This document shows positions 1-64,000 of a stretch of DNA of 64,000 bases, piece by piece (position 1 is the stretch's first letter; each line of letters opens with the position of its first letter). The notes under the pieces were generated by a model that did not search any database, had not been told where the DNA came from, and saw nothing but the letters and a program-made list of their open reading frames with translations. Source of the stretch: Limnochordaceae bacterium (GTDB taxonomy: Bacteria > Bacillota > Limnochordia > Limnochordales > DUMU01); NCBI GenBank assembly GCA_014896305.1, contig JADBKQ010000006.1, positions 1 through 64,000 of the forward strand, given 5' to 3'. The translations under genes were made by a program, and so were the position numbers.

Positions 1-300
1 AGTCAAACGGTGCCTGGTGGTGGCGACGGAAGCAGGCAATCGGTGCCTGGACACCACCGCAGAACCAGACAAACGGTGCCTGGTTGCGTCGTACGGACCA
101 GTCAAACGATGCCTGGTGGTGGCGACGGAAGCAGGCAATCGGTGCCTGGACACCGCCGCAGAACCAGGCAGATGGTGCCTGGTTGCGTCATCCGAACCAG
201 TCAAACGGTGCCTGGTGGTGGCGACGGAAGCAGGCAAATGGTGCCTGGATGCCGCCACAGAACCAGGCAGATGGTGCCTGGTGGCGCCGCCTCAGAACGT
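1..300. repeat. 33-bp tandem repeat with 99-bp higher-order period
   Basis: Nine consecutive 33-bp units run from about position 4 to 300, each carrying a GGTGCCTGG-like core (once GATGCCTGG). Units alternate in an A-B-C pattern, so the sequence nearly repeats every 99 bp (copies start near 1, 100 and 199). The array begins at or before the window edge and ends at the stop codon of the leftward gene at 292. Because 33 is a multiple of three, several frames stay open across the array, which explains the overlapping ORFs here. I see no start signal or protein family supporting translation. Confidence 0.93.
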
Positions 301-1476
301 CGCCTCACCCTTGACGAGGCTTTCCAGCAGCAGCATAAACCACCCTGCATCTGCCGAATACCACGGCCAGGGGTTGCCACGGTCAAAGAAGCGTGCTTTG
401 ACGGCATCGACAAAGGTCAGTGCCCGCTCTCGTTCCCCCATCTTCAGGGCGACTAACCCGACGAAGGCGGAAGCGAAGGAGTCGTCTCGCTCGAGGGTCG
501 GCCACCCGGGCGCTACCTTGTTGAACCGCGCCCACAGCTCCTTGGCCCGCTGCGACTGCGGATCCAGGACTCCCCAGAGCACTGGCCAGAGTTGGGCCAT
601 TTGGTCTGGATACCATGTGCCCCAGTTCGTGCCAAGGCGGACGCCGCGCTGATCCATGGCGTAGTAGTAATAGCCACGCCCGTCGCCGGCCCACAGCTTT
701 TTCTCGATCCCCGCTTTGACCACCTCAGCCCGCTGCCGGTAATAAGAAGCCTTCTGGGCATCGCCGATCACATCGGCCATCAGCGCGGCCAGGTCGACAA
801 ACCCACGGTAGACCTCACAGTTGTCCATCAAATACTTCACTTTGTAGTTGGGCTTGGCCCAAGTCAGGCCATCGGCCGGGTCTTGCGAGGCAACCATCGC
901 CTGGCCGAGCAGGTCCAGTTCATCGGAGTGGGCCTTGACCCAGGTTGTATCGCCCGTGGCCTTCACATATCGGAGAACGAGCGTGGCAAAGGTCGCCGGG
1001 TATGAGTCGGCCGAATCATAATCGTCGTTGGACGTGACACTGCCGTCGACCGCAGCGGTGTAGTCGTAGATCGTGCCGTTCAAGCCGAAGCGGTCGGGCC
1101 GGTTGAGGTGGGCCACGAACCAGTCCAGCCAGCGCCGGGTCGCCTCGATGCCCTCGGGGTTCACCTGGGGAACGGTGGTGACCAGACCGAACGCCCCAAT
1201 ATTGCTGAAGTATGGGACAATCCGACTCGAACCGGTCGTGATCGCCCCCGAAGGGAGCTGGGCTTCGGTGGCCAGCCAGTGCTGTTCATCCTGGAGTAAT
1301 TGGGCCAGCTGCTCTTTGTCCAAAGTTGCCGCCTCCACACGCGAGAAGATGAGGGTCCTACTCGTGTTTGCGCTCCTGCCTGTACTCATGCTGCTGAGGG
1401 GAGGGGCGACAGCGCCAAACAGACCAGGCATCAGGACACCGGTAAGTAATGCGATGGCTAGGGAACGTGGTTGCAT
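292..1476 (-). CDS. Secreted six-hairpin (alpha/alpha-barrel) glycosidase-like protein
   Basis: The 394-residue product starts with a signal peptide (residues 1-27, hydrophobic from LAIALLTGVLMPGLFGAV). The rest consists of helical segments rich in Trp, Tyr and Asp, with recurring helix pairs: DYDSADSYPATFATLVLRY near 152, a stretch near 216-238, WYPDQMAQLWPVLWGVLD near 288 and a final helix near 370-387. This is typical of (alpha/alpha)6 toroid glycoside hydrolases and related secreted proteins. I cannot assign a GH family or substrate. The ATG at 1476 follows AGCAGGAGG (1480-1488, read on the minus strand) at good spacing. The gene stands alone. Its stop abuts the 33-bp repeat, and its upstream region holds paired direct repeats. 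A non-enzymatic member of the fold is possible. Confidence 0.6.
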   Translation of the reverse strand: MQPRSLAIALLTGVLMPGLFGAVAPPLSSMSTGRSANTSRTLIFSRVEAATLDKEQLAQLLQDEQHWLATEAQLPSGAITTGSSRIVPYFSNIGAFGLVTTVPQVNPEGIEATRRWLDWFVAHLNRPDRFGLNGTIYDYTAAVDGSVTSNDDYDSADSYPATFATLVLRYVKATGDTTWVKAHSDELDLLGQAMVASQDPADGLTWAKPNYKVKYLMDNCEVYRGFVDLAALMADVIGDAQKASYYRQRAEVVKAGIEKKLWAGDGRGYYYYAMDQRGVRLGTNWGTWYPDQMAQLWPVLWGVLDPQSQRAKELWARFNKVAPGWPTLERDDSFASAFVGLVALKMGERERALTFVDAVKARFFDRGNPWPWYSADAGWFMLLLESLVKGEATF

Positions 1477-1508
1477 GGCCTCCTGCTCCCTTCGAATTGC
1501 CAGCTGCC

Positions 1509-1677
1509 CACGGCAAGTTGATCCGGGCTGATCTAGATGGATTTACATTGCCGCACGGCAAGTTGACCCAGCTTGATCTGGACGGATTTACGTCGATCGC
1601 CTCGCCACAGTTACCCTCGGTTTGAATCCGGTGCAGAATCTCCTGAGGGTGGATTTACGTTGATCGCCTCGCCACAG
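1509..1677. repeat. Two overlapping sets of direct repeats upstream of the secreted-protein gene
   Basis: A 38-bp sequence starting CACGGCAAGTTGA and ending GGATTTAC occurs at 1509 and again at 1554 (45-bp period, several substitutions). A 27-bp sequence starting GGATTTACGT and ending GCCACAG occurs at 1584-1610 and 1651-1677 (67-bp period, one mismatch). They lie in the promoter-side spacer of the leftward gene ending at 292. Confidence 0.85.
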
Positions 1678-1850
1678 GAGGACTTCGCTGCCGCTCAGCG
1701 GAACCCTGCAGCCTTGGTCATGAGGTGAGACTAATCGCGATGAAATGCGAGCTTTCACGATGCCCGACCCCCAATGACCACCTGACCGGATCTGACTAGC
1801 GCCCGGACCGGGCTGGTGGGAGAATAGCGACGGTAGAAAGGGTGAGCGCG

Positions 1851-2216
1851 GTGGACCAAAGCAAACACGTGGCAGGTTATCTCGTCTACACCACGACGGC
1901 GACGGAAGAAGATGCTCTGCGACTGGGTAGAGCGGTGGTAGGGGAGCACCTGGCGGCCTGCGCCAACGTGGTGCCCGGGATGACATCGATCTATCCGTGG
2001 CGCGGCCGAGTGCAGGAAGACCCCGAGGCGCTGCTTTTGCTCAAGACAACCGACACCCGGTTGGCAGCCCTGCTTGCCCGTATTCGTGAACTGCATCCGT
2101 ACGAATTGCCGGCCATCAACGCGGTTCGGGTCGAGCAGGGGCTGGGCGAGTACTGGGACTGGGTGAAGACATGGGTTGAATCGACTCCGCCCCCGTCCGG
2201 ACCTACACCGCCGTAG
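1851..2216 (+). CDS. cutA: CutA divalent-cation tolerance family protein
   Basis: CutA1 proteins are small trimeric cytosolic proteins with a ferredoxin-like fold. They are linked to copper tolerance, but their molecular role is unsettled. The product has the family hallmarks in order: YTTTATEEDALRLGRAVV, EHLAACANVVPGMTSIYPWRG, then LLLLKTTDTRLAALLARIRELHPYELPAI and a final EYWDWV strand and helix. The length of about 121 residues is normal. Two GTG codons are in frame, at 1842 and 1851. AGAAAGGG at 1835-1842 overlaps the first and is well spaced for the second, so 1851 is preferred. The gene is monocistronic in appearance; the next gene is about 310 bp away. Confidence 0.93.
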   Translation: MDQSKHVAGYLVYTTTATEEDALRLGRAVVGEHLAACANVVPGMTSIYPWRGRVQEDPEALLLLKTTDTRLAALLARIRELHPYELPAINAVRVEQGLGEYWDWVKTWVESTPPPSGPTPP

Positions 2217-2531
2217 CCGCTGCCATGTTCGTTGTTCGTTGCCAACGTTACCCCCGCTGCATCCGCCGGGTTGGCAGCAACCTCACGACGCATTCGGGCG
2301 TGGTATCAATCATGACATCACCCGAACTTGGGTCGAGCGTGCCCGAGTGACCCGGAAGATGGGGTGGACCCCTTCGTGCGAGCACCGAAAGGGGGCGTTT
2401 TCGATTGGCAACAGCCTGCTTTCCTGCCCGTGTTCTTCACGATATGCTAGGGATGTGGGTTCGTGGGGGCTGCTGCGAATTCGGAATCCAACAGAATCCA
2501 CATATACAGGACAGCGGGGGGGCGGGTGTCG
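2217..2531. other. Intergenic spacer without recognised gene
   Basis: The 315-bp spacer between cutA and the small membrane protein gene shows no credible coding frame on either strand and no RNA gene I recognise. A run of G residues near 2516-2525 may serve as ribosome-binding signal for the downstream gene. Confidence 0.5.
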
Positions 2532-2726
2532 ATGCTCACATTCCTGGTTTGGCTTCTGTTGCTGGTGATTTGCTGGCCGCTGGCGGTGGCGGCGATACTG
2601 CTCTACCCGCTCGTCTGGCTGCTTTTGTTGCCGTTCCGGCTGATGGGCCTCGCCGTGGGCGGCATCCTGGAACTGATCTGGGCTGTGGTCACGCTGCCGG
2701 CACGGGTGGTTCACTGGTTGGTGTAG
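2532..2726 (+). CDS. Small two-helix membrane protein of unknown function
   Basis: About 64 residues, almost entirely hydrophobic: a first membrane segment (LTFLVWLLLLVICWPLAVAAILL), a short turn with Pro/Arg (LLPFRLMG) and a second segment (LAVGGILELIWAVVTLPARVV). The composition is typical of an integral hairpin in the inner membrane. The start is the ATG at 2532 or a GTG six bases upstream at 2526, both preceded by a G-rich stretch. I recognise no family. It sits between cutA and arsC with no obvious operon link. Confidence 0.6.
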   Translation: MLTFLVWLLLLVICWPLAVAAILLYPLVWLLLLPFRLMGLAVGGILELIWAVVTLPARVVHWLV

Positions 2727-2866
2727 ATCCTTGTGGCGAGGCACGCCGGGGGCGCTCAGAATAGGAATGATTTGGCCGCCGGCTTCGACCCACGTCCTCG
2801 GGCCAGACACAGGTCGAGGGCCAGGCGGCCCTATCTTGTGGCAGGTTCATCATAAACAGAACGGGG

Positions 2867-3406
2867 ATGGGCAGTATGGGTGTACCCCCTAACAACGAAA
2901 CGTTTGGCGGAGCGTCTAAGGAAACAGCGGCTGCGGACAGAGAAGGCCGGGAAGGAGGGGGAAGGGGCCGGCCGCTGCGGATTCTGTTCTTGTGCACTGG
3001 TAACTCGTGCCGCAGCCAGATGGCGGAGGGATGGGCCCGCGCCCTGCACCCGGGCCGTATCGAGGCGTTTTCGGCGGGGACGAACCCGACGACGGTTCAC
3101 CCTTTGGCGGTGCGGGTCATGCAAGAGGCAGGAGTGGACATCTCGGCGCAACGTTCCAAGTCGGTGAGTCTGTACGTGAACGAACCTTTCGATTACGTGG
3201 TGACGCTGTGCGGCGACGCCCGGGAGAATTGCCCGGTGTTTCCGGGCGTGGCCCCCGGCCATCGCCTGCATGTCGGTTTTCCTGACCCGGCCCGTGCGTG
3301 CGGGTCGGAGCAGGAGGTTTTGGCTGCCTTCCGGGAGGTTCGTGACGCCATCCGGGAGTTTGTGGCCGGCCTGCCCGGGTCGTTACCTCGGTCTGAGGCG
3401 GTCTGA
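2867..3406 (+). CDS. arsC: Thioredoxin-coupled arsenate reductase (low-molecular-weight phosphatase fold)
   Basis: The core (residues 37-172) is a low-molecular-weight protein tyrosine phosphatase fold. The P-loop CTGNSCR (Cys43-Arg49) is followed by the two further redox cysteines of the Gram-positive ArsC family, in CGDARENCP (Cys115 and Cys122), and the FPDPA loop with the general acid Asp140. The three-cysteine relay marks arsenate reduction rather than a plain phosphatase. A 36-residue charged N-terminal extension precedes the first strand. The start could be ATG 2867 or ATG 2876, and the extension may not be real. No arsB/acr3 or arsR gene lies nearby, so it is an orphan. Confidence 0.88.
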   Translation: MGSMGVPPNNETFGGASKETAAADREGREGGGRGRPLRILFLCTGNSCRSQMAEGWARALHPGRIEAFSAGTNPTTVHPLAVRVMQEAGVDISAQRSKSVSLYVNEPFDYVVTLCGDARENCPVFPGVAPGHRLHVGFPDPARACGSEQEVLAAFREVRDAIREFVAGLPGSLPRSEAV

Positions 3407-3571
3407 GCCCGCCTTCAGGAGCAGTGGTGATGCCGACGCCGGCATTCCTTCGCAATACGGATCATGATTAGCGGCCAGGCGCTGGATGCGGGTGTGCAGC
3501 CGGCGAAGATAGACGGAGTCATTTTCGCACCGGTTGAACCACTGGCGAAGGCGCTGGGCGCTATCGTGTTC

Positions 3572-3609
3572 CGAAAAAGGGGGGTGACTGGCGCCGCCCC
3601 CCTTTTTCG
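3572..3609. terminator. Bidirectional terminator hairpin
   Basis: A perfect 13-bp stem (CGAAAAAGGGGGG at 3572-3584 with CCCCCCTTTTTCG at 3597-3609) encloses a 12-nt loop. The stem base itself supplies A/T runs on both sides, so it could terminate transcription on either strand. It lies 165 bp after arsC in the 326-bp arsC-peptidase spacer, which otherwise shows no gene. Confidence 0.75.
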
Positions 3610-3732
3610 CCGCCCTCCTTGCTCGCTGGTCGAGAGAAGCATTTAGCCAGCCCGGAGCCAACAGGCAGGCGGGCGCATAGATTGGTCTGCGTGGCTGGTT
3701 TCAAGTGGCCGGCTTCAGAAGGGGGCGAGGGC

Positions 3733-4905
3733 ATGGCATCCTCCTTTGAGTTTGGCTTGCAGCAGGCGCCGCCGCCACCGCCGCCGTCCTGCCCGGGTGG
3801 GCGGGTGGTAACGATTCAACCGGGAGATACGCTCTGGGTGCTGGCGAACCGGTATGGTACAACGCTAGCGGCGATCCGGGCGGCCAACCCGCAGATCACT
3901 GACCCCAACCGCCTCCAGGTGGGGCAGCGGGTCTGCATCCCGGCGGCTGGCGCGGCGCCGGGCCCAGCTCCTGCACCACCCCCGCGCGTAATGCCACTGC
4001 CCGCCAACCTGGCGACACCGCCCAGCCCATCCTATGATCATGAACAGATGGCGGCGGAGCTGCGCTGGCTGGCGGGACGGTATCCATTCCTGCAGCTGAC
4101 GTCGATCGGCAACTCGGTGGAGGGGCGGCCGCTGATGCTGATGCGGTTTGGGCGAGGCGGCCGGCTGGTTCACCTGAATGGGGCGCATCACGCCAACGAG
4201 TGGATCACGTCGCCGCTGCTGGTGCGGTTTATGGCGGCGTTTGCCCGAGCGTACGAAAGCGGCGGGGCGATTGGCGGGTTCTCGGCGGCGACGCTGTTTG
4301 AGCAGGCCCAGTTCTGGATCGTGCCGATGGTGAACCCCGACGGGGTCAACCTGGTGCAGCACGGGATTGCGGCCGGATCGCCGTATTATAACCTCGTAAT
4401 GCAGGCGAACGGCTGGTCCAGGGACTTCCGCCGCTGGAAGGCGAATATCCGGGGAGTCGACCTCAACCGCAACTACCCGGCCTATTGGGAGCGGGCCCGG
4501 CTCGATAGCCCACCCGGGCCATCGTACGAGGGGTATGTTGGCCCGGCGCCGCTGTCTGAACCGGAGACAGCCAACATGGCGACGCTCACCCGCAGTCATC
4601 CGTTCCGTCTGGTCTGTGCCTACCATACGGCTGGCGGCGTGATCTACTGGAACTTCCTGGGCCTGGCGCCGGCCGAGTCGGCCCGCATAGCCACGGAGAT
4701 GGCGGCCCGCTCGGGTTACACCCCGATCGGCGAAGCGCCACCTGAGGCGCTGTACGGCGGGTACAAGGACTGGTTCATCCTGGCCTTCCGGCGGCCTGGG
4801 TTCACCGTGGAAGTGGGCAGCGGACCGTCACCTGTGCCGGTCTGGCAGTTCAGCGATATCTATTACCGCAACATTCCGCTTATCGCTTACCTTGGGACGG
4901 TATGA
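3733..4905 (+). CDS. LysM-containing M14 zinc carboxypeptidase (peptidoglycan endopeptidase type)
   Basis: From ATG 3733 the product has 390 residues. A Pro-rich N-terminus is followed by one LysM domain (about 24-70: VVTIQPGDTLWVLANRYG to LQVGQRVCIP), a Pro/Ala linker and a full M14 domain (about 100-390). Zinc ligands are visible as HxxE (His153, Glu156 in AHHANEW) and a distal His298 in YHTAGG. NPDG at 201, GVDLNRNY at 241 (substrate Arg/Asn) and the catalytic Glu360 in FTVEVGSG are present. LysM plus M14 is the layout of gamma-D-glutamyl-diamino acid peptidases that trim peptidoglycan stem peptides. GGGGGCGAGGG just upstream decides the start. There is no classical signal peptide, so the export route is unclear. 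Confidence 0.9.
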   Translation: MASSFEFGLQQAPPPPPPSCPGGRVVTIQPGDTLWVLANRYGTTLAAIRAANPQITDPNRLQVGQRVCIPAAGAAPGPAPAPPPRVMPLPANLATPPSPSYDHEQMAAELRWLAGRYPFLQLTSIGNSVEGRPLMLMRFGRGGRLVHLNGAHHANEWITSPLLVRFMAAFARAYESGGAIGGFSAATLFEQAQFWIVPMVNPDGVNLVQHGIAAGSPYYNLVMQANGWSRDFRRWKANIRGVDLNRNYPAYWERARLDSPPGPSYEGYVGPAPLSEPETANMATLTRSHPFRLVCAYHTAGGVIYWNFLGLAPAESARIATEMAARSGYTPIGEAPPEALYGGYKDWFILAFRRPGFTVEVGSGPSPVPVWQFSDIYYRNIPLIAYLGTV

Positions 4906-4976
4906 GTAGGGCGATAGGCGATAGGAGCAGGCCGGTACGGTTGAGCCTCTGCGCCTGGCTGGCGTCCAACCAAGAC

Positions 4977-5019
4977 CACGCCCCCACGGGGTGGAAACAG
5001 CACCAGCGGTGGGGGCGTG
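4977..5019. terminator. Hairpin between convergent genes
   Basis: A perfect 11-bp stem (CACGCCCCCAC at 4977-4987 with GTGGGGGCGTG at 5009-5019) with a 21-nt loop sits in the 127-bp gap between two convergent genes. There is no strong T-run on either side. Its placement suggests shared termination. Confidence 0.6.
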
Positions 5020-5032
5020 AGTGGGGCTACCG

Positions 5033-6232
5033 TTACCAGGACGGGTCGAGGCCGTGGTCGGGCGGCAGGTGAATCCAGGTTTCAAAGTTAGCAGGGTTGT
5101 CTTCCCGCAGCCGGATCACCCGGGCCCGCCGGGGAAAGCCCTGCTTGCCGTATGTATCGTAACCCACGGAACCGCCGTAAGCCAGGCGAATGCCGTTCAG
5201 CTCGCCGATGTAGTCGTTGACGTGATCGTGGCCGACGAAAACGCCCTTCACATCCCCCACTTCGACCATGGCGGCGAAAAGACCGCTATTAAACTTGGGG
5301 GCGCAGACATCCTCGTTCTTGCTACCAATGGCCGTGCCGTTTTGCCAAACCGTGTCGAACTCGGGCAGCGGAATATGGAAAAACATCAGGGCGGGCAAGA
5401 CGTGACCCAATTGCGCCTTGAAGCTGGTAGCAGTCTCCCTGTACCAATCGATTTGGGCAGGTTTGATCCAGTCATACCCGCCGACGGCCTTGGGGGCATA
5501 GGCGCCCGAATCCAAAAAGTATAGGGCCACGACCGGCTCGCTGCCGTCGTGCCGGTGAACCAGCAGGTAGTAGTTGCCGACGCCAGGAAGATTCGTTGGG
5601 CCTGACTGCGACAGGTTGTACGCCCCCTCTTGGAGCACCTTCATGAGCTGAGCACGGGCGAGACGACCCTCGTCGTCGTGGTTGCCGAAGACGACCGCGT
5701 ATGGGATGTGGCGCTGTTCCATGGGGGCGACGATTTTGCGCAGCGCCAGGGCGGCGTCTTTGCACTCGCTCCCGGAGATGTTGTCGCCAGTGAGGACGAC
5801 CAGGTCTGGTCTCTCGGTGTCAAGAACCTGCTCCATCAACGCCAGCGTGCGGGGGTTGACGCTCTCGTTGTCCTGGGGGTCGGAAAACTGGACGATTGTG
5901 AAGGTACCATCTGGACGAAAGTGCAGATCAATTCCTCCAGTCTGATTCTGCGAAACCGGAGCGGCCCCCGCCAAAGCAGCAGCAGCAGTAGCGGTTCCCG
6001 GCCCGGCTGCCCATGCAACTGGCGTCACAGTGCCCACTAGTGCACCGGCTAGTGTGCCGGCCAGCGTGCTGGCCAGTGCACCTGCGATCGCACGGACCGT
6101 CCAACTTGCCTTGGCCGTGGTCAGGGCCACTCTGGCGACCGCCGCGAATGTGAAAGGATTTACGCCTCCGGTCACCTTGACTCCTCCCGATCCACCGGAT
6201 GTTGTCCTGAAACGATGATGTGGTTCTTGCAT
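5033..6232 (-). CDS. Exported calcineurin-like metallophosphoesterase
   Basis: About 399 residues. The N-terminal third contains a long Ala/Gly/Thr-rich hydrophobic region (about 28-76) ending in PVAWAAGPG, consistent with a signal sequence or anchor. The phosphoesterase core follows with its metal motifs in order: FSDPQ (Asp118), TGDN (148-151), GNHDD (183-187), FHIPLPE (His286) and GHDH (334-337). Family members hydrolyse phosphomono- or diesters extracytoplasmically; the substrate cannot be told. Of the possible starts at 6277 and 6232, the second has AAGGAG nine bases upstream (6242-6247) and is chosen. The hydrophobic stretch (ALASTLAGTLAGALVGTVT) comes from a short imperfect DNA repeat near 6030-6090. 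Confidence 0.85.
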   Translation of the reverse strand: MQEPHHRFRTTSGGSGGVKVTGGVNPFTFAAVARVALTTAKASWTVRAIAGALASTLAGTLAGALVGTVTPVAWAAGPGTATAAAALAGAAPVSQNQTGGIDLHFRPDGTFTIVQFSDPQDNESVNPRTLALMEQVLDTERPDLVVLTGDNISGSECKDAALALRKIVAPMEQRHIPYAVVFGNHDDEGRLARAQLMKVLQEGAYNLSQSGPTNLPGVGNYYLLVHRHDGSEPVVALYFLDSGAYAPKAVGGYDWIKPAQIDWYRETATSFKAQLGHVLPALMFFHIPLPEFDTVWQNGTAIGSKNEDVCAPKFNSGLFAAMVEVGDVKGVFVGHDHVNDYIGELNGIRLAYGGSVGYDTYGKQGFPRRARVIRLREDNPANFETWIHLPPDHGLDPSW

Positions 6233-6430
6233 TCCGTGCAACTCCTTCCGAAAGATGGCCATAAGGGTGTTGTCCATAATGGGGGACGCCGCGCACGGCT
6301 CAGTTCTGCCGCCGGCATCCCCCTTCGTCCTCTACCGTGCGTTTCCTGCGTGAACAACCGCCGCACGATCAAGCGAACACCGAGGGCGGAGGAACTGCTT
6401 CCAGGGGACGACCTCACACGCCCCAAACGG

Positions 6431-6467
6431 CTACCCCCCACGGCATCGTCGACGCCGTGGGGGGTAG
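6431..6467 (-). terminator. Strong hairpin downstream of the pyrophosphatase gene
   Basis: A perfect 14-bp stem (CTACCCCCCACGGC at 6431-6444 with GCCGTGGGGGGTAG at 6454-6467) with a 9-nt loop lies 103 bp beyond the stop of the leftward hppA gene and upstream of the phosphoesterase gene. It most likely ends the hppA transcript. It lacks a long T-run. Confidence 0.65.
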
Positions 6468-6569
6468 GATGCTAACACCAGCTCACGTCTTTACGCTACG
6501 GCGAACCGGGCATGGGGCAAGACCTGTTACGATCAGACTTCGCCGAGGGAGTCCCATGCCGCGGATTGT

Positions 6570-8870
6570 TCAGGAAGTCTGGCGTAATTGTGCGCCTTGT
6601 TCCGACACCCCGAGTCCTCCTGTATCTCTCTTCGAAGTTCGTACCGCCCAGACCACCAGCAGTAAGGCGAGGGCAGCGATCAGTATCGTACCCGCGTGGA
6701 AGCCCTGGTAGCGCACGGCAATGGGTGCGATGATCAGGCTGACCAGGTTGACCACCTTGATCATCGGGTTGAGGGCGGGACCGGCCGTGTCCTTGAGCGG
6801 ATCGCCAACCGTGTCCCCGACCACGCTGGCCTTGTGGCGCTCTGATCCTTTGCCCGTGTTCTTCGCAGGATCGGAAGGTTCATCCTCTACGAGCTTCTTG
6901 GTGTTGTCCCAAGCGCCACCGGCGTTTGCCATGAACACTGCCAGAAGCTGGCCAGACAGGATGGCGCCCGCAAGGAAGCCACCCAGAGGTTCGACGCCGA
7001 GCGTAAAGCCGATCACGATCGGCATGAGAACGGCGATCGAAGCGAGGGTGATCAATTCCTTTTGTGCAGCCACGGTGGAGATGCGTACCGCGTTGCCATA
7101 GTCTGGCTTCTTAGTCCCTTCCAGAATTCCAGGGATGTGGAACTGCCGGCGCACTTCCTGCACCATGAGTCCTGCTGCTCTGCCCACCGCCTTTATGGAG
7201 AGTGACGAGAACAGCCAGGGAACGGCGCCTCCGATCAGCATTCCAACAAAGACCAGGGGCTCGGACACGCGAATTCCTTGGGCCAACACCGTAGGATTGA
7301 TCTTCGTAACGTCTGCGACGAACGACCCGAACAGGGAGACGGCGGCGATCACCGCCGAGCCGATGGCGATGCCTTTCGTGATGGCCTTGGTCGTATTGCC
7401 CACCGCGTCCAGGTCCGCCATGATCTGACGAGCCTTTGGCTCTAGGCCGGCCATTTCGCCAATGCCATTGGCGTTGTCAGAGATCGGGCCAAAGGAGTCC
7501 ATCGCCACGTTGTTTCCGGTCAGGGTCAGCATGCCAATGCCGGTCAACGCCACACCATACAGAATGTAGTGGACTCTGTCTGCCAGGGATGCAACGGGTT
7601 GGCCCATGTAGGTCAGAACGGCCACCAGGATCGTCACCGCTATGACCAGGATGGACCAGACCGTCGACTCATACCCCGTGGCTATGCCAGTGATCATTGT
7701 GGTGGCCGGACCACCGTCTGTGCTCTTGTAGATTTCCCGAACAGGCGGGAAGCGGGTGTCGGTGAAATACTTGGTCAATTCATCTATGACCAGCGCCAGC
7801 ACAACACCGGCGACCACCGAGATGAACGACCGCCATTCATGCATGTAGAAAGCCGATAGCAGGGCGAATCCAGCTACCGAGATCACCGCAGAGGTGTAGA
7901 ACCCCCGGTTGATGGAAGCCATTGCGTCTCCTCGTTCGTCTGACTGGCCCCGGACACGGTATGTGCCCAGGATCGACGAGAACACTCCAATGGCTCGCAC
8001 CAACAAGGGGAAGATGATCCACTTGATGTCGCCGGTCAGGTGCACCAGGGTCAAGCCCAGGATAAGCCCGGACACGATGGTGACCTCGTAAGACTCGAAG
8101 ATGTCCGCCGCCATTCCGGCGCAGTCTCCCACGTTGTCACCCACCAGGTCGGCAATGACCGCCGCGTTGCGCGGATCGTCTTCGGGCAGGTCCCGCTCGA
8201 CCTTACCCACCAGATCCGCCCCCACGTCGGCCGCCTTTGTGTAAATGCCACCCCCTACCCTCATGAACAGGGCAAGCAAGGTGCCCCCGAACCCGAAGCC
8301 CAGGAGTGCGTCAGGGGCTGCCTTGCCGAAGTACATAAAGACTACCGTGCCGCCCAGGAGTCCCAGCCCGTCTGTGAGCATGCCGGTAATCGTACCGCTA
8401 CGATATGCGATGCGAAGGGCCTTATCGAAACTGTGACGAGCTGCGGCAGCTACTCGGATATTACCTTGTACTGCCATGCGCATTCCCAGCTGGCCTACCA
8501 GCAGTGAGAAGACAGCGCCCATGACGAAAGCCAGGCCTCGGCCGATTCCTACGATCAATTGGATGGCACTGGTGCTCATCCCGGAGAAGCGTTCCAGGGC
8601 TTCCGGACTCGGAGGCACCACATAAACGCTGAGAAACAGCAAGACAGTGAGGACAGCAATAAACGGCAAAATCACCCGCAACTGGCGATTGAGATAACTG
8701 TTGGCCCCCTCGCGTACAGCCTCCCACACTTCCCGCATCTTCTCCGTTCCAGTTTCCTCGCGCATCACCTGTTGCCGCAGAAGCAGGGCGTACCCCAGTC
8801 CCGCCAAAGCGACAAACAACACGATCCAGAGCGAGGCGGTTTCGAAAGCCGTCAGCGACAACCCAGCCAT
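6570..8870 (-). CDS. hppA: Membrane-bound proton-translocating pyrophosphatase, K+-independent type
   Basis: This integral-membrane pump couples pyrophosphate hydrolysis to ion export. The 766-residue length and multiple membrane spans match the family. Substrate-site motifs are intact: DVGADLVGKVERDLPEDD (about 215-233), GDNVGDCAGMAADIF (about 244-258) and GDTVGDPLKDTAGPALNP near the C-terminus. The diagnostic segment reads GNTTKAITKG, with Lys495 and Thr498. In this family Lys here (instead of Ala) marks the K+-independent, proton-pumping subfamily. The start is ATG 8870, spaced correctly from GAAGGAAGG; an in-frame TTG lies at 8876. The gene is monocistronic. Confidence 0.95.
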   Translation of the reverse strand: MAGLSLTAFETASLWIVLFVALAGLGYALLLRQQVMREETGTEKMREVWEAVREGANSYLNRQLRVILPFIAVLTVLLFLSVYVVPPSPEALERFSGMSTSAIQLIVGIGRGLAFVMGAVFSLLVGQLGMRMAVQGNIRVAAAARHSFDKALRIAYRSGTITGMLTDGLGLLGGTVVFMYFGKAAPDALLGFGFGGTLLALFMRVGGGIYTKAADVGADLVGKVERDLPEDDPRNAAVIADLVGDNVGDCAGMAADIFESYEVTIVSGLILGLTLVHLTGDIKWIIFPLLVRAIGVFSSILGTYRVRGQSDERGDAMASINRGFYTSAVISVAGFALLSAFYMHEWRSFISVVAGVVLALVIDELTKYFTDTRFPPVREIYKSTDGGPATTMITGIATGYESTVWSILVIAVTILVAVLTYMGQPVASLADRVHYILYGVALTGIGMLTLTGNNVAMDSFGPISDNANGIGEMAGLEPKARQIMADLDAVGNTTKAITKGIAIGSAVIAAVSLFGSFVADVTKINPTVLAQGIRVSEPLVFVGMLIGGAVPWLFSSLSIKAVGRAAGLMVQEVRRQFHIPGILEGTKKPDYGNAVRISTVAAQKELITLASIAVLMPIVIGFTLGVEPLGGFLAGAILSGQLLAVFMANAGGAWDNTKKLVEDEPSDPAKNTGKGSERHKASVVGDTVGDPLKDTAGPALNPMIKVVNLVSLIIAPIAVRYQGFHAGTILIAALALLLVVWAVRTSKRDTGGLGVSEQGAQLRQTS

Positions 8871-8876
8871 TGACAA

Positions 8877-9204
8877 GCCCTTCCTTCAGTTTGCCCAAGA
8901 TCAGGAATATCTGTCATATATTTCTCCGGCCTTCGTTACTGTCAGTGACGCCGTCAGGCCCGGCCGTGGTCTGGCCCGAGGCCGTGGAGTGCCAGCCAGT
9001 ACGTGAATACCCCGACCATCACTCCCCCCATATCTGAGACTTTTCGCCGCCCGGAATACCATACCACCAACTCAGCCCTAACTTCCATGCTGTTCAACAC
9101 GGTGATGATCGTGACCGTATATTTTCCGGCGGTGTTTCTTGCGAGCGTGCGAACGGACTGGCTGCCACGAACGACAAACTCCGCCTGGCATTCCGTGACA
9201 CGAA
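8877..9204. other. Spacer upstream of hppA
   Basis: No coding frame is convincing here. On the minus strand an AT-richer patch (about 8905-8945) with CTGACA and TATATG-like elements could contain the hppA promoter, but spacing is not ideal. The distal part leads into the terminator of the next leftward gene. Confidence 0.4.
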
Positions 9205-9246
9205 TAAAAAGCAGCCTGGCGTTCCTCGTGAACTGGACGCCAGGCT
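9205..9246 (-). terminator. Intrinsic terminator of the SIMPL-domain gene
   Basis: Read on the minus strand, a 10-bp stem (AGCCTGGCGT / ACGCCAGGCT, 9213-9222 with 9237-9246) is followed by GCTTTTTATT (T5 at 9206-9210). It lies 43 bp past the stop of the leftward gene. Confidence 0.82.
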
Positions 9247-9289
9247 GTGGTGTGGAGATTGCCTGAGCGATGCCCTGCGCACTCGGGCG

Positions 9290-10387
9290 CTACCGCCGCA
9301 AGCGACCGGCGGCGGGGGCCGACGTGCTCGTCTCAACTGGGCGGTTCGCAGAGGTTGTGGCTACGGGTCGGGCGAGGAACGTGGCGTGCACGGTGGCGTT
9401 CACCTCGGCCTGGCCGGGCATGACCGGCGTCGGAGCGCTGCCGGCTTCCGCCACAAACTTGGCCACCCGGGCGGTATCCAGCGGGATCGGCCCGCTGCCT
9501 GCGCTGTCTTCGTTCATATTCAACAGCCCGACGATTTCATAGCCGCTGGCAGCCGCCATGACCTTGGCCTTGCGGATGGCGTCGGCCACGGCTTTCTGGA
9601 GTGCTTCCTCGGACGCCCTGGTCAGATCCTGAACCCCATATTGCACGTTCCGGGCGATGTTGGCACCTGCTGCGATTCCTTCATCCAGGACGGCAGCCAC
9701 CTTCGTAAGATCGGTGATGGCCACGGAGAACACGTGTGTCACCACGAAATCGCCGGGCCGGTTCGTGCGCTTGGTTTCGTCCCATTCTTGTTGCTGGTAC
9801 AAGTTGAACTCGACGGTTTTGATCTTGTCCTTGGGGGCGTATTTCTGGAGCACTGTCAGCAAGGCGCCAGCTGCCTGGGCGTTTTCCTGCTGGGCCTCGC
9901 CGGCCGTGCGGGCCCGGGTCTCTACTCCGATCCACACGTAGGCAATGTCCGGTTCGACCTGCACCGATCCATTTCCTTGCACTTGAATCCGCAACAACGG
10001 TCGCTCACCTTCGGTTTGACCCTGCTGCACCTGGCGCTCGGCGGCAGCGGCAACGGGCGTGGCCGGCGTTGCCGGACCAGAGCCAATTGCTTGCGGGAGG
10101 AGGCCAAGGCCCAAGGCAAATGCTAAGCCCAAACCCAGGCCGAGGCCTGGGCCAAGGCTCATCGGCCACGGACGACCGGAACGAACGTCCGCAGGCTGGT
10201 TATTCGCCACCGGGTTGGCAGCTCCTTCCGCGCCACGGACGACCGGAACGTCCGCAGGCCCGGAAGCCACCTTGTCGACGCCGGGGCGCACACTTTGCTC
10301 TGGCGAGCGGGAGGTCGAGTGGGAGGTTGCTTCGAACATGGGCGGAGAGACCGGGTGGCGACGTGGCCGTGATGAGAGGGCAGACAT
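9290..10387 (-). CDS. Exported SIMPL (DUF541) domain protein
   Basis: 365 residues. A long variable N-terminal region (1-75) precedes a Gly/Leu-rich hydrophobic segment (about 76-100, LGPGLGLGLGLAFALGLGLL) that should act as signal or anchor. The SIMPL domain spans about 128-345: IQVQGNGSVQVEPDIAYVWIGVET at its start, a middle region with helix RASEEALQKAVADAIRKAK, and ASGYEIVGLLNMNED. SIMPL proteins such as BP26/Omp28 and YggE are periplasmic or surface-exposed and form oligomeric channels or rings; a general function is not settled. The ATG at 10387 follows AAAGGAG at slightly long spacing. The hydrophobic repeat comes from a GGCC-rich micro-repeat near 10110-10160. Confidence 0.85.
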   Translation of the reverse strand: MSALSSRPRRHPVSPPMFEATSHSTSRSPEQSVRPGVDKVASGPADVPVVRGAEGAANPVANNQPADVRSGRPWPMSLGPGLGLGLGLAFALGLGLLPQAIGSGPATPATPVAAAAERQVQQGQTEGERPLLRIQVQGNGSVQVEPDIAYVWIGVETRARTAGEAQQENAQAAGALLTVLQKYAPKDKIKTVEFNLYQQQEWDETKRTNRPGDFVVTHVFSVAITDLTKVAAVLDEGIAAGANIARNVQYGVQDLTRASEEALQKAVADAIRKAKVMAAASGYEIVGLLNMNEDSAGSGPIPLDTARVAKFVAEAGSAPTPVMPGQAEVNATVHATFLARPVATTSANRPVETSTSAPAAGRLRR

Positions 10388-10937
10388 GATGATCCCACGC
10401 TCCTTTTCGGCAAGCCCGGTTCGGGCCGGTGTGTAAAAACCAGCTACTCAGCCAGGGGCCACCGGCTGGCTTCTGTATGGACAGCGATGGTACCTTCAGC
10501 CGAACTCAGCTATATTGCTCATAATGTTTTGACGCTTGCCAACCGCCTGACGTTCAATGAGCGGCTGGGCAATGATAAGTCAACACCGGCGCAGAGTCCG
10601 CAGTGTCGGAGTTTTGAACCTTTCGGTTGGCGTTTCATGAAGGTTTCACGATGGGGGGGTACGGTGATCCCGTCAGCTAGTCCGGTCCAGTCTGGCCCAC
10701 AGAGTGTTGCCGTCGAGAAGACGCGAGCGGAAGCCTACGAAACGAGGGGCGGGGTGCTGACTGAAACAGTGGGCCTAAACAGGAGGCCGGCAGTTCAAGC
10801 CAATGCAGGCAGGCTGGTAACCGCAGGCCGACACTGATCGCTCAGGCCGACAGCAGCAGGCCGATGGTCGCAGGCCAATGATCGCAAGCTGGTGGTCGCA
10901 GTCGCCGTGGCCGCGGTGGCAAAAGGGGCAGGTAACC
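10388..10937. other. 550-bp spacer between divergent genes
   Basis: This gap separates the leftward SIMPL gene from rightward murT and should hold both promoters. An AT-richer patch at 10508-10560 (TATATTGCTCATAATGTTTTGACG) is the likeliest promoter area. No open frame resembles a protein. The right end is a 14-bp repeat tract described separately. Confidence 0.5.
10810..10912. repeat. 14-bp degenerate tandem repeat upstream of murT
   Basis: Seven units based on CAGGCCGATGGTCG can be laid end to end from 10810 to 10912. All are 14 bp except the second, which is 19 bp. Units at 10843, 10857, 10871 and 10885 are the clearest. The tract stops 9 bp before the murT ribosome-binding site. Confidence 0.82.
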
Positions 10938-12698
10938 ATGGGCGAGCATCAGGGCAAGCGTTCTGGGGCTGGGGGGCCTGTGGGACATCCCGCAACGCAG
11001 CCCATGGGGTACAGCGAAGCGGGCCGCTGGCGGCCTCGGCAGGCATTGCGACTAGCGCTGGCAGTCTTTGTGGCCAAACTGGTCCGCTGGCTGACACGTG
11101 TGCTGAACCGGGGGCACGGGGGCACTTCCTTGCCGGGACGGATCGTCCTATCTCTAGCTCCGGACGCCATTCTGCTCTGGATGCAGCAATTGCGCCGCGG
11201 GGTGGTCGTGGTCACCGGGACCAACGGCAAGACGAGCACCGCCAACTTGATCCGGCTGTTTCTCCGACGGCAGGGTTACCGGGTGGTGGCCAACGCATCC
11301 GGGGCGAACCTCCTGGGCGGAGTGGCTACGGCGCTGGCGTTGGCCACCGATCCCTGGGGCCGGTTGCGGTCGGCGGACTACGCCGTGATCGAGGCGGATG
11401 AACGGATCAGCGAGCGAATCGTGGCCGCGGCCGGGGTCAAGGCCCGGGCCCTGGTGGTGACCAATATTCTCCGCGACCAGCTGGATCGTCTCGCCGAACC
11501 CGAGCTGGTCCGCCAGGCGATCGGCCGGGCAGCGTCCCGTCTGCCGGCGACGGCTCGTCTCTTGCTGAACGCCGATGACCCCGGGGTGGTGCAGCTAGCC
11601 ACCTCCAACCTGGCAGACTCCCCGGTCTCCTCGGATTCCTCAGACCGCCGTGCCCCGTCTTCAGCCACGACAGTGTTCTACGGCTTGGGCGAGGTGACGA
11701 CCGACCGGCCGGGGGCGACTGCCGGCCTGCCAAGAGCTGAAGCTGCGATGCCTGGGGGCGAAGCCGCCTCCGTAGACACGGAGGTGAGGGACAGCGAAAC
11801 CTGCCCGGCCTGCGGTAGTCAGCTCTCCTTTGCCCTCCGCTTCTACTCCCACCTTGGCTTTTACGAGTGTCCCGTGTGTGGCTGGCGGCGACCCGAGCCG
11901 GCCTGGACAGCAGACGCCACGCTCGTCCGGTGTGAACCCGGCGACGACCCAGGCTGGGCGGTGGCGGTGCATGTACCGGATCATACAGAGCCAGTGCGCG
12001 GGGTATTGCCTGGGGAGGCGGCGGCGACAGCCTCGGCGTCCCTACCTGATTCCGTCCGGGTCAAGTTGGCGGCGGCTGGGGTTCACCAGCTGTATAACCT
12101 GCTGGCGGCGGTAGCGACCGTGGCCGAACTGACTGGGCGTTTGCCTCTGCAAGCTGGCGAGATCATTCGTCCGCAGGTGTTCGGCCGCATGGAAAAGGTC
12201 GCGCTCGGCGCGGAGTGGGGTCACCGGGAGCTGGTCCTCGCCTTGACCAAAAACCCGACCGGCGCAAACCAGAACTTGCGCACGCTGGCCGGCGATCAAC
12301 GGGTCCGGTCGGTCATGTTCGTCCTCAATGACCTCGCCGCTGACGGCCGGGATATCTCCTGGATCTGGGATGTCGACTGGAGTCCGGTGGTGGCGCGCAC
12401 CGATTGGACCCTGGTGGCCACTGGGCGGCGAGCGGCCGAGGCGGCCTTGTGCTGGCACTACGCTGGGGTGGCGACGGAGCGTATTCAGGTGCAGCCTTCG
12501 CTGGAAACGGCCATGCGTACGGCGGTGGAGAGCATACCGCCCGGTTCACGCTGCCTGGCGTTGGCAACGTACACCGGACTTTTGCAGTTTCGACACCTGT
12601 TGGCGACCCGCCATTGGGTCTCGTGGTACTGGGAGCAGGACGATCAGACCGATCCCGAACAGGACAGTGGCCTGCTCTCCCCGTTGACGTCGATGTGA
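10938..12698 (+). CDS. murT: Lipid II amidotransferase ligase subunit MurT
   Basis: MurT with GatD amidates the alpha-carboxyl of D-Glu in lipid II to D-isoGln. The 586-residue product shows an N-terminal basic/hydrophobic segment, a Mur-ligase central domain with P-loop GTNGKTST (94-101), and the family's ribbon zinc finger (CPACG and, about 25 residues on, CPVCGW). The C-terminal DUF1727 domain has LVLALTKNPTGANQNLRTL and ADGRDISWIWDVDW, the segment that in characterised MurT supplies an Asp to the GatD catalytic triad. The start ATG 10938 is set by AAAAGGGGCAGG. It is longer than typical MurT (about 440) because of an extended N-terminus and Ala/Ser/Gly-rich insertions around the zinc finger. 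It is co-transcribed with gatD. Confidence 0.95.
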   Translation: MGEHQGKRSGAGGPVGHPATQPMGYSEAGRWRPRQALRLALAVFVAKLVRWLTRVLNRGHGGTSLPGRIVLSLAPDAILLWMQQLRRGVVVVTGTNGKTSTANLIRLFLRRQGYRVVANASGANLLGGVATALALATDPWGRLRSADYAVIEADERISERIVAAAGVKARALVVTNILRDQLDRLAEPELVRQAIGRAASRLPATARLLLNADDPGVVQLATSNLADSPVSSDSSDRRAPSSATTVFYGLGEVTTDRPGATAGLPRAEAAMPGGEAASVDTEVRDSETCPACGSQLSFALRFYSHLGFYECPVCGWRRPEPAWTADATLVRCEPGDDPGWAVAVHVPDHTEPVRGVLPGEAAATASASLPDSVRVKLAAAGVHQLYNLLAAVATVAELTGRLPLQAGEIIRPQVFGRMEKVALGAEWGHRELVLALTKNPTGANQNLRTLAGDQRVRSVMFVLNDLAADGRDISWIWDVDWSPVVARTDWTLVATGRRAAEAALCWHYAGVATERIQVQPSLETAMRTAVESIPPGSRCLALATYTGLLQFRHLLATRHWVSWYWEQDDQTDPEQDSGLLSPLTSM

Positions 12699-12712
12699 AG
12701 GAGGTTGGGTTG

Positions 12713-13627
12713 ATGCGCTCGCTGCAGGTGGTTCAACTGGCGCCAGAGCGGTTGGGGTTGTACGGCGACCGGGGAAACGCCATCGCTTTGACCGTACGTG
12801 CCCAGCGTCTGGGGATTCTGTGTGAACGGCACAGCGCTGAGCATATCGACGGCCAGATGCTAGCTCAAGCTGACATCCTTCTGATTGGCGGCGGCGCAGA
12901 CGAGGCGCAACGGGGGATCGCGCAGGAGTTTCGTCAATACCGTCGTGAACTCGCCGCCGCCATCGACGATGGGCTGGTAGTGCTGGCGATTTGTGGCGGC
13001 TACCAACTGTTGGGGCTGTACTACCGTACCGCTGGCGGCGACGAACTGCCAGGGGCGGGGGTGCTCAATATTTGGACGCAAGCAGGGACGCCCCGTTTGG
13101 TGGGGAACATCGTTACGTATGCCCGGTTGGAGTTTTCCAACTTCCCGGCGCCCGTAGTTCCTACGGAGACAGCCCTACGAGGGCAGAATAGGGTACGGCT
13201 TCGTGGCCTCCCCGGCGAGGCCTCCGAACAATTCACCGGCAGCTGTTCCTCTCTGGGCGAGCGCGAGGTCGAGTTGGTGGGGTATGAGAACCATTCCGGC
13301 CGGACGTACCTGGGAGAGGGGGTCCGTCCGTTGGGCCGGGTGGTGTGGGGATTTGGTAACAACGGGCGGGATCGAACCGAGGGTGCGGTCTGGCGTCATG
13401 TGGTAGGGACATACCTGCATGGCCCGGTGCTGCCCAAGAACCCGGTGCTGGCCGATCAACTGATTTTGTGGGCCCTGGAGCGGCGCGGCGAGTCGTTTCC
13501 AGGCCTGCGTGGGGATCTGCCAGCGATGGATTGGGAAAACCTGGCTCATCAGGACGCCGTACAACTGGCCCGGCGCGAGGCGAGTGTGCTGGGGAGGATC
13601 GGGCGGCGGCTGAGCTGGCTAAGTTGA
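12713..13627 (+). CDS. gatD: Lipid II glutamine amidotransferase subunit GatD
   Basis: A class I glutamine amidotransferase (CobB/CobQ-like) that supplies ammonia to MurT. The nucleophile is Cys94 in LAICGGYQLLG. The catalytic His lies in GTYLHGPVLPKNP near the C-terminus. There is an oxyanion GGGADEAQ near 59-66. The AAGGAGG at 12698-12704 overlaps the last base of the murT stop, and ATG 12713 starts 14 bp after murT, so the two are translationally linked. At 304 residues it is about 60 longer than usual; the excess is a Pro/Glu/Arg-rich insert (about 143-180) before the VELVGYENHSGRT strand. Confidence 0.95.
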   Translation: MRSLQVVQLAPERLGLYGDRGNAIALTVRAQRLGILCERHSAEHIDGQMLAQADILLIGGGADEAQRGIAQEFRQYRRELAAAIDDGLVVLAICGGYQLLGLYYRTAGGDELPGAGVLNIWTQAGTPRLVGNIVTYARLEFSNFPAPVVPTETALRGQNRVRLRGLPGEASEQFTGSCSSLGEREVELVGYENHSGRTYLGEGVRPLGRVVWGFGNNGRDRTEGAVWRHVVGTYLHGPVLPKNPVLADQLILWALERRGESFPGLRGDLPAMDWENLAHQDAVQLARREASVLGRIGRRLSWLS

Positions 13628-13710
13628 GCCATTGTGCAGGCCACGAAGTCAGGCCAAGGCGTGGCGTAGTGTGGTTGGCAGAAGCTCAGCCATTGTGCAA
13701 TGTCATGAAG
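13621..13710. repeat. Paired imperfect direct repeat
   Basis: About 28 bp beginning AAG and sharing AGCCATTGTGCA (13627-13638 and 13688-13699) occurs twice with a 61-bp period in the short gap between gatD and the response-regulator gene. Only the 12-bp core is perfect. Confidence 0.6.
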
Positions 13711-13755
13711 CAAGCCACAGGCCGGTGCAGTTCGTAAACAAAGGTGGAACGGGTC

Positions 13756-14505
13756 ATGCGAGTACTGGTCGTCGAAGACGATCCCCCGCTGGCCGAAGCT
13801 GTCTGCCGGCGGTTGCGGGAAGAGGGGCTGGCGGTTGACTGGGCGGCGGATGGCGACGAAGCCAATACCATGGTGGAGCTCACCCGGTATGACCTCATCA
13901 TTCTGGACTGGCTGCTGCCCGGGAGGGATGGCGTGACGCTGCTTCGCCAGTGGCGGCAGCACCGGGTCTTCACGCCGGTACTGATTCTGACGGCTCGAGA
14001 CCAGGTGGATAACCGCGTCGAAGGGCTGGATGCAGGGGCCGATGACTATCTGGTCAAGCCGTTCGCTTTTCCAGAGCTCCTGGCCCGAGTGCGGGCGTTG
14101 TTACGGCGGGAGGCAGCCTACCAGCGGGATCCAGTGCTGCGGGTGGGTAATCTGGAGCTGGACACGGTTCACCGGGTGGTGAAACGGGCAGGCAATACGA
14201 TTGAACTCACGAACAAAGAGTATGCCATTCTGGAGTACCTGATGCGCCACCCAGGGCAGGTCCTGACTCGCACCCAGATTGCTGAGCACGTGTGGGACTA
14301 TGACTTCACCGGCAGCTCGAACGTTGTCGATGTGTATATCTACAACTTGCGCCGCAAGATCGGCGATGAAGGAGAGCCCCGGGTGATCCGGACCATCCGG
14401 GGGGCGGGTTATCAACTGAGGGGGTCGTCATCTGCAGGGGACGATGGTGCGGCCCAGGCGGCACCGCCCGAGAACGCGCCCGACACCAGGGGCGTCCAAC
14501 CGTGA
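13756..14505 (+). CDS. OmpR/PhoB-family response regulator
   Basis: 249 residues. An N-terminal receiver domain (about 1-115) has the acidic pair in VVEDD, the phosphoacceptor Asp in LIILDWLLPG, a Thr in ILTARD and Lys in YLVKPF. A C-terminal winged-helix DNA-binding domain (about 130-225) has LTNKEYAILEYLMRHPGQVLTRTQI and NVVDVYIYNLRRKI. ATG 13756 has AAAGGTGG eight bases upstream. Its stop overlaps the kinase start by four bases, showing translational coupling. The gene lies 128 bp after gatD and may or may not share the murT-gatD transcript. The input stimulus is unknown. Confidence 0.95.
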   Translation: MRVLVVEDDPPLAEAVCRRLREEGLAVDWAADGDEANTMVELTRYDLIILDWLLPGRDGVTLLRQWRQHRVFTPVLILTARDQVDNRVEGLDAGADDYLVKPFAFPELLARVRALLRREAAYQRDPVLRVGNLELDTVHRVVKRAGNTIELTNKEYAILEYLMRHPGQVLTRTQIAEHVWDYDFTGSSNVVDVYIYNLRRKIGDEGEPRVIRTIRGAGYQLRGSSSAGDDGAAQAAPPENAPDTRGVQP

Positions 14506-16391
14506 ACCGCCAGTCCTTCGTTGCGGGCCGATGGCTTCGTCCGTCTGAAAGGCTCTCCTTCCTGGATCGCGTCAACTTGCGCCTGCGACTTGCTCTGCTG
14601 TATGGCCTAGTGACGACGTTACTCCTGGTTGCTTTTGGGGTTGGCCTATACTCCACTCTGGAACGGCTGGCTTTAGCCGACCAGGCTGATTTGCTGGCGG
14701 CCAATGCACGGGCTGTGGCGACCGATCTGGAAATCCACGATGGCATCTTGCGCTGGCATTCGCCGACGACGAGCTGGACACCGGGGATGCTGGTCGCCCT
14801 GTACGATGCCGATGGGCGGCTGATCGGACGTACTCCGACGCCGGCCCCGGCCGAAGAATTACTTTTCCCCTCACGGCTGCAGCTCGGTGAGGTGGCTAGC
14901 AGCGATCCCAGGATCGCCGGTACCCTGACAACCCGGGAGGTGTTGCATCCACCCGATCAAGGCGAATGGATGCGGGTAACGCTGCCTTTGACCGGCGCCC
15001 TCGGTGAGGAACGGGCGGCGGTTGGCCGGTCCGACGTGAGCGTAACGGTGATTGGCTATCTGCAGGTGGCGCGTTCCCTTGAACCCGTGGAAGCGACCCT
15101 GCATCGCCTCCTGGTGTTGCTCCTGACCTTGATCCCGCTGGCGGTGGTGGGAGCCAGTGTTGGCGGGTACTTCCTGGCGGGCCGAGCGCTGCGCCCAATC
15201 GATGCCATGGTGGATACGGCCGAACAGATCGACCGGGAGAATCTGTCCCAACGGCTTCCAGAGCCGAGAACGAACGACGAGGTGGCACGGCTGGCCCGGA
15301 CATTCAACCGGCTGCTTGAGCGGTTGGAAGAAGGCTTCCGGCGGGAGCGGCAGTTCACCGCCGATGCTTCTCATGAATTGCGCACGCCCACCGCTGTCAT
15401 CCTGGCCCAGGCACAGGCGGCACGGGCTCGGGAACGTTCAGCCGGGGAGTATGAGCGTACCCTCGATACCATCGCGGCGGAAGCCCAGCATATGAGCCGG
15501 CTGCTCGACCAGCTCCTCTTTCTGGCCCGAGCCGACGCAGGCGTGGACGTACTGGAACGGGAGCGGATCGACGTAGCTGAACTGGCGGAGAGTGTGACGG
15601 CGCAGATGCAGGAAAGCGCCGCCAGGCGAGGCATCACGCTGCAGTTCGTTCCGCCCGGTCCGGAGCTGAAGGAGGCGGCAACCACGGCGATGCCGGCGCC
15701 AATGCCAAAGTCGTCACAGACGACGGTGTCGTTGCCACCGCCGACATCGATGTCAAAGTCATCCCAGACGCCGACGTTGTTTCCGACGCCCCCGTCGGTG
15801 CCCGCGTCGATACCGGCTCTCACCACTTGGGTGATGGGTGACCAGACCCGGCTGATGCAGGTCTTCTTGAACCTTATCGATAACGCCCTGCGTTACTGCC
15901 CCCGGGGGAGTCACGTGCGAGTGCAAGTCAGGGCGAAAGAAGGCTGGGTGGTGGCAGAGGTGGCCGACGATGGGCCAGGCATTCCGTCGCAGCACCTGAG
16001 CCACCTGTTCGAGCGGTTCTACCGCTTGGACCAGGCCCGCAGTCGGCGGCGGCTGCCACGGACGGTTGGCGACGGGGCTGGGGCACGGGCTACGGTTAAG
16101 GATGTCGGCGAGCGCGCCGGCATGAGGGGAGGCATGGGCGAAGGCACTGGCACGGATGTGGGTTTGCCTGCCGGTCCAGGTGAACACGTGGGCGTAGCCA
16201 CAGACTCGGACATGGACTCCGGACCCGGCTCAGGCCTGGGCACAGGAACCGGCCTTGGCCTGGCCATCGTCCGCTCCATCGTGAACGCACATGACGGGCA
16301 TGTTGAAGTCGAGAGCACGGTCGGACAGGGGACGACCTTCCGCGTATTCTTGCCGGCCTTGACCTCTCATTCTCTTACTCGTGACTCGTGA
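14502..16391 (+). CDS. Sensor histidine kinase with low-complexity insertions in the catalytic domain
   Basis: 629 residues from GTG 14502 (overlapping the regulator stop). Layout: TM1 about 28-51, a periplasmic domain to about 200, TM2 about 203-226, HAMP about 227-280, HisKA with phosphoacceptor His291 in DASHELRTP, and HATPase with N-box NLIDNALRYCP (457-467), G1 DDGPGIP (489-495) and G2 GTGLGLAIV (582-590). Two inserts are unusual. One is a Pro/Ser/Thr stretch at about 392-440 between the dimerisation and ATPase parts. The other is a 65-residue Gly/Asp/Ala-rich stretch at about 513-580 inside the ATP lid, which is normally about 10-20 residues. All catalytic motifs remain. It pairs with the adjacent regulator; the signal is unknown. 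Confidence 0.93.
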   Translation: MNRQSFVAGRWLRPSERLSFLDRVNLRLRLALLYGLVTTLLLVAFGVGLYSTLERLALADQADLLAANARAVATDLEIHDGILRWHSPTTSWTPGMLVALYDADGRLIGRTPTPAPAEELLFPSRLQLGEVASSDPRIAGTLTTREVLHPPDQGEWMRVTLPLTGALGEERAAVGRSDVSVTVIGYLQVARSLEPVEATLHRLLVLLLTLIPLAVVGASVGGYFLAGRALRPIDAMVDTAEQIDRENLSQRLPEPRTNDEVARLARTFNRLLERLEEGFRRERQFTADASHELRTPTAVILAQAQAARARERSAGEYERTLDTIAAEAQHMSRLLDQLLFLARADAGVDVLERERIDVAELAESVTAQMQESAARRGITLQFVPPGPELKEAATTAMPAPMPKSSQTTVSLPPPTSMSKSSQTPTLFPTPPSVPASIPALTTWVMGDQTRLMQVFLNLIDNALRYCPRGSHVRVQVRAKEGWVVAEVADDGPGIPSQHLSHLFERFYRLDQARSRRRLPRTVGDGAGARATVKDVGERAGMRGGMGEGTGTDVGLPAGPGEHVGVATDSDMDSGPGSGLGTGTGLGLAIVRSIVNAHDGHVEVESTVGQGTTFRVFLPALTSHSLTRDS

Positions 16392-16398
16392 GGAGCAA

Positions 16399-16842
16399 TC
16401 ATATTAAGGGACGAAGCAGGGCTCGCACGGGGCTGGCCTCTGCTCCCGGCAGGCGCAGAGGCAAGACGATGAGTTCATACCAGCCAGCCGCGACCTGGCG
16501 GAGGTCGATTCCTTCAACGATAGCGATGCCGGCGGCCAGCAGCCTCCGGTGAACCGGGGCCGAACCGATGGACTGCTCGTAGGGCTCGATCGACAGGTAG
16601 TCGATGCCGATGAGGGCGACGCCATGGCGCACCAGCAGGTCGGCGGCATCCGGCAGAAGACCGACGAAGTCCGGGTGGAACTGAGGGGCGGCGAGCAGGG
16701 AACGAGCGGAGTTGGCTGTGCGTAGCAGCAGCCGCATGGGCCAGCCCCTGGCCGTAGCTTGCTTCAGGATCGGGCAGAGGAGAAGTCTCGCACTTCGTCG
16801 GTTTCGTCGGAGGTCCGTCCGTTCCTGCAGGGCCTTGCACAT
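16399..16842 (-). pseudogene. 5'-truncated cyclase (KynB-like arylformamidase family) remnant
   Basis: The 147-codon frame carries only the C-terminal half of the metal-dependent cyclase/arylformamidase family. LLLRTANSARSLLAAPQFHPDF is followed by PDAADLLVRHGVALIGIDYLSIEP, PVHRRLLAAGIAIVEGIDL and a final WYELIVLPLRLPGAEASPVRALLRP. The N-terminal part with the metal-binding HxGTHxDxPxH signature is absent, and I do not find it in other frames of the upstream sequence, which is instead spacer and 20-bp repeats. The first 36 codons (MCKALQERTDLRR...) do not resemble the family. I read it as a decayed gene, perhaps truncated by the event that left the repeat tract. A retained short protein is possible but would lack its active site. 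Confidence 0.75.
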
Positions 16843-17017
16843 CCAATTAACCCACGAGCATGGCTCCGGGCTTGCACCTGCGCTGGCCGGGAGCGGTACG
16901 AGGCAGAGTTCTCACGTGACTGCGCGTAGCGGATGGAGTCCGAACGGTATAATAGAGGAGATCGGTGCAACTTATCGTTTGACGTAGAAGAACCTGGCCC
17001 CTGAGTGCAGAACCGAG

Positions 17018-17225
17018 AAACCGAGCACAGGACCAGGCTATCGAACACAGGACCGAGAAGCAGGCCGTCGAGCACGGGGCCAGGCAATGGAACTCAGGAA
17101 CGGGTGTTTGAGCACAGGAACGGGACATTGAGGAATGGGACATCAAGCATAAGGCCGAGACACCGAGCACAGAACCGGGCCGTCGAGCGCAGGAGTGGGA
17201 CCGAGAGCACAGGAATGACACAGGG
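17018..17225. repeat. 20-bp degenerate tandem repeat
   Basis: Units based on GAGCACAGGAACGGGACATT follow each other from about 17018 to 17225. Seven of nine are exactly 20 bp; the other two carry extra bases (27 and 35 bp). The tract fills the gap between the truncated cyclase and the phasin-like gene, ending about 30 bp before the ATG at 17258. Confidence 0.82.
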
Positions 17226-17257
17226 TTGGGGCACAGCACACAGGAGGGGGTCGCGAC

Positions 17258-17578
17258 ATGTCAGAGGGAAGTAGCCTGTTGGGACGGTGGCTCTTGGCCG
17301 GGCTGGGGCTGGCCGCGCTGACGCGAGAGAAGGCAGAGGAGCTGCTACAGGACCTGGTGCGGCGGGGCGAAATCACCCGGGATGAGGCCACCCGCCTGGG
17401 CCAGGAGATTCGTGAACGGGCGCTGGGCCAGCGGAGTGAGTGGCGGCAACGGCTGGACGAGGAGGGCCAGAAGTTTTGGGCTTCAGCCGGGGTGGCCACT
17501 CGGGCTGAGCTGGAGGAGTTGCGGCGCAAGGTGGCGGCTCTGGAGGAAAGGCTCGACCGGCAGGATACCGTTCAGTAG
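17258..17578 (+). CDS. Phasin-like coiled-coil protein
   Basis: 106 residues. A short hydrophobic N-terminal helix (LLGRWLLAGLGLAALTREKAEELL) resembles the start of phasin/PhaI-type and polyhydroxyalkanoate-synthesis-regulator proteins. It is followed by a charged helix (DLVRRGEITRDEATRLGQEI) and a C-terminal heptad-patterned coiled coil (about 78-102, TRAELEELRRKVAALEERLDRQ). The stop lies 36 bp before the likely start of the UbiB-family gene. Small proteins of this type often precede an ABC1 kinase gene. No phaC or other polyester gene is present, so a polyhydroxyalkanoate role is not supported by context. AGGAGGGGG precedes the ATG. Confidence 0.65.
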   Translation: MSEGSSLLGRWLLAGLGLAALTREKAEELLQDLVRRGEITRDEATRLGQEIRERALGQRSEWRQRLDEEGQKFWASAGVATRAELEELRRKVAALEERLDRQDTVQ

Positions 17579-17614
17579 CAGGAACATGTGGGCGGGTGGG
17601 CAGGTCGTGAACGG

Positions 17615-19450
17615 ATGAGCGCGGCCTGGCGCTACTTCACCCCGGGCTATTGGCGCCAGCAGCGACGGCTTGCTGCCCGCTTACGCCAGATCGGGGAGGT
17701 TTTGGCGCGGGCTGGCCTCAGTTGGGCCTTTACTCGCCTGCAACTGGACCGATTCCTGCCGCCCCGCTTTCGCCGGCGGCCTGGTGGCGCGGTTCGTCCC
17801 CCCCAACCGACCCAGTTAGGAGGGCGGATCACCCGTGTCTTGGAAGAACTGGGGCCCACTTTTGTCAAGTTAGGCCAGCTGCTCAGCACCCGCCCCGATC
17901 TACTCCCTTTTGATATCTGGCAAGCGCTGCAAAAGCTGCAGGATCAAGTACCGCCGTTTCCAGGGGTTCAGGCGCAGCAAGTGATCGAGGCGGAATTGGG
18001 ACGTCCCGTTTCAGAAGTATTTGCCCAGTTTGATCCCGAGCCTCTGGGGGCTGCTTCATTGGGGCAAGTACACCGAGCTCAACTACCGGACGGGCGTTGG
18101 GTGGCGGTCAAAGTCCGCCGCCCGGGCATCGTCGAACAGGTGGAAACGGATCTGGAGATCGTTCACTGGTTGGCTGACCAGGTCGCTCGCCGTCTGCAGC
18201 CGGAATTCTTTGACCCCTTGGAGGTAGCCGACGAGTTTGAACGTTCGTTGCGCCAGGAGATGGATTATCTGCACGAGGCCCATACGATCCAGGAGTTTCG
18301 GCGCGAATTGCGGTCGAATCTGGATGTTGTCATCCCTGAAGTGTATTTACCGCTTAGCACTTCCGCCGTATTGACCATGGAGTATGTGACGGGCGTCAAG
18401 GTCAGCGACCTGGATGCTCTGTCCCAGCTGGGAATCGATCCCCACGAGCTGGCCCGGCGGGGTGCTCGGCTCATCCTGTCGATGGTCTTTGAACATGGAC
18501 TGATTCACGGTGACCCCCATCCCGGCAACTTGCTCGTACGCCCTGACGGCAGGCTGGTCTTGCTGGACTTTGGACTGGTCGGGCATTTCAACGACGAGAT
18601 GGTGCGTGAGCTGGCCGGGCTCTTCACAGGGGTCGTACAGCGCGATGCCTCCCGGGTAGTGGCTGCCCTGTTGGAACTGGGAGCGGCTCCGCCCCAACTG
18701 GATGAGGAGACGCTGGAGCGGGATCTGGAGGAGATCATCCAACGTCATTACGGGCAGTCCCTGGCCGAGGTGGATTTGACCGATATCTTGCGAGAAAGCC
18801 TGGAAATCTCATCCCGCCATCACCTGCGGCTGCCTCGTGACTTGATTATTCTTGCCAAATCACTGGGCACGCTGGAGGGAGTAGGCAGGCGGCTCGACCC
18901 CAGGTTTAACGCTCTGGAGATTGCCGTCCCGTACGCCCGTCGTCTCCTTTTACGCCAGGGGACGACGGGGTGGCTGCGGCGCAGCGTGCAGCAGGGAATC
19001 CGTTCACTGGAGACGGTGGCCGGCTGGCCCGAACAGATCGACATGATCTTGAACCAGCTGGCCGCGGGCCAGCTGCGCATCCAGTTTGAGCACCAGGGCT
19101 TGCAAGAGACGCACCACGTCATCGCCCAGGGAATCCACCGGATGGTCGCCGCTGTGGTCGCCGCGGTGGTCGTGGCAGTAGGGATGTTTTTCTGGTGGCA
19201 GGCGCACGCCGTACCGGGGCCGCTCATCCACAGCTGGCGGTGGCTGGCCGGTGGCTGCCTGGTGGTGGCCGCCTTGCTGCTGCTCTATGCCTTGCTGCCG
19301 ATCTCTATCCCCGCCGGGGAGGAAGAACCATGGCCGTCATCACGGCTCACATCCCACGGGCGCAGTGGACGCCACCGGCCTCGCTGGGCCCCACTGCCCG
19401 GTACGAGGCGGAAGCGCGGACCGAAGACCAGGCCGCGTTGGCCTTCATAA
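17615..19450 (+). CDS. ABC1/UbiB-family atypical kinase with C-terminal membrane anchor
   Basis: About 611 residues. The ABC1 core shows the KxGQ signature (GPTFVKLGQLLSTRPDLLP), the Ala-rich nucleotide loop LGAASLGQVHRAQLPDG with VAVKVRRPG, the ExD-type region, the catalytic HGDPHPGN and metal-binding LLDFGLVGH. The C-terminus has a helical region and two hydrophobic spans (VAAVVAAVVVAVGMFFWW and WLAGGCLVVAALLLLYALL) that anchor it. Family members act as ATPases or kinases in quinone or lipid metabolism; here the substrate is unknown. ATG 17615 is used, and an in-frame GTG lies at 17588. It forms an apparent operon with the preceding coiled-coil gene. Confidence 0.92.
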   Translation: MSAAWRYFTPGYWRQQRRLAARLRQIGEVLARAGLSWAFTRLQLDRFLPPRFRRRPGGAVRPPQPTQLGGRITRVLEELGPTFVKLGQLLSTRPDLLPFDIWQALQKLQDQVPPFPGVQAQQVIEAELGRPVSEVFAQFDPEPLGAASLGQVHRAQLPDGRWVAVKVRRPGIVEQVETDLEIVHWLADQVARRLQPEFFDPLEVADEFERSLRQEMDYLHEAHTIQEFRRELRSNLDVVIPEVYLPLSTSAVLTMEYVTGVKVSDLDALSQLGIDPHELARRGARLILSMVFEHGLIHGDPHPGNLLVRPDGRLVLLDFGLVGHFNDEMVRELAGLFTGVVQRDASRVVAALLELGAAPPQLDEETLERDLEEIIQRHYGQSLAEVDLTDILRESLEISSRHHLRLPRDLIILAKSLGTLEGVGRRLDPRFNALEIAVPYARRLLLRQGTTGWLRRSVQQGIRSLETVAGWPEQIDMILNQLAAGQLRIQFEHQGLQETHHVIAQGIHRMVAAVVAAVVVAVGMFFWWQAHAVPGPLIHSWRWLAGGCLVVAALLLLYALLPISIPAGEEEPWPSSRLTSHGRSGRHRPRWAPLPGTRRKRGPKTRPRWPS

Positions 19451-19626
19451 GCTTGAGCTTGGCCATAGCTTGATCATAGCCTGATACACGTTTTCGCAAA
19501 TGAGACTTCGCCCGCGGGGAGGCAGGGGATTGGCGCCTGCTTGCGGAAGAGTACCCGGGTCCTGGCTGGCTCGGACGCGCGGGGTTACGAGAGGCCGGCC
19601 CGGGACCGAGGAAAGGGGAAGCACTC

Positions 19627-20160
19627 GTGAACCAGTTGGAACAGAAACTCAAGGCAAAGATACGCGAAATACCGGACTTTCCTACACAGGGAGTCAGCTT
19701 CAAGGATATCACCACGTTGCTGCGGGATGGCGCAGCGTTTCACCTGGCTGTGAAAGAGTTGGCGGAGCGGTATCGCGCCCGCCAGCCGGACCTCGTGGTG
19801 GGCATCGAAAGCCGGGGATTTCTGTTGGGAGCTCCCATCGCCTACGAGCTGGGATGCGGGGTCGAAGTGGTGCGCAAGCCCGGCAAGCTGCCTGCGTCCA
19901 AGATCCGCGTGGAGTATGATTTGGAATATGGGAAGGATGCGTTGGAGATCCACCAGGACGCGATCACCCCGGGGCAGCGGGTGCTACTCGTCGATGATCT
20001 CCTGGCGACCGGAGGTACGAGCTGGGCAGCGGCGGAGCTGGTCAGGCGGCTGGGTGGCGAGATCCTGGGGTTTGCGTTTCTGATCGAGTTGGCCTATTTG
20101 CACGGGCGGCGGCGATTGGCCGGCTACCCGGTGGAGACTCTGATAACATATGAATTGTAA
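19627..20160 (+). CDS. apt: Adenine phosphoribosyltransferase
   Basis: Converts adenine and PRPP to AMP in purine salvage. At 177 residues it is full length. Hallmarks: [18 protein letters not shown] at the N-terminus, [20 protein letters not shown], the flexible loop VRKPGKLPA, and the PRPP-binding motif [16 protein letters not shown]. The start is GTG 19627, nine bases after GAAAGGGGAAG. It is followed after 32 bp by relA, the order conserved across Firmicutes. Confidence 0.97.
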
Positions 20161-20192
20161 AAAGAGTGAGAAAAGGAGGCCGGCTCGGGTTG

Positions 20193-22652
20193 ATGCAGGC
20201 TGCTAGTACGGGTGAGGGCAACAGGGCCATCCTGGCCAACGCCAGGGACGAAAACGGCGACCATACGACCCCTGCACCGGACACTGGGGTGCCGCTGAAG
20301 GATGACTCCGACCCCGGTGGGCAAGTCGTGCCGGAGGAGGAGATCATTGCGGCGCTCCAGCGGTACAATCCCCAGGCGCCGGTAGAACTGGTCTCCCGTG
20401 CCTATCGGTTCGCCCGCCAAAGCCATGCGGGTCAGCGGCGGGATGGCACCGGTGTGTCCTACTTTCAACACCCGGCGGCGGTGGCCAAGATCCTAACTGA
20501 GCTGGAGATGGACGCTTCCACGGTGGCCGCGGGCTTGCTCCATGACGTCCTGGAAGATACGACGGTCACCCGCGACCAGCTGCAGGCTGAGTTTGGCAAG
20601 GAGATCACTCGCCTCGTGGATGGGGTGACGAAACTGTCCAAGATCCCGTTTCAAAGCCGGGAAGAGCATCAGGCGGAATCCCTGCGCAAGATGTTCCTGG
20701 CGATGGCGGAAGATCTGCGGGTCATCGTGATCAAGCTGGCAGACCGTCTGCACAACATGCGCACTCTCGAGGGGTTGCCACCCGAGCGGCAGCGCAAGAT
20801 CGCCCGGGAGACGCTGGAGATCTATGCCCCCATTGCTCACCGGCTCGGGATGTCGCAGTTGAAGTGGGAGCTGGAAGACCTTGCGTTCCGTGTACTGGAA
20901 CCAGAGGCCTATCATGAGCTGGTCCAGATGGTTGCCAAGAAGCGAAAGGAACGCGAGGGGGAGATCGCCGAGGCCGTGGCCACCATCCGTCAGAGACTGC
21001 AGGAGATGAACCTGCGGGCAGAGGTCCAGGGCCGGCCCAAGCACTTTTACTCCATCTACCAGAAGATGAAGCAAGGCCGCCAGTTTACCGAGATCTACGA
21101 CCTTCTGGCCGTGCGGGTCATCGTGGATACGGTGCGCGACTGCTACGCCGTCCTTGGCATGGTTCATTCGCTGTGGAAGCCTATTCCTGGGCGTTTCAAG
21201 GATTACATTTCCATTCCCAAGTCCAACGGGTACCAGTCGCTGCATACGACCGTCGTCGGCCCCCATGGTGAACCCTTGGAGATCCAAATCCGTACGTGGG
21301 AAATGCACCGGATCGCGGAGAAAGGGATTGCTGCCCACTGGCTGTACAAAGAGGGGTACAAGACCTCCCTCGAGTTTGAAGAGAAGGTCGCCTGGCTGCG
21401 GCAAGTGATGGAATGGTTGCGGGAGATGAAGGACCCGCACGAGTTCATGGAAACCTTGAAAATCGACCTGTTCGAAGATGAGGTTTTCTGTTTCACCCCA
21501 AAGGGCGATGTGAAGAACTTGCCTGCGGGCTCCACTCCTATCGATTTTTCGTTCGCCGTGCACACCGACATCGGTTTGCATTGCGTTGGGGCGAAGGTCA
21601 ATGGCAAGCTGGTGCCTCTCAACTATGTGTTGCAGAACGGCGATTTCGTCGAGATCCTGACCTCGAAAAACGCCTCGCCGACGCAAGACTGGCTGGCATT
21701 GGTCAAGACGTCCAAGGCCCGCAGCAAGATTCGGGCCTGGCTCAAGGAAGCCCATCGGGCGGAGGCGATCGAGCAAGGGCGGACCATGCTGGAACGGGAG
21801 GCGAAGCGTCTCAGCTTCGACCCGAAGGAGGTCCTGAAGGTCGAGAAACTGGCCGACGTGAGCCGTTCCTACGGGTTGGCCGGGCCGGACGACCTGTTGG
21901 CAGCGGTGGGCTTCGGGCGTCTCACCGTCATGCTGGTGCTGGGCCGTCTGGTCGGTCCTGAGCAGCTCGAGGCCCATCGCCAAGCGATCAAGCTGGCAAG
22001 CCGTCGTCGCCATCTCCTGGGTGAACCGGGAGGCGTAGACGGGGCTGGCGCGGCGCCGGCAGGCGGGGCCAGTGGTGGCACGGTGGGAGCGGCCGGCGGG
22101 GTCACGACGACGGGCAGCGACGGCACGGCGACCGGACGCTTGCCCCACGCCAACGTGGTACCGCTGACGGGGCGGGCCAGTGAGGCGGAGAGCCGTTCCG
22201 TTGATATCGAAGGGGTTAGCAACCTGCTGGTACGGTTCGCTCGTTGCTGCAACCCGGTTCCAGGCGATCCCATCGTGGGGTATGTGACGCGGGGGCGGGG
22301 GGTTTCCATTCACCGGCAGGACTGCTTGATTCTGAAGGATGTCCCGGACAGTGATGTGCGGCGTGTACCTGTGCACTGGCGAGCAGGCGAGTTGCCGGCC
22401 TCGTTCCCCGTGGCCATCGAAGTGGAGGCGATCGACCGGGTCAATTTGCTGGCGAACGTGCTCAACGCGGTGGCGGAGTGCCAGACGAACATCGAGGCCG
22501 TTCAGGCGCACAGTAACAAAAGCCATTATGCCTATGTGAACCTCGTGGTCGACATCCGGGATGTCAGCCACCTGCAGCTGGTGCTGGATCGAATCCGGCG
22601 GGTCCAGGGGGTTTTGACGGTCAGTCGATCGGCCGTGGCTAGTGCTCGCTGA
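20193..22652 (+). CDS. relA: Bifunctional (p)ppGpp synthetase/hydrolase Rel
   Basis: About 819 residues. The N-terminal HD hydrolase is intact (FQHP with His93, LLHDVLEDT with His117-Asp118). The synthetase contains RFKDYI, the RxKD form found in bifunctional Rel enzymes rather than the ExDD of synthesis-only RelA, and SNGYQSLHT. Then come TGS (FTPKGDVKNLPAGSTPIDFSFAVH), the conserved-cysteine region (RFARCCNPVPGDPIVGYVTRG) and a C-terminal ACT domain. A Gly/Ala/Thr-rich spacer of roughly 50 residues interrupts the regulatory half before the cysteine region. AAAAGGAGG at 20171-20179 favours TTG 20190 or ATG 20193. Downstream of apt, so probably one transcript. Confidence 0.96.
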   Translation: MQAASTGEGNRAILANARDENGDHTTPAPDTGVPLKDDSDPGGQVVPEEEIIAALQRYNPQAPVELVSRAYRFARQSHAGQRRDGTGVSYFQHPAAVAKILTELEMDASTVAAGLLHDVLEDTTVTRDQLQAEFGKEITRLVDGVTKLSKIPFQSREEHQAESLRKMFLAMAEDLRVIVIKLADRLHNMRTLEGLPPERQRKIARETLEIYAPIAHRLGMSQLKWELEDLAFRVLEPEAYHELVQMVAKKRKEREGEIAEAVATIRQRLQEMNLRAEVQGRPKHFYSIYQKMKQGRQFTEIYDLLAVRVIVDTVRDCYAVLGMVHSLWKPIPGRFKDYISIPKSNGYQSLHTTVVGPHGEPLEIQIRTWEMHRIAEKGIAAHWLYKEGYKTSLEFEEKVAWLRQVMEWLREMKDPHEFMETLKIDLFEDEVFCFTPKGDVKNLPAGSTPIDFSFAVHTDIGLHCVGAKVNGKLVPLNYVLQNGDFVEILTSKNASPTQDWLALVKTSKARSKIRAWLKEAHRAEAIEQGRTMLEREAKRLSFDPKEVLKVEKLADVSRSYGLAGPDDLLAAVGFGRLTVMLVLGRLVGPEQLEAHRQAIKLASRRRHLLGEPGGVDGAGAAPAGGASGGTVGAAGGVTTTGSDGTATGRLPHANVVPLTGRASEAESRSVDIEGVSNLLVRFARCCNPVPGDPIVGYVTRGRGVSIHRQDCLILKDVPDSDVRRVPVHWRAGELPASFPVAIEVEAIDRVNLLANVLNAVAECQTNIEAVQAHSNKSHYAYVNLVVDIRDVSHLQLVLDRIRRVQGVLTVSRSAVASAR

Positions 22653-22795
22653 GGAAGCAAGAGCTTGGTCGAGAGCCTGGGCAAGACCGAGACCTGGGTG
22701 GGGACGAAGGTTGGTCGGGGGAAGGGCAGAGTCAACGGGCCGTGGGCTCCACTACCTACTTGGAGGGGCTTGGCAAAGGCGGAGGATCGGTTTGG

Positions 22796-22825
22796 TTGAC
22801 AGGGTCTGACAAGCACTCTTAGAAT
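22796..22825 (+). promoter_or_regulatory. Sigma-A-type promoter of the PPIase-TPR gene
   Basis: TTGACA at 22796-22801 and TAGAAT at 22820-22825, 18 bp apart, end 38 bp before the chosen ATG at 22864. It suggests that the foldase gene is transcribed separately from relA. Confidence 0.65.
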
Positions 22826-22863
22826 GAGAGTGTCCATGGGTGGGGATGGGAGGCCAGCACCAG

Positions 22864-24432
22864 ATGTTTTTTAACCGGCTTCGTAAACAAATGAAGTGGA
22901 TTATTTCCGTTATAGTAGTAACCTTCGCGGTGGGCCTCGCCTATGTAGGCGGTGCTGGGTTGATTGGACGAGCCAGTCGTCCCACGACGGTGGCTATCGC
23001 AAACGGCCATAAAATCAGCTTTGCGGATCTGCAAGTGGCCACGAAGAGGATGGTCGACCTGCAAAGCATGTACTATGGAGTCAACGTGACCCCAGCATTG
23101 CTGCCGGAGGTTCAGTATCAGGCTTTGCAAGATCTGATCAACCAGGTGATCTTGGCAGATACCGCACGGAAGCAGAAAGTAACGGTAGACAAGAAACAAC
23201 TTGATCAGGAAGTCGCGAATCAGGAATACCTGATGGCGGAATACAACTGGACCAAGCGAGAGCTACGTCGCAACGTCGAGGATCAGCTGTTGGCTCAGAA
23301 ATTGCTGGACAGCGTAAAGGGAGACGTCAAGGTCAGCGACGCGGATGTGGCGCGCGCGTATGAGCGAATTACTGCATCCCAGATCGTGATCAAGCCGAAA
23401 GGGCAGTCCCAGGCGGGTTGGGACGTGGCTTTGAAGCTGGCGCAGGATGTGGTGAAGAAGGCCCGGGGCGGAGAGAATTTCGCCACGCTGGCCAAGACCT
23501 ATTCGGATGATGAGGCTACCAAGATGGGTGGCGGCCTCCTGGGTGAGATCGGGCACGACAAGCTGCCCGCAGCGGTGGATACGGCCGCGTTTGCCCTGAA
23601 GCCCGGTCAGGTGACCGATCCGGTCAAAGGGCCAGACGGGTACTACATCATCCAGGTGACGAAGCGGGTCGACGCCAGCGGGCCGGACTTCGAGAAGCAA
23701 AAAGAGCAACTGCGCCAGCAGTTGGCGGATCAGAAGGGTCAGGATCGGATCAACCAGTGGTTTGCCCAGATCCGGGCGGCCGCTGATGTGAAGATCCTGG
23801 ATACTGCCCTGGCTGCACGCGACCTGGTCTCTCAAGGTCGACTGGATGAGGCGATTGCCCAGTACAAGAAGGCGATCGAGAAGGATCCGAGCGATCCGTA
23901 CCTGCACGTACAACTCGGCCAGGTCTATCAGATCCAGGGGCAGAAGAACCTGGTCTTGTCCGAGTTCGAGACGGCTGCCGGTATGGCCCCCAACGATGCG
24001 GAGATCCAGTACACGGTAGGATCGCTGTATAAGGATGCCGGCAAGAAAGAGCAGGCGATTGCCGCCCTGAGCAAGGCGTCGGAGCTGGATCCAAACAATT
24101 TCCAGATGCACCTGCAGCTGGCGCAGTGGTTCAAGGATCTGGGGCGGGACGACCTGGCCAAAAAGGAGGATGCCACGGTCAGCGAGATCCTCAAGAGCTA
24201 CCAGCAGCAGCAACAGGCGCAACAGGCGCAGCAGCCGGCGCAGTCACAGTCGCAGTCTCAGTCACAGTCACAAACGCAGACCTCCTCGCCAGCCCCCAAG
24301 GCCTCGCCGGCACAACCCCAGGCTCAATCCTCGGGGCAGCCGTCCGCACAGCCCCAAGTTGAGTCCACTGGTCGAACGTCCACCCAGCCGTCAACCCCGC
24401 CGTCGGGGCAGGCCAAGACCACTGGCCAGTAG
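22864..24432 (+). CDS. Membrane-anchored SurA/PrsA-type peptidyl-prolyl isomerase fused to TPR repeats
   Basis: About 522 residues. An N-terminal signal anchor (residues 10-35, WIISVIVVTFAVGLAYVGGAGLI) is followed by a SurA/PrsA-like chaperone region (about 45-150). A parvulin PPIase domain (about 160-280) has ITASQIVIK, GENFATLAKTYSDDEATKMGGGLLGEIG and PDGYYIIQVT. At least three TPR motifs (about 305-410) and a Gln/Ser/Pro-rich tail (about 425-522) follow. The protein would face the periplasm or cell wall and assist folding of exported proteins; the TPRs suggest a partner complex. GGGAGG ten bases before ATG 22864 sets the start. The PPIase-TPR order in one chain is uncommon. It takes the place usually occupied by dtd between relA and hisS. 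Confidence 0.88.
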   Translation: MFFNRLRKQMKWIISVIVVTFAVGLAYVGGAGLIGRASRPTTVAIANGHKISFADLQVATKRMVDLQSMYYGVNVTPALLPEVQYQALQDLINQVILADTARKQKVTVDKKQLDQEVANQEYLMAEYNWTKRELRRNVEDQLLAQKLLDSVKGDVKVSDADVARAYERITASQIVIKPKGQSQAGWDVALKLAQDVVKKARGGENFATLAKTYSDDEATKMGGGLLGEIGHDKLPAAVDTAAFALKPGQVTDPVKGPDGYYIIQVTKRVDASGPDFEKQKEQLRQQLADQKGQDRINQWFAQIRAAADVKILDTALAARDLVSQGRLDEAIAQYKKAIEKDPSDPYLHVQLGQVYQIQGQKNLVLSEFETAAGMAPNDAEIQYTVGSLYKDAGKKEQAIAALSKASELDPNNFQMHLQLAQWFKDLGRDDLAKKEDATVSEILKSYQQQQQAQQAQQPAQSQSQSQSQSQTQTSSPAPKASPAQPQAQSSGQPSAQPQVESTGRTSTQPSTPPSGQAKTTGQ

Positions 24433-24519
24433 ATGGTGGTATGGTACCGGCCAAGACGTTAGGCCGGGAGCTGGTATGGCGCAGGCGAGATGAGATGGTG
24501 ATCGCCGATTCATCGGTGA

Positions 24520-24576
24520 TACAATAGTGGACATGGTGGAGAAACCGGAAGGTGGCGTCCCCGGAACGGACGCCAC
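24520..24576 (+). promoter_or_regulatory. hisS leader: -10 element and terminator-like hairpin
   Basis: TACAAT at 24520-24525 is a candidate -10 for hisS; no good -35 is visible. Shortly after the predicted transcript start a hairpin occurs (9-bp stem GTGGCGTCC 24552-24560 with GGACGCCAC 24568-24576, 7-nt loop) followed by TTTCC, 28 bp before the hisS start. It could be an attenuator, or the terminator of the PPIase gene 120 bp upstream. The leader is too short for a T-box. Confidence 0.45.
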
Positions 24577-24603
24577 TTTCCACATCCGAGGGGTGTCTAC
24601 GTC

Positions 24604-25884
24604 GTGAGCAGAGTCGCGGCTACCGCCGTGCGCGGGACGAGGGATGTTCTGCCTCCGGAGAGCTCCAGCTGGCAGTGGGCGGAAGGGATCGCCCGCCGGC
24701 TGTGCGCCCAATACCACTTTCAAGAGATCCGCACGCCGATCTTCGAAGGGCTGGAAGTCTTCCAGCGGGGGATCGGCGAGACCACCGATATTGTGGAGAA
24801 AGAGATGTATGTTTTCCAGGACCGTTCGGAACGCTGGCTGGCCTTGCGTCCCGAGGGGACGGCCGGGGTGGTGCGTGCCTTCCTTGAACATGGACTGCCG
24901 GCGGGGCCGTTACCAGTGAAGTTCTTCTATCTAGGGCCGATGTTTCGTTATGAACGTCCTCAGGCCGGGCGCTACCGCCAGTTCGAGCAGTTCGGGGTAG
25001 AGGCGTTCGGCAGTGAGAGCCCGGCCCTGGACGTGGAGATTATCAGCTTGGGGACAGCGTTTCTGGAGGCTCTAGGGATATCCGGCTGGCAGGTCCAGCT
25101 CAACACCATCGGTTGCCCCGTCTGCCGCCCCCGTTACCGCCAGCGCCTGTTGGAGCTGCTCAGACCTCGCGCCGATCAACTCTGTGCCAGTTGCCAGAGC
25201 CGGCTGGAGCGGAATCCCTTGCGCGTGTTAGACTGCAAAGAAGAAAGTTGCCGTCGGGTCACGGCCGATGTTCCGGCCCCCGAAGAGTACCTGTGTTCGG
25301 AGTGTGCGGCCCACTGGCAGGCCGTGCAGGAAGGGTTGCGGGCGGTCGGAATCCTCTACCAGGTGACGCCACGGCTGGTGCGCGGCCTCGACTACTATAC
25401 CCGCACCGTTTTTGAACTGATCGCTCCCGGTCTGGGTTCACAGGATGCAGTGTTAGCTGGGGGACGTTACGACGGGCTCGTGGAAGAGATGGGGGGACCA
25501 GCGGTGCCAGGAATCGGCTTTGCGGCCGGGATGGACCGGCTCTTGCTCAGCCTCGAGCAAGGCGGGCAGGGGCGGGCAGCAGAACCGGAACTCGATGTGT
25601 TCGTGGCCAGGGCCGGCGACGTACCGGAGACGGCCGCACTGCAGGTGGTTCAGGAGTTGCGCAAGCAAGGGTGGCGGGTAGACCAGGATTACTTGGGCCG
25701 TAGCTTGAAGGCGCAACTGAAGGCGGCGGACCGGGCCGGCGCACAGTTGACGCTGGTGTTGGGCGAGGCGGAGTGGGCGCAGGGCCAGGTGGTGGTGCGG
25801 ACCATGGCCACCGGCGAGCAGGAGACCGTGAACCGGGCCGTTTTGACCCAGGCGGTGACGACCCGGCTGCAGCGAACAGCTTGA
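24604..25884 (+). CDS. hisS: Histidyl-tRNA synthetase
   Basis: 426 residues, the normal bacterial length. Class II motifs: motif 1 region [43 protein letters not shown], motif 2 [26 protein letters not shown], the His-specific [11 protein letters not shown], motif 3 [14 protein letters not shown], and a C-terminal anticodon-binding domain. The GTG at 24604 follows GAGGGG. An insertion with Cys pairs (CPVCRP, CASC, CKEESC, CSEC at about 170-230) forms a zinc-ribbon-like element seen in some HisRS proteins. The stop is 14 bp before aspS, so the two form an operon. Confidence 0.97.
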
Positions 25885-25897
25885 AGGAGAGGGCTTG

Positions 25898-27862
25898 ATG
25901 GGCGTGGAGAGCGCGGGCGTAGGCAGCACAGGTAGCATGGAAAAGATGGCGGCACGACCGGCACAGCAGGAAGGGCTGAGCGGCCAGGGGCAGGGCGCGG
26001 TGCCTGTTCCGGCAGCCATGCCAGTGTTGACCTCCCAGGAAAGGCAGGCCGACTGGCAGCGCACCCGGTACTGTGGCACGCTGCGACCGGCGGACGAGGG
26101 GCAGCGCGTAGTGCTCAACGGCTGGGTAGCCCGGCGGCGGGACCACGGTGGGTTGATCTTCATCGACCTGCGGGATCGCACGGGTCTGGTGCAGGTCGTT
26201 TTCAACCCGCAAACCGATCCGACCGCGTTTCACCGGGCGGAAGAGGTGCGCACAGAATGGGTGGTGTCAGTCGCGGGCCCGGTGCGGCGTCGGGCGCCAG
26301 ACATGGAGAACCCGAACCTGGCCACAGGTCAGATCGAGGTAGAAGGGCAGCGGCTCGAGGTTCTCAACCGATCGAAGACGCCTCCTTTCCCACTGGACCA
26401 GCCGGAGAACGTGGACGAGGCCATTCGTCTGCACTATCGCTACCTGGACTTGCGCCGTCCGGACATGCTGGGAAATCTGGTCTTGCGCCATCAGTTGGCT
26501 CAAACCACCCGCCAGTATCTGGTGGAACGGGATTTCCTTGAGATAGAAACGCCCATGCTGGCTCGCAGCACTCCGGAAGGGGCCCGAGACTACCTGGTGC
26601 CGAGCCGGTTTAACCCAGGTACGTTCTACGCCCTGACGCAGTCTCCACAGCTTTTTAAGCAGTTGCTGATGGTGGCCGGGGTTGATCGGTACTTCCAAAT
26701 TGTTCGGTGTTTTCGAGATGAGGATCAACGGGCGGATCGGCAGGCGGAGTTCACCCAGATCGATTTGGAGATGTCCTTCATTCAACGGGAAGACGTGCTG
26801 CAGCTGATCGAAGGGCTCACCGCCCGGCTGTTTGCCGTGGCGGGCATTCCGGTGCAGCTACCGATACGGCGGATGACCTACCAGGAGGCCATGCTCCACT
26901 ATGGCTCAGACAAGCCGGACCTGCGCTTTGACCTGCCCATTGAAGATGTGACGCCGGTCTTTGCCGGCAGCGATTTCCAGGTGTTCGCCAAGATCGCGGC
27001 CGGAGGCGGGGTGGTGCGTGCCTTACGAGTGCCAGGCGGCGCTCGCATGAGCCGGCGTGAACTGGACACGTTGGTCGAGCTGGCTCCCCGCTGGGGTTCA
27101 CAGGGACTGGTGTGGATTGCGTTAGATCAGCCGGGGGGCGGCGGCCGTTCACCGGTGGTGAAGTATTTCCACCATGGTGAACTGGAGAAGCTGCGGGAGC
27201 GACTGCAGGCGCAGGAAGGCGACTTGCTCTGCTTGATGGCTGGTCCGGAGCGGCGCACGGCCGAGGCGATGGGGCGGCTCCGCTTGCACTTGGGCCGCGA
27301 GCTGGGCTTGATTCAGCAAGGGGAGCAGGCTGGGCGTCGCTGGCAGCTGCTCTGGGTGGTGGACTTTCCTCTGCTGGAGTGGAGTGAGGAGGACAAGCGG
27401 CTGCAGGCGGTTCACCATCCGTTTACCAGCCCGCTGGAGGAGGACCTGCCTCTGCTGGAGAGCGAGCCGCTCAAGGTGCGGTCGAACGCGTACGACCTGG
27501 TGCTCAACGGGGTAGAGTTGGGCGGCGGCAGCATCCGTATTCATCGGCGCGATGTGCAGGAGCGGGTGTTTCGGGCGCTTGCGATCGACCCGGAGAGGGC
27601 CAGGGAGAAGTTCGGCTTCCTGCTGGAGGCGCTGGAGTATGGTGCACCACCCCACGGAGGTTTTGCCTTCGGGTTTGACCGGATGGTAATGCTCCTGGCG
27701 GGTCGAGACAGCATCCGGGACGTGATCGCCTTCCCCAAGACGCAAAGCGGCCAGGACCTGCTGACCGACGCACCGGCGGCGGTCGATCCACGTCAGCTGG
27801 CGGAGCTGCACATCCTGACCGAGCGGCCGGCGTACGCCGGCACGGAGAGGGAGCGGGGTTAG
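25898..27862 (+). CDS. aspS: Aspartyl-tRNA synthetase
   Basis: About 654 residues. The order is an N-terminal OB fold ([32 protein letters not shown]), the class II core with motif 2 ([19 protein letters not shown] region), a bacterial GAD insertion (about 340-480), and motif 3 [16 protein letters not shown]. The GAD domain marks the bacterial type. It has an unusual N-terminal extension of about 50 Gly/Ala/Gln-rich residues before the OB fold. ATG 25898 lies 8 bases after AAGGAG, which begins at the last base of the hisS stop. Whether it also charges tRNA-Asn cannot be read with confidence; no gatCAB is in the window. Confidence 0.97.
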
Positions 27863-28169
27863 TTCTTTTTTCTTTTTGTTGTCTTGTCGTCTGCCGGGCC
27901 TCTGCCGGGCCAGCGCTCCTCAGGCGTCCCATATGGGCGAGGCGGGCCCATGGTCTTCAGTAATGTCACGGCCTCAGAGTCCCGAGTACTGCAGACTTCC
28001 CGTATGGGCGAGGTGGGCCCATGGAGGTATTGAATCCCGAGCTGCACCACAGCCGTTCCCCGGGCTTAGGGCAAGGTTCCACGAGCCCAAGGAATGGGCT
28101 GCCTCTGCACCGCCTGGCGAGCATGCGCTGACCAAGGTTCGACAAGCCCAAGGAATGGGCGTCCATCTC
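27863..28169. repeat. Two pairs of direct repeats downstream of aspS
   Basis: A 27-bp element (TCCCATATGGGCGAGGCGGG start, 27927-27953) recurs at 27998-28024 with two mismatches (71-bp period) and contains small palindromes. A different 28-bp element (CAAGGTTC start, AGGAATGGGC end) occurs at 28072-28099 and 28133-28160 with two mismatches (61-bp period). A T-rich run directly after the aspS stop (27865-27880) may aid termination. No coding frame is credible. Confidence 0.85.
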
Positions 28170-28198
28170 TTGTCGCCTGCGGGGGGGTGTGCTATAGT
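28170..28198 (+). promoter_or_regulatory. Promoter of the 6S-like RNA
   Basis: TTGTCG at 28170-28175 and TATAGT at 28193-28198, with a 17-bp spacer, predict a start near 28205. That is the exact base of the closing stem of the RNA described next. Confidence 0.75.
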
Positions 28199-28204
28199 GG
28201 GTTG

Positions 28205-28403
28205 CGGGCAGAGTTCCTGCTGTGTTCGTGATCAAGCCGGCAAATGGTATGAGCCAACACCATTTGCATTGGAATTCGGTCTCTGGGTACCGAGGGCAGG
28301 CCCCCCCTGCTTGGGGAAGCTCGCATGGCATCCAGGAGAGTTCCTACCTGCGAGAGCAGGTTCACAACCGGTCGGCACCTAGCGGCATGGCGGGACTGCC
28401 CTT
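28205..28403 (+). ncRNA. ssrS: 6S RNA candidate (RNA polymerase regulator)
   Basis: About 199 nt, the usual 6S length. The 5' end AGTTCCTGCTGTGTTCGTGA closely resembles the start of Bacillus 6S-1 RNA as I recall it. The ends pair: GGGCAG (28206-28211) with CTGCCC (28396-28401), continued after a 2-nt bulge by TTCC with GGGA, forming the closing stem. Internal hairpins include a perfect 9-bp stem at 28240-28248/28259-28267 and a 6-bp stem capped by GAGA at 28346-28361. It has its own promoter and terminator and no ORF. The position right after aspS is a known location for 6S RNA genes in Firmicutes. 6S RNA mimics an open promoter and binds housekeeping RNA polymerase. Another structured RNA cannot be excluded without covariance search. 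Confidence 0.75.
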
Positions 28404-28405
28404 TG

Positions 28406-28434
28406 ACCGAGGAGAGTTTCTCCTCGGTTTTTGT
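28406..28434 (+). terminator. Intrinsic terminator of the 6S-like RNA
   Basis: A 10-bp stem (ACCGAGGAGA 28406-28415 with TCTCCTCGGT 28419-28428) with a 3-nt loop is followed by TTTTGTT. It begins three bases after the closing stem of the RNA. Confidence 0.93.
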
Positions 28435-28469
28435 TATGAGAGCGCTGAATTACCCGACATTCAGCGCTG

Positions 28470-28625
28470 CCCAGGGGGCGTGGCTGGGCCAACGTGGGCA
28501 ACGTGGGGCGCTGGTGGGCCGGGAGGGCATGGCGGGGCCGACGTGGACCGAGGGGGGCGTCGGTGGGCTGCCGGCAGGGGGCATGACTGGGCCGACGAGG
28601 GGCGTTGATGGGCCGACGTGGAGCT
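28470..28625. repeat. Degenerate GGGCCGACG-type repeat
   Basis: Variants of TGGGCCGACGTGG recur irregularly, with the last two copies 21 bp apart. The remaining spacer to 28840 shows no gene. Confidence 0.55.
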
Positions 28626-28840
28626 GCTGATCCTCCCCTGGGTCAATAGCCCTTGTGCTGTCGAGTGAGGTGGACCCCTTCGTTTGGACACCGCAGGCGG
28701 CAGGAGTACGGGGAATTGCGCCGAAGATTGTTCTTGTACTAACACCCAAAGGCTGTACGGACGCCACAGGGACGGGCTGTACGGTTCCCTTTATCCCTGC
28801 GGCTGGTGGCAGCTGAGGGGAAGAAAGGGGTCGGTGAGGC

Positions 28841-30163
28841 ATGGTACACGCTCAGCGTGAAGGGTTTTGGCCATGGGGGTGGAGCAGGCGGGCAGTCGCG
28901 GCGGCAATCGGCATCGCGGCTGCCACGGTGGTTGCAACGGGCCCTGCCCAGGCAGCCAGCAAAGTAACGATTCGCTACCAATACTGGGGTGGGGCGCCGG
29001 AAATCGCTATTGTGGAGCAGGTCGTCAACCAGTTCATGAAGGAACACCCCAACATTGAGGTGAAAGCGGAGAATGTCCCCTATCCTGGGTACAGTGAGCG
29101 AACGACGGCTCTGATTGCTGCGGGTACGGCACCGGACGTTCTCAACGTACCCGTTCAGATGTTTGCCCAGTTGGCGGCCCAGGGCGCCTTCCATGACCTG
29201 GGTCAGCTGGCCAAGCAGGACAAGTCCTTTGATCTGGAAGAGTACATCTTGCCGGCTCGCATGGTCTTCACCTACAACGGCAAGCTAGAAGCGCTGCCGC
29301 GAGAGTTTGGTCCGATGATGATGTTTTACGGCAAGCAAATGTTCGATGAGAAGGGTCTACCATATCCGGACGCTGACTGGACGTGGGACACTTTCCTCAG
29401 TGACGCGCAAAAGCTCACCCGTGATCTCGACGGGGATGGCAAGATCGACCGGTTCTTCTTTGCCGGAAGTTCATGGATCGATGTCTACCTGCCTTTCCTG
29501 TGGGGAGCCGGTGGCGACATTCTCGACAAGAGCGGCAAGTATGCGGTGGTAGACCAGCCCGCGGCCGTCAAGGGCCTGCAGTTTTACGCCGATCTCTTTC
29601 TGAAGTATCACGTCAGCCCGACGTTGGCCGAGAGCTCAAGCCGGGTCAATGTTACTGACTGGTTTACCCGGAACCAAATCGCTGTGTACCCGACCTTCCG
29701 GGCGGGCACAACGGTCTTTTTGAAGCAAAAAGGGTTTGACTTTGACGTTGCTCCGTTCCCGAAGGGGCCGGGTGGATACGCGACGATCGTTGAACCGGTG
29801 GGCGTAGCCATCACCACTCAGACTACTGGTGACAAACTGGAGGCAGCCTGGGAGTTCGCCAAGTACATGACGGGGCCGGTCGGCGTGACGATCATGACCG
29901 AACAGAACCTAATCGTACCGGCCATCGTCTCCGTGGCCAAGAGCAACGCGTTTATTACCCCCAATGTGCCGCCCGCCCACGACCTGGCGTTTATCCAAAT
30001 GCAGCCATACGCGCGCGTCGTGCCCATGGTGCCGCAATGGCCAACCCTGTCGCAGCTTCTTGGCGCTCAGATGAACGCGGTGCTGCAAGGGCAGGAGACC
30101 GTGAGCAACGCCATGAAGAAGGCGGCGGAGCAGATGAACCAGGCGCTGGTGAAGCAGCGGTAG
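28841..30163 (+). CDS. Extracellular sugar-type solute-binding protein (family 1), orphan
   Basis: 440 residues. A signal peptide with basic start (about 12-38, AVAAAIGIAAATVVATGPAQAA) precedes a classic two-lobed binding protein: VTIRYQYWGGAPEIAIVEQVVNQFMKEHPNIEVK, TALIAAGTAPDVLNVP, and WDTFLSDAQKLTRDLDGDGKIDRF, an EF-hand-like calcium loop common in this family, then AAWEFAKYMTGPVGV near the C-terminus. It should capture a sugar or glycerol-phosphate-type ligand for an ABC importer. No permease or ATPase gene is within the window, so its transporter is encoded elsewhere or it has another role. I see no lipobox Cys. Confidence 0.9.
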   Translation: MVHAQREGFWPWGWSRRAVAAAIGIAAATVVATGPAQAASKVTIRYQYWGGAPEIAIVEQVVNQFMKEHPNIEVKAENVPYPGYSERTTALIAAGTAPDVLNVPVQMFAQLAAQGAFHDLGQLAKQDKSFDLEEYILPARMVFTYNGKLEALPREFGPMMMFYGKQMFDEKGLPYPDADWTWDTFLSDAQKLTRDLDGDGKIDRFFFAGSSWIDVYLPFLWGAGGDILDKSGKYAVVDQPAAVKGLQFYADLFLKYHVSPTLAESSSRVNVTDWFTRNQIAVYPTFRAGTTVFLKQKGFDFDVAPFPKGPGGYATIVEPVGVAITTQTTGDKLEAAWEFAKYMTGPVGVTIMTEQNLIVPAIVSVAKSNAFITPNVPPAHDLAFIQMQPYARVVPMVPQWPTLSQLLGAQMNAVLQGQETVSNAMKKAAEQMNQALVKQR

Positions 30164-30289
30164 CGTTGTCGCAGCACGCAGCCGAGCGACGCTAGGGAAG
30201 ACCCGCTCCAGGAGCGGTGAGAAGCCCCGCCCCTAGCTTCGGCGGCGATCGAGCGGACCTAACCCGCCGGCGGCGACGATGACAATCAG

Positions 30290-30324
30290 GGACTGCCGCT
30301 TCCCCTCAGGGGGGACGGCAGTCC
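30290..30324 (+). terminator. Hairpin downstream of the solute-binding protein gene
   Basis: GGACTGCCG (30290-30298) pairs with CGGCAGTCC (30316-30324), with an inner TTCCCC/GGGGGG stem. No T-run follows. It is a plausible 3' end for the binding-protein transcript, 127 bp after the stop. Confidence 0.6.
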
Positions 30325-30327
30325 TCG

Positions 30328-30479
30328 TGCTAGTCATAATGAACGAGACCGGCTCCCTTCATTGACTATCTATCTATGGCTTAATGGCTTAAGGCTCTGT
30401 CCTGGTGTGCGCTATCGCACGCATCCAGGATAACCCACGTAGCGTGAAGCCGAGCCGGCCTCGTTCATTATAACTAGCA
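30328..30479. repeat. 152-bp inverted-repeat element, possible MITE or large RNA hairpin
   Basis: 28-bp arms at 30328-30355 (TGCTAGTCATAATGAACGAG start) and 30452-30479 are inverted copies with two mismatches. Pairing continues inward with TTCA/TGAA. The centre holds another hairpin around GTGTGCGCTATCGCACGCAT. The element is more AT-rich than its surroundings and contains no ORF. Target-site duplications are not obvious. It may be a miniature inverted-repeat transposon, a structured RNA or a large regulatory palindrome. Confidence 0.7.
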
Positions 30480-31130
30480 TGGATGGGTTCATCCTGCGGC
30501 ATCGCCTAGAAGCCGTGACCCCCTCGACAGTGAAAGGTCCCCGCCGTCAGGGCGAGGGCTGCAGCACGTGTGCGTGTTGAGGGATTGAGGGGGCGGGCCG
30601 ACGACGAGGTGGGTGGCAAAAAAATTGCCGATTCGGAGGGGTCGGAGATGGCAATTGAATTGCCATCTCTGCAATGGAAACGTTTGTGGGCAAGGATTCG
30701 ATAGGCTCCGACTCCGAGACCCGGCTTGAGAGGGACAAAGCGCCGGGGTCAAGCTGGGCTGATATCTGTGCAGCTACGGATAGAGTTGGGCGTAGCAGCG
30801 GCTGAGGTCTCCGCAGCTACGCTGCGAGCAGGGCTTACCAGGGGCTAAGATTTGCCCAGCTAGGCATCGAGCGACCTCTAGCTGCGCTTTTCGCTCTCCA
30901 GGAATGCTCGCCTGCCGGAGATGGCAATTTTGTTTCCCACCTGAAAGCAAAAAGGGTGGAAAGATTTTTGCCACCACGGATCGCGTGTTGTTTGGCGGTC
31001 TTAAGCGAGAGGGCGCCGTGCCGTGGATTCCGCGACCATGGGCGATTCATCCCGTCGTCTGTTCCCGATGCGCACCCAGCCATCGGCTTCAGCGCCGGGT
31101 GGACCTTCCAGCAGGCAGCGCGGGCCGACG
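30480..31130. other. Spacer with palindromes, no gene seen
   Basis: No frame here resembles a protein. A near-perfect palindrome lies at 30645-30669 (GAGATGGCAATT, one central base, AATTGCCATCTC). GGCAAAAAAATTGCC at 30615-30629 is a second palindrome. The 12-bp arm GAGATGGCAATT recurs at 30918-30929. These could be operator sites or remnants of a small repeat family. Confidence 0.6.
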
Positions 31131-31137
31131 AGATGTC

Positions 31138-31290
31138 GGGAGCCGGGAGCTTGTGCTCGGCTTGTCCTGGGTCTGTCGGGAGCTTGTGCTGGGCTTGTCC
31201 TGGGCTTGTTGCGGGCTTGTGCTGGGCTAGGGCTCGGCTTGGGCTGGGCTCGTCCTAGGTCTGTCGTGGGCTAGGGCTCGGCTTGTTGTG
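31138..31290. repeat. 11-bp tandem repeat (GGGCTTGTCCT type)
   Basis: Roughly a dozen units based on GGGCTTGTGCT / GGGCTTGTCCT follow in 11-bp register, with a 33-bp higher-order match at the left end (GGGAGCTTGTGCT... occurs at 33-bp spacing). The tract ends at a 30-bp direct repeat containing a promoter. Confidence 0.85.
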
Positions 31291-31393
31291 GGCACGCCTG
31301 CGCCAGGCTATACTGTTGCCGGGTTACGTTCCAGACCGGCGAGGGCGGGCGCTTGATCGGCCGCTGCGCCAGGCTATACTGTTGCCGGGTTAC
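31284..31393 (+). promoter_or_regulatory. Duplicated promoter within 30-bp direct repeats, upstream of the nitroreductase gene
   Basis: The 30-bp sequence beginning CTGCGCCAGGCTATACTG is repeated perfectly at 31298-31327 and 31364-31393 (66-bp period, 36-bp gap). Each copy has a TATACT -10. The downstream one (31375-31380) has TTGATC 16 bp upstream (31353-31358); the upstream one (31309-31314) has TTGTTG with 19-bp spacing. The second promoter would start transcription about 50 bp before the ATG at 31435. Confidence 0.6.
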
Positions 31394-31434
31394 CCAACCG
31401 CAGAAGGGTTCTGGGAGAAAGGACGGCGGCACGA

Positions 31435-31926
31435 ATGGATGCGTTGGAATGCTTGCGGACGCGGAGGTCCATCCGTCAGTTCACGCAACAGCCGGTGGAC
31501 CGTCAGACGTTGGAGCAATTGGTGGACGTGGCTCGGTTTGCGCCCACGGCCAACAACCGGCAGCCCTGGGACTTTGTCGTGGTCACCGATCGGAACAAGC
31601 TGCAGCAGCTAGCACAGGCGGTGGAGTGGGGCAAACACATCGGCCAGGCGGCAGCCTGTATCGCGGTGACGGTTCAGCCAGGCACGTACGCTCGCGAAGA
31701 TGGAGCAAATGCCGCCACCTATCTGGCTTTGGCCGCCCGGGCGATGGGATTGGGAAGTTGCTGGGTGGCTGGAGAACCCAGCCCATCGTCGGCCAAGGTG
31801 AAAGAGCTGCTAGAGATCCCGATGGGGGTACACCTGACGTGCCTCTTGCCGATCGGGTACCCGGCGGAGGACCCCACGCCTGACAAGCGCCCGCTCGAGT
31901 CCGTGATTCACTGGGACAAGTACTAG
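31435..31926 (+). CDS. Nitroreductase-family flavoprotein
   Basis: 163 residues. The FMN-binding nitroreductase fold is clear: LRTRRSIRQFTQQPVDRQTLEQLVDVARFAPTANNRQPWDFVVV with the RRSIR phosphate-binding and PTANNRQPW motifs, then AATYLALAARAMGLGSCWVAG and a C-terminal LPIGYPAEDP. Such enzymes are homodimeric NAD(P)H-dependent oxidoreductases with broad substrates; the natural one is unknown here. The length is at the short end. The last four bases overlap the convergent oxidoreductase gene. Confidence 0.94.
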   Translation: MDALECLRTRRSIRQFTQQPVDRQTLEQLVDVARFAPTANNRQPWDFVVVTDRNKLQQLAQAVEWGKHIGQAAACIAVTVQPGTYAREDGANAATYLALAARAMGLGSCWVAGEPSPSSAKVKELLEIPMGVHLTCLLPIGYPAEDPTPDKRPLESVIHWDKY

Positions 31927-33143
31927 CGACCTCTAGCTGTGCCGTCCCCGTGGTCAGCAGGTATGGTGTAGGAGGGAACGGCGCGGGCCAGCGCAAGGAT
32001 GGCGTCGAGTATCCGCATGTTGGACCAGGCATCCTCGGGCGGCAACGGCGGGGGTAGCCAGCGGGTGAAATTGGCGCGGGTACCGGTTCCACTGCCGTCG
32101 CTTTTGGCGTAGTCCCAATCTTGCCGTACCGCCACGGCGAACGAGGCAGCTTCCCGGGCAAACGGATCCGCTGGATCGAAGCGAACCTCCAGCGTTCCAT
32201 CTTCCGCCTGGTGAACGGCAGGGCCATCCGCCTGCCGCTGCTGCCCGTGCTGCCGCCATTCCTCAAACAGCTCGAGGGTGGCCTTTGTCAGCGTTTGGCC
32301 ACGTACACGGATCGAGGTTGGCGCTCCGTGAGGGTTGTAGGCGACCGGGACCTCCAGCAGGCCGTTCTCTCCCACCACTTGGTAGCGCTGCTCGCTGCCG
32401 CTGGTCTCGAAACTGCAGTCGACCAGCGCCGAGCCACTGTTGCCTGCGAGCAACGCACTCACCGTGAGGTCGATCCCATCGTCCTGGTCGGCGAACCGAC
32501 CGTGGGCGGCCAGCACGCGCAATTCCCCCAAAAAGAGCCGCGCCGTGTGAACAGTGTAGCAGCCGATGTCAAGCAGCGCCCCGCCGCCCAGCGACGCCTG
32601 GGAGCGGTAATTGGGGCGTCCAGGGTCGTAGCGCCCTGTAAAACTGGCTCGCACCAGGAGCACTTGCCCCAGGAACGGGCGAAGGGCCAGAGCAAAGAGG
32701 TTCACCGGCAGATAGCGATACATGAAGGCTTCCGCCAGGCGGACGCCCGCCTGCCGGCTGGCAGCCACCATTTGCTCGGCTTCGTCGCCGTTGAGCCCCA
32801 GTGGTTTTTCGCATAGCACCGGCTTACCCGCTTCGATAGCGGCCAGGACCGCCTCCTTGTGGAGGTGATTGGCCAGCGCGACATAGACGACATCTACCGT
32901 GGGATCGGCCAGCAAGCGGGAATAGGCATCGGGTCCTTCGTAGCAGCGGGGGCAGCGCTCACCGGCCAGGCCCAGCTCATTGGCAAGCTTTTGAGCAGCG
33001 CCTTCCCGGTGGCTGGCGATGGTCTGCACGCTCTGTCCGGCTCGCAGCAGTCCCGGGATGAACTGCCGGTTGATCCCTGCCGCCCCCAGGATCCCCCAGC
33101 GCAAGCTGGGGACTCCTTCGACTTTCCCCCCATCGAGTTTCAT
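31923..33143 (-). CDS. Gfo/Idh/MocA-family NAD(P)-dependent oxidoreductase
   Basis: 406 residues. N-terminal Rossmann fold: LRWGILGAAGINRQFIPGLL, then DVVYVALANHLHKEAVLAAIEAGKPVLCEKPLGLN with the catalytic-lysine EKP motif. The C-terminal beta-sheet domain begins around residue 145 (RLAEAFMYRY) and includes GGGALLDIGCYTVH. These enzymes oxidise or reduce sugars, inositols and similar alcohols; the substrate is not readable. AAAGGCGGGA precedes the ATG at 33143. It is convergent with the nitroreductase gene and probably monocistronic. Confidence 0.94.
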   Translation of the reverse strand: MKLDGGKVEGVPSLRWGILGAAGINRQFIPGLLRAGQSVQTIASHREGAAQKLANELGLAGERCPRCYEGPDAYSRLLADPTVDVVYVALANHLHKEAVLAAIEAGKPVLCEKPLGLNGDEAEQMVAASRQAGVRLAEAFMYRYLPVNLFALALRPFLGQVLLVRASFTGRYDPGRPNYRSQASLGGGALLDIGCYTVHTARLFLGELRVLAAHGRFADQDDGIDLTVSALLAGNSGSALVDCSFETSGSEQRYQVVGENGLLEVPVAYNPHGAPTSIRVRGQTLTKATLELFEEWRQHGQQRQADGPAVHQAEDGTLEVRFDPADPFAREAASFAVAVRQDWDYAKSDGSGTGTRANFTRWLPPPLPPEDAWSNMRILDAILALARAVPSYTIPADHGDGTARGR

Positions 33144-33300
33144 TGGCGTCCCGCCTTTCTTGCCTGCATTCTACCACCAGGCTCCACTGAAACGCTGCAT
33201 CCTGGCCAATGCCATTACCTTAACCTTACGGTGCAAGCCCAGCCTGGGCCAGGGAGATGCCTCTTCAGTCCTGCGACCGGGCGAGGCAGCAGAGGCTCTT

Positions 33301-34635
33301 CTAGTCCCGGCTCTGGGCTTTGGCGACAACCGCCAACGCCTCGCCAGCCGCAGCCAACGTCTGGTCGATATCGGTTTGCGTGTGTGCCGCGCTGACGAAC
33401 CAGGCCTCGAACTTGGAGGGCGGCAGCAGCACGCCGCGCTGAAGCAGTTCATTAAAGAACGAGCCGTACCATTTCGAACTCGATGCTTCCGTATCCTTGA
33501 AGTTGCGAATGGGCCGATCGTGAAAGAAGAGTGTGAACGCCCCCCCTACCCGGTTGATCTGTACGGGCACACCGTGTTGGCGGGCGGTGGCCAGCAGGCC
33601 TTCCTCGAGCTGCCGGCCGTACCGGTCCAGCTGGTCGTACAGCCCTGGTGTGCGCAGAACTTCAAGACAGGCCAGCCCGGCTGCCATGGCCAGCGGATTG
33701 CCGGCCCAGGTGCCGTTCTGGTAGACCGGCCCCAGGGGAGTGACCTCCGACATCACTTCTCGCCGCCCGCCATACGCCCCAATGGCCAGCCCCCCACCCA
33801 GGATCTTGCCGATGGTGACCAGGTCAGGCTCGATGTCATACAGCGGATACACGGCGCCGTAGCGGAAGCGAAAACCAGTGATCACCTCGTCGTCGATCAA
33901 CAGCGCACCGATTTTGCGGGCGGCCCTTTCCACTTCCTTCAGGAAACCGGGCTGCGGCGGGACAATGCCAAAGTTACCGACGATGGGTTCGAACAGGATA
34001 GCGGCGATCTCCTGCCCATGCTCGTCCACCGCTGCGGCCAGCGCCTGTGGATCGTTGTAGGGAATGGAGATCACCTCTTGCTTGACGGAGGGCGGCAGCC
34101 CGGCGCTGTCTTCCAGCCCGAACGTGGACGAACCAGACCCAGCCGCCACCAGCACCAGATCCGAGTGCCCGTGGTAGCTGCCGGTAAACTTCAGGATCTT
34201 GCTGCGCCCGGTGAACCCCCGGGCGACCCGGATAGCACTCATCACCGCCTCGGTGCCCGAAGCGGTGAACCGAAGCAGCTCCATCCTGGGGATGGCCTCC
34301 CGGATCCTTTCCGCCAGCTCCACCTCCAGGGGCTGGCAGGTGCCGTATACCGCACCCTGCGCGATCTGGCGGGTAACCGCCTCGACCACCCGTGGGTGCC
34401 CATGGCCCAGGATCAGAGCGCCAAAGGCCGCCAGGTAGTCGATGTAGCGGTTGCCATCGACGTCGTAAAAGTACGCCCCTTCGCCCCGCTGCATGAAAAC
34501 GGGCACCCCGCCGCCTACGGCTGCGTAGGAGCGGCTGGGGCTGTTGACGCCACCTGCCAGTACCCTCTCTGCTCTGGCAAACCATTGCTGAGACCTGGTC
34601 AACACCAACGATCGTTGCATCCTTGCATGCTCCAT
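33301..34635 (-). CDS. hemL: Glutamate-1-semialdehyde 2,1-aminomutase
   Basis: The PLP enzyme that makes 5-aminolevulinate in the C5 tetrapyrrole pathway. 444 residues. Diagnostic stretches: LAGGVNSPSRSYAAVGG, VDGNRYIDYLAAFGALILGHGHP, FTASGTEAVMSAIRVARG, GSYHGHSD, DEVITGFRFRYGA and the PLP-lysine segment TIGKILGGGLAIGAYGG. ATG 34635 is preferred because AAAAGG lies 8 bases upstream; a longer frame reaches 34680. No other heme genes are nearby, so it may be the second, stand-alone copy some Firmicutes carry. It follows the two-P-loop ATPase gene by 58 bp on the same strand. Confidence 0.95.
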   Translation of the reverse strand: MEHARMQRSLVLTRSQQWFARAERVLAGGVNSPSRSYAAVGGGVPVFMQRGEGAYFYDVDGNRYIDYLAAFGALILGHGHPRVVEAVTRQIAQGAVYGTCQPLEVELAERIREAIPRMELLRFTASGTEAVMSAIRVARGFTGRSKILKFTGSYHGHSDLVLVAAGSGSSTFGLEDSAGLPPSVKQEVISIPYNDPQALAAAVDEHGQEIAAILFEPIVGNFGIVPPQPGFLKEVERAARKIGALLIDDEVITGFRFRYGAVYPLYDIEPDLVTIGKILGGGLAIGAYGGRREVMSEVTPLGPVYQNGTWAGNPLAMAAGLACLEVLRTPGLYDQLDRYGRQLEEGLLATARQHGVPVQINRVGGAFTLFFHDRPIRNFKDTEASSSKWYGSFFNELLQRGVLLPPSKFEAWFVSAAHTQTDIDQTLAAAGEALAVVAKAQSRD

Positions 34636-34693
34636 TCTGTTTTTCCTTTTCCTGGATCGTCTTCCGCCGCTTGACGCCACAATTCTGCCAGGG

Positions 34694-35962
34694 CTAGATG
34701 TTTGCAGGACAACGTAACTCTTTCCTGGCGGCTTCGGCCCAGTGGTGGATGCGAGTCACGGTCTTGTCCAGCAGCTCTTCCACAGCGGAGAAGCGCATGT
34801 TCGGCACGTAGTACGCCTCGAGATCATCGTGAACATGCTTGGCGCGCGCCAGCGACTGTAGGCCGCGCTGCAGCAGTTCCTGGAAGCGAACCCGGTCATA
34901 CTCCAGCTCTTCGGCGCAGCTGGCCAGCGACGTATAATCGAGACCCTGGTTGAAGTCTAGCACCACATCATTCGCTTTGGCAGAGAACGGGTGATATTCG
35001 TTGGAAGTGACCAGGCCCACGTTCAAGCGAGGCACCCACAGATGCTCGGGGTGGGTGGGTTCGAGCGCATCATAAAAGAGCTCGACGTCGAATCCCGCCC
35101 AGGTGCACGCCTGCGCGACCGCTGCCACCAGGGTGCTCTTGCCGGTGCCCGGTTCACCCTGAAGAATCACCCGCTGCCGCGCGTCGCCAAACAACTCGGG
35201 CAGGAAGCTCTTGAGCCCCTCGGGGGTGATGGCGGTGGCGAACAACTTGCGCACGCGGCTTTGAGGAGTCCCACCACCGCTCAACGGGACGTGATGGTCG
35301 AAGCCAGCCTGGACGGACTGGCTGGGGCTGGCGTGGGTGCTTGAGTCGGCGGATTGGTTCGCCGTCAGAGGTGGGGTGGCATCCTTCGACTCCAGCTGCC
35401 ACAGGTGGATGATCTGCTGACGCCAGCGGTTGACGAGGGCAAAGTCCATGGCGGCGCTGGCGAGTGTCTCGCGGTCGGCCAACACCAGGCGGGCAGCCCC
35501 CAGGTAGCGATAGGCTTGAGCAAAGAGCCGACTCGCCTGGCGGGTGAGGGAGACGATCTCCTTTTTTGCGCGCATCAAAGCGGCCTCGTCCCAGAAGTCC
35601 CCTAGGTGGATGATCTCGTCCACCGCTCCGGGAAAGCGGGGATCTTGCATATGGGGGGCAGTGCCGTCGATCAAAGCAATGCCTGCGTGTGGAAAGATCA
35701 CCCCGTCCAAGGAACGCGGATCTGACGAGCAGTGGCAATACTCCACAGGCCAGCCCTGGGCAGCGAAGTGTTCACCGATCTGACGCATGAAGGTCGACTT
35801 GCCGACCCCGGGCCCCCCCTTCACGAATAGGATGCGGGTGGCGTCCGGCGCGATGAGGAAGTCGTAGTACGAATAGAAGCCAACAGAACTGTTGGAACCA
35901 GCGAACAGGTGGCGAACGGTGGCACGGGTACGATGGGTCTGCGAAGACATTTCCGAGGACAT
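34694..35962 (-). CDS. Two-P-loop ATPase of unknown function (PRK06851-like)
   Basis: 422 residues with two tandem nucleotide-binding halves. The first Walker A is GGPGVGKST (about residue 50) and the second GEPGTGKST (about 270). Each half begins with a similar strand (TRILFVKGGPGVGKST; QRVILQGEPGTGKST) and is followed by a VEYCHCSSDPRSLDG- or VELFYDALEPTHPEH-type segment, so the protein is an internal duplication. A Ser/Thr-rich linker (about 200-230) separates them. It resembles a conserved but uncharacterised Firmicutes ATPase family. ATG 35962 with AGGAGGG seven bases upstream sets the start. hemL follows 58 bp downstream and may be co-transcribed. Confidence 0.75.
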   Translation of the reverse strand: MSSEMSSQTHRTRATVRHLFAGSNSSVGFYSYYDFLIAPDATRILFVKGGPGVGKSTFMRQIGEHFAAQGWPVEYCHCSSDPRSLDGVIFPHAGIALIDGTAPHMQDPRFPGAVDEIIHLGDFWDEAALMRAKKEIVSLTRQASRLFAQAYRYLGAARLVLADRETLASAAMDFALVNRWRQQIIHLWQLESKDATPPLTANQSADSSTHASPSQSVQAGFDHHVPLSGGGTPQSRVRKLFATAITPEGLKSFLPELFGDARQRVILQGEPGTGKSTLVAAVAQACTWAGFDVELFYDALEPTHPEHLWVPRLNVGLVTSNEYHPFSAKANDVVLDFNQGLDYTSLASCAEELEYDRVRFQELLQRGLQSLARAKHVHDDLEAYYVPNMRFSAVEELLDKTVTRIHHWAEAARKELRCPANI

Positions 35963-36222
35963 GGCGTACCCTCCTAGTTGAGAAAGTGCCGCTCGATGCA
36001 AGATGACGAGCCCGCCGCCCCGGCGGGCAACTGCCAGCCTGCCCGGGACAGACCCCGCAACCCCAGCCCGGCCGAGGTAGAACCTGCTACCACTTCGGGG
36101 GGAGCGGGCGACTGTTAGTCTATGCGGCCTAGTCTGGCTCTGTTCCAGGATGTCCAGACGCTCGCTCCGAAGCTGGCGGGTGCTGACGGAAGGCCTAAAT
36201 GGTGCAGAAACTTTACATATTG

Positions 36223-36252
36223 TTGACGGAAATTGCTCGCGCCTGGTAGAAT
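36223..36252 (+). promoter_or_regulatory. Promoter of glnR-glnA
   Basis: TTGACG at 36223-36228 and TAGAAT at 36247-36252 with an 18-bp spacer lie about 145 bp before glnR. I did not find a convincing GlnR box (TGTNA-N7-TNACA) overlapping it. Confidence 0.6.
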
Positions 36253-36395
36253 GTTTCTAGCAAGCTACGAGCAGCCGCCGCGTGGAGGCTGCTTCTCGTG
36301 TCCTACGCGGCATGTACAGCATGGTCGCGTGAGGATTATGTTCAATGATGGTCAGAGTCGAAGATAGGAACATACAAAGAGCAGGGGGTGGCGGC

Positions 36396-36983
36396 ATGGC
36401 GGATGTTGACCGGACCATTGCGGTGTATCCCATCGGGGTGGTAGAGAAACTAACCGGCCTGACCGGGCGCCAGATCCGGTACTACGAGAAGACCGGCTTG
36501 GTGATTCCCGCTCGTACCCAGGGTAACCAGCGTCTGTACGCCCCCATCGATGTGGACCGTCTCCTGCGGGTCAAAGAGCTGCTGGCAGAAGGACTCAACG
36601 TGGAAGGAGTCCGGGCGATCCTGTCCAAAGAGAGTGAACAAGCCGCGGGCGGCCAGCGTGCCGAAGCGGGGGGCAGCCGCTCCGCTGCCAGTGCTGGTCC
36701 GGAAAGCCCGGGAGTCCCGAACGGCCGGGACGCTGCCGAGACCGGTGCGGCCGCGGGGGAAACCGACGTCGACAGCCTGGCCTCGGCTGCCACGAGCGCG
36801 ACTTCCCTGGGCCAAGTAGGGTCGTGGGAGACGTTGCGCCTGGGCAGGCGGTTGGGCTCGCTGTATCCGGTGGACAATCAAGCCGAGCTCCTGCGGTTGC
36901 TGCAGCAGCAGCGCCGGTCTGAGTCGAACCGGGAAGGTAACAGGTGGGCAGGGAAGGCGGCAGGTGAGCCGAGAAGGCAGTAG
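36396..36983 (+). CDS. glnR: MerR-family regulator, GlnR type
   Basis: About 195 residues. The N-terminal MerR winged helix is clear: YPIGVVEKLTGLTGRQIRYYEKTGLVIPARTQGNQRLYAPIDVDRLLRVKELLAEGLNVEGVRAIL. The C-terminal tail (SLYPVDNQAELLRLLQQQRR) resembles the GlnR/TnrA tail that senses feedback-inhibited glutamine synthetase. It sits 81 bp upstream of glnA, the expected partner and target. Compared with Bacillus GlnR (about 135 residues) it has a roughly 60-residue Ala/Gly/Ser-rich insert between the two parts. ATG 36396 with GGGGGTGG upstream is preferred over ATG 36345. The last 17 codons are formed from a 20-bp repeat. Confidence 0.85.
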   Translation: MADVDRTIAVYPIGVVEKLTGLTGRQIRYYEKTGLVIPARTQGNQRLYAPIDVDRLLRVKELLAEGLNVEGVRAILSKESEQAAGGQRAEAGGSRSAASAGPESPGVPNGRDAAETGAAAGETDVDSLASAATSATSLGQVGSWETLRLGRRLGSLYPVDNQAELLRLLQQQRRSESNREGNRWAGKAAGEPRRQ

Positions 36984-37032
36984 GTGAGCCGGGAATGTAG
37001 CAGGTGAACCCGGAAGTCAGCGGGTAAGGTCA
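36933..37032. repeat. 20-bp tandem repeat spanning the glnR stop
   Basis: Five consecutive 20-bp units based on GAAGGCAGTAGGTGAGCCGG run from 36933 to 37032. The first half encodes the GlnR C-terminus and the second half lies in the glnR-glnA gap. Confidence 0.85.
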
Positions 37033-37064
37033 GTCGATCGGTAAGGCCAAAGGGGGCTGGCAGC

Positions 37065-38393
37065 GTGAGCCTCAGTCGGCAGGAGATCCAGCAGCTGGTG
37101 GCGGATCATGACGTTCGCTTCCTGCGCTTGCAGTTCACCGACATCTTGGGGATTGTCAAGAACGTGGCGATTCCCGCCAGCGAATTGGAGCGGGCGCTCG
37201 CGGGACAGATCATGTTCGACGGGTCGTCCATCGAGGGCTTCACCCGGATCGAAGAGTCGGACATGCTCTTGCGGCCGGATCTGGACACGTTTGCTCTCTT
37301 TCCCTGGCGGCCCAAGCAAAACGCTGTGGCACGCCTGATTTGCGATGTCTGTTTGCCCAACGGGCAGCCATTCCCAGGCGACCCTCGTTACGTGCTGCGC
37401 CAGGCCCTGGCACAGGCCGCGGCCGACGGCTTCGAGGTAGAGATTGGACCCGAATGCGAGTTCTTCTTGTTTCACCGCTCGCCGGAAGGTAAGCCGACGA
37501 CGTTGACCCATGACGAAGGCAGTTACTTCGACATGAGCCCCATCGACCTGGGGGAGGATGCCCGCCGCGAGATCGTCCTGGCTTTGGAAGACATGGGGTT
37601 GCGGGTGGAGGCATCCCACCATGAGGTCGCGCCCGGGCAGCACGAGATCGATCTGAAGCACACCTCGGCTTTGACGGCAGCCGACCAGATCATGACGCTC
37701 AAGTTTGTCGCCCGCAGCGTTGCCGCCCAGCACAACCTGCATGTGACCTTTATGCCCAAGCCCGTCTTCGGGGTGAACGGCTCGGGGATGCACATTCATG
37801 TCTCGCTCCGGCGAAACGGGCAAAACGCGTTTTATGATCCGGATGATCCGGAGCAACTCAGCGCCGTAGCCCGGCACTTTGTCGCCGGCTTACTGGCCCA
37901 CGCCAGTTCGATCACCGCCATCACGAACCCTGTGGTAAACTCATATAAGCGCCTCATTCCGGGATACGAAGCGCCAGTCTATATTACGTGGTCAACTCAG
38001 AATCGCAGTACCCTGGTACGCATCCCGGCAGCCCGCGGCGAGGCCACGCGACTGGAGTATCGCTCGCCCGATCCCACCTGCAACCCGTACCTGGCGCTGG
38101 CGGTGATCATTCGGGCGGGGGTGGACGGAGTGCGTCGCCAGCTGGCGCCGCCGCCGCAAGTTCAGACGAACGTCTACCAGATGAACGCGACGGAACGCGC
38201 CCGGGCAGGGGTGCGCACGCTGCCGGGCAGCTTGGCCGAAGCACTGGACGCGCTGGAGCAGGATGAGCTGATCCGCGAGACGTTGGGGGAGCACGTCTAC
38301 ACCCACTTTTTGGCGGCAAAACGCATCGAGTGGGATGTGTACCGATCACAGGTCCATGCGTGGGAACTTGAGCAATACCTGGGGGCATTCTAG
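37065..38393 (+). CDS. glnA: Type I glutamine synthetase (first copy)
   Basis: 442 residues, GSI-alpha length. Makes glutamine from glutamate, ammonia and ATP as a dodecamer. Motifs: [72 protein letters not shown], the flap-adjacent NPVVNSYKRL and RSPDPTCNPYLALAVII. There is no adenylylation-type Tyr segment as in enteric GSI-beta. The GTG at 37065 follows AAGGGGGC. It is preceded by glnR, so repression by the GlnR-GS system is expected. A second copy lies 7 kb downstream on the other strand. Confidence 0.97.
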   Translation: MSLSRQEIQQLVADHDVRFLRLQFTDILGIVKNVAIPASELERALAGQIMFDGSSIEGFTRIEESDMLLRPDLDTFALFPWRPKQNAVARLICDVCLPNGQPFPGDPRYVLRQALAQAAADGFEVEIGPECEFFLFHRSPEGKPTTLTHDEGSYFDMSPIDLGEDARREIVLALEDMGLRVEASHHEVAPGQHEIDLKHTSALTAADQIMTLKFVARSVAAQHNLHVTFMPKPVFGVNGSGMHIHVSLRRNGQNAFYDPDDPEQLSAVARHFVAGLLAHASSITAITNPVVNSYKRLIPGYEAPVYITWSTQNRSTLVRIPAARGEATRLEYRSPDPTCNPYLALAVIIRAGVDGVRRQLAPPPQVQTNVYQMNATERARAGVRTLPGSLAEALDALEQDELIRETLGEHVYTHFLAAKRIEWDVYRSQVHAWELEQYLGAF

Positions 38394-38395
38394 CT

Positions 38396-39751
38396 ACGTC
38401 CCAACCTCTATTTGAAAGCCGGGCTGGTGGAAGCGTCTTCGCCTCGTTCCGGCACCGCAATTTCCGCCTTTTCTGGTTCGGTCAGCTGGTCTCCCTGATG
38501 GGCACCTGGATGCAGACCATCGGGCAGGCCTGGTTAGTTTTGCAGTTGACCAACTCCCCCATGACGCTGGGGCTGATCGGCACCGTACAGTTCTTGCCGG
38601 TCACCTTCCTGGCTTTGTGGACCGGCGTCCTGGTAGACCGATACGACAAGCGCCGGCTGGTCATCGCGACGCAGACGGGAATGGCTTTGCTGGCGTTGAT
38701 CTTGTGGGCGCTGGTCTGGAGCGGTTGGGTACGTCTATGGCATGTGTTTGTCCTGGCTGTGCTACTTGGGATTCTCAACGCTCTCGACATACCCTCCCGG
38801 CAGTCCTTCATCGTCGAGATGGTGGGCAAAGAGGACCTGCTCAACGCTATTGCGTTGAACTCGTCTGCTTTCAATGGCGCCCGCCTGGTTGGGCCGGCCC
38901 TGGCCGGTTTTGTCATCGATGGGTTGGGCGTCGCCCCCACCTTCCTGCTCAACGCCTTCAGCTTTGGCGCCGTGATTCTCGGCCTGCTGGCGATGGACGT
39001 CAGTGCCTTACACCGGGGGGGTGCAGCGGAGGTAGCTGCTACGCCGTCCGGAAAGGCAGGGATGGTGACCCCGCTCGAACCCCGGGTGGAGGTGGAACGA
39101 CCGGATCCTCACCCCTGGCGAGCCGTGGTGCAGGCGTACCGGTGCGTGGCAGCCCGGCCGGCCGTTAGTAGCGTGCTGATCCTCATTGCAGTCGTAAGCA
39201 CCTTTGCGATGAACTTCAACGTCAGCATCCCAGTCCTGGCCCGGAATACGCTCGCTGCCGGTGCGTCCGGGTATGGGGTGCTCATGTCCGCCATGGGGGC
39301 TGGCGCTTTGATCGGCTCGCTCCTGCTGGCCGGAACGCGCCGACCCCATCCCAGCCTCTGGCTGGGCGGGGCCGCTGGCTTTGGCGCATCTTTGCTGCTG
39401 GTAGCCTTGTTCGCCGGATACAAATGGTTTTGGCCCACGGCCGTGGCCCTGTTTGTAGCGGGAGCCTGCATGATCACCTTCACGGCCACTTCCAACACCT
39501 CGATCCAGGTCAACGTGCCTGACTCGCTGCGGGGCAGGGTGATGGGCTTTTACACCCTGGTTTTCACCGGCGTTACTCCCATTGGCAGTACATGGGCAGG
39601 GTGGCTGACCGGTCGGTCCGGAGCGCCGGTGGCCCTGGCCTGGGGAGCAGGGATTTCGCTGATCGCCGTCGTATTCATCAATGTATGGCTGCGGTGGCGG
39701 GTGCGGCAGCTGCAGAAGCAGCAACAGCAACAGGCACCGGCCGCACTTTAG
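38396..39751 (+). CDS. MFS exporter lacking a canonical start codon
   Basis: The frame reads SVFASFRHRNFRLFWFGQL, then VSLMGTWMQTIGQAWLVL, the typical beginning of EntS/DHA3-like drug exporters, and continues for 12 predicted membrane spans (DKRRLVIATQTGMALLAL; GYGVLMSAMGAGALIGSLLLAG; PDSLRGRVMGFYTLVFTG). The first ATG (38498) lies inside the first membrane helix. Between the upstream in-frame stop (38369) and that ATG there is no ATG, GTG or TTG. ACG 38396 (three bases after the glnA stop, GGGGG ten bases upstream) or ATT 38387 are the only plausible starts. Translation may be coupled to glnA. If only 38498 is used, the protein loses its N-terminus. Confidence 0.8.
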   Translation, partial: TSQPLFESRAGGSVFASFRHRNFRLFWFGQLVSLMGTWMQTIGQAWLVLQLTNSPMTLGLIGTVQFLPVTFLALWTGVLVDRYDKRRLVIATQTGMALLALILWALVWSGWVRLWHVFVLAVLLGILNALDIPSRQSFIVEMVGKEDLLNAIALNSSAFNGARLVGPALAGFVIDGLGVAPTFLLNAFSFGAVILGLLAMDVSALHRGGAAEVAATPSGKAGMVTPLEPRVEVERPDPHPWRAVVQAYRCVAARPAVSSVLILIAVVSTFAMNFNVSIPVLARNTLAAGASGYGVLMSAMGAGALIGSLLLAGTRRPHPSLWLGGAAGFGASLLLVALFAGYKWFWPTAVALFVAGACMITFTATSNTSIQVNVPDSLRGRVMGFYTLVFTGVTPIGSTWAGWLTGRSGAPVALAWGAGISLIAVVFINVWLRWRVRQLQKQQQQQAPAAL

Positions 39752-40132
39752 GGCACAGCCACTGCCAACCTCCCTGTTACAGTGCGGTTTCAATCGCCCT
39801 GCAGGGTGCGTCTTGGCCTCTCTGGCTTGGTCAGGACGCGTCCTTTCAAGTCTAACCGAGTCTATCGGCGGCGCTCGTGGTGGCTGGATGGAATTCCACG
39901 ATGCTGCGCCTTGTGGCCGAGACTGAGTAGGCGCAGGCGGCCTTCTCCCACTAGAGGGGGAAGGGGTCCATGGTGTTTCCCGTAGCAGGGTCTGTGGCTG
40001 ATGCACCAGCTGAGCTGAGGCAGAGGAGAGGGTGAGTTGTCTTCATCATCACAATTGCAGGGCGGGCAAGGGGTTGGCTAGAACTGGGCGTGCTCACATA
40101 CGCTGATACAGCGGGGAAACGGGGAAAGTCAT
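39752..40132. other. Spacer between two MFS genes
   Basis: 381 bp without a convincing frame on either strand. No clear terminator or promoter was recognised. Confidence 0.45.
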
Positions 40133-41446
40133 ATGGATATAACAACTTCTTTGGCCACGCCAGTGAAGGGGACAAGTCGGACGCGTGAGGCCGCTGGGAT
40201 GCCGGTGTCGGCCAGTGGCCCGGGCGACGGCGAGCGTAGGGAGGATGGGGGGGAGGCTGTGCAAAGCCGGGGCGAGTCGCAGATTCGTTCACAGTTGATC
40301 GCATTATATATTGGTCTGTACGCTGCGTTTGGTACGATCTTTCCTTACCTCAACCTCTACTTGCGCAAACAGGGTTGGAGCGGCGATACCATTGGTCTCG
40401 TGGGGGCCGTGGGCCCTCTCGTGATTCTCCTCACTCAACCGCTCTGGGGACTCCTGGGGGATTGGCTCGGTGCCAGTGGTCGGTTGCTGGCGCTGGGAAC
40501 GGTATTCACCGGGGTGATGGGAGTCGGCTTTCTCTACAGTCACTCGCTCTTGGCGCTTCTGGTCGTCTCCGGCTTGTGGGCGGTGTTGCGGGGGCCTCTC
40601 GCTCCTTTGCTGGACGCCATCACGCTGGACCACCTGGGAACGGATGGCGATCGCTACGGGCGCTTTCGCCTCTTTGGTTCGCTGGGCTGGGCAATTACCA
40701 CGGCCGGCATGGGAGTCGTGGCCGGACGCTACGGGCTGGAGTCGGTTTTCTGGGCTCAGCTGGCGCTATTTGCCGTGACCGGGTTGATCGCAGCCGGTCT
40801 TGCTCCGCAACGGACCATATTGGCCGCTCCTTCCCTTCGTCAAGAGCTACGGGCGCTGGCCGCCAGCCGCGGGTTGCACGCGCTGGCCGGCGTCATGCTG
40901 GTCTTGGGGACGGCCATTGCCATCGGCGAGAACTTCTTCTCGATTCTCCTCGACCAGCGGGGAGGAGCGACCGGGCTGATCGGGTTGGCCTGGATGGGCG
41001 GGGCGATCGTGGAAATGATCGTCTTCTACCTCTCCCCTGGCCTGCTGCGGCGATGGAACGCCCGGGTCCTCCTCATTTTCAGCTCTCTCCTGTACGCTCT
41101 GCGTTTCCTTGCCCTGGGGCTGGGGTGGGTAGCGGCCCCAGGGGCGGTTGCCCTCCTTCAGATCACCGATGGCCTGGCCTACGCTAGCTTCAACACAGCC
41201 CTGGTGCTGACGGTGAACGAGCTCGCCCCCTCCCACTTGCGGGCTACCTCGCAGTCTGCCTTCTCGGCCATTTCGTTCAGTCTCGGCAGCGTGCTCGGCA
41301 ACTTGCTGGGCGGCTGGCTGCTTGACCCGCTGGGCGCCCCGGGGGTGTTCGTGGTAGGCGGCGGGCTGGCCGTGGCGGCCACCGGACTGACGGCGTTGCT
41401 GTTGCCACCGGTGCACCTGAGCCACCGGCGCCAGGGTCGGGCCTAG
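40133..41446 (+). CDS. MFS transporter (MFS_1-like)
   Basis: 437 residues. A hydrophilic N-terminal tail of about 45 residues is followed by 12 predicted helices. Features of the MFS_1-like/LacY-nucleoside permease group: LYIGLYAAFGTIFPYLNLYLRKQG in helix 1, PLWGLLGDWLGASGRLL in loop 2-3, RFRLFGSLGWAI in helix 5, and QSAFSAISFSLGSVLGNLLGGWLL in helix 11. The substrate is unknown. ATG 40133 follows GGGGAAAG. Its stop lies one base from the stop of the convergent methyltransferase gene. Confidence 0.9.
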   Translation: MDITTSLATPVKGTSRTREAAGMPVSASGPGDGERREDGGEAVQSRGESQIRSQLIALYIGLYAAFGTIFPYLNLYLRKQGWSGDTIGLVGAVGPLVILLTQPLWGLLGDWLGASGRLLALGTVFTGVMGVGFLYSHSLLALLVVSGLWAVLRGPLAPLLDAITLDHLGTDGDRYGRFRLFGSLGWAITTAGMGVVAGRYGLESVFWAQLALFAVTGLIAAGLAPQRTILAAPSLRQELRALAASRGLHALAGVMLVLGTAIAIGENFFSILLDQRGGATGLIGLAWMGGAIVEMIVFYLSPGLLRRWNARVLLIFSSLLYALRFLALGLGWVAAPGAVALLQITDGLAYASFNTALVLTVNELAPSHLRATSQSAFSAISFSLGSVLGNLLGGWLLDPLGAPGVFVVGGGLAVAATGLTALLLPPVHLSHRRQGRA

Positions 41447-41447
41447 G

Positions 41448-42389
41448 CTAGCTCCGCCGCGCCAGCCAGACGGTGTCCACGCTGTCTTCTGACAGGGGTT
41501 CACGGTGGAAACCGCCGTATACCCAAAGCAGGCGGAAGCCGGTGGCAAGCAGCAGCAACCGGAACTCTGACGGAAAGATATAGCGGATGGAGAAGCTGGC
41601 TTCAGTGCGGCGGACCACCGTGCCATCCGGGCCCAGAAAATCGAAGAAGAGATGATCGTCGACCCGCTGCTGGAGACGGTCAAACTGGGTGGCTTCCCAC
41701 AGCAAAAAGCGGCGGGCCGGCTCTGAATTGGGTTCAACGAACTCGCCCCGGAAGTGGAGAGAGCTGTCCTCATTAGCGATGAGCTCCAGATCCGGGGTGA
41801 AGAAGTCCAGAAGTAAGTGGCCGCCGGGCTGCAGGTGCTCACGTACGCGGAGCAGAGTAGAGAGCTGATCTTCCTGAGTCAGGCAGTGAAGGAAAGCGCG
41901 GTACGGGATGATGGCCAGGGGGAAGGTACGGTTGAGGTGGAAATCCCGCATGTCTCCCTGGAGGTATTCGACTGAACCGAGGGGCGGTGCGGGGGGCTGG
42001 GGCTCGTCCAGGTAATCGGAATTTGGCCCGTCATCGGTTTGCGCCACTTGCAAGCTATGACCAGAACCAGACTCGTCATTGGCTTGCGTTGCTTTCAGTT
42101 CATGCCCAGAAGTATTGGCCGCATCAACTGCTACTTCGGCCTGGAGCGAAGCCAGACGACGACGAGCCTCGGCCAGCATCGCCGGGGAAGCCTCGATTCC
42201 CACGACGTCGATACCGTGGCGGGCCAGCGCCAAGCTGATACGCCCCAGCCCAGATCCCAGTTCGAGGACGGGCCCGCGGTTGGCTAGACGCTTGGCCTCT
42301 TGCAGATAGAACTGAATGTCGCCTGGTACCCCGGGTGACGTGACCTCGTACAACAACGGCCAATCGTAATAATCGTTGGCTCTGCTCAC
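41448..42389 (-). CDS. Class I SAM-dependent methyltransferase
   Basis: 313 residues. The SAM site is GPVLELGSGLGRISLALARHGIDVVGIEAS (motif I and the acidic residue after strand 2); later GDMRDF, LAIIPYRAFLHC and LQPGGHLLLDFF follow. Between strand 3 and the core a 50-residue insert (about 83-135) contains an imperfect 15-residue duplication (SGHELKATQANDESG / SGHSLQVAQTDDGPN) encoded by a 45-bp DNA repeat. The substrate is unknown. The start is GTG 42389 with AAGGGGAA seven bases upstream. Confidence 0.88.
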   Translation of the reverse strand: MSRANDYYDWPLLYEVTSPGVPGDIQFYLQEAKRLANRGPVLELGSGLGRISLALARHGIDVVGIEASPAMLAEARRRLASLQAEVAVDAANTSGHELKATQANDESGSGHSLQVAQTDDGPNSDYLDEPQPPAPPLGSVEYLQGDMRDFHLNRTFPLAIIPYRAFLHCLTQEDQLSTLLRVREHLQPGGHLLLDFFTPDLELIANEDSSLHFRGEFVEPNSEPARRFLLWEATQFDRLQQRVDDHLFFDFLGPDGTVVRRTEASFSIRYIFPSEFRLLLLATGFRLLWVYGGFHREPLSEDSVDTVWLARRS

Positions 42390-42806
42390 GACCGTGTTCC
42401 CCTTCCCCTGGTTGGTGCTGGCTGCAATGCTGGCGGGCGAAACGCCATTTCACTCATCTAAGTCATTCCGGTCTGGCCCAGCCCACCGGCCTTATTTGGG
42501 TTCAGCCGGGTCTGCCAGGCTCGCGGTGTGCAGCCGGGTTCTCTGGCCCAGGCTGGCGACGGCGATGACGCCAGGGTGCGAGACCATGTAACTCATTCGA
42601 GTTCTGCCAGACATGTTCCTTCGAGGCCTGGTCTCTTGCCTACGTGCAGGTCGGCATCACCAGGGCGGAAGGCCGGGCACTGCCAGTTGGGCGGGAGTTT
42701 ACGTGAGGAGGGCCGCTCGAGCTGGAATATGTAGCAAAAGTGCTGGTATCCTTCAGGTCTCATGAAGGCGGGAATGATCTTGGGGGGGCACGTCGCGGGT
42801 GTGTCC
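42390..42806. other. Spacer between methyltransferase and PerR-like genes
   Basis: 417 bp without a credible frame. A weak hairpin (CCTTCA...TGAAGG near 42750-42769) could terminate the leftward regulator transcript. Confidence 0.4.
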
Positions 42807-43349
42807 TTATGGGTTGGCGTCGGTGGTGGGCTGAGGCCGAATATCGGCCCCGGGCTGCTCCGGGGGGCTGGTGTCAGGCTGGGCCCTCGTAGCGGTGCCA
42901 GGCTGAGGCCGAACCTCGGCAGGAGATTGGGCCTGGCACTGTGGGCATAGCCCCACGAGCTCCAGACGATGGGGGGAGACTTTCCACCCGGACTCCGCCT
43001 CGACCTCGGAGAGGGCTTGGCGCAGCGTCGGATGGGTGTAGTCCATGATGCGGCCGCAACGTTCACAGACGAGATGATAGTGGTCGTCGCGGCTGAGGTC
43101 GAAGCGGGTGCTCTTATCGACAGAGGTGATCTGTTGCACGATGCCTTTTTCCACCAGCAGGTTGAGGGTGTTGTACACCGTTCCGAGGCTGATGGAAGGG
43201 AAGTGCTGGCGCACTTCTGCATAGATCTCCTCTGCGCGGGGATGCGTGGGGTGCTGCAGCAGATACTCAAGGATGGCCTGGCGCTGAGGCGTCAGCCGCA
43301 GCTGGAACTCCCGCAGCCGCTGAACGGCCTCTTCTCCTAAATTGTGCAT
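42807..43349 (-). CDS. Fur-family regulator, PerR-like
   Basis: About 180 residues. Winged helix: QLRLTPQRQAILEYLLQHPTHPRAEEIYAEV and ISLGTVYNTLNLLVEKGIV. Dimerisation/metal part: FDLSRDDHYHLVCERCGRIMDY with structural-zinc CxxC and the matching CPQC further on. The residue after GRIM is Asp (as in the regulatory site of PerR) rather than the Glu usual in Fur, and the His pair is HYH. This favours a peroxide sensor. The tail (about 143-180) is a Pro/Gln-rich repeat region (RPQPGTATRAQPD...). ATG 43349 is preceded by a G-rich ribosome-binding stretch. Its own upstream region is strikingly AT-rich. Confidence 0.85.
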   Translation of the reverse strand: MHNLGEEAVQRLREFQLRLTPQRQAILEYLLQHPTHPRAEEIYAEVRQHFPSISLGTVYNTLNLLVEKGIVQQITSVDKSTRFDLSRDDHYHLVCERCGRIMDYTHPTLRQALSEVEAESGWKVSPHRLELVGLCPQCQAQSPAEVRPQPGTATRAQPDTSPPEQPGADIRPQPTTDANP

Positions 43350-43387
43350 GCCCCCGCCCCCCTTCTTCTGCGCTAGCCTTACCATTG

Positions 43388-43450
43388 GCCATTAGAGCAT
43401 CAATTAAAGCTAGGAACTATTATTACTACTACATTAGACTACGATACCGA
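43388..43450 (-). promoter_or_regulatory. AT-rich promoter/operator region of the PerR-like gene
   Basis: A roughly 60-bp AT-rich island (for example AACTATTATTACTACTACAT at 43416-43435) sits upstream of the PerR-like gene in otherwise GC-rich DNA. It is the likely promoter and could include an autoregulatory Per-box-like site, but no perfect TTATAAT inverted repeat is present. Confidence 0.4.
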
Positions 43451-43612
43451 TTTACCCTTGTCAAGGGTAGGTTGCCCACGGACTCGGTCAGCAGAATGTC
43501 GCATCTTCCGGCGGCTGACACGTCGGACATTCCCCGTTGTCCACGGACTGCAGGATGTGGCAGCAAGTCCTGCGCAAGAACGTCGCCAAGATGGGATCGC
43601 CTGCGTGGAGCT

Positions 43613-43708
43613 CTGGAGCTCGGACCCCCTAGCCTGTAGCACTGGTCCTGCCTGGCGGGTGCCTGGATCGGGGCGAAACTGGAGCTCGGACCCCCTAGCC
43701 TGTAGCAC
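43613..43708. repeat. Perfect 30-bp direct repeat pair with 36-bp gap
   Basis: CTGGAGCTCGGACCCCCTAG and the following ten bases occur identically at 43613-43642 and 43679-43708. This is the same geometry as the pair at 31298/31364 but an unrelated sequence. No cas gene or third copy is present. Confidence 0.92.
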
Positions 43709-44400
43709 CGAGGTCGAGACCCACGAGCGTCCCCCACGGCCTCCAGGCAAGAAAAATACCACTCATTTGCGAGACATGCGGGAAACTCTATTGCCACCTC
43801 CCCACCCGAACCCGCCTCCCCATCTCCGAAAGTCCAGCTATCGAGCCAATGCGATCTAGCTGCCCGAACCTTGGATGCCCAACTTCCTGAACCTATCTGC
43901 CCCACCAGCCGTCTGACTGCCATCCGGGTCCCCCAGGCATTTACTCCCGGTCGCTCCGGGCACGGCCGCCGGGTCTGTCTGGATCATGGTCAGTCGCAGG
44001 AGGCAACTAAATTGCCACTCTCGAGCATTTTTGGTGGGCAACTATTTTTCCACTTCGTCGGGGACCTTGGATGAACCTAAGATAAGATCGTCATCGATGG
44101 GCTTGTTCTAGTAGAGCCGATCGTCTTCATCAGGGACGCCGGATGAACCTAAGCCCTAGGCCAACCTTGGACCGGTGTTAACCCTGGACACCCGGGGTTA
44201 TCTAGCCGCTAGTGTGCTGGCCGCTATGAAAACCAGTGTCAAGCTTGCCGTAGCCTGGCCGCAGCTTTGCTGTGGCCGGAGCCGGAACAGGTGTGTTGCT
44301 CTGCGGCATGTGGGTGAACGGCAAGCCACAGCCGCAGAACCGAGGCCCAAGCCGCAGCGTTTTGATCAAACCAGTACCGTCGCGGCTAAAGGTCAAAGCT
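43709..44400. other. Spacer without recognised gene
   Basis: Part of a 1.2-kb gap. A 13-bp direct repeat GGATGAACCTAAG occurs at 44069 and 44141 within longer similar stretches (72-bp period). GGCAACTAAATTGCC near 44002 is a small palindrome. Frames here have no recognisable products. Confidence 0.45.
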
Positions 44401-44406
44401 CAATAT

Positions 44407-44460
44407 GTGGCTCAGACAGGGTTGAAAAGCTCAAGCCGGGTGGAACCCGGCTTGAGCCAC
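44407..44460 (-). terminator. nadE terminator with an alternative pairing
   Basis: A perfect 13-bp stem (GCTCAAGCCGGGT 44429-44441 with ACCCGGCTTGAGC 44445-44457, 3-nt loop) lies about 150 bp after the nadE stop. GTGGCTCA at 44407-44414 can instead pair with TGAGCCAC at 44453-44460, so two mutually exclusive hairpins exist. There is no T-run. Confidence 0.55.
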
Positions 44461-44610
44461 GTGCCACATCCTGCAGTGTCTGTTCCCACCGGTTAACCAG
44501 GCACGAAGGTCGACCCACGCAGCCAGTACAACTCACCGGCATTCTAGTCCCGCCTCAGGAGTTGGGAAGCGAGCGAATCTATAGGACGAACTGCCCAGCC
44601 CACAGACAAC

Positions 44611-45429
44611 TCACTGGTACTCCGGTGGCAGGGGGCAGATGGGGGTGGGGCGGCGCTTGTGTTCACTACGAGCGTGAAGGGCTTGGATGCGCGCTTTGGC
44701 CGCTTCATCCACTGGGCGACCGAGCAAATACGCATCGAGGACGGCGTAGGTTAGTCCCATCTCGCCCTCATCGGTCTGGCCCTCCCACAGGCCGGCAGAT
44801 GGCGCCTTGTCTAAGATCGGTTGCGGCACGCCCAGCCAGCGAGCCACCGCGCGCACCTGGGCCTTGACCAAGCTACCCAAGGGGAGCAGATCGACTCCAC
44901 CATCGCCGTATTTGGTGAAGTAGCCAACGGCCAGCTCGCTGCGGTTGCCCGTACCTACGACCAACGCCTGACGCCGGTTCGCAAGGTAGTACAGCGTCAG
45001 CATCCGCAGCCTCGGCTTGAGGTTGGCCTGCGCCAGGCTCTGGGCGTCATCGGAATATGCCTTGTGCGGGTCGGCGGCCTGGAAGGTTGCCAGAAGCAAG
45101 TCATATACCGGGGCAAGGTCTACCCGGACCGTCTCGAGGCCGAAATGATCGGCGACAAGCCGAGCGTCGGCCTCGTCCTGGGGCACGGAATGGCAAGGCA
45201 TCAAGACTGCCAGCAGATGCTTGCCCGTCCGGGACACTGCCTGGCGAGACAGTCCGGCAACGACGGCCGAGTCGATACCGCCACTCAAGCCCACGACCAG
45301 ACCGCCCATGTGACTGGCTTGCAGTTGGTCGGCCAACCAATCTACGATGAACGTGCCCAACCGCTCACCGTCCTCTGGCTTGACCAAGGACGATTCATCG
45401 TTACTGTTACTGCGAACGCCCTCCGTCAT
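44611..45429 (-). CDS. nadE: NH3-dependent NAD+ synthetase
   Basis: 272 residues. Converts nicotinate adenine dinucleotide to NAD+ using ammonia; there is no N-terminal glutaminase domain. Key motifs: the ATP pyrophosphatase P-loop VVGLSGGIDSAVVAGL, MPCHS, RLRMLTLYYLANRRQALVVGTGNRSELAVGYFTKYGDGGVDLLPLG and KAPSAGLWEGQTDEGEMG. ATG 45429 follows GGGGGCAGGG. It is on the same strand as, and downstream of, the second glnA (198 bp apart). Confidence 0.96.
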   Translation of the reverse strand: MTEGVRSNSNDESSLVKPEDGERLGTFIVDWLADQLQASHMGGLVVGLSGGIDSAVVAGLSRQAVSRTGKHLLAVLMPCHSVPQDEADARLVADHFGLETVRVDLAPVYDLLLATFQAADPHKAYSDDAQSLAQANLKPRLRMLTLYYLANRRQALVVGTGNRSELAVGYFTKYGDGGVDLLPLGSLVKAQVRAVARWLGVPQPILDKAPSAGLWEGQTDEGEMGLTYAVLDAYLLGRPVDEAAKARIQALHARSEHKRRPTPICPLPPEYQ

Positions 45430-45495
45430 GTATCCCTGCCCCCCAGTTACTCGAGGTTTTCGGCCTGCCAGGACAAGCCTGGTTCAGGGAATCGA

Positions 45496-45579
45496 CCGTC
45501 ACTCCCCACAGGTGTGGCCACCGGGGACTTCGGCGTGATGATGGAACTAGCGGTCACTCTCCATCGGTGTGGCCACCGG
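45496..45579. repeat. 29-bp direct repeat pair
   Basis: A 29-bp sequence ending GTGTGGCCACCGG is present at 45496-45524 and 45551-45579 (55-bp period, four mismatches) in the gap between glnA (second copy) and nadE. Confidence 0.8.
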
Positions 45580-45626
45580 CCTGCGAAAACGCCGATGGCC
45601 ACGTCCATAGTATAGAGCTGTTCGCC

Positions 45627-46970
45627 TCAGAAAACGCCGAGGTACTGGTCGAGCTCCCAGCGATGAACTTGTGTGCGGTACAGGTCCCACTCGATCCTTT
45701 TGGCGTCCACGAAATGGGTGTATACGTGCTCGCCCAGGGTCTCCCGCATGAGCGGGTCAGTGCTCAAGAGCTCGATGGCCTCCTCGAGGCTGCCGGGCAA
45801 AGAGCCGATCCCGTGAGCAGCTCGTTCCTGGGGAGTCATGTGATAGATGTTCTGTTCTACTGAATCCGGCGGTGTCAACTGTCTCTTGATCCCGTCGAGG
45901 CCGGAAGCAATGATCACGGCAAAGGCCAGGTAGGGATTGCAAGAGGGGTCTGGAGACCGCAGTTCGGCGCGCGTTCCCTGTTCCCGTGACGCCGGTACCC
46001 GCACCATGGCGCTGCGGTTTTGCGCTGACCAGGAAACATAGACCGGCGCCTCGTATCCTGGGACCAGCCGCTTGTACGAGTTGACCAGCGGATTGGTAAT
46101 AGCGGTGAAATTCGGTGCGTGCGCCAGCAGACCAGCGATGAAGTGCAACGCCGTCTCACTCAGTTGATACTTTCCGTTGGGGTCGTAAAAAGCGTTCCGG
46201 CCGTCGTGGAAGAGGGACAGATGGGTATGCATGCCGGATCCGTTGATCCCGAAGACCGGTTTCGGCATGAACGTGGCATGGAGTCCCTGGTTCTGGGCGA
46301 CAGTACGGGTAACAAACTTGAACGTGGTCACCCGGTCTGCTGTTACCAGGGCGTCATCGTAGCGGAAGTCGATCTCGTGCTGGCCGTTGGCCACCTCGTG
46401 GTGGGAGGCCTCCACTTCGAAGCCCATCTCTTCGAGGGCGAGCACGATCTCCCGGCGAGTCGCCTCGCCCAGATCGACGGGGGCGAGGTCAAAGTACCCC
46501 GCGTCGTCGTGCGTGCGGGTCGTGGGCTGACCTTCCGCGTTCCGGCGGAAGAGGAAGAACTCGCACTCGGGTCCCGTGTTCACCGAGAACCCCATCTCGG
46601 CTGCCTGTTGCATCACCCGCTTCAGGACATAGCGCGGGTCGCCGGCAAACGGCTGGCCATCCGGACGATAGACGTCGCAGATGAGGCGGGCCTCCTTCAC
46701 TCCCTCGCCGTTTTGCCACGGGAAAAGCGTGAAGGTGTCATAGACAGGGCGCAGGTTCATGTCCGACTCCTCAATGCGGGTGAACCCTTCGATAGATGAC
46801 CCGTCGAACATGATCTCGTTGTCCAACGCCTTCTCCAACTGGCTGACCGGAATGGCTACATTTTTGACTATACCGAGAATGTCGCTAAACTGGAGACGGA
46901 CAAAGCGTACGTTTGCATCGTGGGCGATCCGCAGGATCTCTTCTTTCGTCAGATGAGCTGGCTTCGGCAC
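45627..46970 (-). CDS. glnA: Type I glutamine synthetase (second copy)
   Basis: 447 residues from GTG 46970. GGGAGGG nine bases upstream fixes this start and gives the standard GSI-alpha length; longer frames reach 47159 without a supporting signal. Motifs match the first copy: [66 protein letters not shown] and [17 protein letters not shown]. Both copies end in QYLG(A/V)F. This one has no adjacent glnR. The two may differ in regulation or in feedback inhibition. Confidence 0.96.
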
Positions 46971-47306
46971 GATATTGTCCCTCCCGGGGAGCGGTTCAGG
47001 TTTTGTTATGCCCATGATATGCAGCCGGTGAATGCGTGTCAAGATGTCGGCAGCTTTTATGACAAGAAATGATGATGGCCCGCCGGTGCCCTGTGGACCA
47101 GCCCTGTTGAGCCGGTCGGCGAGGACGCTGGGCCACGCTGAGATTGGGATTAAGACCAACTCGAATACCTGATAAGCTTAGCTACCAGCGGCATCGAGGT
47201 GGTGGGGGCGGCCGGGCGACGGAAGGGAGACGAATCCTCTTGGCCGTAGTGGGGTGGCCCGGTGCTGGCAGAGGAAGGAGTCCTCGTGGTGGGGGTGTAC
47301 GGAGCG

Positions 47307-48182
47307 ATGGCAGGCGAACGAATTCTCGTGGTCGATGATGAACCGAACGTCGTGGAGCTGGTCCGCCTGTACCTGGCCCGCGAAGGGTACCAGGTCATCG
47401 AGGCCAGGGACGGGCAGACGGCCTTGGAGTTGGCGCAGGCACAACCTCCTCCTGACCTCATGATCCTGGATCTGATGCTGCCTCAGGTAGACGGGTGGGA
47501 AGTGTGCCGGCGTGTGCGAGCCCGCTCTACCCTACCGATCATCATGTTGACGGCCCGCGGGGAAGACGTGGACCGGATCGTCGGTCTCGAGCTGGGAGCC
47601 GATGACTACCTGCCCAAACCATTCAATCCCCGTGAACTGGTGGCTCGCGTCAAGGCGGTACTGCGCCGGACCTCGCCGGCTGCGGCCATGGCTGCCGGGG
47701 CGGGCGCAGCGGGTGGGGCGGCCGGCGCCGGCCTTAGTGGCAGCGAGGGGGTGGCCGGCTCTCCTGCGACCAGGGCAGGGTCGGTGTCAGGGACAGGAGC
47801 AGGGGTCAGCCCCTCCGCCGTGGCAGGGAGCAGCCTGCCTGGCGGGTTCACCGGAACAGGCGGCACTCCCAACGTCCTGCGGTACCCGGGGCTATCGGTT
47901 CACCGGCTCGAGCGGGAAGTGTGGGTGGACGGAGAGCGGGTGACCCTCACTCCCAAGGAGTTTGACCTGCTCTGGCAGCTGGCGGCGGCGCCGGGACGGA
48001 CGTTTACCCGGGAAGAACTGCTGGAGAGCGTGTGGGGCTATGAGTTTTTCGGCAGTGATCGGACCGTCGACGTTCACATCAAGCGACTCCGGGAAAAGCT
48101 GGAGAAGGACCACCACGCCCCGGCGTACTTGCAGACTGTCTGGGGAGTCGGCTACAAGTTCGACCCACTAGTGGGGAGGTGA
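47307..48182 (+). CDS. OmpR/PhoB-family response regulator with long linker
   Basis: About 291 residues. Receiver: ILVVDDEPNVVELVRLYL, phosphoacceptor Asp in LMILDLMLP, IIMLTARGED and YLPKPFNPREL. DNA-binding domain: LTPKEFDLLWQLAAAPGRTFTREELLESVWGY and DRTVDVHIKRLREKL. Between them lies an unusually long, roughly 65-residue Ala/Gly/Ser-rich linker (about 125-190; usual linkers are 5-20). ATG 47307 with GGAG upstream is used; the frame is open further upstream. It is followed directly by the kinase gene. Confidence 0.94.
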   Translation: MAGERILVVDDEPNVVELVRLYLAREGYQVIEARDGQTALELAQAQPPPDLMILDLMLPQVDGWEVCRRVRARSTLPIIMLTARGEDVDRIVGLELGADDYLPKPFNPRELVARVKAVLRRTSPAAAMAAGAGAAGGAAGAGLSGSEGVAGSPATRAGSVSGTGAGVSPSAVAGSSLPGGFTGTGGTPNVLRYPGLSVHRLEREVWVDGERVTLTPKEFDLLWQLAAAPGRTFTREELLESVWGYEFFGSDRTVDVHIKRLREKLEKDHHAPAYLQTVWGVGYKFDPLVGR

Positions 48183-48186
48183 GCCT

Positions 48187-50259
48187 ACGAATCGCACGCT
48201 GTTCTCCCGCTTACTGGGCAGCTATCTTGTGATCATCCTTTCTACCTTGCTCGCGCTGGGAGCGTTTCTGAGCCTGTTCGTGGGCAACTACCTCTACCAG
48301 GAAAAGCAGCGCACAGTCGAGCGGCAGAGCCAGGAAGTGGCATTACTCGTGAGCGGGGCGCTCATGCTGCCCAGCGGGCCAGCGGGGCTCATCAGCCTGA
48401 TGGACACCTTCGATCGCCTGCTCGGCGCGCGGGTCTGGCTGACGGATATCGCAGGTCAGGTCGTCATCACCTCCCCCAGTGAGCGTGCGCAGCGGGGAAC
48501 GGTGCTGCCGACGGGGGACATGGAGCGAGTGCTGGCTGGAGAAACCGTCACCCGTGTGGCCTATGTCAAGCGGATGCATGCCAATGTGCTAACAGTGGTG
48601 ACCCCTGTTTTGCTGGCCGGCCGCCCGGTGGGGGCGGTGGCGGTCAATGCTCCCTTGACCGGGGTGGCGGCCACGCTCAGCGGGATTCGCCGGAGGCTGG
48701 CGCTGGCTGCGGTTCTGGCCGTGTTGTTGTCGGCGGTAGTGGGCTACACCCTTTCCCGGCGGATCGCCGGGCCCGTGCAGGCCGTGACGAAAGCCGCCAA
48801 ATCGCTGGGGCAGGGCGATTACCGCATCCGGGTGCCGGTGCAAGGGGAGGATGAGCTGGCCGGGCTGGGCCGAGCGTTCAACGAGCTGGCGGAGCGGCTG
48901 GGACGTACGGTGGCGGCGCTCACCCGCGAGGAGAGCCAGACGCGGGCACTGCTGGCCAGCGTGGCGGAGGGCGTAGTGGCGGTCGACACCGACGGCGTCG
49001 TGCTGATTGCCAATCGCCCCGCCCGGCAACTGCTGGGGTGGGACGTGCCACCCCGTCGTATCCAAGATTTTCCGCAGAACGGTACGGGAGAGTCAAGAAT
49101 TGTGGAGAAGCCCGGAATGGTGAAGAAGACTGGGGTTGCGGAGAAGGCCGGAGTTGAGGAGAAGGCTGGCGTAGAACGGGCGGAGAGCGTCCTGCGGGAG
49201 TGCTTGACCGAGGCGCTCCAAATGCGGCGGGAGGTGCGGCGGCTGGTAGGAGTCCGGAGCGGCGAAAGCGAGCCGGCGGGCCGCGGCGGCGTGGAAATGG
49301 CGATCATTGCCACGCCCGTGCAGGGGGTAGGGGATGCGCCGGCCGGGGCGGTGGCGCTGTTGCGGGACATCAGCGAAGAGGTGCGCCAGGAGCAATTCCG
49401 GCGGGAGTTTCTGGCCACGGTCTCTCATGAATTGAAAACGCCATTGACTTCCATCCGCGGCTTCTTGCAGGCGCTCTATGATGGAGTTGTCACCAATGCC
49501 GAACAGGTCCGGCACTACTACCGTCTGATGCTGGAAGAGACCTTGCGACTGACTCGCCTGGTCAACAGCCTGCTAGACCTATCCCGCATCGAAAGTGGCG
49601 TGGTCCGGCTGCAACCCGCACCGGTGGATGTGGATCTACTGGTGCGGGAGTGCGTGGACCAGATGTTGCCCGCCAGTGACGAAAAGGGAGTCGAGATCGA
49701 GGTGAACGTGGAGCCTGCCCTGGAACCGGTTTGGGCAGACCGGGATCGTGCCAAGCAGGTATTGATCAACCTGCTCGACAATGCGATCCGGCACAGCCCG
49801 GAAGGGGGGCGGGTGGAGGTAGCTGCTGCCTCCGCCGCCGTGGCGACGGCCGAGGGGGCAGTCGCACCCAACGAGGCGATCCGGATCAGTGTGCGGGATC
49901 ATGGGCCAGGGATTCCCCGTTCAGAACAGTCGCGGGTCTGGGAAAGGTTTTACAAGGTCGATAAGAGCCGCAGGCGCGATGGTGGCGGCAACGGCCTGGG
50001 GCTCTATATCGTCAAGGAGCTGGTGGAGCTGCACGGCGGGCAGGTAGGCCTGAATAGCGAAGTTGGGCAGGGGGCCGAGTTCTGGTTCTGCCTACCAACC
50101 CAGACGGCAGTGGCTCGGCGTGACCAATCGGCAATGGACCAGCGCAGCCAATCGGCGATGGCCGAACGTAGCCGGTTGGCGACTCAGGACAACGCTGAGG
50201 CCCAGACGTCCAGCGAACTGCAGCCGCTGCCGTCCGACGAAGCGGCGCGGTTGAACTAA
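48187..50259 (+). CDS. Sensor histidine kinase (WalK/PhoR-like) with apparent ACG start
   Basis: The frame upstream of the first usable start (GTG 48229) reads NRTLFSRLLGSYLVIIL, the usual beginning of such kinases, preceded by ACG 48187 with GGGGAGGTG five bases upstream; no ATG/GTG/TTG lies between the stop at 48169 and 48229. From ACG the product has about 690 residues: TM1 about 10-33, extracytoplasmic domain, TM2 about 168-188, HAMP, PAS-like (ALLASVAEGVVAVDTDGVVLIANRPA), HisKA with His414 in TVSHELKTPLTSIRGF, and HATPase with NLLDNAIRHSP, DHGPGIP and GNGLGLYIV. A hexapeptide repeat KxGVxE (four copies, 18-bp units) interrupts the PAS region, and the tail has an octapeptide repeat (DQSAMDQR/SQSAMAER/SRLATQDN). 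Partner of the adjacent regulator. Confidence 0.9.
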   Translation, partial: TNRTLFSRLLGSYLVIILSTLLALGAFLSLFVGNYLYQEKQRTVERQSQEVALLVSGALMLPSGPAGLISLMDTFDRLLGARVWLTDIAGQVVITSPSERAQRGTVLPTGDMERVLAGETVTRVAYVKRMHANVLTVVTPVLLAGRPVGAVAVNAPLTGVAATLSGIRRRLALAAVLAVLLSAVVGYTLSRRIAGPVQAVTKAAKSLGQGDYRIRVPVQGEDELAGLGRAFNELAERLGRTVAALTREESQTRALLASVAEGVVAVDTDGVVLIANRPARQLLGWDVPPRRIQDFPQNGTGESRIVEKPGMVKKTGVAEKAGVEEKAGVERAESVLRECLTEALQMRREVRRLVGVRSGESEPAGRGGVEMAIIATPVQGVGDAPAGAVALLRDISEEVRQEQFRREFLATVSHELKTPLTSIRGFLQALYDGVVTNAEQVRHYYRLMLEETLRLTRLVNSLLDLSRIESGVVRLQPAPVDVDLLVRECVDQMLPASDEKGVEIEVNVEPALEPVWADRDRAKQVLINLLDNAIRHSPEGGRVEVAAASAAVATAEGAVAPNEAIRISVRDHGPGIPRSEQSRVWERFYKVDKSRRRDGGGNGLGLYIVKELVELHGGQVGLNSEVGQGAEFWFCLPTQTAVARRDQSAMDQRSQSAMAERSRLATQDNAEAQTSSELQPLPSDEAARLN

Positions 50260-50602
50260 AGCCTAAACACCAGCGGAAGTCCGTCCACCGTTCGCCGGGG
50301 AGGCTGGCACGGTCGAACTGAGGCCCAGCCATCGCCGGAGGGCCAGGCGCTGGCCTCCCGGGGAGATGGCGCGTTCAAATGAAGCCAGCCCCACCGACAC
50401 TCCAGGGATAATCTGTCTCGGGTGGAAGTATGCGAATGTAAAGCCTGATAAGTGCCATGATTCTGGTAACTTACAGCAGGGAAGGCGGGACGCTCACCGA
50501 ACCCTGGCGATGAGGTCCGTTTCTCGGTTTCCCGATTCTTCGGTTTCCCGGTTCTTGGTATTTCGACGTCTCGGCGTCTCGGTACGGGGAGGAGGGGCAC
50601 GA
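50260..50602. other. Spacer with short pyrimidine-rich repeats
   Basis: 343 bp between the kinase and the TamB-like gene. Around 50519-50582 a roughly 15-16-bp unit (TTCTTCGGTTTCCCGG type) is repeated and decays. The frame is open here, but the repeat-derived sequence is not like a signal anchor, so I treat it as non-coding. Confidence 0.5.
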
Positions 50603-53116
50603 TTGCAGCGATCTCGCTGGGTCGGGTGGATCCTGCGAACGCTGGAAGGGTATCGCCTGTTTTGGGGACGGCGTCAGTCCGGACGACGGGGACTGACGGT
50701 GTGGGCCTCTCCGCTGCTGGTGATGGGTGTGGCCATTTTGAGTGGCTTGGCCGGCAGCCGCTGGTTTCTGAACCACGGCCCTCTGCCGGCTTTTGTGCGC
50801 GAGCAGGTACAGTTGGTTCTGGCAAAAGGATTTGGGCCCAACTATGAAGTCGAGGTTGGGCAGGTCTCCTTCTACAACCCTGTACGTGTCGCAGTGGACC
50901 AGATCCGGATCGTGCCTCGTCCGGATGCATATTCCACATCGCCGTCCGCCCCCCAACCGCTGGTTGCCTCCCAGCTAGAAATGAGCTTGCGTTGGCAGAG
51001 CCTGGTTCAGCGGCTACTAGGGAACCGTCATGCCCCGCTACCCGTGACGGGACTGGTGGTGCAACACCTCCGCATCGATAGCGGTGCCTTCAAGGGCGAC
51101 ACCGGGGGGATGTGGTCTCCCGGCAATGACAACGGGGCAGGTGGCGGATGGTTCGGGTCGGGCGACGACCTGGACATTACAGACCCACAGGCTGCCTTGT
51201 CCAAGTGGAGCAACAAGTCCATCCTGTTGTTGCTCAATCGGGTGGGCCGTCTGCTGGGCGTAAACCCCGTGCCTGCCGGCTCTTCAACGCCGGCTACCTC
51301 GTCGGTAACCTCTGCTCCGGGGGCTTCTGCCGACCGCCTGGCCATGCCCACGGCCGACTTCTCCGTCCAGGTGGTGACGTTGGAGATTGTTCGTTCCGGC
51401 CAGTCCTGGGCCCAGCTCGCCAATCTTTCCCTGGCCCGGGATGGACCGCAGCTCCACGTGAGCGGGCAACTGCGTACGCCGGCCTGGCCGGTGGCGGTGG
51501 AAGCCGTGGTGCAATGGAAAGCGGCCGATCAACCCCAAGTGAACCTCACAGCCCGTCTCGCCTCTCCCTTGCAAATCCCCGTGCAGGGGCGTTCCCTTCC
51601 TGTGCGAGAAGGTCTGCTGGTTGGCGTGTGGCAGGGAGACGTCCTGCGGGTGAACGAGTGGCGGCTCGAGAATGGCCAGGTCGTTTTGCAGGGCGATGGG
51701 TTGATCCAGCCCGGTGGGGGTAAGGACGAAGACACCGCTACGAACAGCTGGCGTCATCCGTGGCTGCAGCTCAACGTTCAACAGGGGCGGCTGACGCTGC
51801 CGGAAGGGCTGCCTTTCCTGGAAGCGTACGGGGTGAGCGGACAGGCGCAAGTCGGGGGGGTTCTCTCGGGTGAACTGCGTGACCCGGAATTTCATGGCCG
51901 GCTGACTACCGGGGCGGCTCAGCTGTTCCACCGCACGGTTCGCCAGGTGAACGGGACGATTACCGTCAACCGGCGGCAAGTGCGGTTTACGGAGACCCGT
52001 GTGGTGGGTGGTCAGTCTGTGGCGGGGCAACCGACAGAATACCTGGTGAGCGGCGACATCCGTTACCCGGTGGCCGCCTCTGGCACGCAGGCGCAACAAC
52101 CAGGGCAAATCGACCTGACGGTTCGGACTGGGAGGGGTTTGCTCGAGGAGTGGCTGCCGGCCTTTCTGCCTGGCTGGGATGCTCGGGGCGAGGTGACGGG
52201 GGTATTGGCCGTGAAGGGGCCATTTGAGGCTGTCACGGTGATCGGCAACTTGCAGGTGAAACAGGGGAGCTGGCGCCAGCTCCACTTCGAGCAGGCGCAG
52301 ATCACCTTCCGGTGGGAAGATGGTAATCTGACCCTGGAGCGTTCCACCGCTACGGTGGGCAACAGCAAGGTGTCGGCCGAGGGTATTTGGCAGAGTGCAA
52401 CCGACCGCCTGGAGTTTTGGATCAAGGGGGCAGACTTGCCCCTGTCCGTAGGGGAAGTACGCCGGTCGCTACTGGCGCTGCCCTCGCTGCCGAAGGCGGA
52501 GGCGGCAGCCAGGCTGCCGGTGGCCGGGCGGTTCGACGTGGAAGGGACATTGAGCGGTACCAGTCAGCGCCCAAGCTTTTTGGGGACGGTCGCTTCCCAG
52601 GAGTTTCAGGTGGGCGGGTGGCAGTTCACGCAGGCCAATGGCCGGATCCGCTGGGATGGGTCGGCCCTGTGGGTGGACGGGCTGTTTGCTCACCGGCAGG
52701 GGGGCGGCACATACACGGTGTCGGGGCGCATCGACGGCGTAGGTTGGCACGCGGGTGAAGTGTTGGGCACGAGCACCATAGACGGTGGTTCGGGCCGCGG
52801 TCCGCGCCTCAACCTGGATCTCCAGGTGGACGGAGAACCTGCACAGCAATTGCTGACCCTGGCACAGCTGGACTTGCCTCTCGTAGACGGCACGGTTTAC
52901 GGGCGGGGCAAAGTGCAGGGAGATCTTGGCAACCCCCGCGTTGCGGCCAACCTGGCTTTACAGGACGGGCACATGCTGGGGCGTCCCATCGACGTAGGGG
53001 TGGACGTCATCCTGGAGAATCACAAGGTTACCGTAAAGCAGCTTCACTTCTCCGGTTCGGCCTGGTCCATCCAGAACGGGCAGCGGGCGCCGGGCACGGG
53101 TGGCAGTTCTGTTTAG
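50603..53116 (+). CDS. TamB/AsmA-like envelope protein, possibly C-terminally truncated
   Basis: About 837 residues. An N-terminal signal anchor (about 33-55, TVWASPLLVMGVAILSGLAGSRW) is followed by AsmA/TamB-type sequence: YEVEVGQVSFYNPVRVAVDQIRIV, then a long run of beta-rich repeats (FHGRLTTGAAQLFHRTVRQVNGTITV; TVIGNLQVKQGSWRQLHFEQAQITF; FLGTVASQEFQVGGWQFTQANGRIRW). Such proteins span the periplasm in two-membrane bacteria and help lipid transport or barrel assembly. The chain ends abruptly at ENHKVTVKQLHFSGSAW plus a Gly-rich tail, without the conserved C-terminal DUF490 region of full TamB (often 1200 or more residues). TTG 50603 is chosen for its GGGGAGGAGGGG signal; the frame is open from 50366. 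Confidence 0.7.
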   Translation: MQRSRWVGWILRTLEGYRLFWGRRQSGRRGLTVWASPLLVMGVAILSGLAGSRWFLNHGPLPAFVREQVQLVLAKGFGPNYEVEVGQVSFYNPVRVAVDQIRIVPRPDAYSTSPSAPQPLVASQLEMSLRWQSLVQRLLGNRHAPLPVTGLVVQHLRIDSGAFKGDTGGMWSPGNDNGAGGGWFGSGDDLDITDPQAALSKWSNKSILLLLNRVGRLLGVNPVPAGSSTPATSSVTSAPGASADRLAMPTADFSVQVVTLEIVRSGQSWAQLANLSLARDGPQLHVSGQLRTPAWPVAVEAVVQWKAADQPQVNLTARLASPLQIPVQGRSLPVREGLLVGVWQGDVLRVNEWRLENGQVVLQGDGLIQPGGGKDEDTATNSWRHPWLQLNVQQGRLTLPEGLPFLEAYGVSGQAQVGGVLSGELRDPEFHGRLTTGAAQLFHRTVRQVNGTITVNRRQVRFTETRVVGGQSVAGQPTEYLVSGDIRYPVAASGTQAQQPGQIDLTVRTGRGLLEEWLPAFLPGWDARGEVTGVLAVKGPFEAVTVIGNLQVKQGSWRQLHFEQAQITFRWEDGNLTLERSTATVGNSKVSAEGIWQSATDRLEFWIKGADLPLSVGEVRRSLLALPSLPKAEAAARLPVAGRFDVEGTLSGTSQRPSFLGTVASQEFQVGGWQFTQANGRIRWDGSALWVDGLFAHRQGGGTYTVSGRIDGVGWHAGEVLGTSTIDGGSGRGPRLNLDLQVDGEPAQQLLTLAQLDLPLVDGTVYGRGKVQGDLGNPRVAANLALQDGHMLGRPIDVGVDVILENHKVTVKQLHFSGSAWSIQNGQRAPGTGGSSV

Positions 53117-53446
53117 GTGCCGGTGGCGACAACGGGAGACCGAATCGCGATTCTTCGTTGGTATTTTGTATCATAGAGTTAGCGATTGAGGCCGCGGCGG
53201 AGGGGCGACAATGCTCGTCCTGTTCGGCACAGGGAGGAATGGATCAGGCCGCCCCGAGGAGAGGGATGGCGTCAGCCAAGCTCCGAGCGGGTACAGCTAA
53301 TGAAAGTAATAAAGATAGCGAGGGTGCGGCGCAAGCAGGACAACGAGGAAAGTGTACAGAATTTAGGGAACAGATCGAGCAGGAGAAACTGGAGGAAAAT
53401 GATTGACACCACGTGAGGTGCCAATACTTGGCGCCGCTTCCAGTTG

Positions 53447-53452
53447 TATAAT
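53447..53452 (+). promoter_or_regulatory. Consensus -10 (TATAAT) upstream of the c-di-GMP gene
   Basis: A perfect TATAAT at 53447-53452 lies 76 bp before ATG 53529. TTGGCG is only 13 bp upstream, so the -35 is uncertain. The 53117-53402 gap upstream is unusually AT-rich and has no credible gene. Confidence 0.5.
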
Positions 53453-53528
53453 GGCTCCATATGACGGGACCTTTTCCTTGGTCACGGCGAGAAGGACCGC
53501 TGACAGCGAGGAGAGTTGGAGTAATGGA

Positions 53529-55364
53529 ATGAGCACGAACGACGGATACAGTGACGATCGCACTTTATGGAAATGGATGGCCGATCGCCTCCTGACCCTG
53601 CCTATGGAATGGGGTTGGGCACTAGCGAATTCCCTGGTGGAGGCGATCGAATCTCGCGAGAGCCGTGGACGCGGCCATGGCCTGCGTGTCGCCCGTTACT
53701 CCCGTCTGATCGGGGAAGAGCTGGGCTTGCCGGCCGATACCGTGGATCTCGTGGCGCTGGGGGGGTTCCTGCACGATGTGGGCAAGGTTGGAGTGGGAGA
53801 TGCCCTGCTCCAGCGTCCGGATGCTTTGCAACCCCATGAACTGCAGATTTTCATGGAACACGTACGGATCGGAGCCGAAATCGTCGGGCGTTATGCGGCG
53901 TTGAAGCCGGTGGCCGAGATCGTGCTGCACCACCATGAATGGTATGGTGGCGGGGGTTATCCGGACGGGTTGAGGGGGGACGCGATCCCCCTGGGAGCCA
54001 GAATCGTGGGGTTGGCGGACGCGTTCGATGTGCTGACGGTGCCTTCGGCGTACGGAGGCCCCCTGCCCTGGCGCAATGTGGTGGACAGGCTGGAGGCGCT
54101 GGCGGGCACTCAGTTTTGGCCGGAGGGCGTGAGGGCGCTGCGGCAGCGGTTGCTGCGCGACGCCGCCAATGGCCAGTCGTATGTGCGAGAGCTGGAAGAA
54201 GGAGGACAAGGAAGCCGCCCCCGGCAGGAGATCCCGATGGATTTGGCGGCAGGGTGGGTGGAACGGCCACAGGGGGAGCGTCCGGAAGCCATCGGGCCGA
54301 TCAGTCCGGTGACCACCCGGTCGTTTGCGATCCTGTCTCACCTGGCGACAGCGTTGCGAGCCGTGTTGGACTTGCGCAGCATGTTGGCCCAAGTGGTGGA
54401 GATCATCCAGCGAGATGTAGGCTACCAGGATGTGGCCGTATTTCTGCTCAACCAGGACGACACCCAGCAGTTGGTCTTGGAATGGGGTGGGGGGGCGTAT
54501 CGTGCTCTGACCGGCCTCGTGATTCACGTGAGCCAGGGATTGTCCGGCCAGGCGTTGTTGTCCGGCCACCTGGTTTACTCTCCCGATGTTCGCAACGATC
54601 GGGATTACCTGCCTACGACACTGCGCACCCGCTCGGAAATGGCAGTGCCGCTGGCCGTGGAAGGAAAGACACTGGGAGTGCTGGTCGTGGACAGCCCCTA
54701 TGTGGACGGGATCCAGCGAGACGATGTGCGGCTGCTGGGCCTGGTTTCGAACGAATTGGCAATGGCCATTCGCGTGGCTCAGCTCTACCACGAAACGGCG
54801 ACCGCCTCCAACGTCGATGGTCTGACTCAGCTGTACAATCACCGGTACTTTTATGACCGGGCCGAGCAGGAGTTGGCACGGGCCCGCCGGTATGGGCATC
54901 CCTTGCAGGTAGCCATGATCGACCTGGACGACCTGAAAAAAGTGAACGATACCCATGGCCACCTGGCGGGCGACAGCGCTTTGAAGCTGGCGGCGGAAGT
55001 GCTGCGGGCCAACACCCGGTCTAGTGACATCCTGGCCCGCTATGGCGGCGATGAGTTCGCCATTCTCTTCCCTGAGACCGACCTGGCCGCGGCGGAGCAG
55101 GCGATGGAGCGGATTACCGACGCCATCTGTCATGCTCCGTTCTGGAAGGACGAACACCGTCTTTACCTGAGTGGGCTCAGCTACGGGCTGGCCAGTTTTC
55201 CCGAAGAGGGGAGCACGCCCACGGAGCTCATCAGTGTAGCCGATCGGCGCATGTACTTGATGAAGCAAGTGAAAGACAAGGCCGCGGCTGAAGCCCGAAA
55301 GGGTGGACCGCCAGCGACGGTTACCGCCCCCGGTGACCACAACGGACTACAACGGGTGCTGTAG
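53529..55364 (+). CDS. HD-GYP / GAF / GGDEF cyclic-di-GMP enzyme
   Basis: 611 residues with domains in the order HD-GYP (about 45-190), GAF (about 265-420) and GGDEF (about 430-585). The phosphodiesterase metal site looks intact: LHDVGKVGVGD (His82-Asp83), HHHEWYGGGGYPDGLRG (GYP at 143-145). The cyclase has an intact RYGGDEFAILFPE (506-510) and an RSSD inhibitory site (497-500) exactly five residues before it, suggesting product inhibition. A single chain may therefore both make and break c-di-GMP, gated by the GAF sensor. ATG 53529 follows GGAG by nine bases. No membrane span is seen, so it is cytosolic. It overlaps the convergent downstream gene by 18 bp. Confidence 0.93.
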   Translation: MSTNDGYSDDRTLWKWMADRLLTLPMEWGWALANSLVEAIESRESRGRGHGLRVARYSRLIGEELGLPADTVDLVALGGFLHDVGKVGVGDALLQRPDALQPHELQIFMEHVRIGAEIVGRYAALKPVAEIVLHHHEWYGGGGYPDGLRGDAIPLGARIVGLADAFDVLTVPSAYGGPLPWRNVVDRLEALAGTQFWPEGVRALRQRLLRDAANGQSYVRELEEGGQGSRPRQEIPMDLAAGWVERPQGERPEAIGPISPVTTRSFAILSHLATALRAVLDLRSMLAQVVEIIQRDVGYQDVAVFLLNQDDTQQLVLEWGGGAYRALTGLVIHVSQGLSGQALLSGHLVYSPDVRNDRDYLPTTLRTRSEMAVPLAVEGKTLGVLVVDSPYVDGIQRDDVRLLGLVSNELAMAIRVAQLYHETATASNVDGLTQLYNHRYFYDRAEQELARARRYGHPLQVAMIDLDDLKKVNDTHGHLAGDSALKLAAEVLRANTRSSDILARYGGDEFAILFPETDLAAAEQAMERITDAICHAPFWKDEHRLYLSGLSYGLASFPEEGSTPTELISVADRRMYLMKQVKDKAAAEARKGGPPATVTAPGDHNGLQRVL

Positions 55365-57056
55365 CGTATCGACAGGGGCATAGTCGTCGGTCAGCAGCGG
55401 GGCTGCCGGAAGGGGCGAGAGGCCGGCGGCAGCGCTGAAGGGATGTTCAACGAGAGTGCTGGCGTAAGCGGCTACGTCCTCGGTGATGTGGCCGGATTCC
55501 ATTGCGGCACGAGCTTGCTCCACCCATTGCGCTTCCGTCCAGACGGCTTTGTCGGGATCAGATTGAGTAGCCACGAGGATCACGTTGCGTTCCTCCCAGT
55601 CCATTGGGCCCATCCACCCCCCCACGGGGAAAAGGTAGACGTGGGGGAAGACCGCGGCGAAGGTACGGGTTATCGCGCGCAGCAGCTGGCTGTGGGGACC
55701 GGCCAGAGCCCCAATGATATTCGAGACAACAATCCCCCGGGGCGACAAGGTCGCTTTCAAGGAGCGTAAGAACTCCTCCGTCGTCAGGTGGTAAGGGATG
55801 GCGTCGGCGAAATAGGCGTCGACGACGGCCAGGTCATAGGTGGGCAGCTGGCCGGCGGCGATGCGGGCGGCTTGCTGCTGGACGAACAGGCGGCCGTCCT
55901 GCACGTATACGTGCAGGCGGGGATCGTTGGGGAGCTGGAAGTACCGGCGCGCGATGGCGACGACCTCGGGGTCGATCTCTGCCACGTCGAGAGCCTGGAT
56001 GCCGGGATAGTCGTGCAGGAAGCGCTTGGGGGCCGAGCCCGCCCCCAGGCCGATGAAGAGCAGCCGGCGGGCGTCGGGGCGGGCGACCATGCCCAAGTGC
56101 AAGTAGGCCGTGTAGGGGAAGACCATACGCAGCGGGTCGTTCACCAGCATCGCGCTCTGGTACGAACGGTCGAAGTGGAGATGCCGCTCGTTACCGACCT
56201 GGTCTACGGTAATGTGGTGATACAGGGTGTCCTCTGAGACAAAGGTCTGGGCTGTGCCAGCAGGGTGAGGGCTGGCTTGCAGGGGCACGAGCCACCAGGA
56301 CAGGACAAGGCCGGCTGCGGATACGAGGCAGAGGGCCAGGGCGATCACAAGAGTAGTGGAGCGGGCGGCAGCAGGGCCAGCCGGGGAACTCGACCGTGCC
56401 GTTGACGACGAGGTCGAGTGCGGCGCTGGCGACGAGCCGGACTGGGAGCGGGAAGAGTGTGCTTGTGGCGTCGACGACGGGGTATCGGTTCGTTGATGGT
56501 ACCACAGGGCCACCACGGCCAGAACCAGCAGGATGAGGCCGAGGGTATGGACGATGTTGCGAACGCCCAATGAGGGGATCAGGAAAAACGAGGTCACCAG
56601 GGTGCCCACGATACTGCCGGCGCTGGAAATGGCGGAGAGGCGGCCGGCGGTATTCCCGATGGTCGCCAGGGTGCGACTGGCCAGCTTGACACCGTAGGGC
56701 GAGACGGTCGCCAGGAGGACGCTGGGGAGGAAGAAGAAGATCAAGGCGGCCAGCAGAGAACCGGTACGGGGCTCCAGGTGGCCGAGGGCGTTATTCACGG
56801 GGATGGACCAGAAGGGCAGAAAGCCGATGAGCAAGCCGGCCACGGCCAGGATCACGCCCAGGTAGGCGAGGCTGGGACGACGGTCGGCCAGGCGGCCGCC
56901 GAGGTAGTAGCCCAGGGTGAGGGCGGCCATGACGACGGTAATGAGCGAGCCCCAGACGTAGATGGATGTCCCGAAGGTTGGAGCCAGGAGGCGGCTGCCA
57001 ATCATCTCCAACCCCATGAGCACTGCACCGCTGAGGAAGACGATCAGGTAGAGCAC
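55347..57056 (-). CDS. Membrane-fused spermidine-synthase-like aminopropyltransferase
   Basis: 569 residues. The N-terminal half has about seven to eight membrane spans (LYLIVFLSGAVLMGLEMIGSRLLAP; TVVMAALTLGYYLGGRLADR; LSAISSAGSIVGTLVTSFFL), broken by a Ser/Thr/Pro-rich loop (about 192-230). The C-terminal half is a spermidine-synthase-like Rossmann domain: LLFIGLGAGSAPKRFL (SAM-type site), EIDPEVVAIARRYF, VYVQDGRLFV and VVDAYFADAIPYHLTTEEFLRSL. It belongs to the fused MFS/spermidine-synthase group; the actual product is uncertain. It is convergent with the c-di-GMP gene. Confidence 0.88.
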   Translation of the reverse strand: MLYLIVFLSGAVLMGLEMIGSRLLAPTFGTSIYVWGSLITVVMAALTLGYYLGGRLADRRPSLAYLGVILAVAGLLIGFLPFWSIPVNNALGHLEPRTGSLLAALIFFFLPSVLLATVSPYGVKLASRTLATIGNTAGRLSAISSAGSIVGTLVTSFFLIPSLGVRNIVHTLGLILLVLAVVALWYHQRTDTPSSTPQAHSSRSQSGSSPAPHSTSSSTARSSSPAGPAAARSTTLVIALALCLVSAAGLVLSWWLVPLQASPHPAGTAQTFVSEDTLYHHITVDQVGNERHLHFDRSYQSAMLVNDPLRMVFPYTAYLHLGMVARPDARRLLFIGLGAGSAPKRFLHDYPGIQALDVAEIDPEVVAIARRYFQLPNDPRLHVYVQDGRLFVQQQAARIAAGQLPTYDLAVVDAYFADAIPYHLTTEEFLRSLKATLSPRGIVVSNIIGALAGPHSQLLRAITRTFAAVFPHVYLFPVGGWMGPMDWEERNVILVATQSDPDKAVWTEAQWVEQARAAMESGHITEDVAAYASTLVEHPFSAAAGLSPLPAAPLLTDDYAPVDTLQHPL

Positions 57057-57676
57057 GAGGTCTTCTCCTCTCTCGAGAGCCCTGTTTGGTGAGCCTTGTT
57101 TTCAGAGGCCTTGGTGGCGGATCTTTGTCCGGTGTGGTTCTCCGGCGGGTTGCCGATTTCCATGCCGTTGCTTGGGTCTACGACGATGCGATCGTGCCAT
57201 GACGCCCTGTGCCTCTCGCAAGCATCGGCGGAACCGGCGGTTGCGTGTACGGCAGGCGGAGATCGTTCATGGCAGTGCAGGCATTCGTTCACGAAGGGGA
57301 GTGCTCCTGCCGGTTCCTGCAGGCTCGCGGCTCCTGCTGCAGGCTTCGAACGTGGAGTGTGTCTCCTCCAGATTTCTGCTCCCCATGGAGTGAGGCTGCT
57401 CCACCTTGTCTGAGCTGGGTGGAGCGCTGCGGGCAGCAGGTGTCTCGCCGGTTTCTCCACGGGCTGGGTGCACGTCTGGCCGCCCATGGCTAAGGGCCGG
57501 GAAATGTCTTAGGCCGTTCATACTTTCGCCACAACTACTTGCTATCTTGACAAGTGAAAGAGGCCGTCCGCAGTGGCAGTCTATGGGCGGGCCAACCCCG
57601 GGTGGGCGCGAGCCGCCAGGGGCAAACGAGCCGAGCGGGCGGTCGGCGATAGGGTAGTTTTGGGGGAGGCGGAGTT
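57057..57676. other. Spacer upstream of htrA
   Basis: 620 bp without a recognisable product in any frame. GGGGGAGGCGGAG just before 57677 is the htrA ribosome-binding site. A TTGACA at about 57553 has no well-spaced -10. Confidence 0.5.
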
Positions 57677-58978
57677 ATGCAGAAGTGGTCACGCATCTGG
57701 CATTCTCGCCTAGCTATGTTGGTGGCAGTGACCCTGGTGGCTTTTCTCGCCGGCGGGGTCGCAGTGTCGCTGGGATGGATTCCTAGTGTTTTGGACCGGG
57801 CCGCCACGGAGTCGAGCCAGAACCCGGTCGCTGATGCGAATGTAAGCCCGGCCGTGGCCGGCAGGCCGGATACCGGGATTGGCGGCGGCGTCCCGATGAC
57901 GCAGTACACCGTCGCCGACGTGGCGGATCATATCTCGCCTTCGGTGGCCTACATCGAAGTGCAGTTCGCCTACGCCCAGGCAGGGAGCCGGCGGGGGCCA
58001 GGACGGTTGGGGCCGTACAGCGACCCGTTCAATAGTTTCTGGCAGTACTTCTTTGGCTTCCCGGGTCCTGGGCCGCAGCCGGGAACCGGTCCGGACGGGG
58101 AGCTGCCGCCATCGGTAGGTAGCGGCGTCGTGGTCAGTGCGGACGGGTACATCCTGACCAATCAGCACGTGGTGGATGTGCCGGCCGGGTTGAAACTGAG
58201 CAAGATTCAGGTGACCGTGCCGGGCGTGGATGGAAAGATGGATGCGGAGCTGGTCGGCAGTGACCGCAACCTGGACTTGGCCGTGCTGAAGGTGAAGACC
58301 AGCCAGCGCCTGCCGGTCGCACCGTTGGGCAATTCCGACGGTGTGCGTGTGGGCGAGTGGGTGGTGGCGATCGGCAACCCGTTTGAGCTAGATCACACGG
58401 TGACGGTGGGTGTGATCAGTGCGAAGGATCGGCAGATCCAGATTCCTGACCAGCAAAGTGGCACTATCCGGACGTACGAACACCTCATGCAGACCGATGC
58501 GGCCATCAACCCTGGGAACTCCGGTGGACCGCTGGTGAACCTGCGGGGCGAAGTGATCGGGATCAATACGGCGGTGCTGGATTCCAGCCAGGGCCAGGGC
58601 ATCGGGTTCGCCATTCCGATCAATGCGGCGAAGGCGATGGTCAACCAGGTGACCAGTACCGGCAAGTTCGTGGCGCCGTGGATTGGCATCGGCTATGGCT
58701 CGCTGGATGACACCGCCCGGCAGTATTTCGGCATCGATTCGTCGGTGACGGGAGTCGTGGTCGGCGAGGTATATCCGAACAGCCCGGCAGCAAAGGCTGG
58801 ACTGCAGGCAGGTGACGTGATCATCGAGGTCAACCGCCAGAAGGTTACCGACCAGGACTCGTTCGGCAAGGCGATCGCCGACATGAAGGTAGGCGACCGG
58901 TTGGCGTTCCTGGTGATGCGGAACGGGCAGACGCGGGTCATCACCGTCGTGGTGGGGGAGCGGCCGCCGCAATACTAA
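57677..58978 (+). CDS. HtrA/DegP-family envelope serine protease
   Basis: 433 residues. Short cytosolic start, TM anchor (about 11-32), flexible linker, trypsin-like domain with triad His164 (TNQHVV), Asp200 (NLDLAVLKV) and Ser282 (INPGNSGGPL), then one PDZ domain (about 335-425: GVVVGEVYPNSPAAKAGLQAGDVIIEVNRQKV). It would remove misfolded envelope proteins and fits the foldase, TamB-like and barrel genes nearby. A Gly/Pro/Phe-rich loop (about 105-145) replaces the usual LA-loop. Confidence 0.96.
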   Translation: MQKWSRIWHSRLAMLVAVTLVAFLAGGVAVSLGWIPSVLDRAATESSQNPVADANVSPAVAGRPDTGIGGGVPMTQYTVADVADHISPSVAYIEVQFAYAQAGSRRGPGRLGPYSDPFNSFWQYFFGFPGPGPQPGTGPDGELPPSVGSGVVVSADGYILTNQHVVDVPAGLKLSKIQVTVPGVDGKMDAELVGSDRNLDLAVLKVKTSQRLPVAPLGNSDGVRVGEWVVAIGNPFELDHTVTVGVISAKDRQIQIPDQQSGTIRTYEHLMQTDAAINPGNSGGPLVNLRGEVIGINTAVLDSSQGQGIGFAIPINAAKAMVNQVTSTGKFVAPWIGIGYGSLDDTARQYFGIDSSVTGVVVGEVYPNSPAAKAGLQAGDVIIEVNRQKVTDQDSFGKAIADMKVGDRLAFLVMRNGQTRVITVVVGERPPQY

Positions 58979-59095
58979 ACGAGACAAGGTTGCCGGGCCG
59001 ACAAAAGGTCGCCAGGCTGCCGGGGTGACTGGGCTTGGGGAAGCGTCCGATCCGTCAAGGTGAAAGGGAAGAAGGTAACGGAATCTGGGGTCTGG

Positions 59096-59121
59096 GAGGT
59101 CGTCCCGTGAGGGACGACCTC
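59096..59121 (+). terminator. htrA terminator
   Basis: An 11-bp perfect stem (GAGGTCGTCCC 59096-59106 with GGGACGACCTC 59111-59121) with a GTGA loop, followed by TTCGTTAAT, 118 bp after the htrA stop. Confidence 0.75.
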
Positions 59122-59925
59122 TTCGTTAATATGGGTACGGGCGAGGTGGCGATGTGTGGCTGCAGCCGCCGTGGCGGTTTTGGCAGCACTTGGCTGGCGC
59201 AAGCTGCGGTTTTGTTTGAACCCTGGCCAAGGGAGGGCGTCTACAGGATAGGCCAGTGAAGTGGGGTGCGGGTGTCCCCGGGGTAGGTCGTGGGGTACGA
59301 GGCCGGAAGGGGCCTCCCAGGTGTGGGTAGCGCTTCCGGTCGGACCACTACTTACAAACGTTCTAGCAGCAGGAATGAAAAAGGCCAGCTAGAATACTGG
59401 GGATGTCGAACGGCGAGAGCTCAAGAGTTCATCCCGAGGTCTTCGGTTCGAAACGAAGAGTGGAGAACTCCCAGGACTTCAGAACTCGAGGGTGGAGCCG
59501 GGAGACCGGCGGGTCACCGCCACGAACCTTGACAGATGAATTAGCGGAAGGTTTCCAATCTTCTGCTAATCGTCGTCAACACCACCGAACCTCCGGCCTC
59601 TCTTGCGAGAGGAGGTGAACCCCGAAGTGCGGAGAGCGGGGGTAGGCGGATGGGACGCAGGGAATGGTTCGCACTCCGGGAGAGATCAGCTAAGAGGAAA
59701 CAAGGCAACTCTTCGCGTTATCTCCCCCCATCGCAGCAACACACGTCGCTTAGCCCTACCAGGTTTGACAGCACGCCGGAAGACCGCCGGGTGTCAAGAG
59801 GCGGTCGCTCACGGGATATGGGCAATATTCGGAGCACTTTTGCACTGCGTCCTGGTTCGGAGAGTCGAAGCACCTACGGTATGCTTCACACTTCATCATC
59901 GCAGCACTCATCAAGGGGGATACAC
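59122..59925. other. Long 5' region of the first barrel gene
   Basis: About 800 bp with no believable protein, although a frame is open into the downstream gene from 59650. It contains hairpins: 11 bp at 59540-59550/59560-59570 (ATTAGCGGAAG / CTTCTGCTAAT, one G-T pair) and 6 bp at 59597-59602/59607-59612 (CCTCTC TTGC GAGAGG). The latter is fused to a GAGGAGGTGA sequence that looks like a ribosome-binding site with no obvious gene behind it. A TTGACA with a matching inverted TGTCAA occurs near 59766-59796. A structured leader RNA or small peptide gene is possible. Confidence 0.5.
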
Positions 59926-61185
59926 ATGAAGAAGTTCGCAGTCGTCGTTTCCGCAAGCCTCATGCTGGCTGCTGCCGCCCCAGTGGTGGCCGCAGGGCCA
60001 AGCATGACGGGGTCGCTCGAGGGCAAGATCAGCTGGAATCAGGGCAAGGATCCCTCCATTGCGGAGAACCTCGGCCTGACGCTGGGCTTCCAGGCCGGCG
60101 ACAAGACCAAGGCCGTGCTCGGACTTGGTCCTTCGTTCGATGGAACGCACAACGCTTGGACGGCATCGATCGGGAGCATCGACGTGACCAAGGCGTACGT
60201 GGAGACCCAAGGGCCCTGGTGGAATGGGGGGCCGGAGGTAACCACCCGCCTGGGCGATCTCGACATCAGCTACTCGCCCTACGTGGCCACGATCGCCTCA
60301 ACCGGGGGTCAGACCGCAGGAATCGGCATCAGCGGCTTGCAGGTTGGGCCGTTTGCCGTCGCTGGCTTCCATGCGTGGGATAAGAAGGCTGGGCCAGCTG
60401 ATTCCCGGCTGCAAAACGAACAGGTCAGCGGTGGTCAGATCTCTGGTACGATCGCTGGCGTAAAGCTGGCGGCGACCGGAGTGCAGGCCGGCGAGAACCA
60501 GTCTGCCGTGGCCGTTGAGGGATCCACTCAGGTTCTGCCGAACGTGGGCGTCAGCGGCGTGATCGCCCGCGACATGCTCCACAAGGCTAACCTGTACCGT
60601 CTGGACGCCACGATGCAACCGGTGAACAATGTCACCGTGACGGCGGAGTACGGGCGGGTGCCGAGTGCGTTCCGGCCGCTGTATGCGTACGAAGACACCG
60701 ATGCTGCTACCGATGGCACCACCACCGACGATAGCTGGGTCACGAACAATCGCGGGCAGTCCGTCATCAACCTGGGCGCTCAGACCCAGGTGTCCGGGTT
60801 TGACCTGGGAGCGGGCGTGAAGCTGGCTCGTCCGGAAGCTGCAGAGCAGTTTAGCCGGACCCAGACCACGTTGACGGCCGGCCGTCACCTGACGGTCGCC
60901 GGACAGCCGGTGGACGCCAGCTACACGCTGACGATCGACGCAGCCAACCAGCTCCGTCACGACATCACGGCGAAGAGCACGATCAACCTGATCCCGCAGC
61001 TGCAGAACGTGAACGTCGACGGTACAGTGACCATGGCCAACAGTCACATGACCTGGAAGGCTAACGCCGGGTACACTGCTCCGAACGGAATGACGTTTGG
61101 CCTGCACTACGACACCAACCCCGATGCGACTACAGGGGTTGTGCCGGGGGCGTCGGCGGACATGGGCCTGAAGGTCAGCTTCTAA
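59926..61185 (+). CDS. Secreted beta-rich outer-membrane barrel candidate 1
   Basis: 419 residues from ATG 59926 (AAGGGGG upstream; the frame extends to 59650 but that part is not protein-like). It has a canonical signal peptide (MKKFAVVVSASLMLAAAAPVVAA). The mature part consists of short alternating polar/hydrophobic segments with Gly/Asn/Asp turns and ends ASADMGLKVSF. A terminal Phe with alternating hydrophobics is the usual signal for insertion of outer-membrane barrels. A loop-like Asp/Thr-rich region (EDTDAATDGTTTDD) lies near 265. There is no S-layer (SLH) domain or LPXTG. It is probably a porin or structural barrel; the family is not recognised. It has its own strong terminator. Confidence 0.75.
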   Translation: MKKFAVVVSASLMLAAAAPVVAAGPSMTGSLEGKISWNQGKDPSIAENLGLTLGFQAGDKTKAVLGLGPSFDGTHNAWTASIGSIDVTKAYVETQGPWWNGGPEVTTRLGDLDISYSPYVATIASTGGQTAGIGISGLQVGPFAVAGFHAWDKKAGPADSRLQNEQVSGGQISGTIAGVKLAATGVQAGENQSAVAVEGSTQVLPNVGVSGVIARDMLHKANLYRLDATMQPVNNVTVTAEYGRVPSAFRPLYAYEDTDAATDGTTTDDSWVTNNRGQSVINLGAQTQVSGFDLGAGVKLARPEAAEQFSRTQTTLTAGRHLTVAGQPVDASYTLTIDAANQLRHDITAKSTINLIPQLQNVNVDGTVTMANSHMTWKANAGYTAPNGMTFGLHYDTNPDATTGVVPGASADMGLKVSF

Positions 61186-61224
61186 GGCCAGGCGTCACAA
61201 GCCGAGCGGCAGGGCTGGCATCGA

Positions 61225-61259
61225 GAAGACCGGCGGTCAAACCGCCGGTCTTCTTTTTT
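61225..61259 (+). terminator. Strong intrinsic terminator of barrel gene 1
   Basis: A perfect 13-bp stem (GAAGACCGGCGGT 61225-61237 with ACCGCCGGTCTTC 61241-61253), CAA loop and a T6 run at 61254-61259, 39 bp after the stop. Confidence 0.97.
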
Positions 61260-61443
61260 ACGCCCACCCCGGCTACCGCGAACTGGGGCGCAGCGAAGAC
61301 ACATTGCGAGGCGCTGAAATACGGGGGCAAGCCGCGGGTTACTCACATCCTGTGCTTCGTGTTATGCCAACTGGACAGACGCGTGCCAAGAGCCGGAAGA
61401 TTACAACAACACCGCGCCCCCTTCCCTGCCAGGGGATTTCCGG

Positions 61444-61769
61444 TATAATCAGGACGAGCCAGGGGCTAGGTAAAATCTCTGCCATGCAGATCAACATCTG
61501 GCAGGAGTCCTGTCCCTTGCCTCGAATATGAGGATAGACGTGGCGAAGTAGAATTCGTTCACGTCCAGTATCTGGTTGTGTCGCACGGGCAGGAAGGGGG
61601 TGTCTCCAGTTTGGACCGGGCGAAGGCAGCCAGGTACGGCCGGAGGCAGGCACAGACGCTGGGGAAACGGGAAGAGGAAACAGGGACCACTCTTGTCGTT
61701 TCCCAGACGGTGCTTCGTCACCGGTTCTGTAATCCTCATTCGCGAATACCAAACTGAGGAGGCAAAAGC
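61444..61769 (+). promoter_or_regulatory. Promoter -10 and long leader of barrel gene 2
   Basis: TATAAT at 61444-61449 (no good -35 seen) would give a leader of about 315 nt before ATG 61770. The leader has no plausible ORF. GAGGAGG at about 61757-61763 is the ribosome-binding site. A long leader ahead of a presumably abundant envelope protein suggests post-transcriptional control. Confidence 0.5.
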
Positions 61770-63065
61770 ATGAAGCGGCTTTCTTATGTGTTGGCTCTCG
61801 CAGCTGTCCTCGCAGTGGCCGGGACCGCAGCGGCATCGCCGACCATCAACGGCTCGGCGTCGCTATCGCTGAGCGGCTCGCTGTCTACGCTGACGCCCAA
61901 CGTGGGCGACCTTTCTTTCAGCTGGGATAACAGCTTCTCGGTGGCAGATGGTAGCAACTGGTATCTGAAAGGTTCGCTCGATGGGGACTTTACGGCGCTG
62001 AGCAACTGGCACCTGATGGTGCATCCGTCGATCTTCGAGATCCACGTAGCCAATGGTGGCCAGTATACGAATGCAGATCTCGGAGACGTCTGGTCAAGGA
62101 TGGGCCTGTTCAAGTTGCCGGGTTACAGCGACGGAAACCACCTGCGGATCTTGTTCCCGCTTGGTTCATTCAAGGTGGAGTATGACCGCGGCAACTTCGG
62201 CCAGGGCGTCAAGGTGGACCTGCCGAAGAGCGACAAGCTCCCGTTGGACCTGGGGGCAATGACTCGGAACCAGGTGGTGGCGGGGTACGCGACGCTCTAT
62301 CCAACGCCGGACATCACGGTTGGGGGAGAGGTGAGTGCACCGAGGACCCCGTCGAACACCCAGGATGCGCTGGCGTATGGTGGAACGGCGACCGTTAAGG
62401 TAACGCCTGCACTGACGGTGATTGGGACGTACAAGTACTGGGGCACGAACTTCCCGTCGGCAGAGACAACAGGGTCAGGGCTAGACCTGAGCCAGCATCG
62501 GTATGCTCGCTTGCTCCAGGCGGTGTACACACAGCCGCAGAATCAGTACCAACTGAGCGCTTGGTTCCATCAGGGCACGGACAAGCCGAAGACCGACGAC
62601 TATGTCAGCCTTTCTGTGGTGCAGAAGGCGGGTGACCGTCTCGATTGGGCTACCACGGATACGGGAGATGGTTCTCTCGACTCGGTCGACCTGTACCGTG
62701 GTCTGAAGGGAGTGGCCCTTTACGGGAAGGCGAACCTGAACGATGGGTGGGGCAATCAGAGCTTGACGCTTGCTTTGGGGGCGCCCATCGTCGCCGGCAA
62801 GGTATCCGGCAAGGTGGTTGCCAACCTGCCCGGTTACTACAAACTGGGCTCGTTGACCGGCGTTGTGTTCGCTCAGGTAAGTGGGAAGCTTACTTCGGAG
62901 ACCAAAGCCGTATATACTCCGCCCCCAGACGAGAATAGCTCGGCCCAGCTGTCTCTGCAGAACCGCTTCGTCTACACGCTGTCGGGCTCCTCGAGCATCG
63001 TAACTCTCCTGGAGAAGGGCTCGAACGATGTGAATTACAAGACGACCTTCAACGTGTCGTTCTAG
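61770..63065 (+). CDS. Secreted beta-rich outer-membrane barrel candidate 2
   Basis: 431 residues. Signal peptide MKRLSYVLALAAVLAVAGTAAAS. The mature protein starts with repeated amphipathic strands (INGSASLSLSGSLSTLT; LSFSWDNSFSVADGSNWYLKGSLDGDF) and ends NYKTTFNVSF, again with a C-terminal Phe. Aromatic/Gly-rich strand pairs with Asp/Asn turns continue throughout. No SLH domain is present. The overall plan resembles barrel candidate 1 but the two sequences are not close, so they may be distant paralogues or different porins of one outer membrane. Confidence 0.75.
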   Translation: MKRLSYVLALAAVLAVAGTAAASPTINGSASLSLSGSLSTLTPNVGDLSFSWDNSFSVADGSNWYLKGSLDGDFTALSNWHLMVHPSIFEIHVANGGQYTNADLGDVWSRMGLFKLPGYSDGNHLRILFPLGSFKVEYDRGNFGQGVKVDLPKSDKLPLDLGAMTRNQVVAGYATLYPTPDITVGGEVSAPRTPSNTQDALAYGGTATVKVTPALTVIGTYKYWGTNFPSAETTGSGLDLSQHRYARLLQAVYTQPQNQYQLSAWFHQGTDKPKTDDYVSLSVVQKAGDRLDWATTDTGDGSLDSVDLYRGLKGVALYGKANLNDGWGNQSLTLALGAPIVAGKVSGKVVANLPGYYKLGSLTGVVFAQVSGKLTSETKAVYTPPPDENSSAQLSLQNRFVYTLSGSSSIVTLLEKGSNDVNYKTTFNVSF

Positions 63066-63095
63066 CGTGTAGTTGGTCCGGCAGACGGTGGCGTC

Positions 63096-63130
63096 AGAAG
63101 CGCTTGCTGGTCTATCCGGCAAGCGCTTCT
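63096..63130 (+). terminator. Terminator of barrel gene 2
   Basis: A perfect 12-bp stem (AGAAGCGCTTGC 63096-63107 with GCAAGCGCTTCT 63119-63130) and an 11-nt loop lie 30 bp after the stop. The T-run is poor. Confidence 0.8.
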
Positions 63131-63267
63131 ACTAGTGTCTTGGTGTCTCGCTGAGGAATCCTTTCTCCCGCGCTGGTCTGCGCCTTTCCTGTGCAGACTC
63201 ACCCGGTTGGTGTACTCTTCTGTAGTTGGCAGGTGGGATGCATCAGTCAGAAGGAGGAGAGAACCGA

Positions 63268-64000
63268 GTGCACGAGAGGGCGTGGCCGGGGGCGGGGGTC
63301 ATGTATTGGGCGATTGCGGCGTGCGCCGTGCCGACGTATGCGTTGAGCACGGCGTTGCCGAAGATCGCAGCGGACCTGGGGGTGACGTTGGCTCAGGCGG
63401 GGGCTGTGTATGCAGCGGCCTCGGTCGGCTCTTTTTTGTCGTTGCTGGGTAGTGCGTTCACCGTGGGGCACCGAGGCAAGGAGACGTTGTTCTCTCTGGC
63501 GATCGCGTTGTTGGTGGTGGGGACAGCGGGGTTTGCAGTGATTCCGTCCTACGGGTGGCTGTTGGCCATGGGGGCGCTGTTGAACGGTTCAAGCGCCGTA
63601 GCGCAGGTGATGAGCTTTGCGTTGCTGGCGGACCGCCACCCCGCGGCGGTAGTCCGTTATCAGAACATCGCAGGTATCTTCTGGAGCGCCGGAGCGGTGC
63701 TGTCCCCGCTTCTCGCAGGCTACTTGATCGGTAAGGGTCTGGGGTGGCGGGTAACCTTCGCTTTGGCGGCAGTATTCGCAGCCGGCTCGGTGGCATGGTT
63801 AGTAGTACAGATCCTCTCTCAACGTAAAGCGGGGGGCGGAGTCCGCACTGCCAGTGCGGGGCTGGGCAGCTGCGAGAATGTTGAGGTTTTGGTACCGACC
63901 GACCCACCGGCCGGGGTAGCGGGGAGAGGTCGCGCCTCCTCGCAGCAGGATGAGTTGCCCAGCGGGAGAGGGCGCTCTGTGTTGCGGCTGCTGCGGCGGC
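63268..64000 (+). CDS. MFS transporter, N-terminal part (runs off window)
   Basis: The frame from GTG 63268 stays open to the window end, giving 244 residues. AAGGAGGAGAG at 63251-63261 is a strong ribosome-binding site. The protein has about six membrane spans: VMYWAIAACAVPTYALSTALPKIAADLGVTLAQAG, FSLAIALLVVGTAGFAVIP, LAMGALLNGSSAVAQVMSFALLADRHP and IFWSAGAVLSPLLAGYLIG. A charged cytoplasmic loop follows (about 195-244), as between the two halves of MFS carriers. ALPKIAADLG in helix 1 is typical of drug and sugar efflux families. The substrate is unknown. Confidence 0.88.
   Translation, partial: MHERAWPGAGVMYWAIAACAVPTYALSTALPKIAADLGVTLAQAGAVYAAASVGSFLSLLGSAFTVGHRGKETLFSLAIALLVVGTAGFAVIPSYGWLLAMGALLNGSSAVAQVMSFALLADRHPAAVVRYQNIAGIFWSAGAVLSPLLAGYLIGKGLGWRVTFALAAVFAAGSVAWLVVQILSQRKAGGGVRTASAGLGSCENVEVLVPTDPPAGVAGRGRASSQQDELPSGRGRSVLRLLRR

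Follow-up and report, generated by a model that had tools for sequence, protein, structure and literature searches.

A 6S RNA gene beside aspS in a probable Limnochordia genome, with a predicted hairpin around the putative pRNA template start

The DNA at 28205–28403 of the window (the whole 64,000-nucleotide stretch that was analysed) almost certainly encodes a working 6S RNA of the ssrS/bsrA type. The gene is otherwise ordinary for its lineage. Its one unusual trait is a predicted hairpin that holds the stretch which RNA polymerase would copy. Family membership, promoter, terminator, covariation of helix P2 and conserved location are established here by calculation, while polymerase binding, synthesis of product RNA (pRNA) and release are taken from established 6S biology. 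The features of the locus are as follows.

24604–25884, +, hisS
25895–27862, +, aspS, aspartyl-tRNA synthetase, with Pfam tRNA-synt_2, GAD and OB domains
27921–28024 and 28072–28160, direct-repeat stretches between aspS and the 6S gene
28170–28198, +, 6S promoter TTGTCG-17-TATAGT with a TG-extended −10, a consensus match
28205–28403, +, predicted mature 6S RNA of about 199 nt, from the RF00013 match and the fold
28206–28211 with 28396–28401, +, base of the closing stem, GGGCAG/CUGCCC, in the MFE structure
28236–28241, +, 5' strand of helix P2a, GCCGGC, with its 3' strand at 28371–28376, from pairing across the class
28240–28267, +, hairpin in the 5' central bubble, 9-bp stem GCAAAUGGU/ACCAUUUGC (28240–28248/28259–28267)
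28245–28258, +, predicted pRNA template, start placed opposite C28258 by homology
28249–28258, +, 10-nt loop of the 5' hairpin, AUGAGCCAAC, holding the predicted template start
28250–28255, +, 5' strand of helix P2b, UGAGCC, inside the 5'-hairpin loop, pairing with GGUUCA at 28359–28364
28346–28361, +, hairpin in the 3' central bubble, ACCUGC-GAGA-GCAGGU, from pairing across the class
28359–28364, +, 3' strand of helix P2b, GGUUCA, overlapping the 3' hairpin by GGU
28405–28434, +, intrinsic terminator, stem-loop at 28405–28429 with an 11-pair stem, a loop of 3 and a T-rich tail
28841–30163, +, solute-binding protein (SBP_bac_1), the next open reading frame after the 6S gene

The original prediction placed a 6S RNA gene at 28170–28434 and named a covariance search with the Rfam 6S model as its check. 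This search is clearly positive. RF00013 matches 28211–28400 (+) with 70.7 bits (E 6e-12, model positions 1–187 of 187; gathering cut-off 46.4 bits), and the locus is the only 6S match in the genome. The 5' end of the RNA agrees with the Rfam consensus. No other Rfam family exceeds its own gathering cut-off in the 64-kb window, and a permissive scan of 27900–28700 returned other families only below threshold, so assignment to another RNA family is rejected. The RNA had also been called a divergent 6S. Its score does rank low within the class (5 of 71 members are lower) but lies well above the cut-off, which makes the divergence mild.

The transcription signals are where they had been predicted. 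A promoter search finds the sigma-70-like TTGTCG-17-TATAGT, one site where 0.1 is expected in shuffles. Of the 69 class 6S genes for which enough DNA lies upstream, 50 have a TG-extended −10 at most 60 bases away; shuffles give 2.4 on average and 7 at most. The 5' end at 28205 and the 199-nt length are predicted from the position of the −10 and the closing stem, whose base forms in the MFE fold at the expected start point. Folded over 28205–28403, the RNA reaches −92.8 kcal/mol (z −3.8), and none of 200 shuffles is equally stable. With these predicted ends it falls within the 160–200 nt rod form of closing stem, central bubble and apical stem. The terminator follows immediately. Terminator-like sites are not rare around 28405 (1.0 expected in shuffles), and a simple terminator test is positive for 49 of the 71 class 6S genes. 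Judged by consensus matches rather than transcripts, the window 6S has a promoter and a terminator to itself, as an independent gene does.

We aligned the 71 class 6S RNAs and scored P2b pairing on 70 distinct rows. The alignment contains P2a (GCUGGC/GUCAGC type), P2b (AUGAGCC/GGUUCAU) and the 3'-bubble hairpin, with the 5'-bubble hairpin in many members. P2b is paired in 96.9% of cells, as against 17–45% for controls in which it was slid, and both sides change at 3 of 7 pairs. One such change, A-U to C-G, is seen in the two nearest relatives. The alignment thus supports the view that helix P2 is kept through compensatory change. Family f5 has a distinct P2 sequence of the AGAACC/GGUUCU type. 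The 3' hairpin is paired in 97.4% of cells. Two extra hairpins had been predicted in the central part of this RNA; the 5' one does depart from the Rfam consensus, in which it is absent, whereas the 3' one belongs to the usual 6S architecture and is described for B. subtilis 6S-1 and for lactic acid bacteria (PMC8876501, PMC8414754).

The 5' hairpin of the window RNA has nine perfect pairs and a local energy of −11.6 kcal/mol (p 0.013 against shuffled flanks). In its commonest register across the class the stem is paired in 74.1% of cells, with both-side changes at 7 of 8 pairs. From one family to the next the register moves, yet a stem is retained. Taken together, the 5' and 3' hairpins give values that 0 of 500 shuffles reach, in shuffles that ignore relatedness. 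Sequence by sequence the picture is uneven: 26 of the 71 class RNAs have a 5' hairpin at p ≤ 0.05 against flank-shuffled controls, and family medians of p run from 0.003 (f8) to 0.987 (f6). A Fisher combination of the 16 family medians gives 1.7e-5, itself an overstated value. Full-length ensembles give at least 4 expected 5'-hairpin pairs for 47 of 71 class RNAs, and for 0 of the 13 in families f3–f7.

6S RNAs outside the class provide a comparison. This outgroup is mainly from the same phylum and biased to high-scoring matches, and includes 30 loci without stated kinship as well as at least one duplicate record and identical pairs. RNAs in which the core pattern was not found were dropped, 32 in all: 5 of the 71 class RNAs and 27 of the 119 outgroup RNAs (12 of 59 and 15 of 60), leaving 92 of the latter to be counted. 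Scored with one metric for both groups, the 5' hairpin is predicted in 46 of 66 class RNAs versus 10 of 47 and 12 of 45 outside. Fisher's test on 47 of 71 versus 22 of 92 yields p 8e-8, which overstates the difference, because related genomes are treated as independent and two ways of counting are mixed. A hairpin universal to the class is rejected, given families f3–f7 and the 26 of 71 that beat shuffles; a class-specific one is rejected by the 22 of 92 outside the class list. The counts indicate a 5' hairpin enriched in the class, neither universal nor unique to it. Two loci outside the class, L218 and L258 (genomes G155 and G193, each with two 6S matches), have very strong 5'-bubble hairpins of −11.3 and −13.0 kcal/mol.

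Does this hairpin do anything? We put at about even chances the reading in which the 6S RNA is genuine and the hairpin incidental, with the conserved flanks maintained because polymerase makes contacts in the 5' bubble, and with no role for their ability to pair with each other. In B. subtilis 6S-1, mutating the 5' bubble is described as altering polymerase binding (PMC8876501), and both the complete absence from f3–f7 and the modest number of RNAs that beat their flank-shuffled controls fit such an explanation. Other observations argue against it. When 3' flanks were dealt anew among families, using one sequence per family for 16 families, an equally stable set arose in 0.025% of shuffles (mean z −4.2), so that a family's own flanks fit better than those of other families. 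The both-side changes and the retention of a stem despite its shifting register point the same way, as does the outgroup, where the mean local energy of the 5' hairpin is no better, or hardly better, than that of shuffled flanks.

The other reading is that the 5' hairpin matters as part of a folding switch. In the calculated ensemble of the window RNA, hairpins occupy both sides of the bubble and the probability of P2b is 0.01; across the class it exceeds 0.5 in 19 of 71 full-length ensembles. Forcing P2b costs a median of 2.8 kcal/mol in the class and 3.0 in the window. The twin-hairpin state is thus favoured over P2b by 3.0 kcal/mol, and for the RNA on its own, folding does not predict the promoter-like form as the ground state. 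We read the modelled competition between the 5' hairpin and P2 as that of a putative switch. Since the 5' hairpin folds locally, about 100 nt ahead of the 3' strand of P2 in transcription, it should form first.

The hairpin would also bear on pRNA growth. Homology of the GAGCCAAC element places the predicted pRNA start at C28258, and the predicted 14-mer is GUUGGCUCAUACCA. The hairpin loop corresponds exactly to the first ten nucleotides of this template. Calculated totals for pRNAs of 10, 11, 12 and 13 nt are −96.7, −96.4, −96.0 and −95.9 kcal/mol, with a gain again at 14 nt; these totals add the duplex energy to that of the RNA with its template held open, and ignore sterics and polymerase. 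Flat totals from 10 to 13 nt predict a build-up of ~10-mers. For G018, the single RNA of the commonest class register to which this calculation was applied, the totals level off nearer 8–10 nt.

These pieces can be placed in the established 6S cycle, in which the RNA mimics an open promoter, binds polymerase carrying the housekeeping sigma factor and is released when pRNA copying unwinds P2 (PMC8876501). From its own promoter, the gene would yield a ~199-nt RNA folded into a rod whose central bubble mimics an open promoter. In the free RNA this bubble may be held as two hairpins, with the 5' one caging the template start. By analogy with known 6S RNAs, polymerase with the housekeeping sigma factor would bind as growth slows. 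Once nucleotides return, it would copy from C28258 to make the short pRNA, which would open helix P2 and free the polymerase. Binding presumably needs P2, and pRNA synthesis would then drive the change between the two states. We offer, as a tentative and rather doubtful proposal, that the 6S RNAs of this class, and scattered ones in other Bacillota, first fold cross-like with a hairpin on either side of the bubble, that the exact template start is caged by the 5' hairpin, which competes both with P2 and with pRNA growth past ~10 nt, and that this switch matters in the cell.

Known 6S systems share most of this architecture. The window RNA has the length, rod shape, closing stem, P2 of UGAGCC/GGUUCA, 3'-bubble hairpin and apical arm of the family (RF00013; E. 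coli ssrS), including the GAGCC element of ssrS. E. coli 6S differs in that about 5 P2 pairs are kept and no 5' hairpin appears in its calculated ensemble; upon pRNA synthesis it is described as forming a long 3' hairpin (PMC8876501). B. subtilis 6S-1, compared here by description, resembles the window RNA in its small 3'-bubble hairpin, already present in free 6S-1 (PMC8876501), and in a G-initiated pRNA, predicted here. It is described as rearranging through a central bubble collapse helix (PMC8876501), whereas in the window RNA the 5' bubble is predicted to pair with the flank upstream of it. The 6S RNAs of lactic acid bacteria are canonical in structure, and a hairpin faces their 5' central bulge; they lie by rarA/uspA rather than aspS, and the accessible part of that report mentions no 5'-bulge hairpin (PMC8414754). 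A 5'-bubble hairpin around the template was not found in the 6S literature searched, a partial coverage of the field, and a search combining 6S RNA and Limnochord found nothing. For E. coli, a small 5' stem-loop near nt 60 is discussed in the 6S:pRNA context (PMC10406553), and for the alternative helix of 'isoform 2' CaCoFold reported no covariation (PMC7657543).

The remaining alternatives concern the gene as a whole. The locus might be a decayed relic or a mere 6S look-alike without function, as its low score within the class and several positions flagged as non-standard pairs in the RF00013 alignment could suggest. We consider this very improbable: that same alignment is full length without large gaps, promoter and terminator are intact, the fold is far more stable than shuffles, P2b and both hairpins can form, and 71 of 72 class genomes carry a 6S. 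A protein-coding locus is less probable still, and a coding role is rejected, for although both strands carry open frames of 101–168 aa across the 6S (e.g. 28222–28608 + and 27966–28331 −), high GC yields long chance frames in many frames, and the 71-genome alignment has indels of many lengths and base-pair-preserving changes, not codon structure.

The location of this 6S gene is conserved. On the + strand the order is hisS, aspS, 6S RNA and solute-binding protein. As in a bacterial AspRS, the aspS frame contains class II D/K/N and GAD domains; its translation may begin downstream of the listed TTG. The original prediction pointed to the aspS-adjacent location known for 6S genes in Firmicutes; within the class, 65 of 71 genomes have aspS upstream of the 6S gene and on its strand. 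Six loci do not show it. In G009 and G010 the 6S match reaches the end of the contig and there is no DNA upstream, and four others (G001–G004, loci L121–L124, families f5 and f6) lack aspS in about 3 kb upstream. B. subtilis bsrA likewise directly follows aspS, and is described as lying between aspS and yrvM (PMC11077062). Here yrvM is not the downstream gene and SBP_bac_1 takes its place. Among the class loci only the window has the solute-binding protein next to 6S: the DNA examined around the other 70 yielded no homologue.

Two direct-repeat pairs fill the aspS–6S gap, one of 33 nt at 27921/27992 and one of 28 nt at 28072/28133. Neither has a further copy anywhere in the genome, so a genome-wide repeat element is rejected and the pairs look like local duplication. 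Directly after the 6S terminator, at 28476–28621, a G-rich unit of 22 nt, GGGCATGGCGGGGCCGACGTGG, is present in four imperfect copies.

The host is probably a high-GC, outer-membrane-bearing member of Bacillota, class Limnochordia, a class described as diderm with a high GC content (PMC11456536). Omp85 gives two matches in the genome, and the control genomes matching this family do not include B. subtilis; an outer membrane is therefore likely, in keeping with the two-membrane lineage originally suggested. Among the 72 class genomes, the window's own included, 71 have a 6S match above the cut-off, and the DNA around all 71 loci was examined. The sole miss, G041 (94% complete), may reflect either a gap in the assembly or a 6S RNA that has changed strongly.

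These results extend 6S RNA and the aspS–6S neighbourhood to a probably deep diderm branch of Bacillota, which suggests that the linkage is old. The gene itself belongs to a known family, and the 5' hairpin is the sole part of specialist interest. If the hairpin is real in the cell, the class offers natural variants with and without it for tests of 6S loading and release. If the proposed switch is true, release via twin hairpins would be a third route beside the 3' hairpin of E. coli and the collapse helix of Bacillus.
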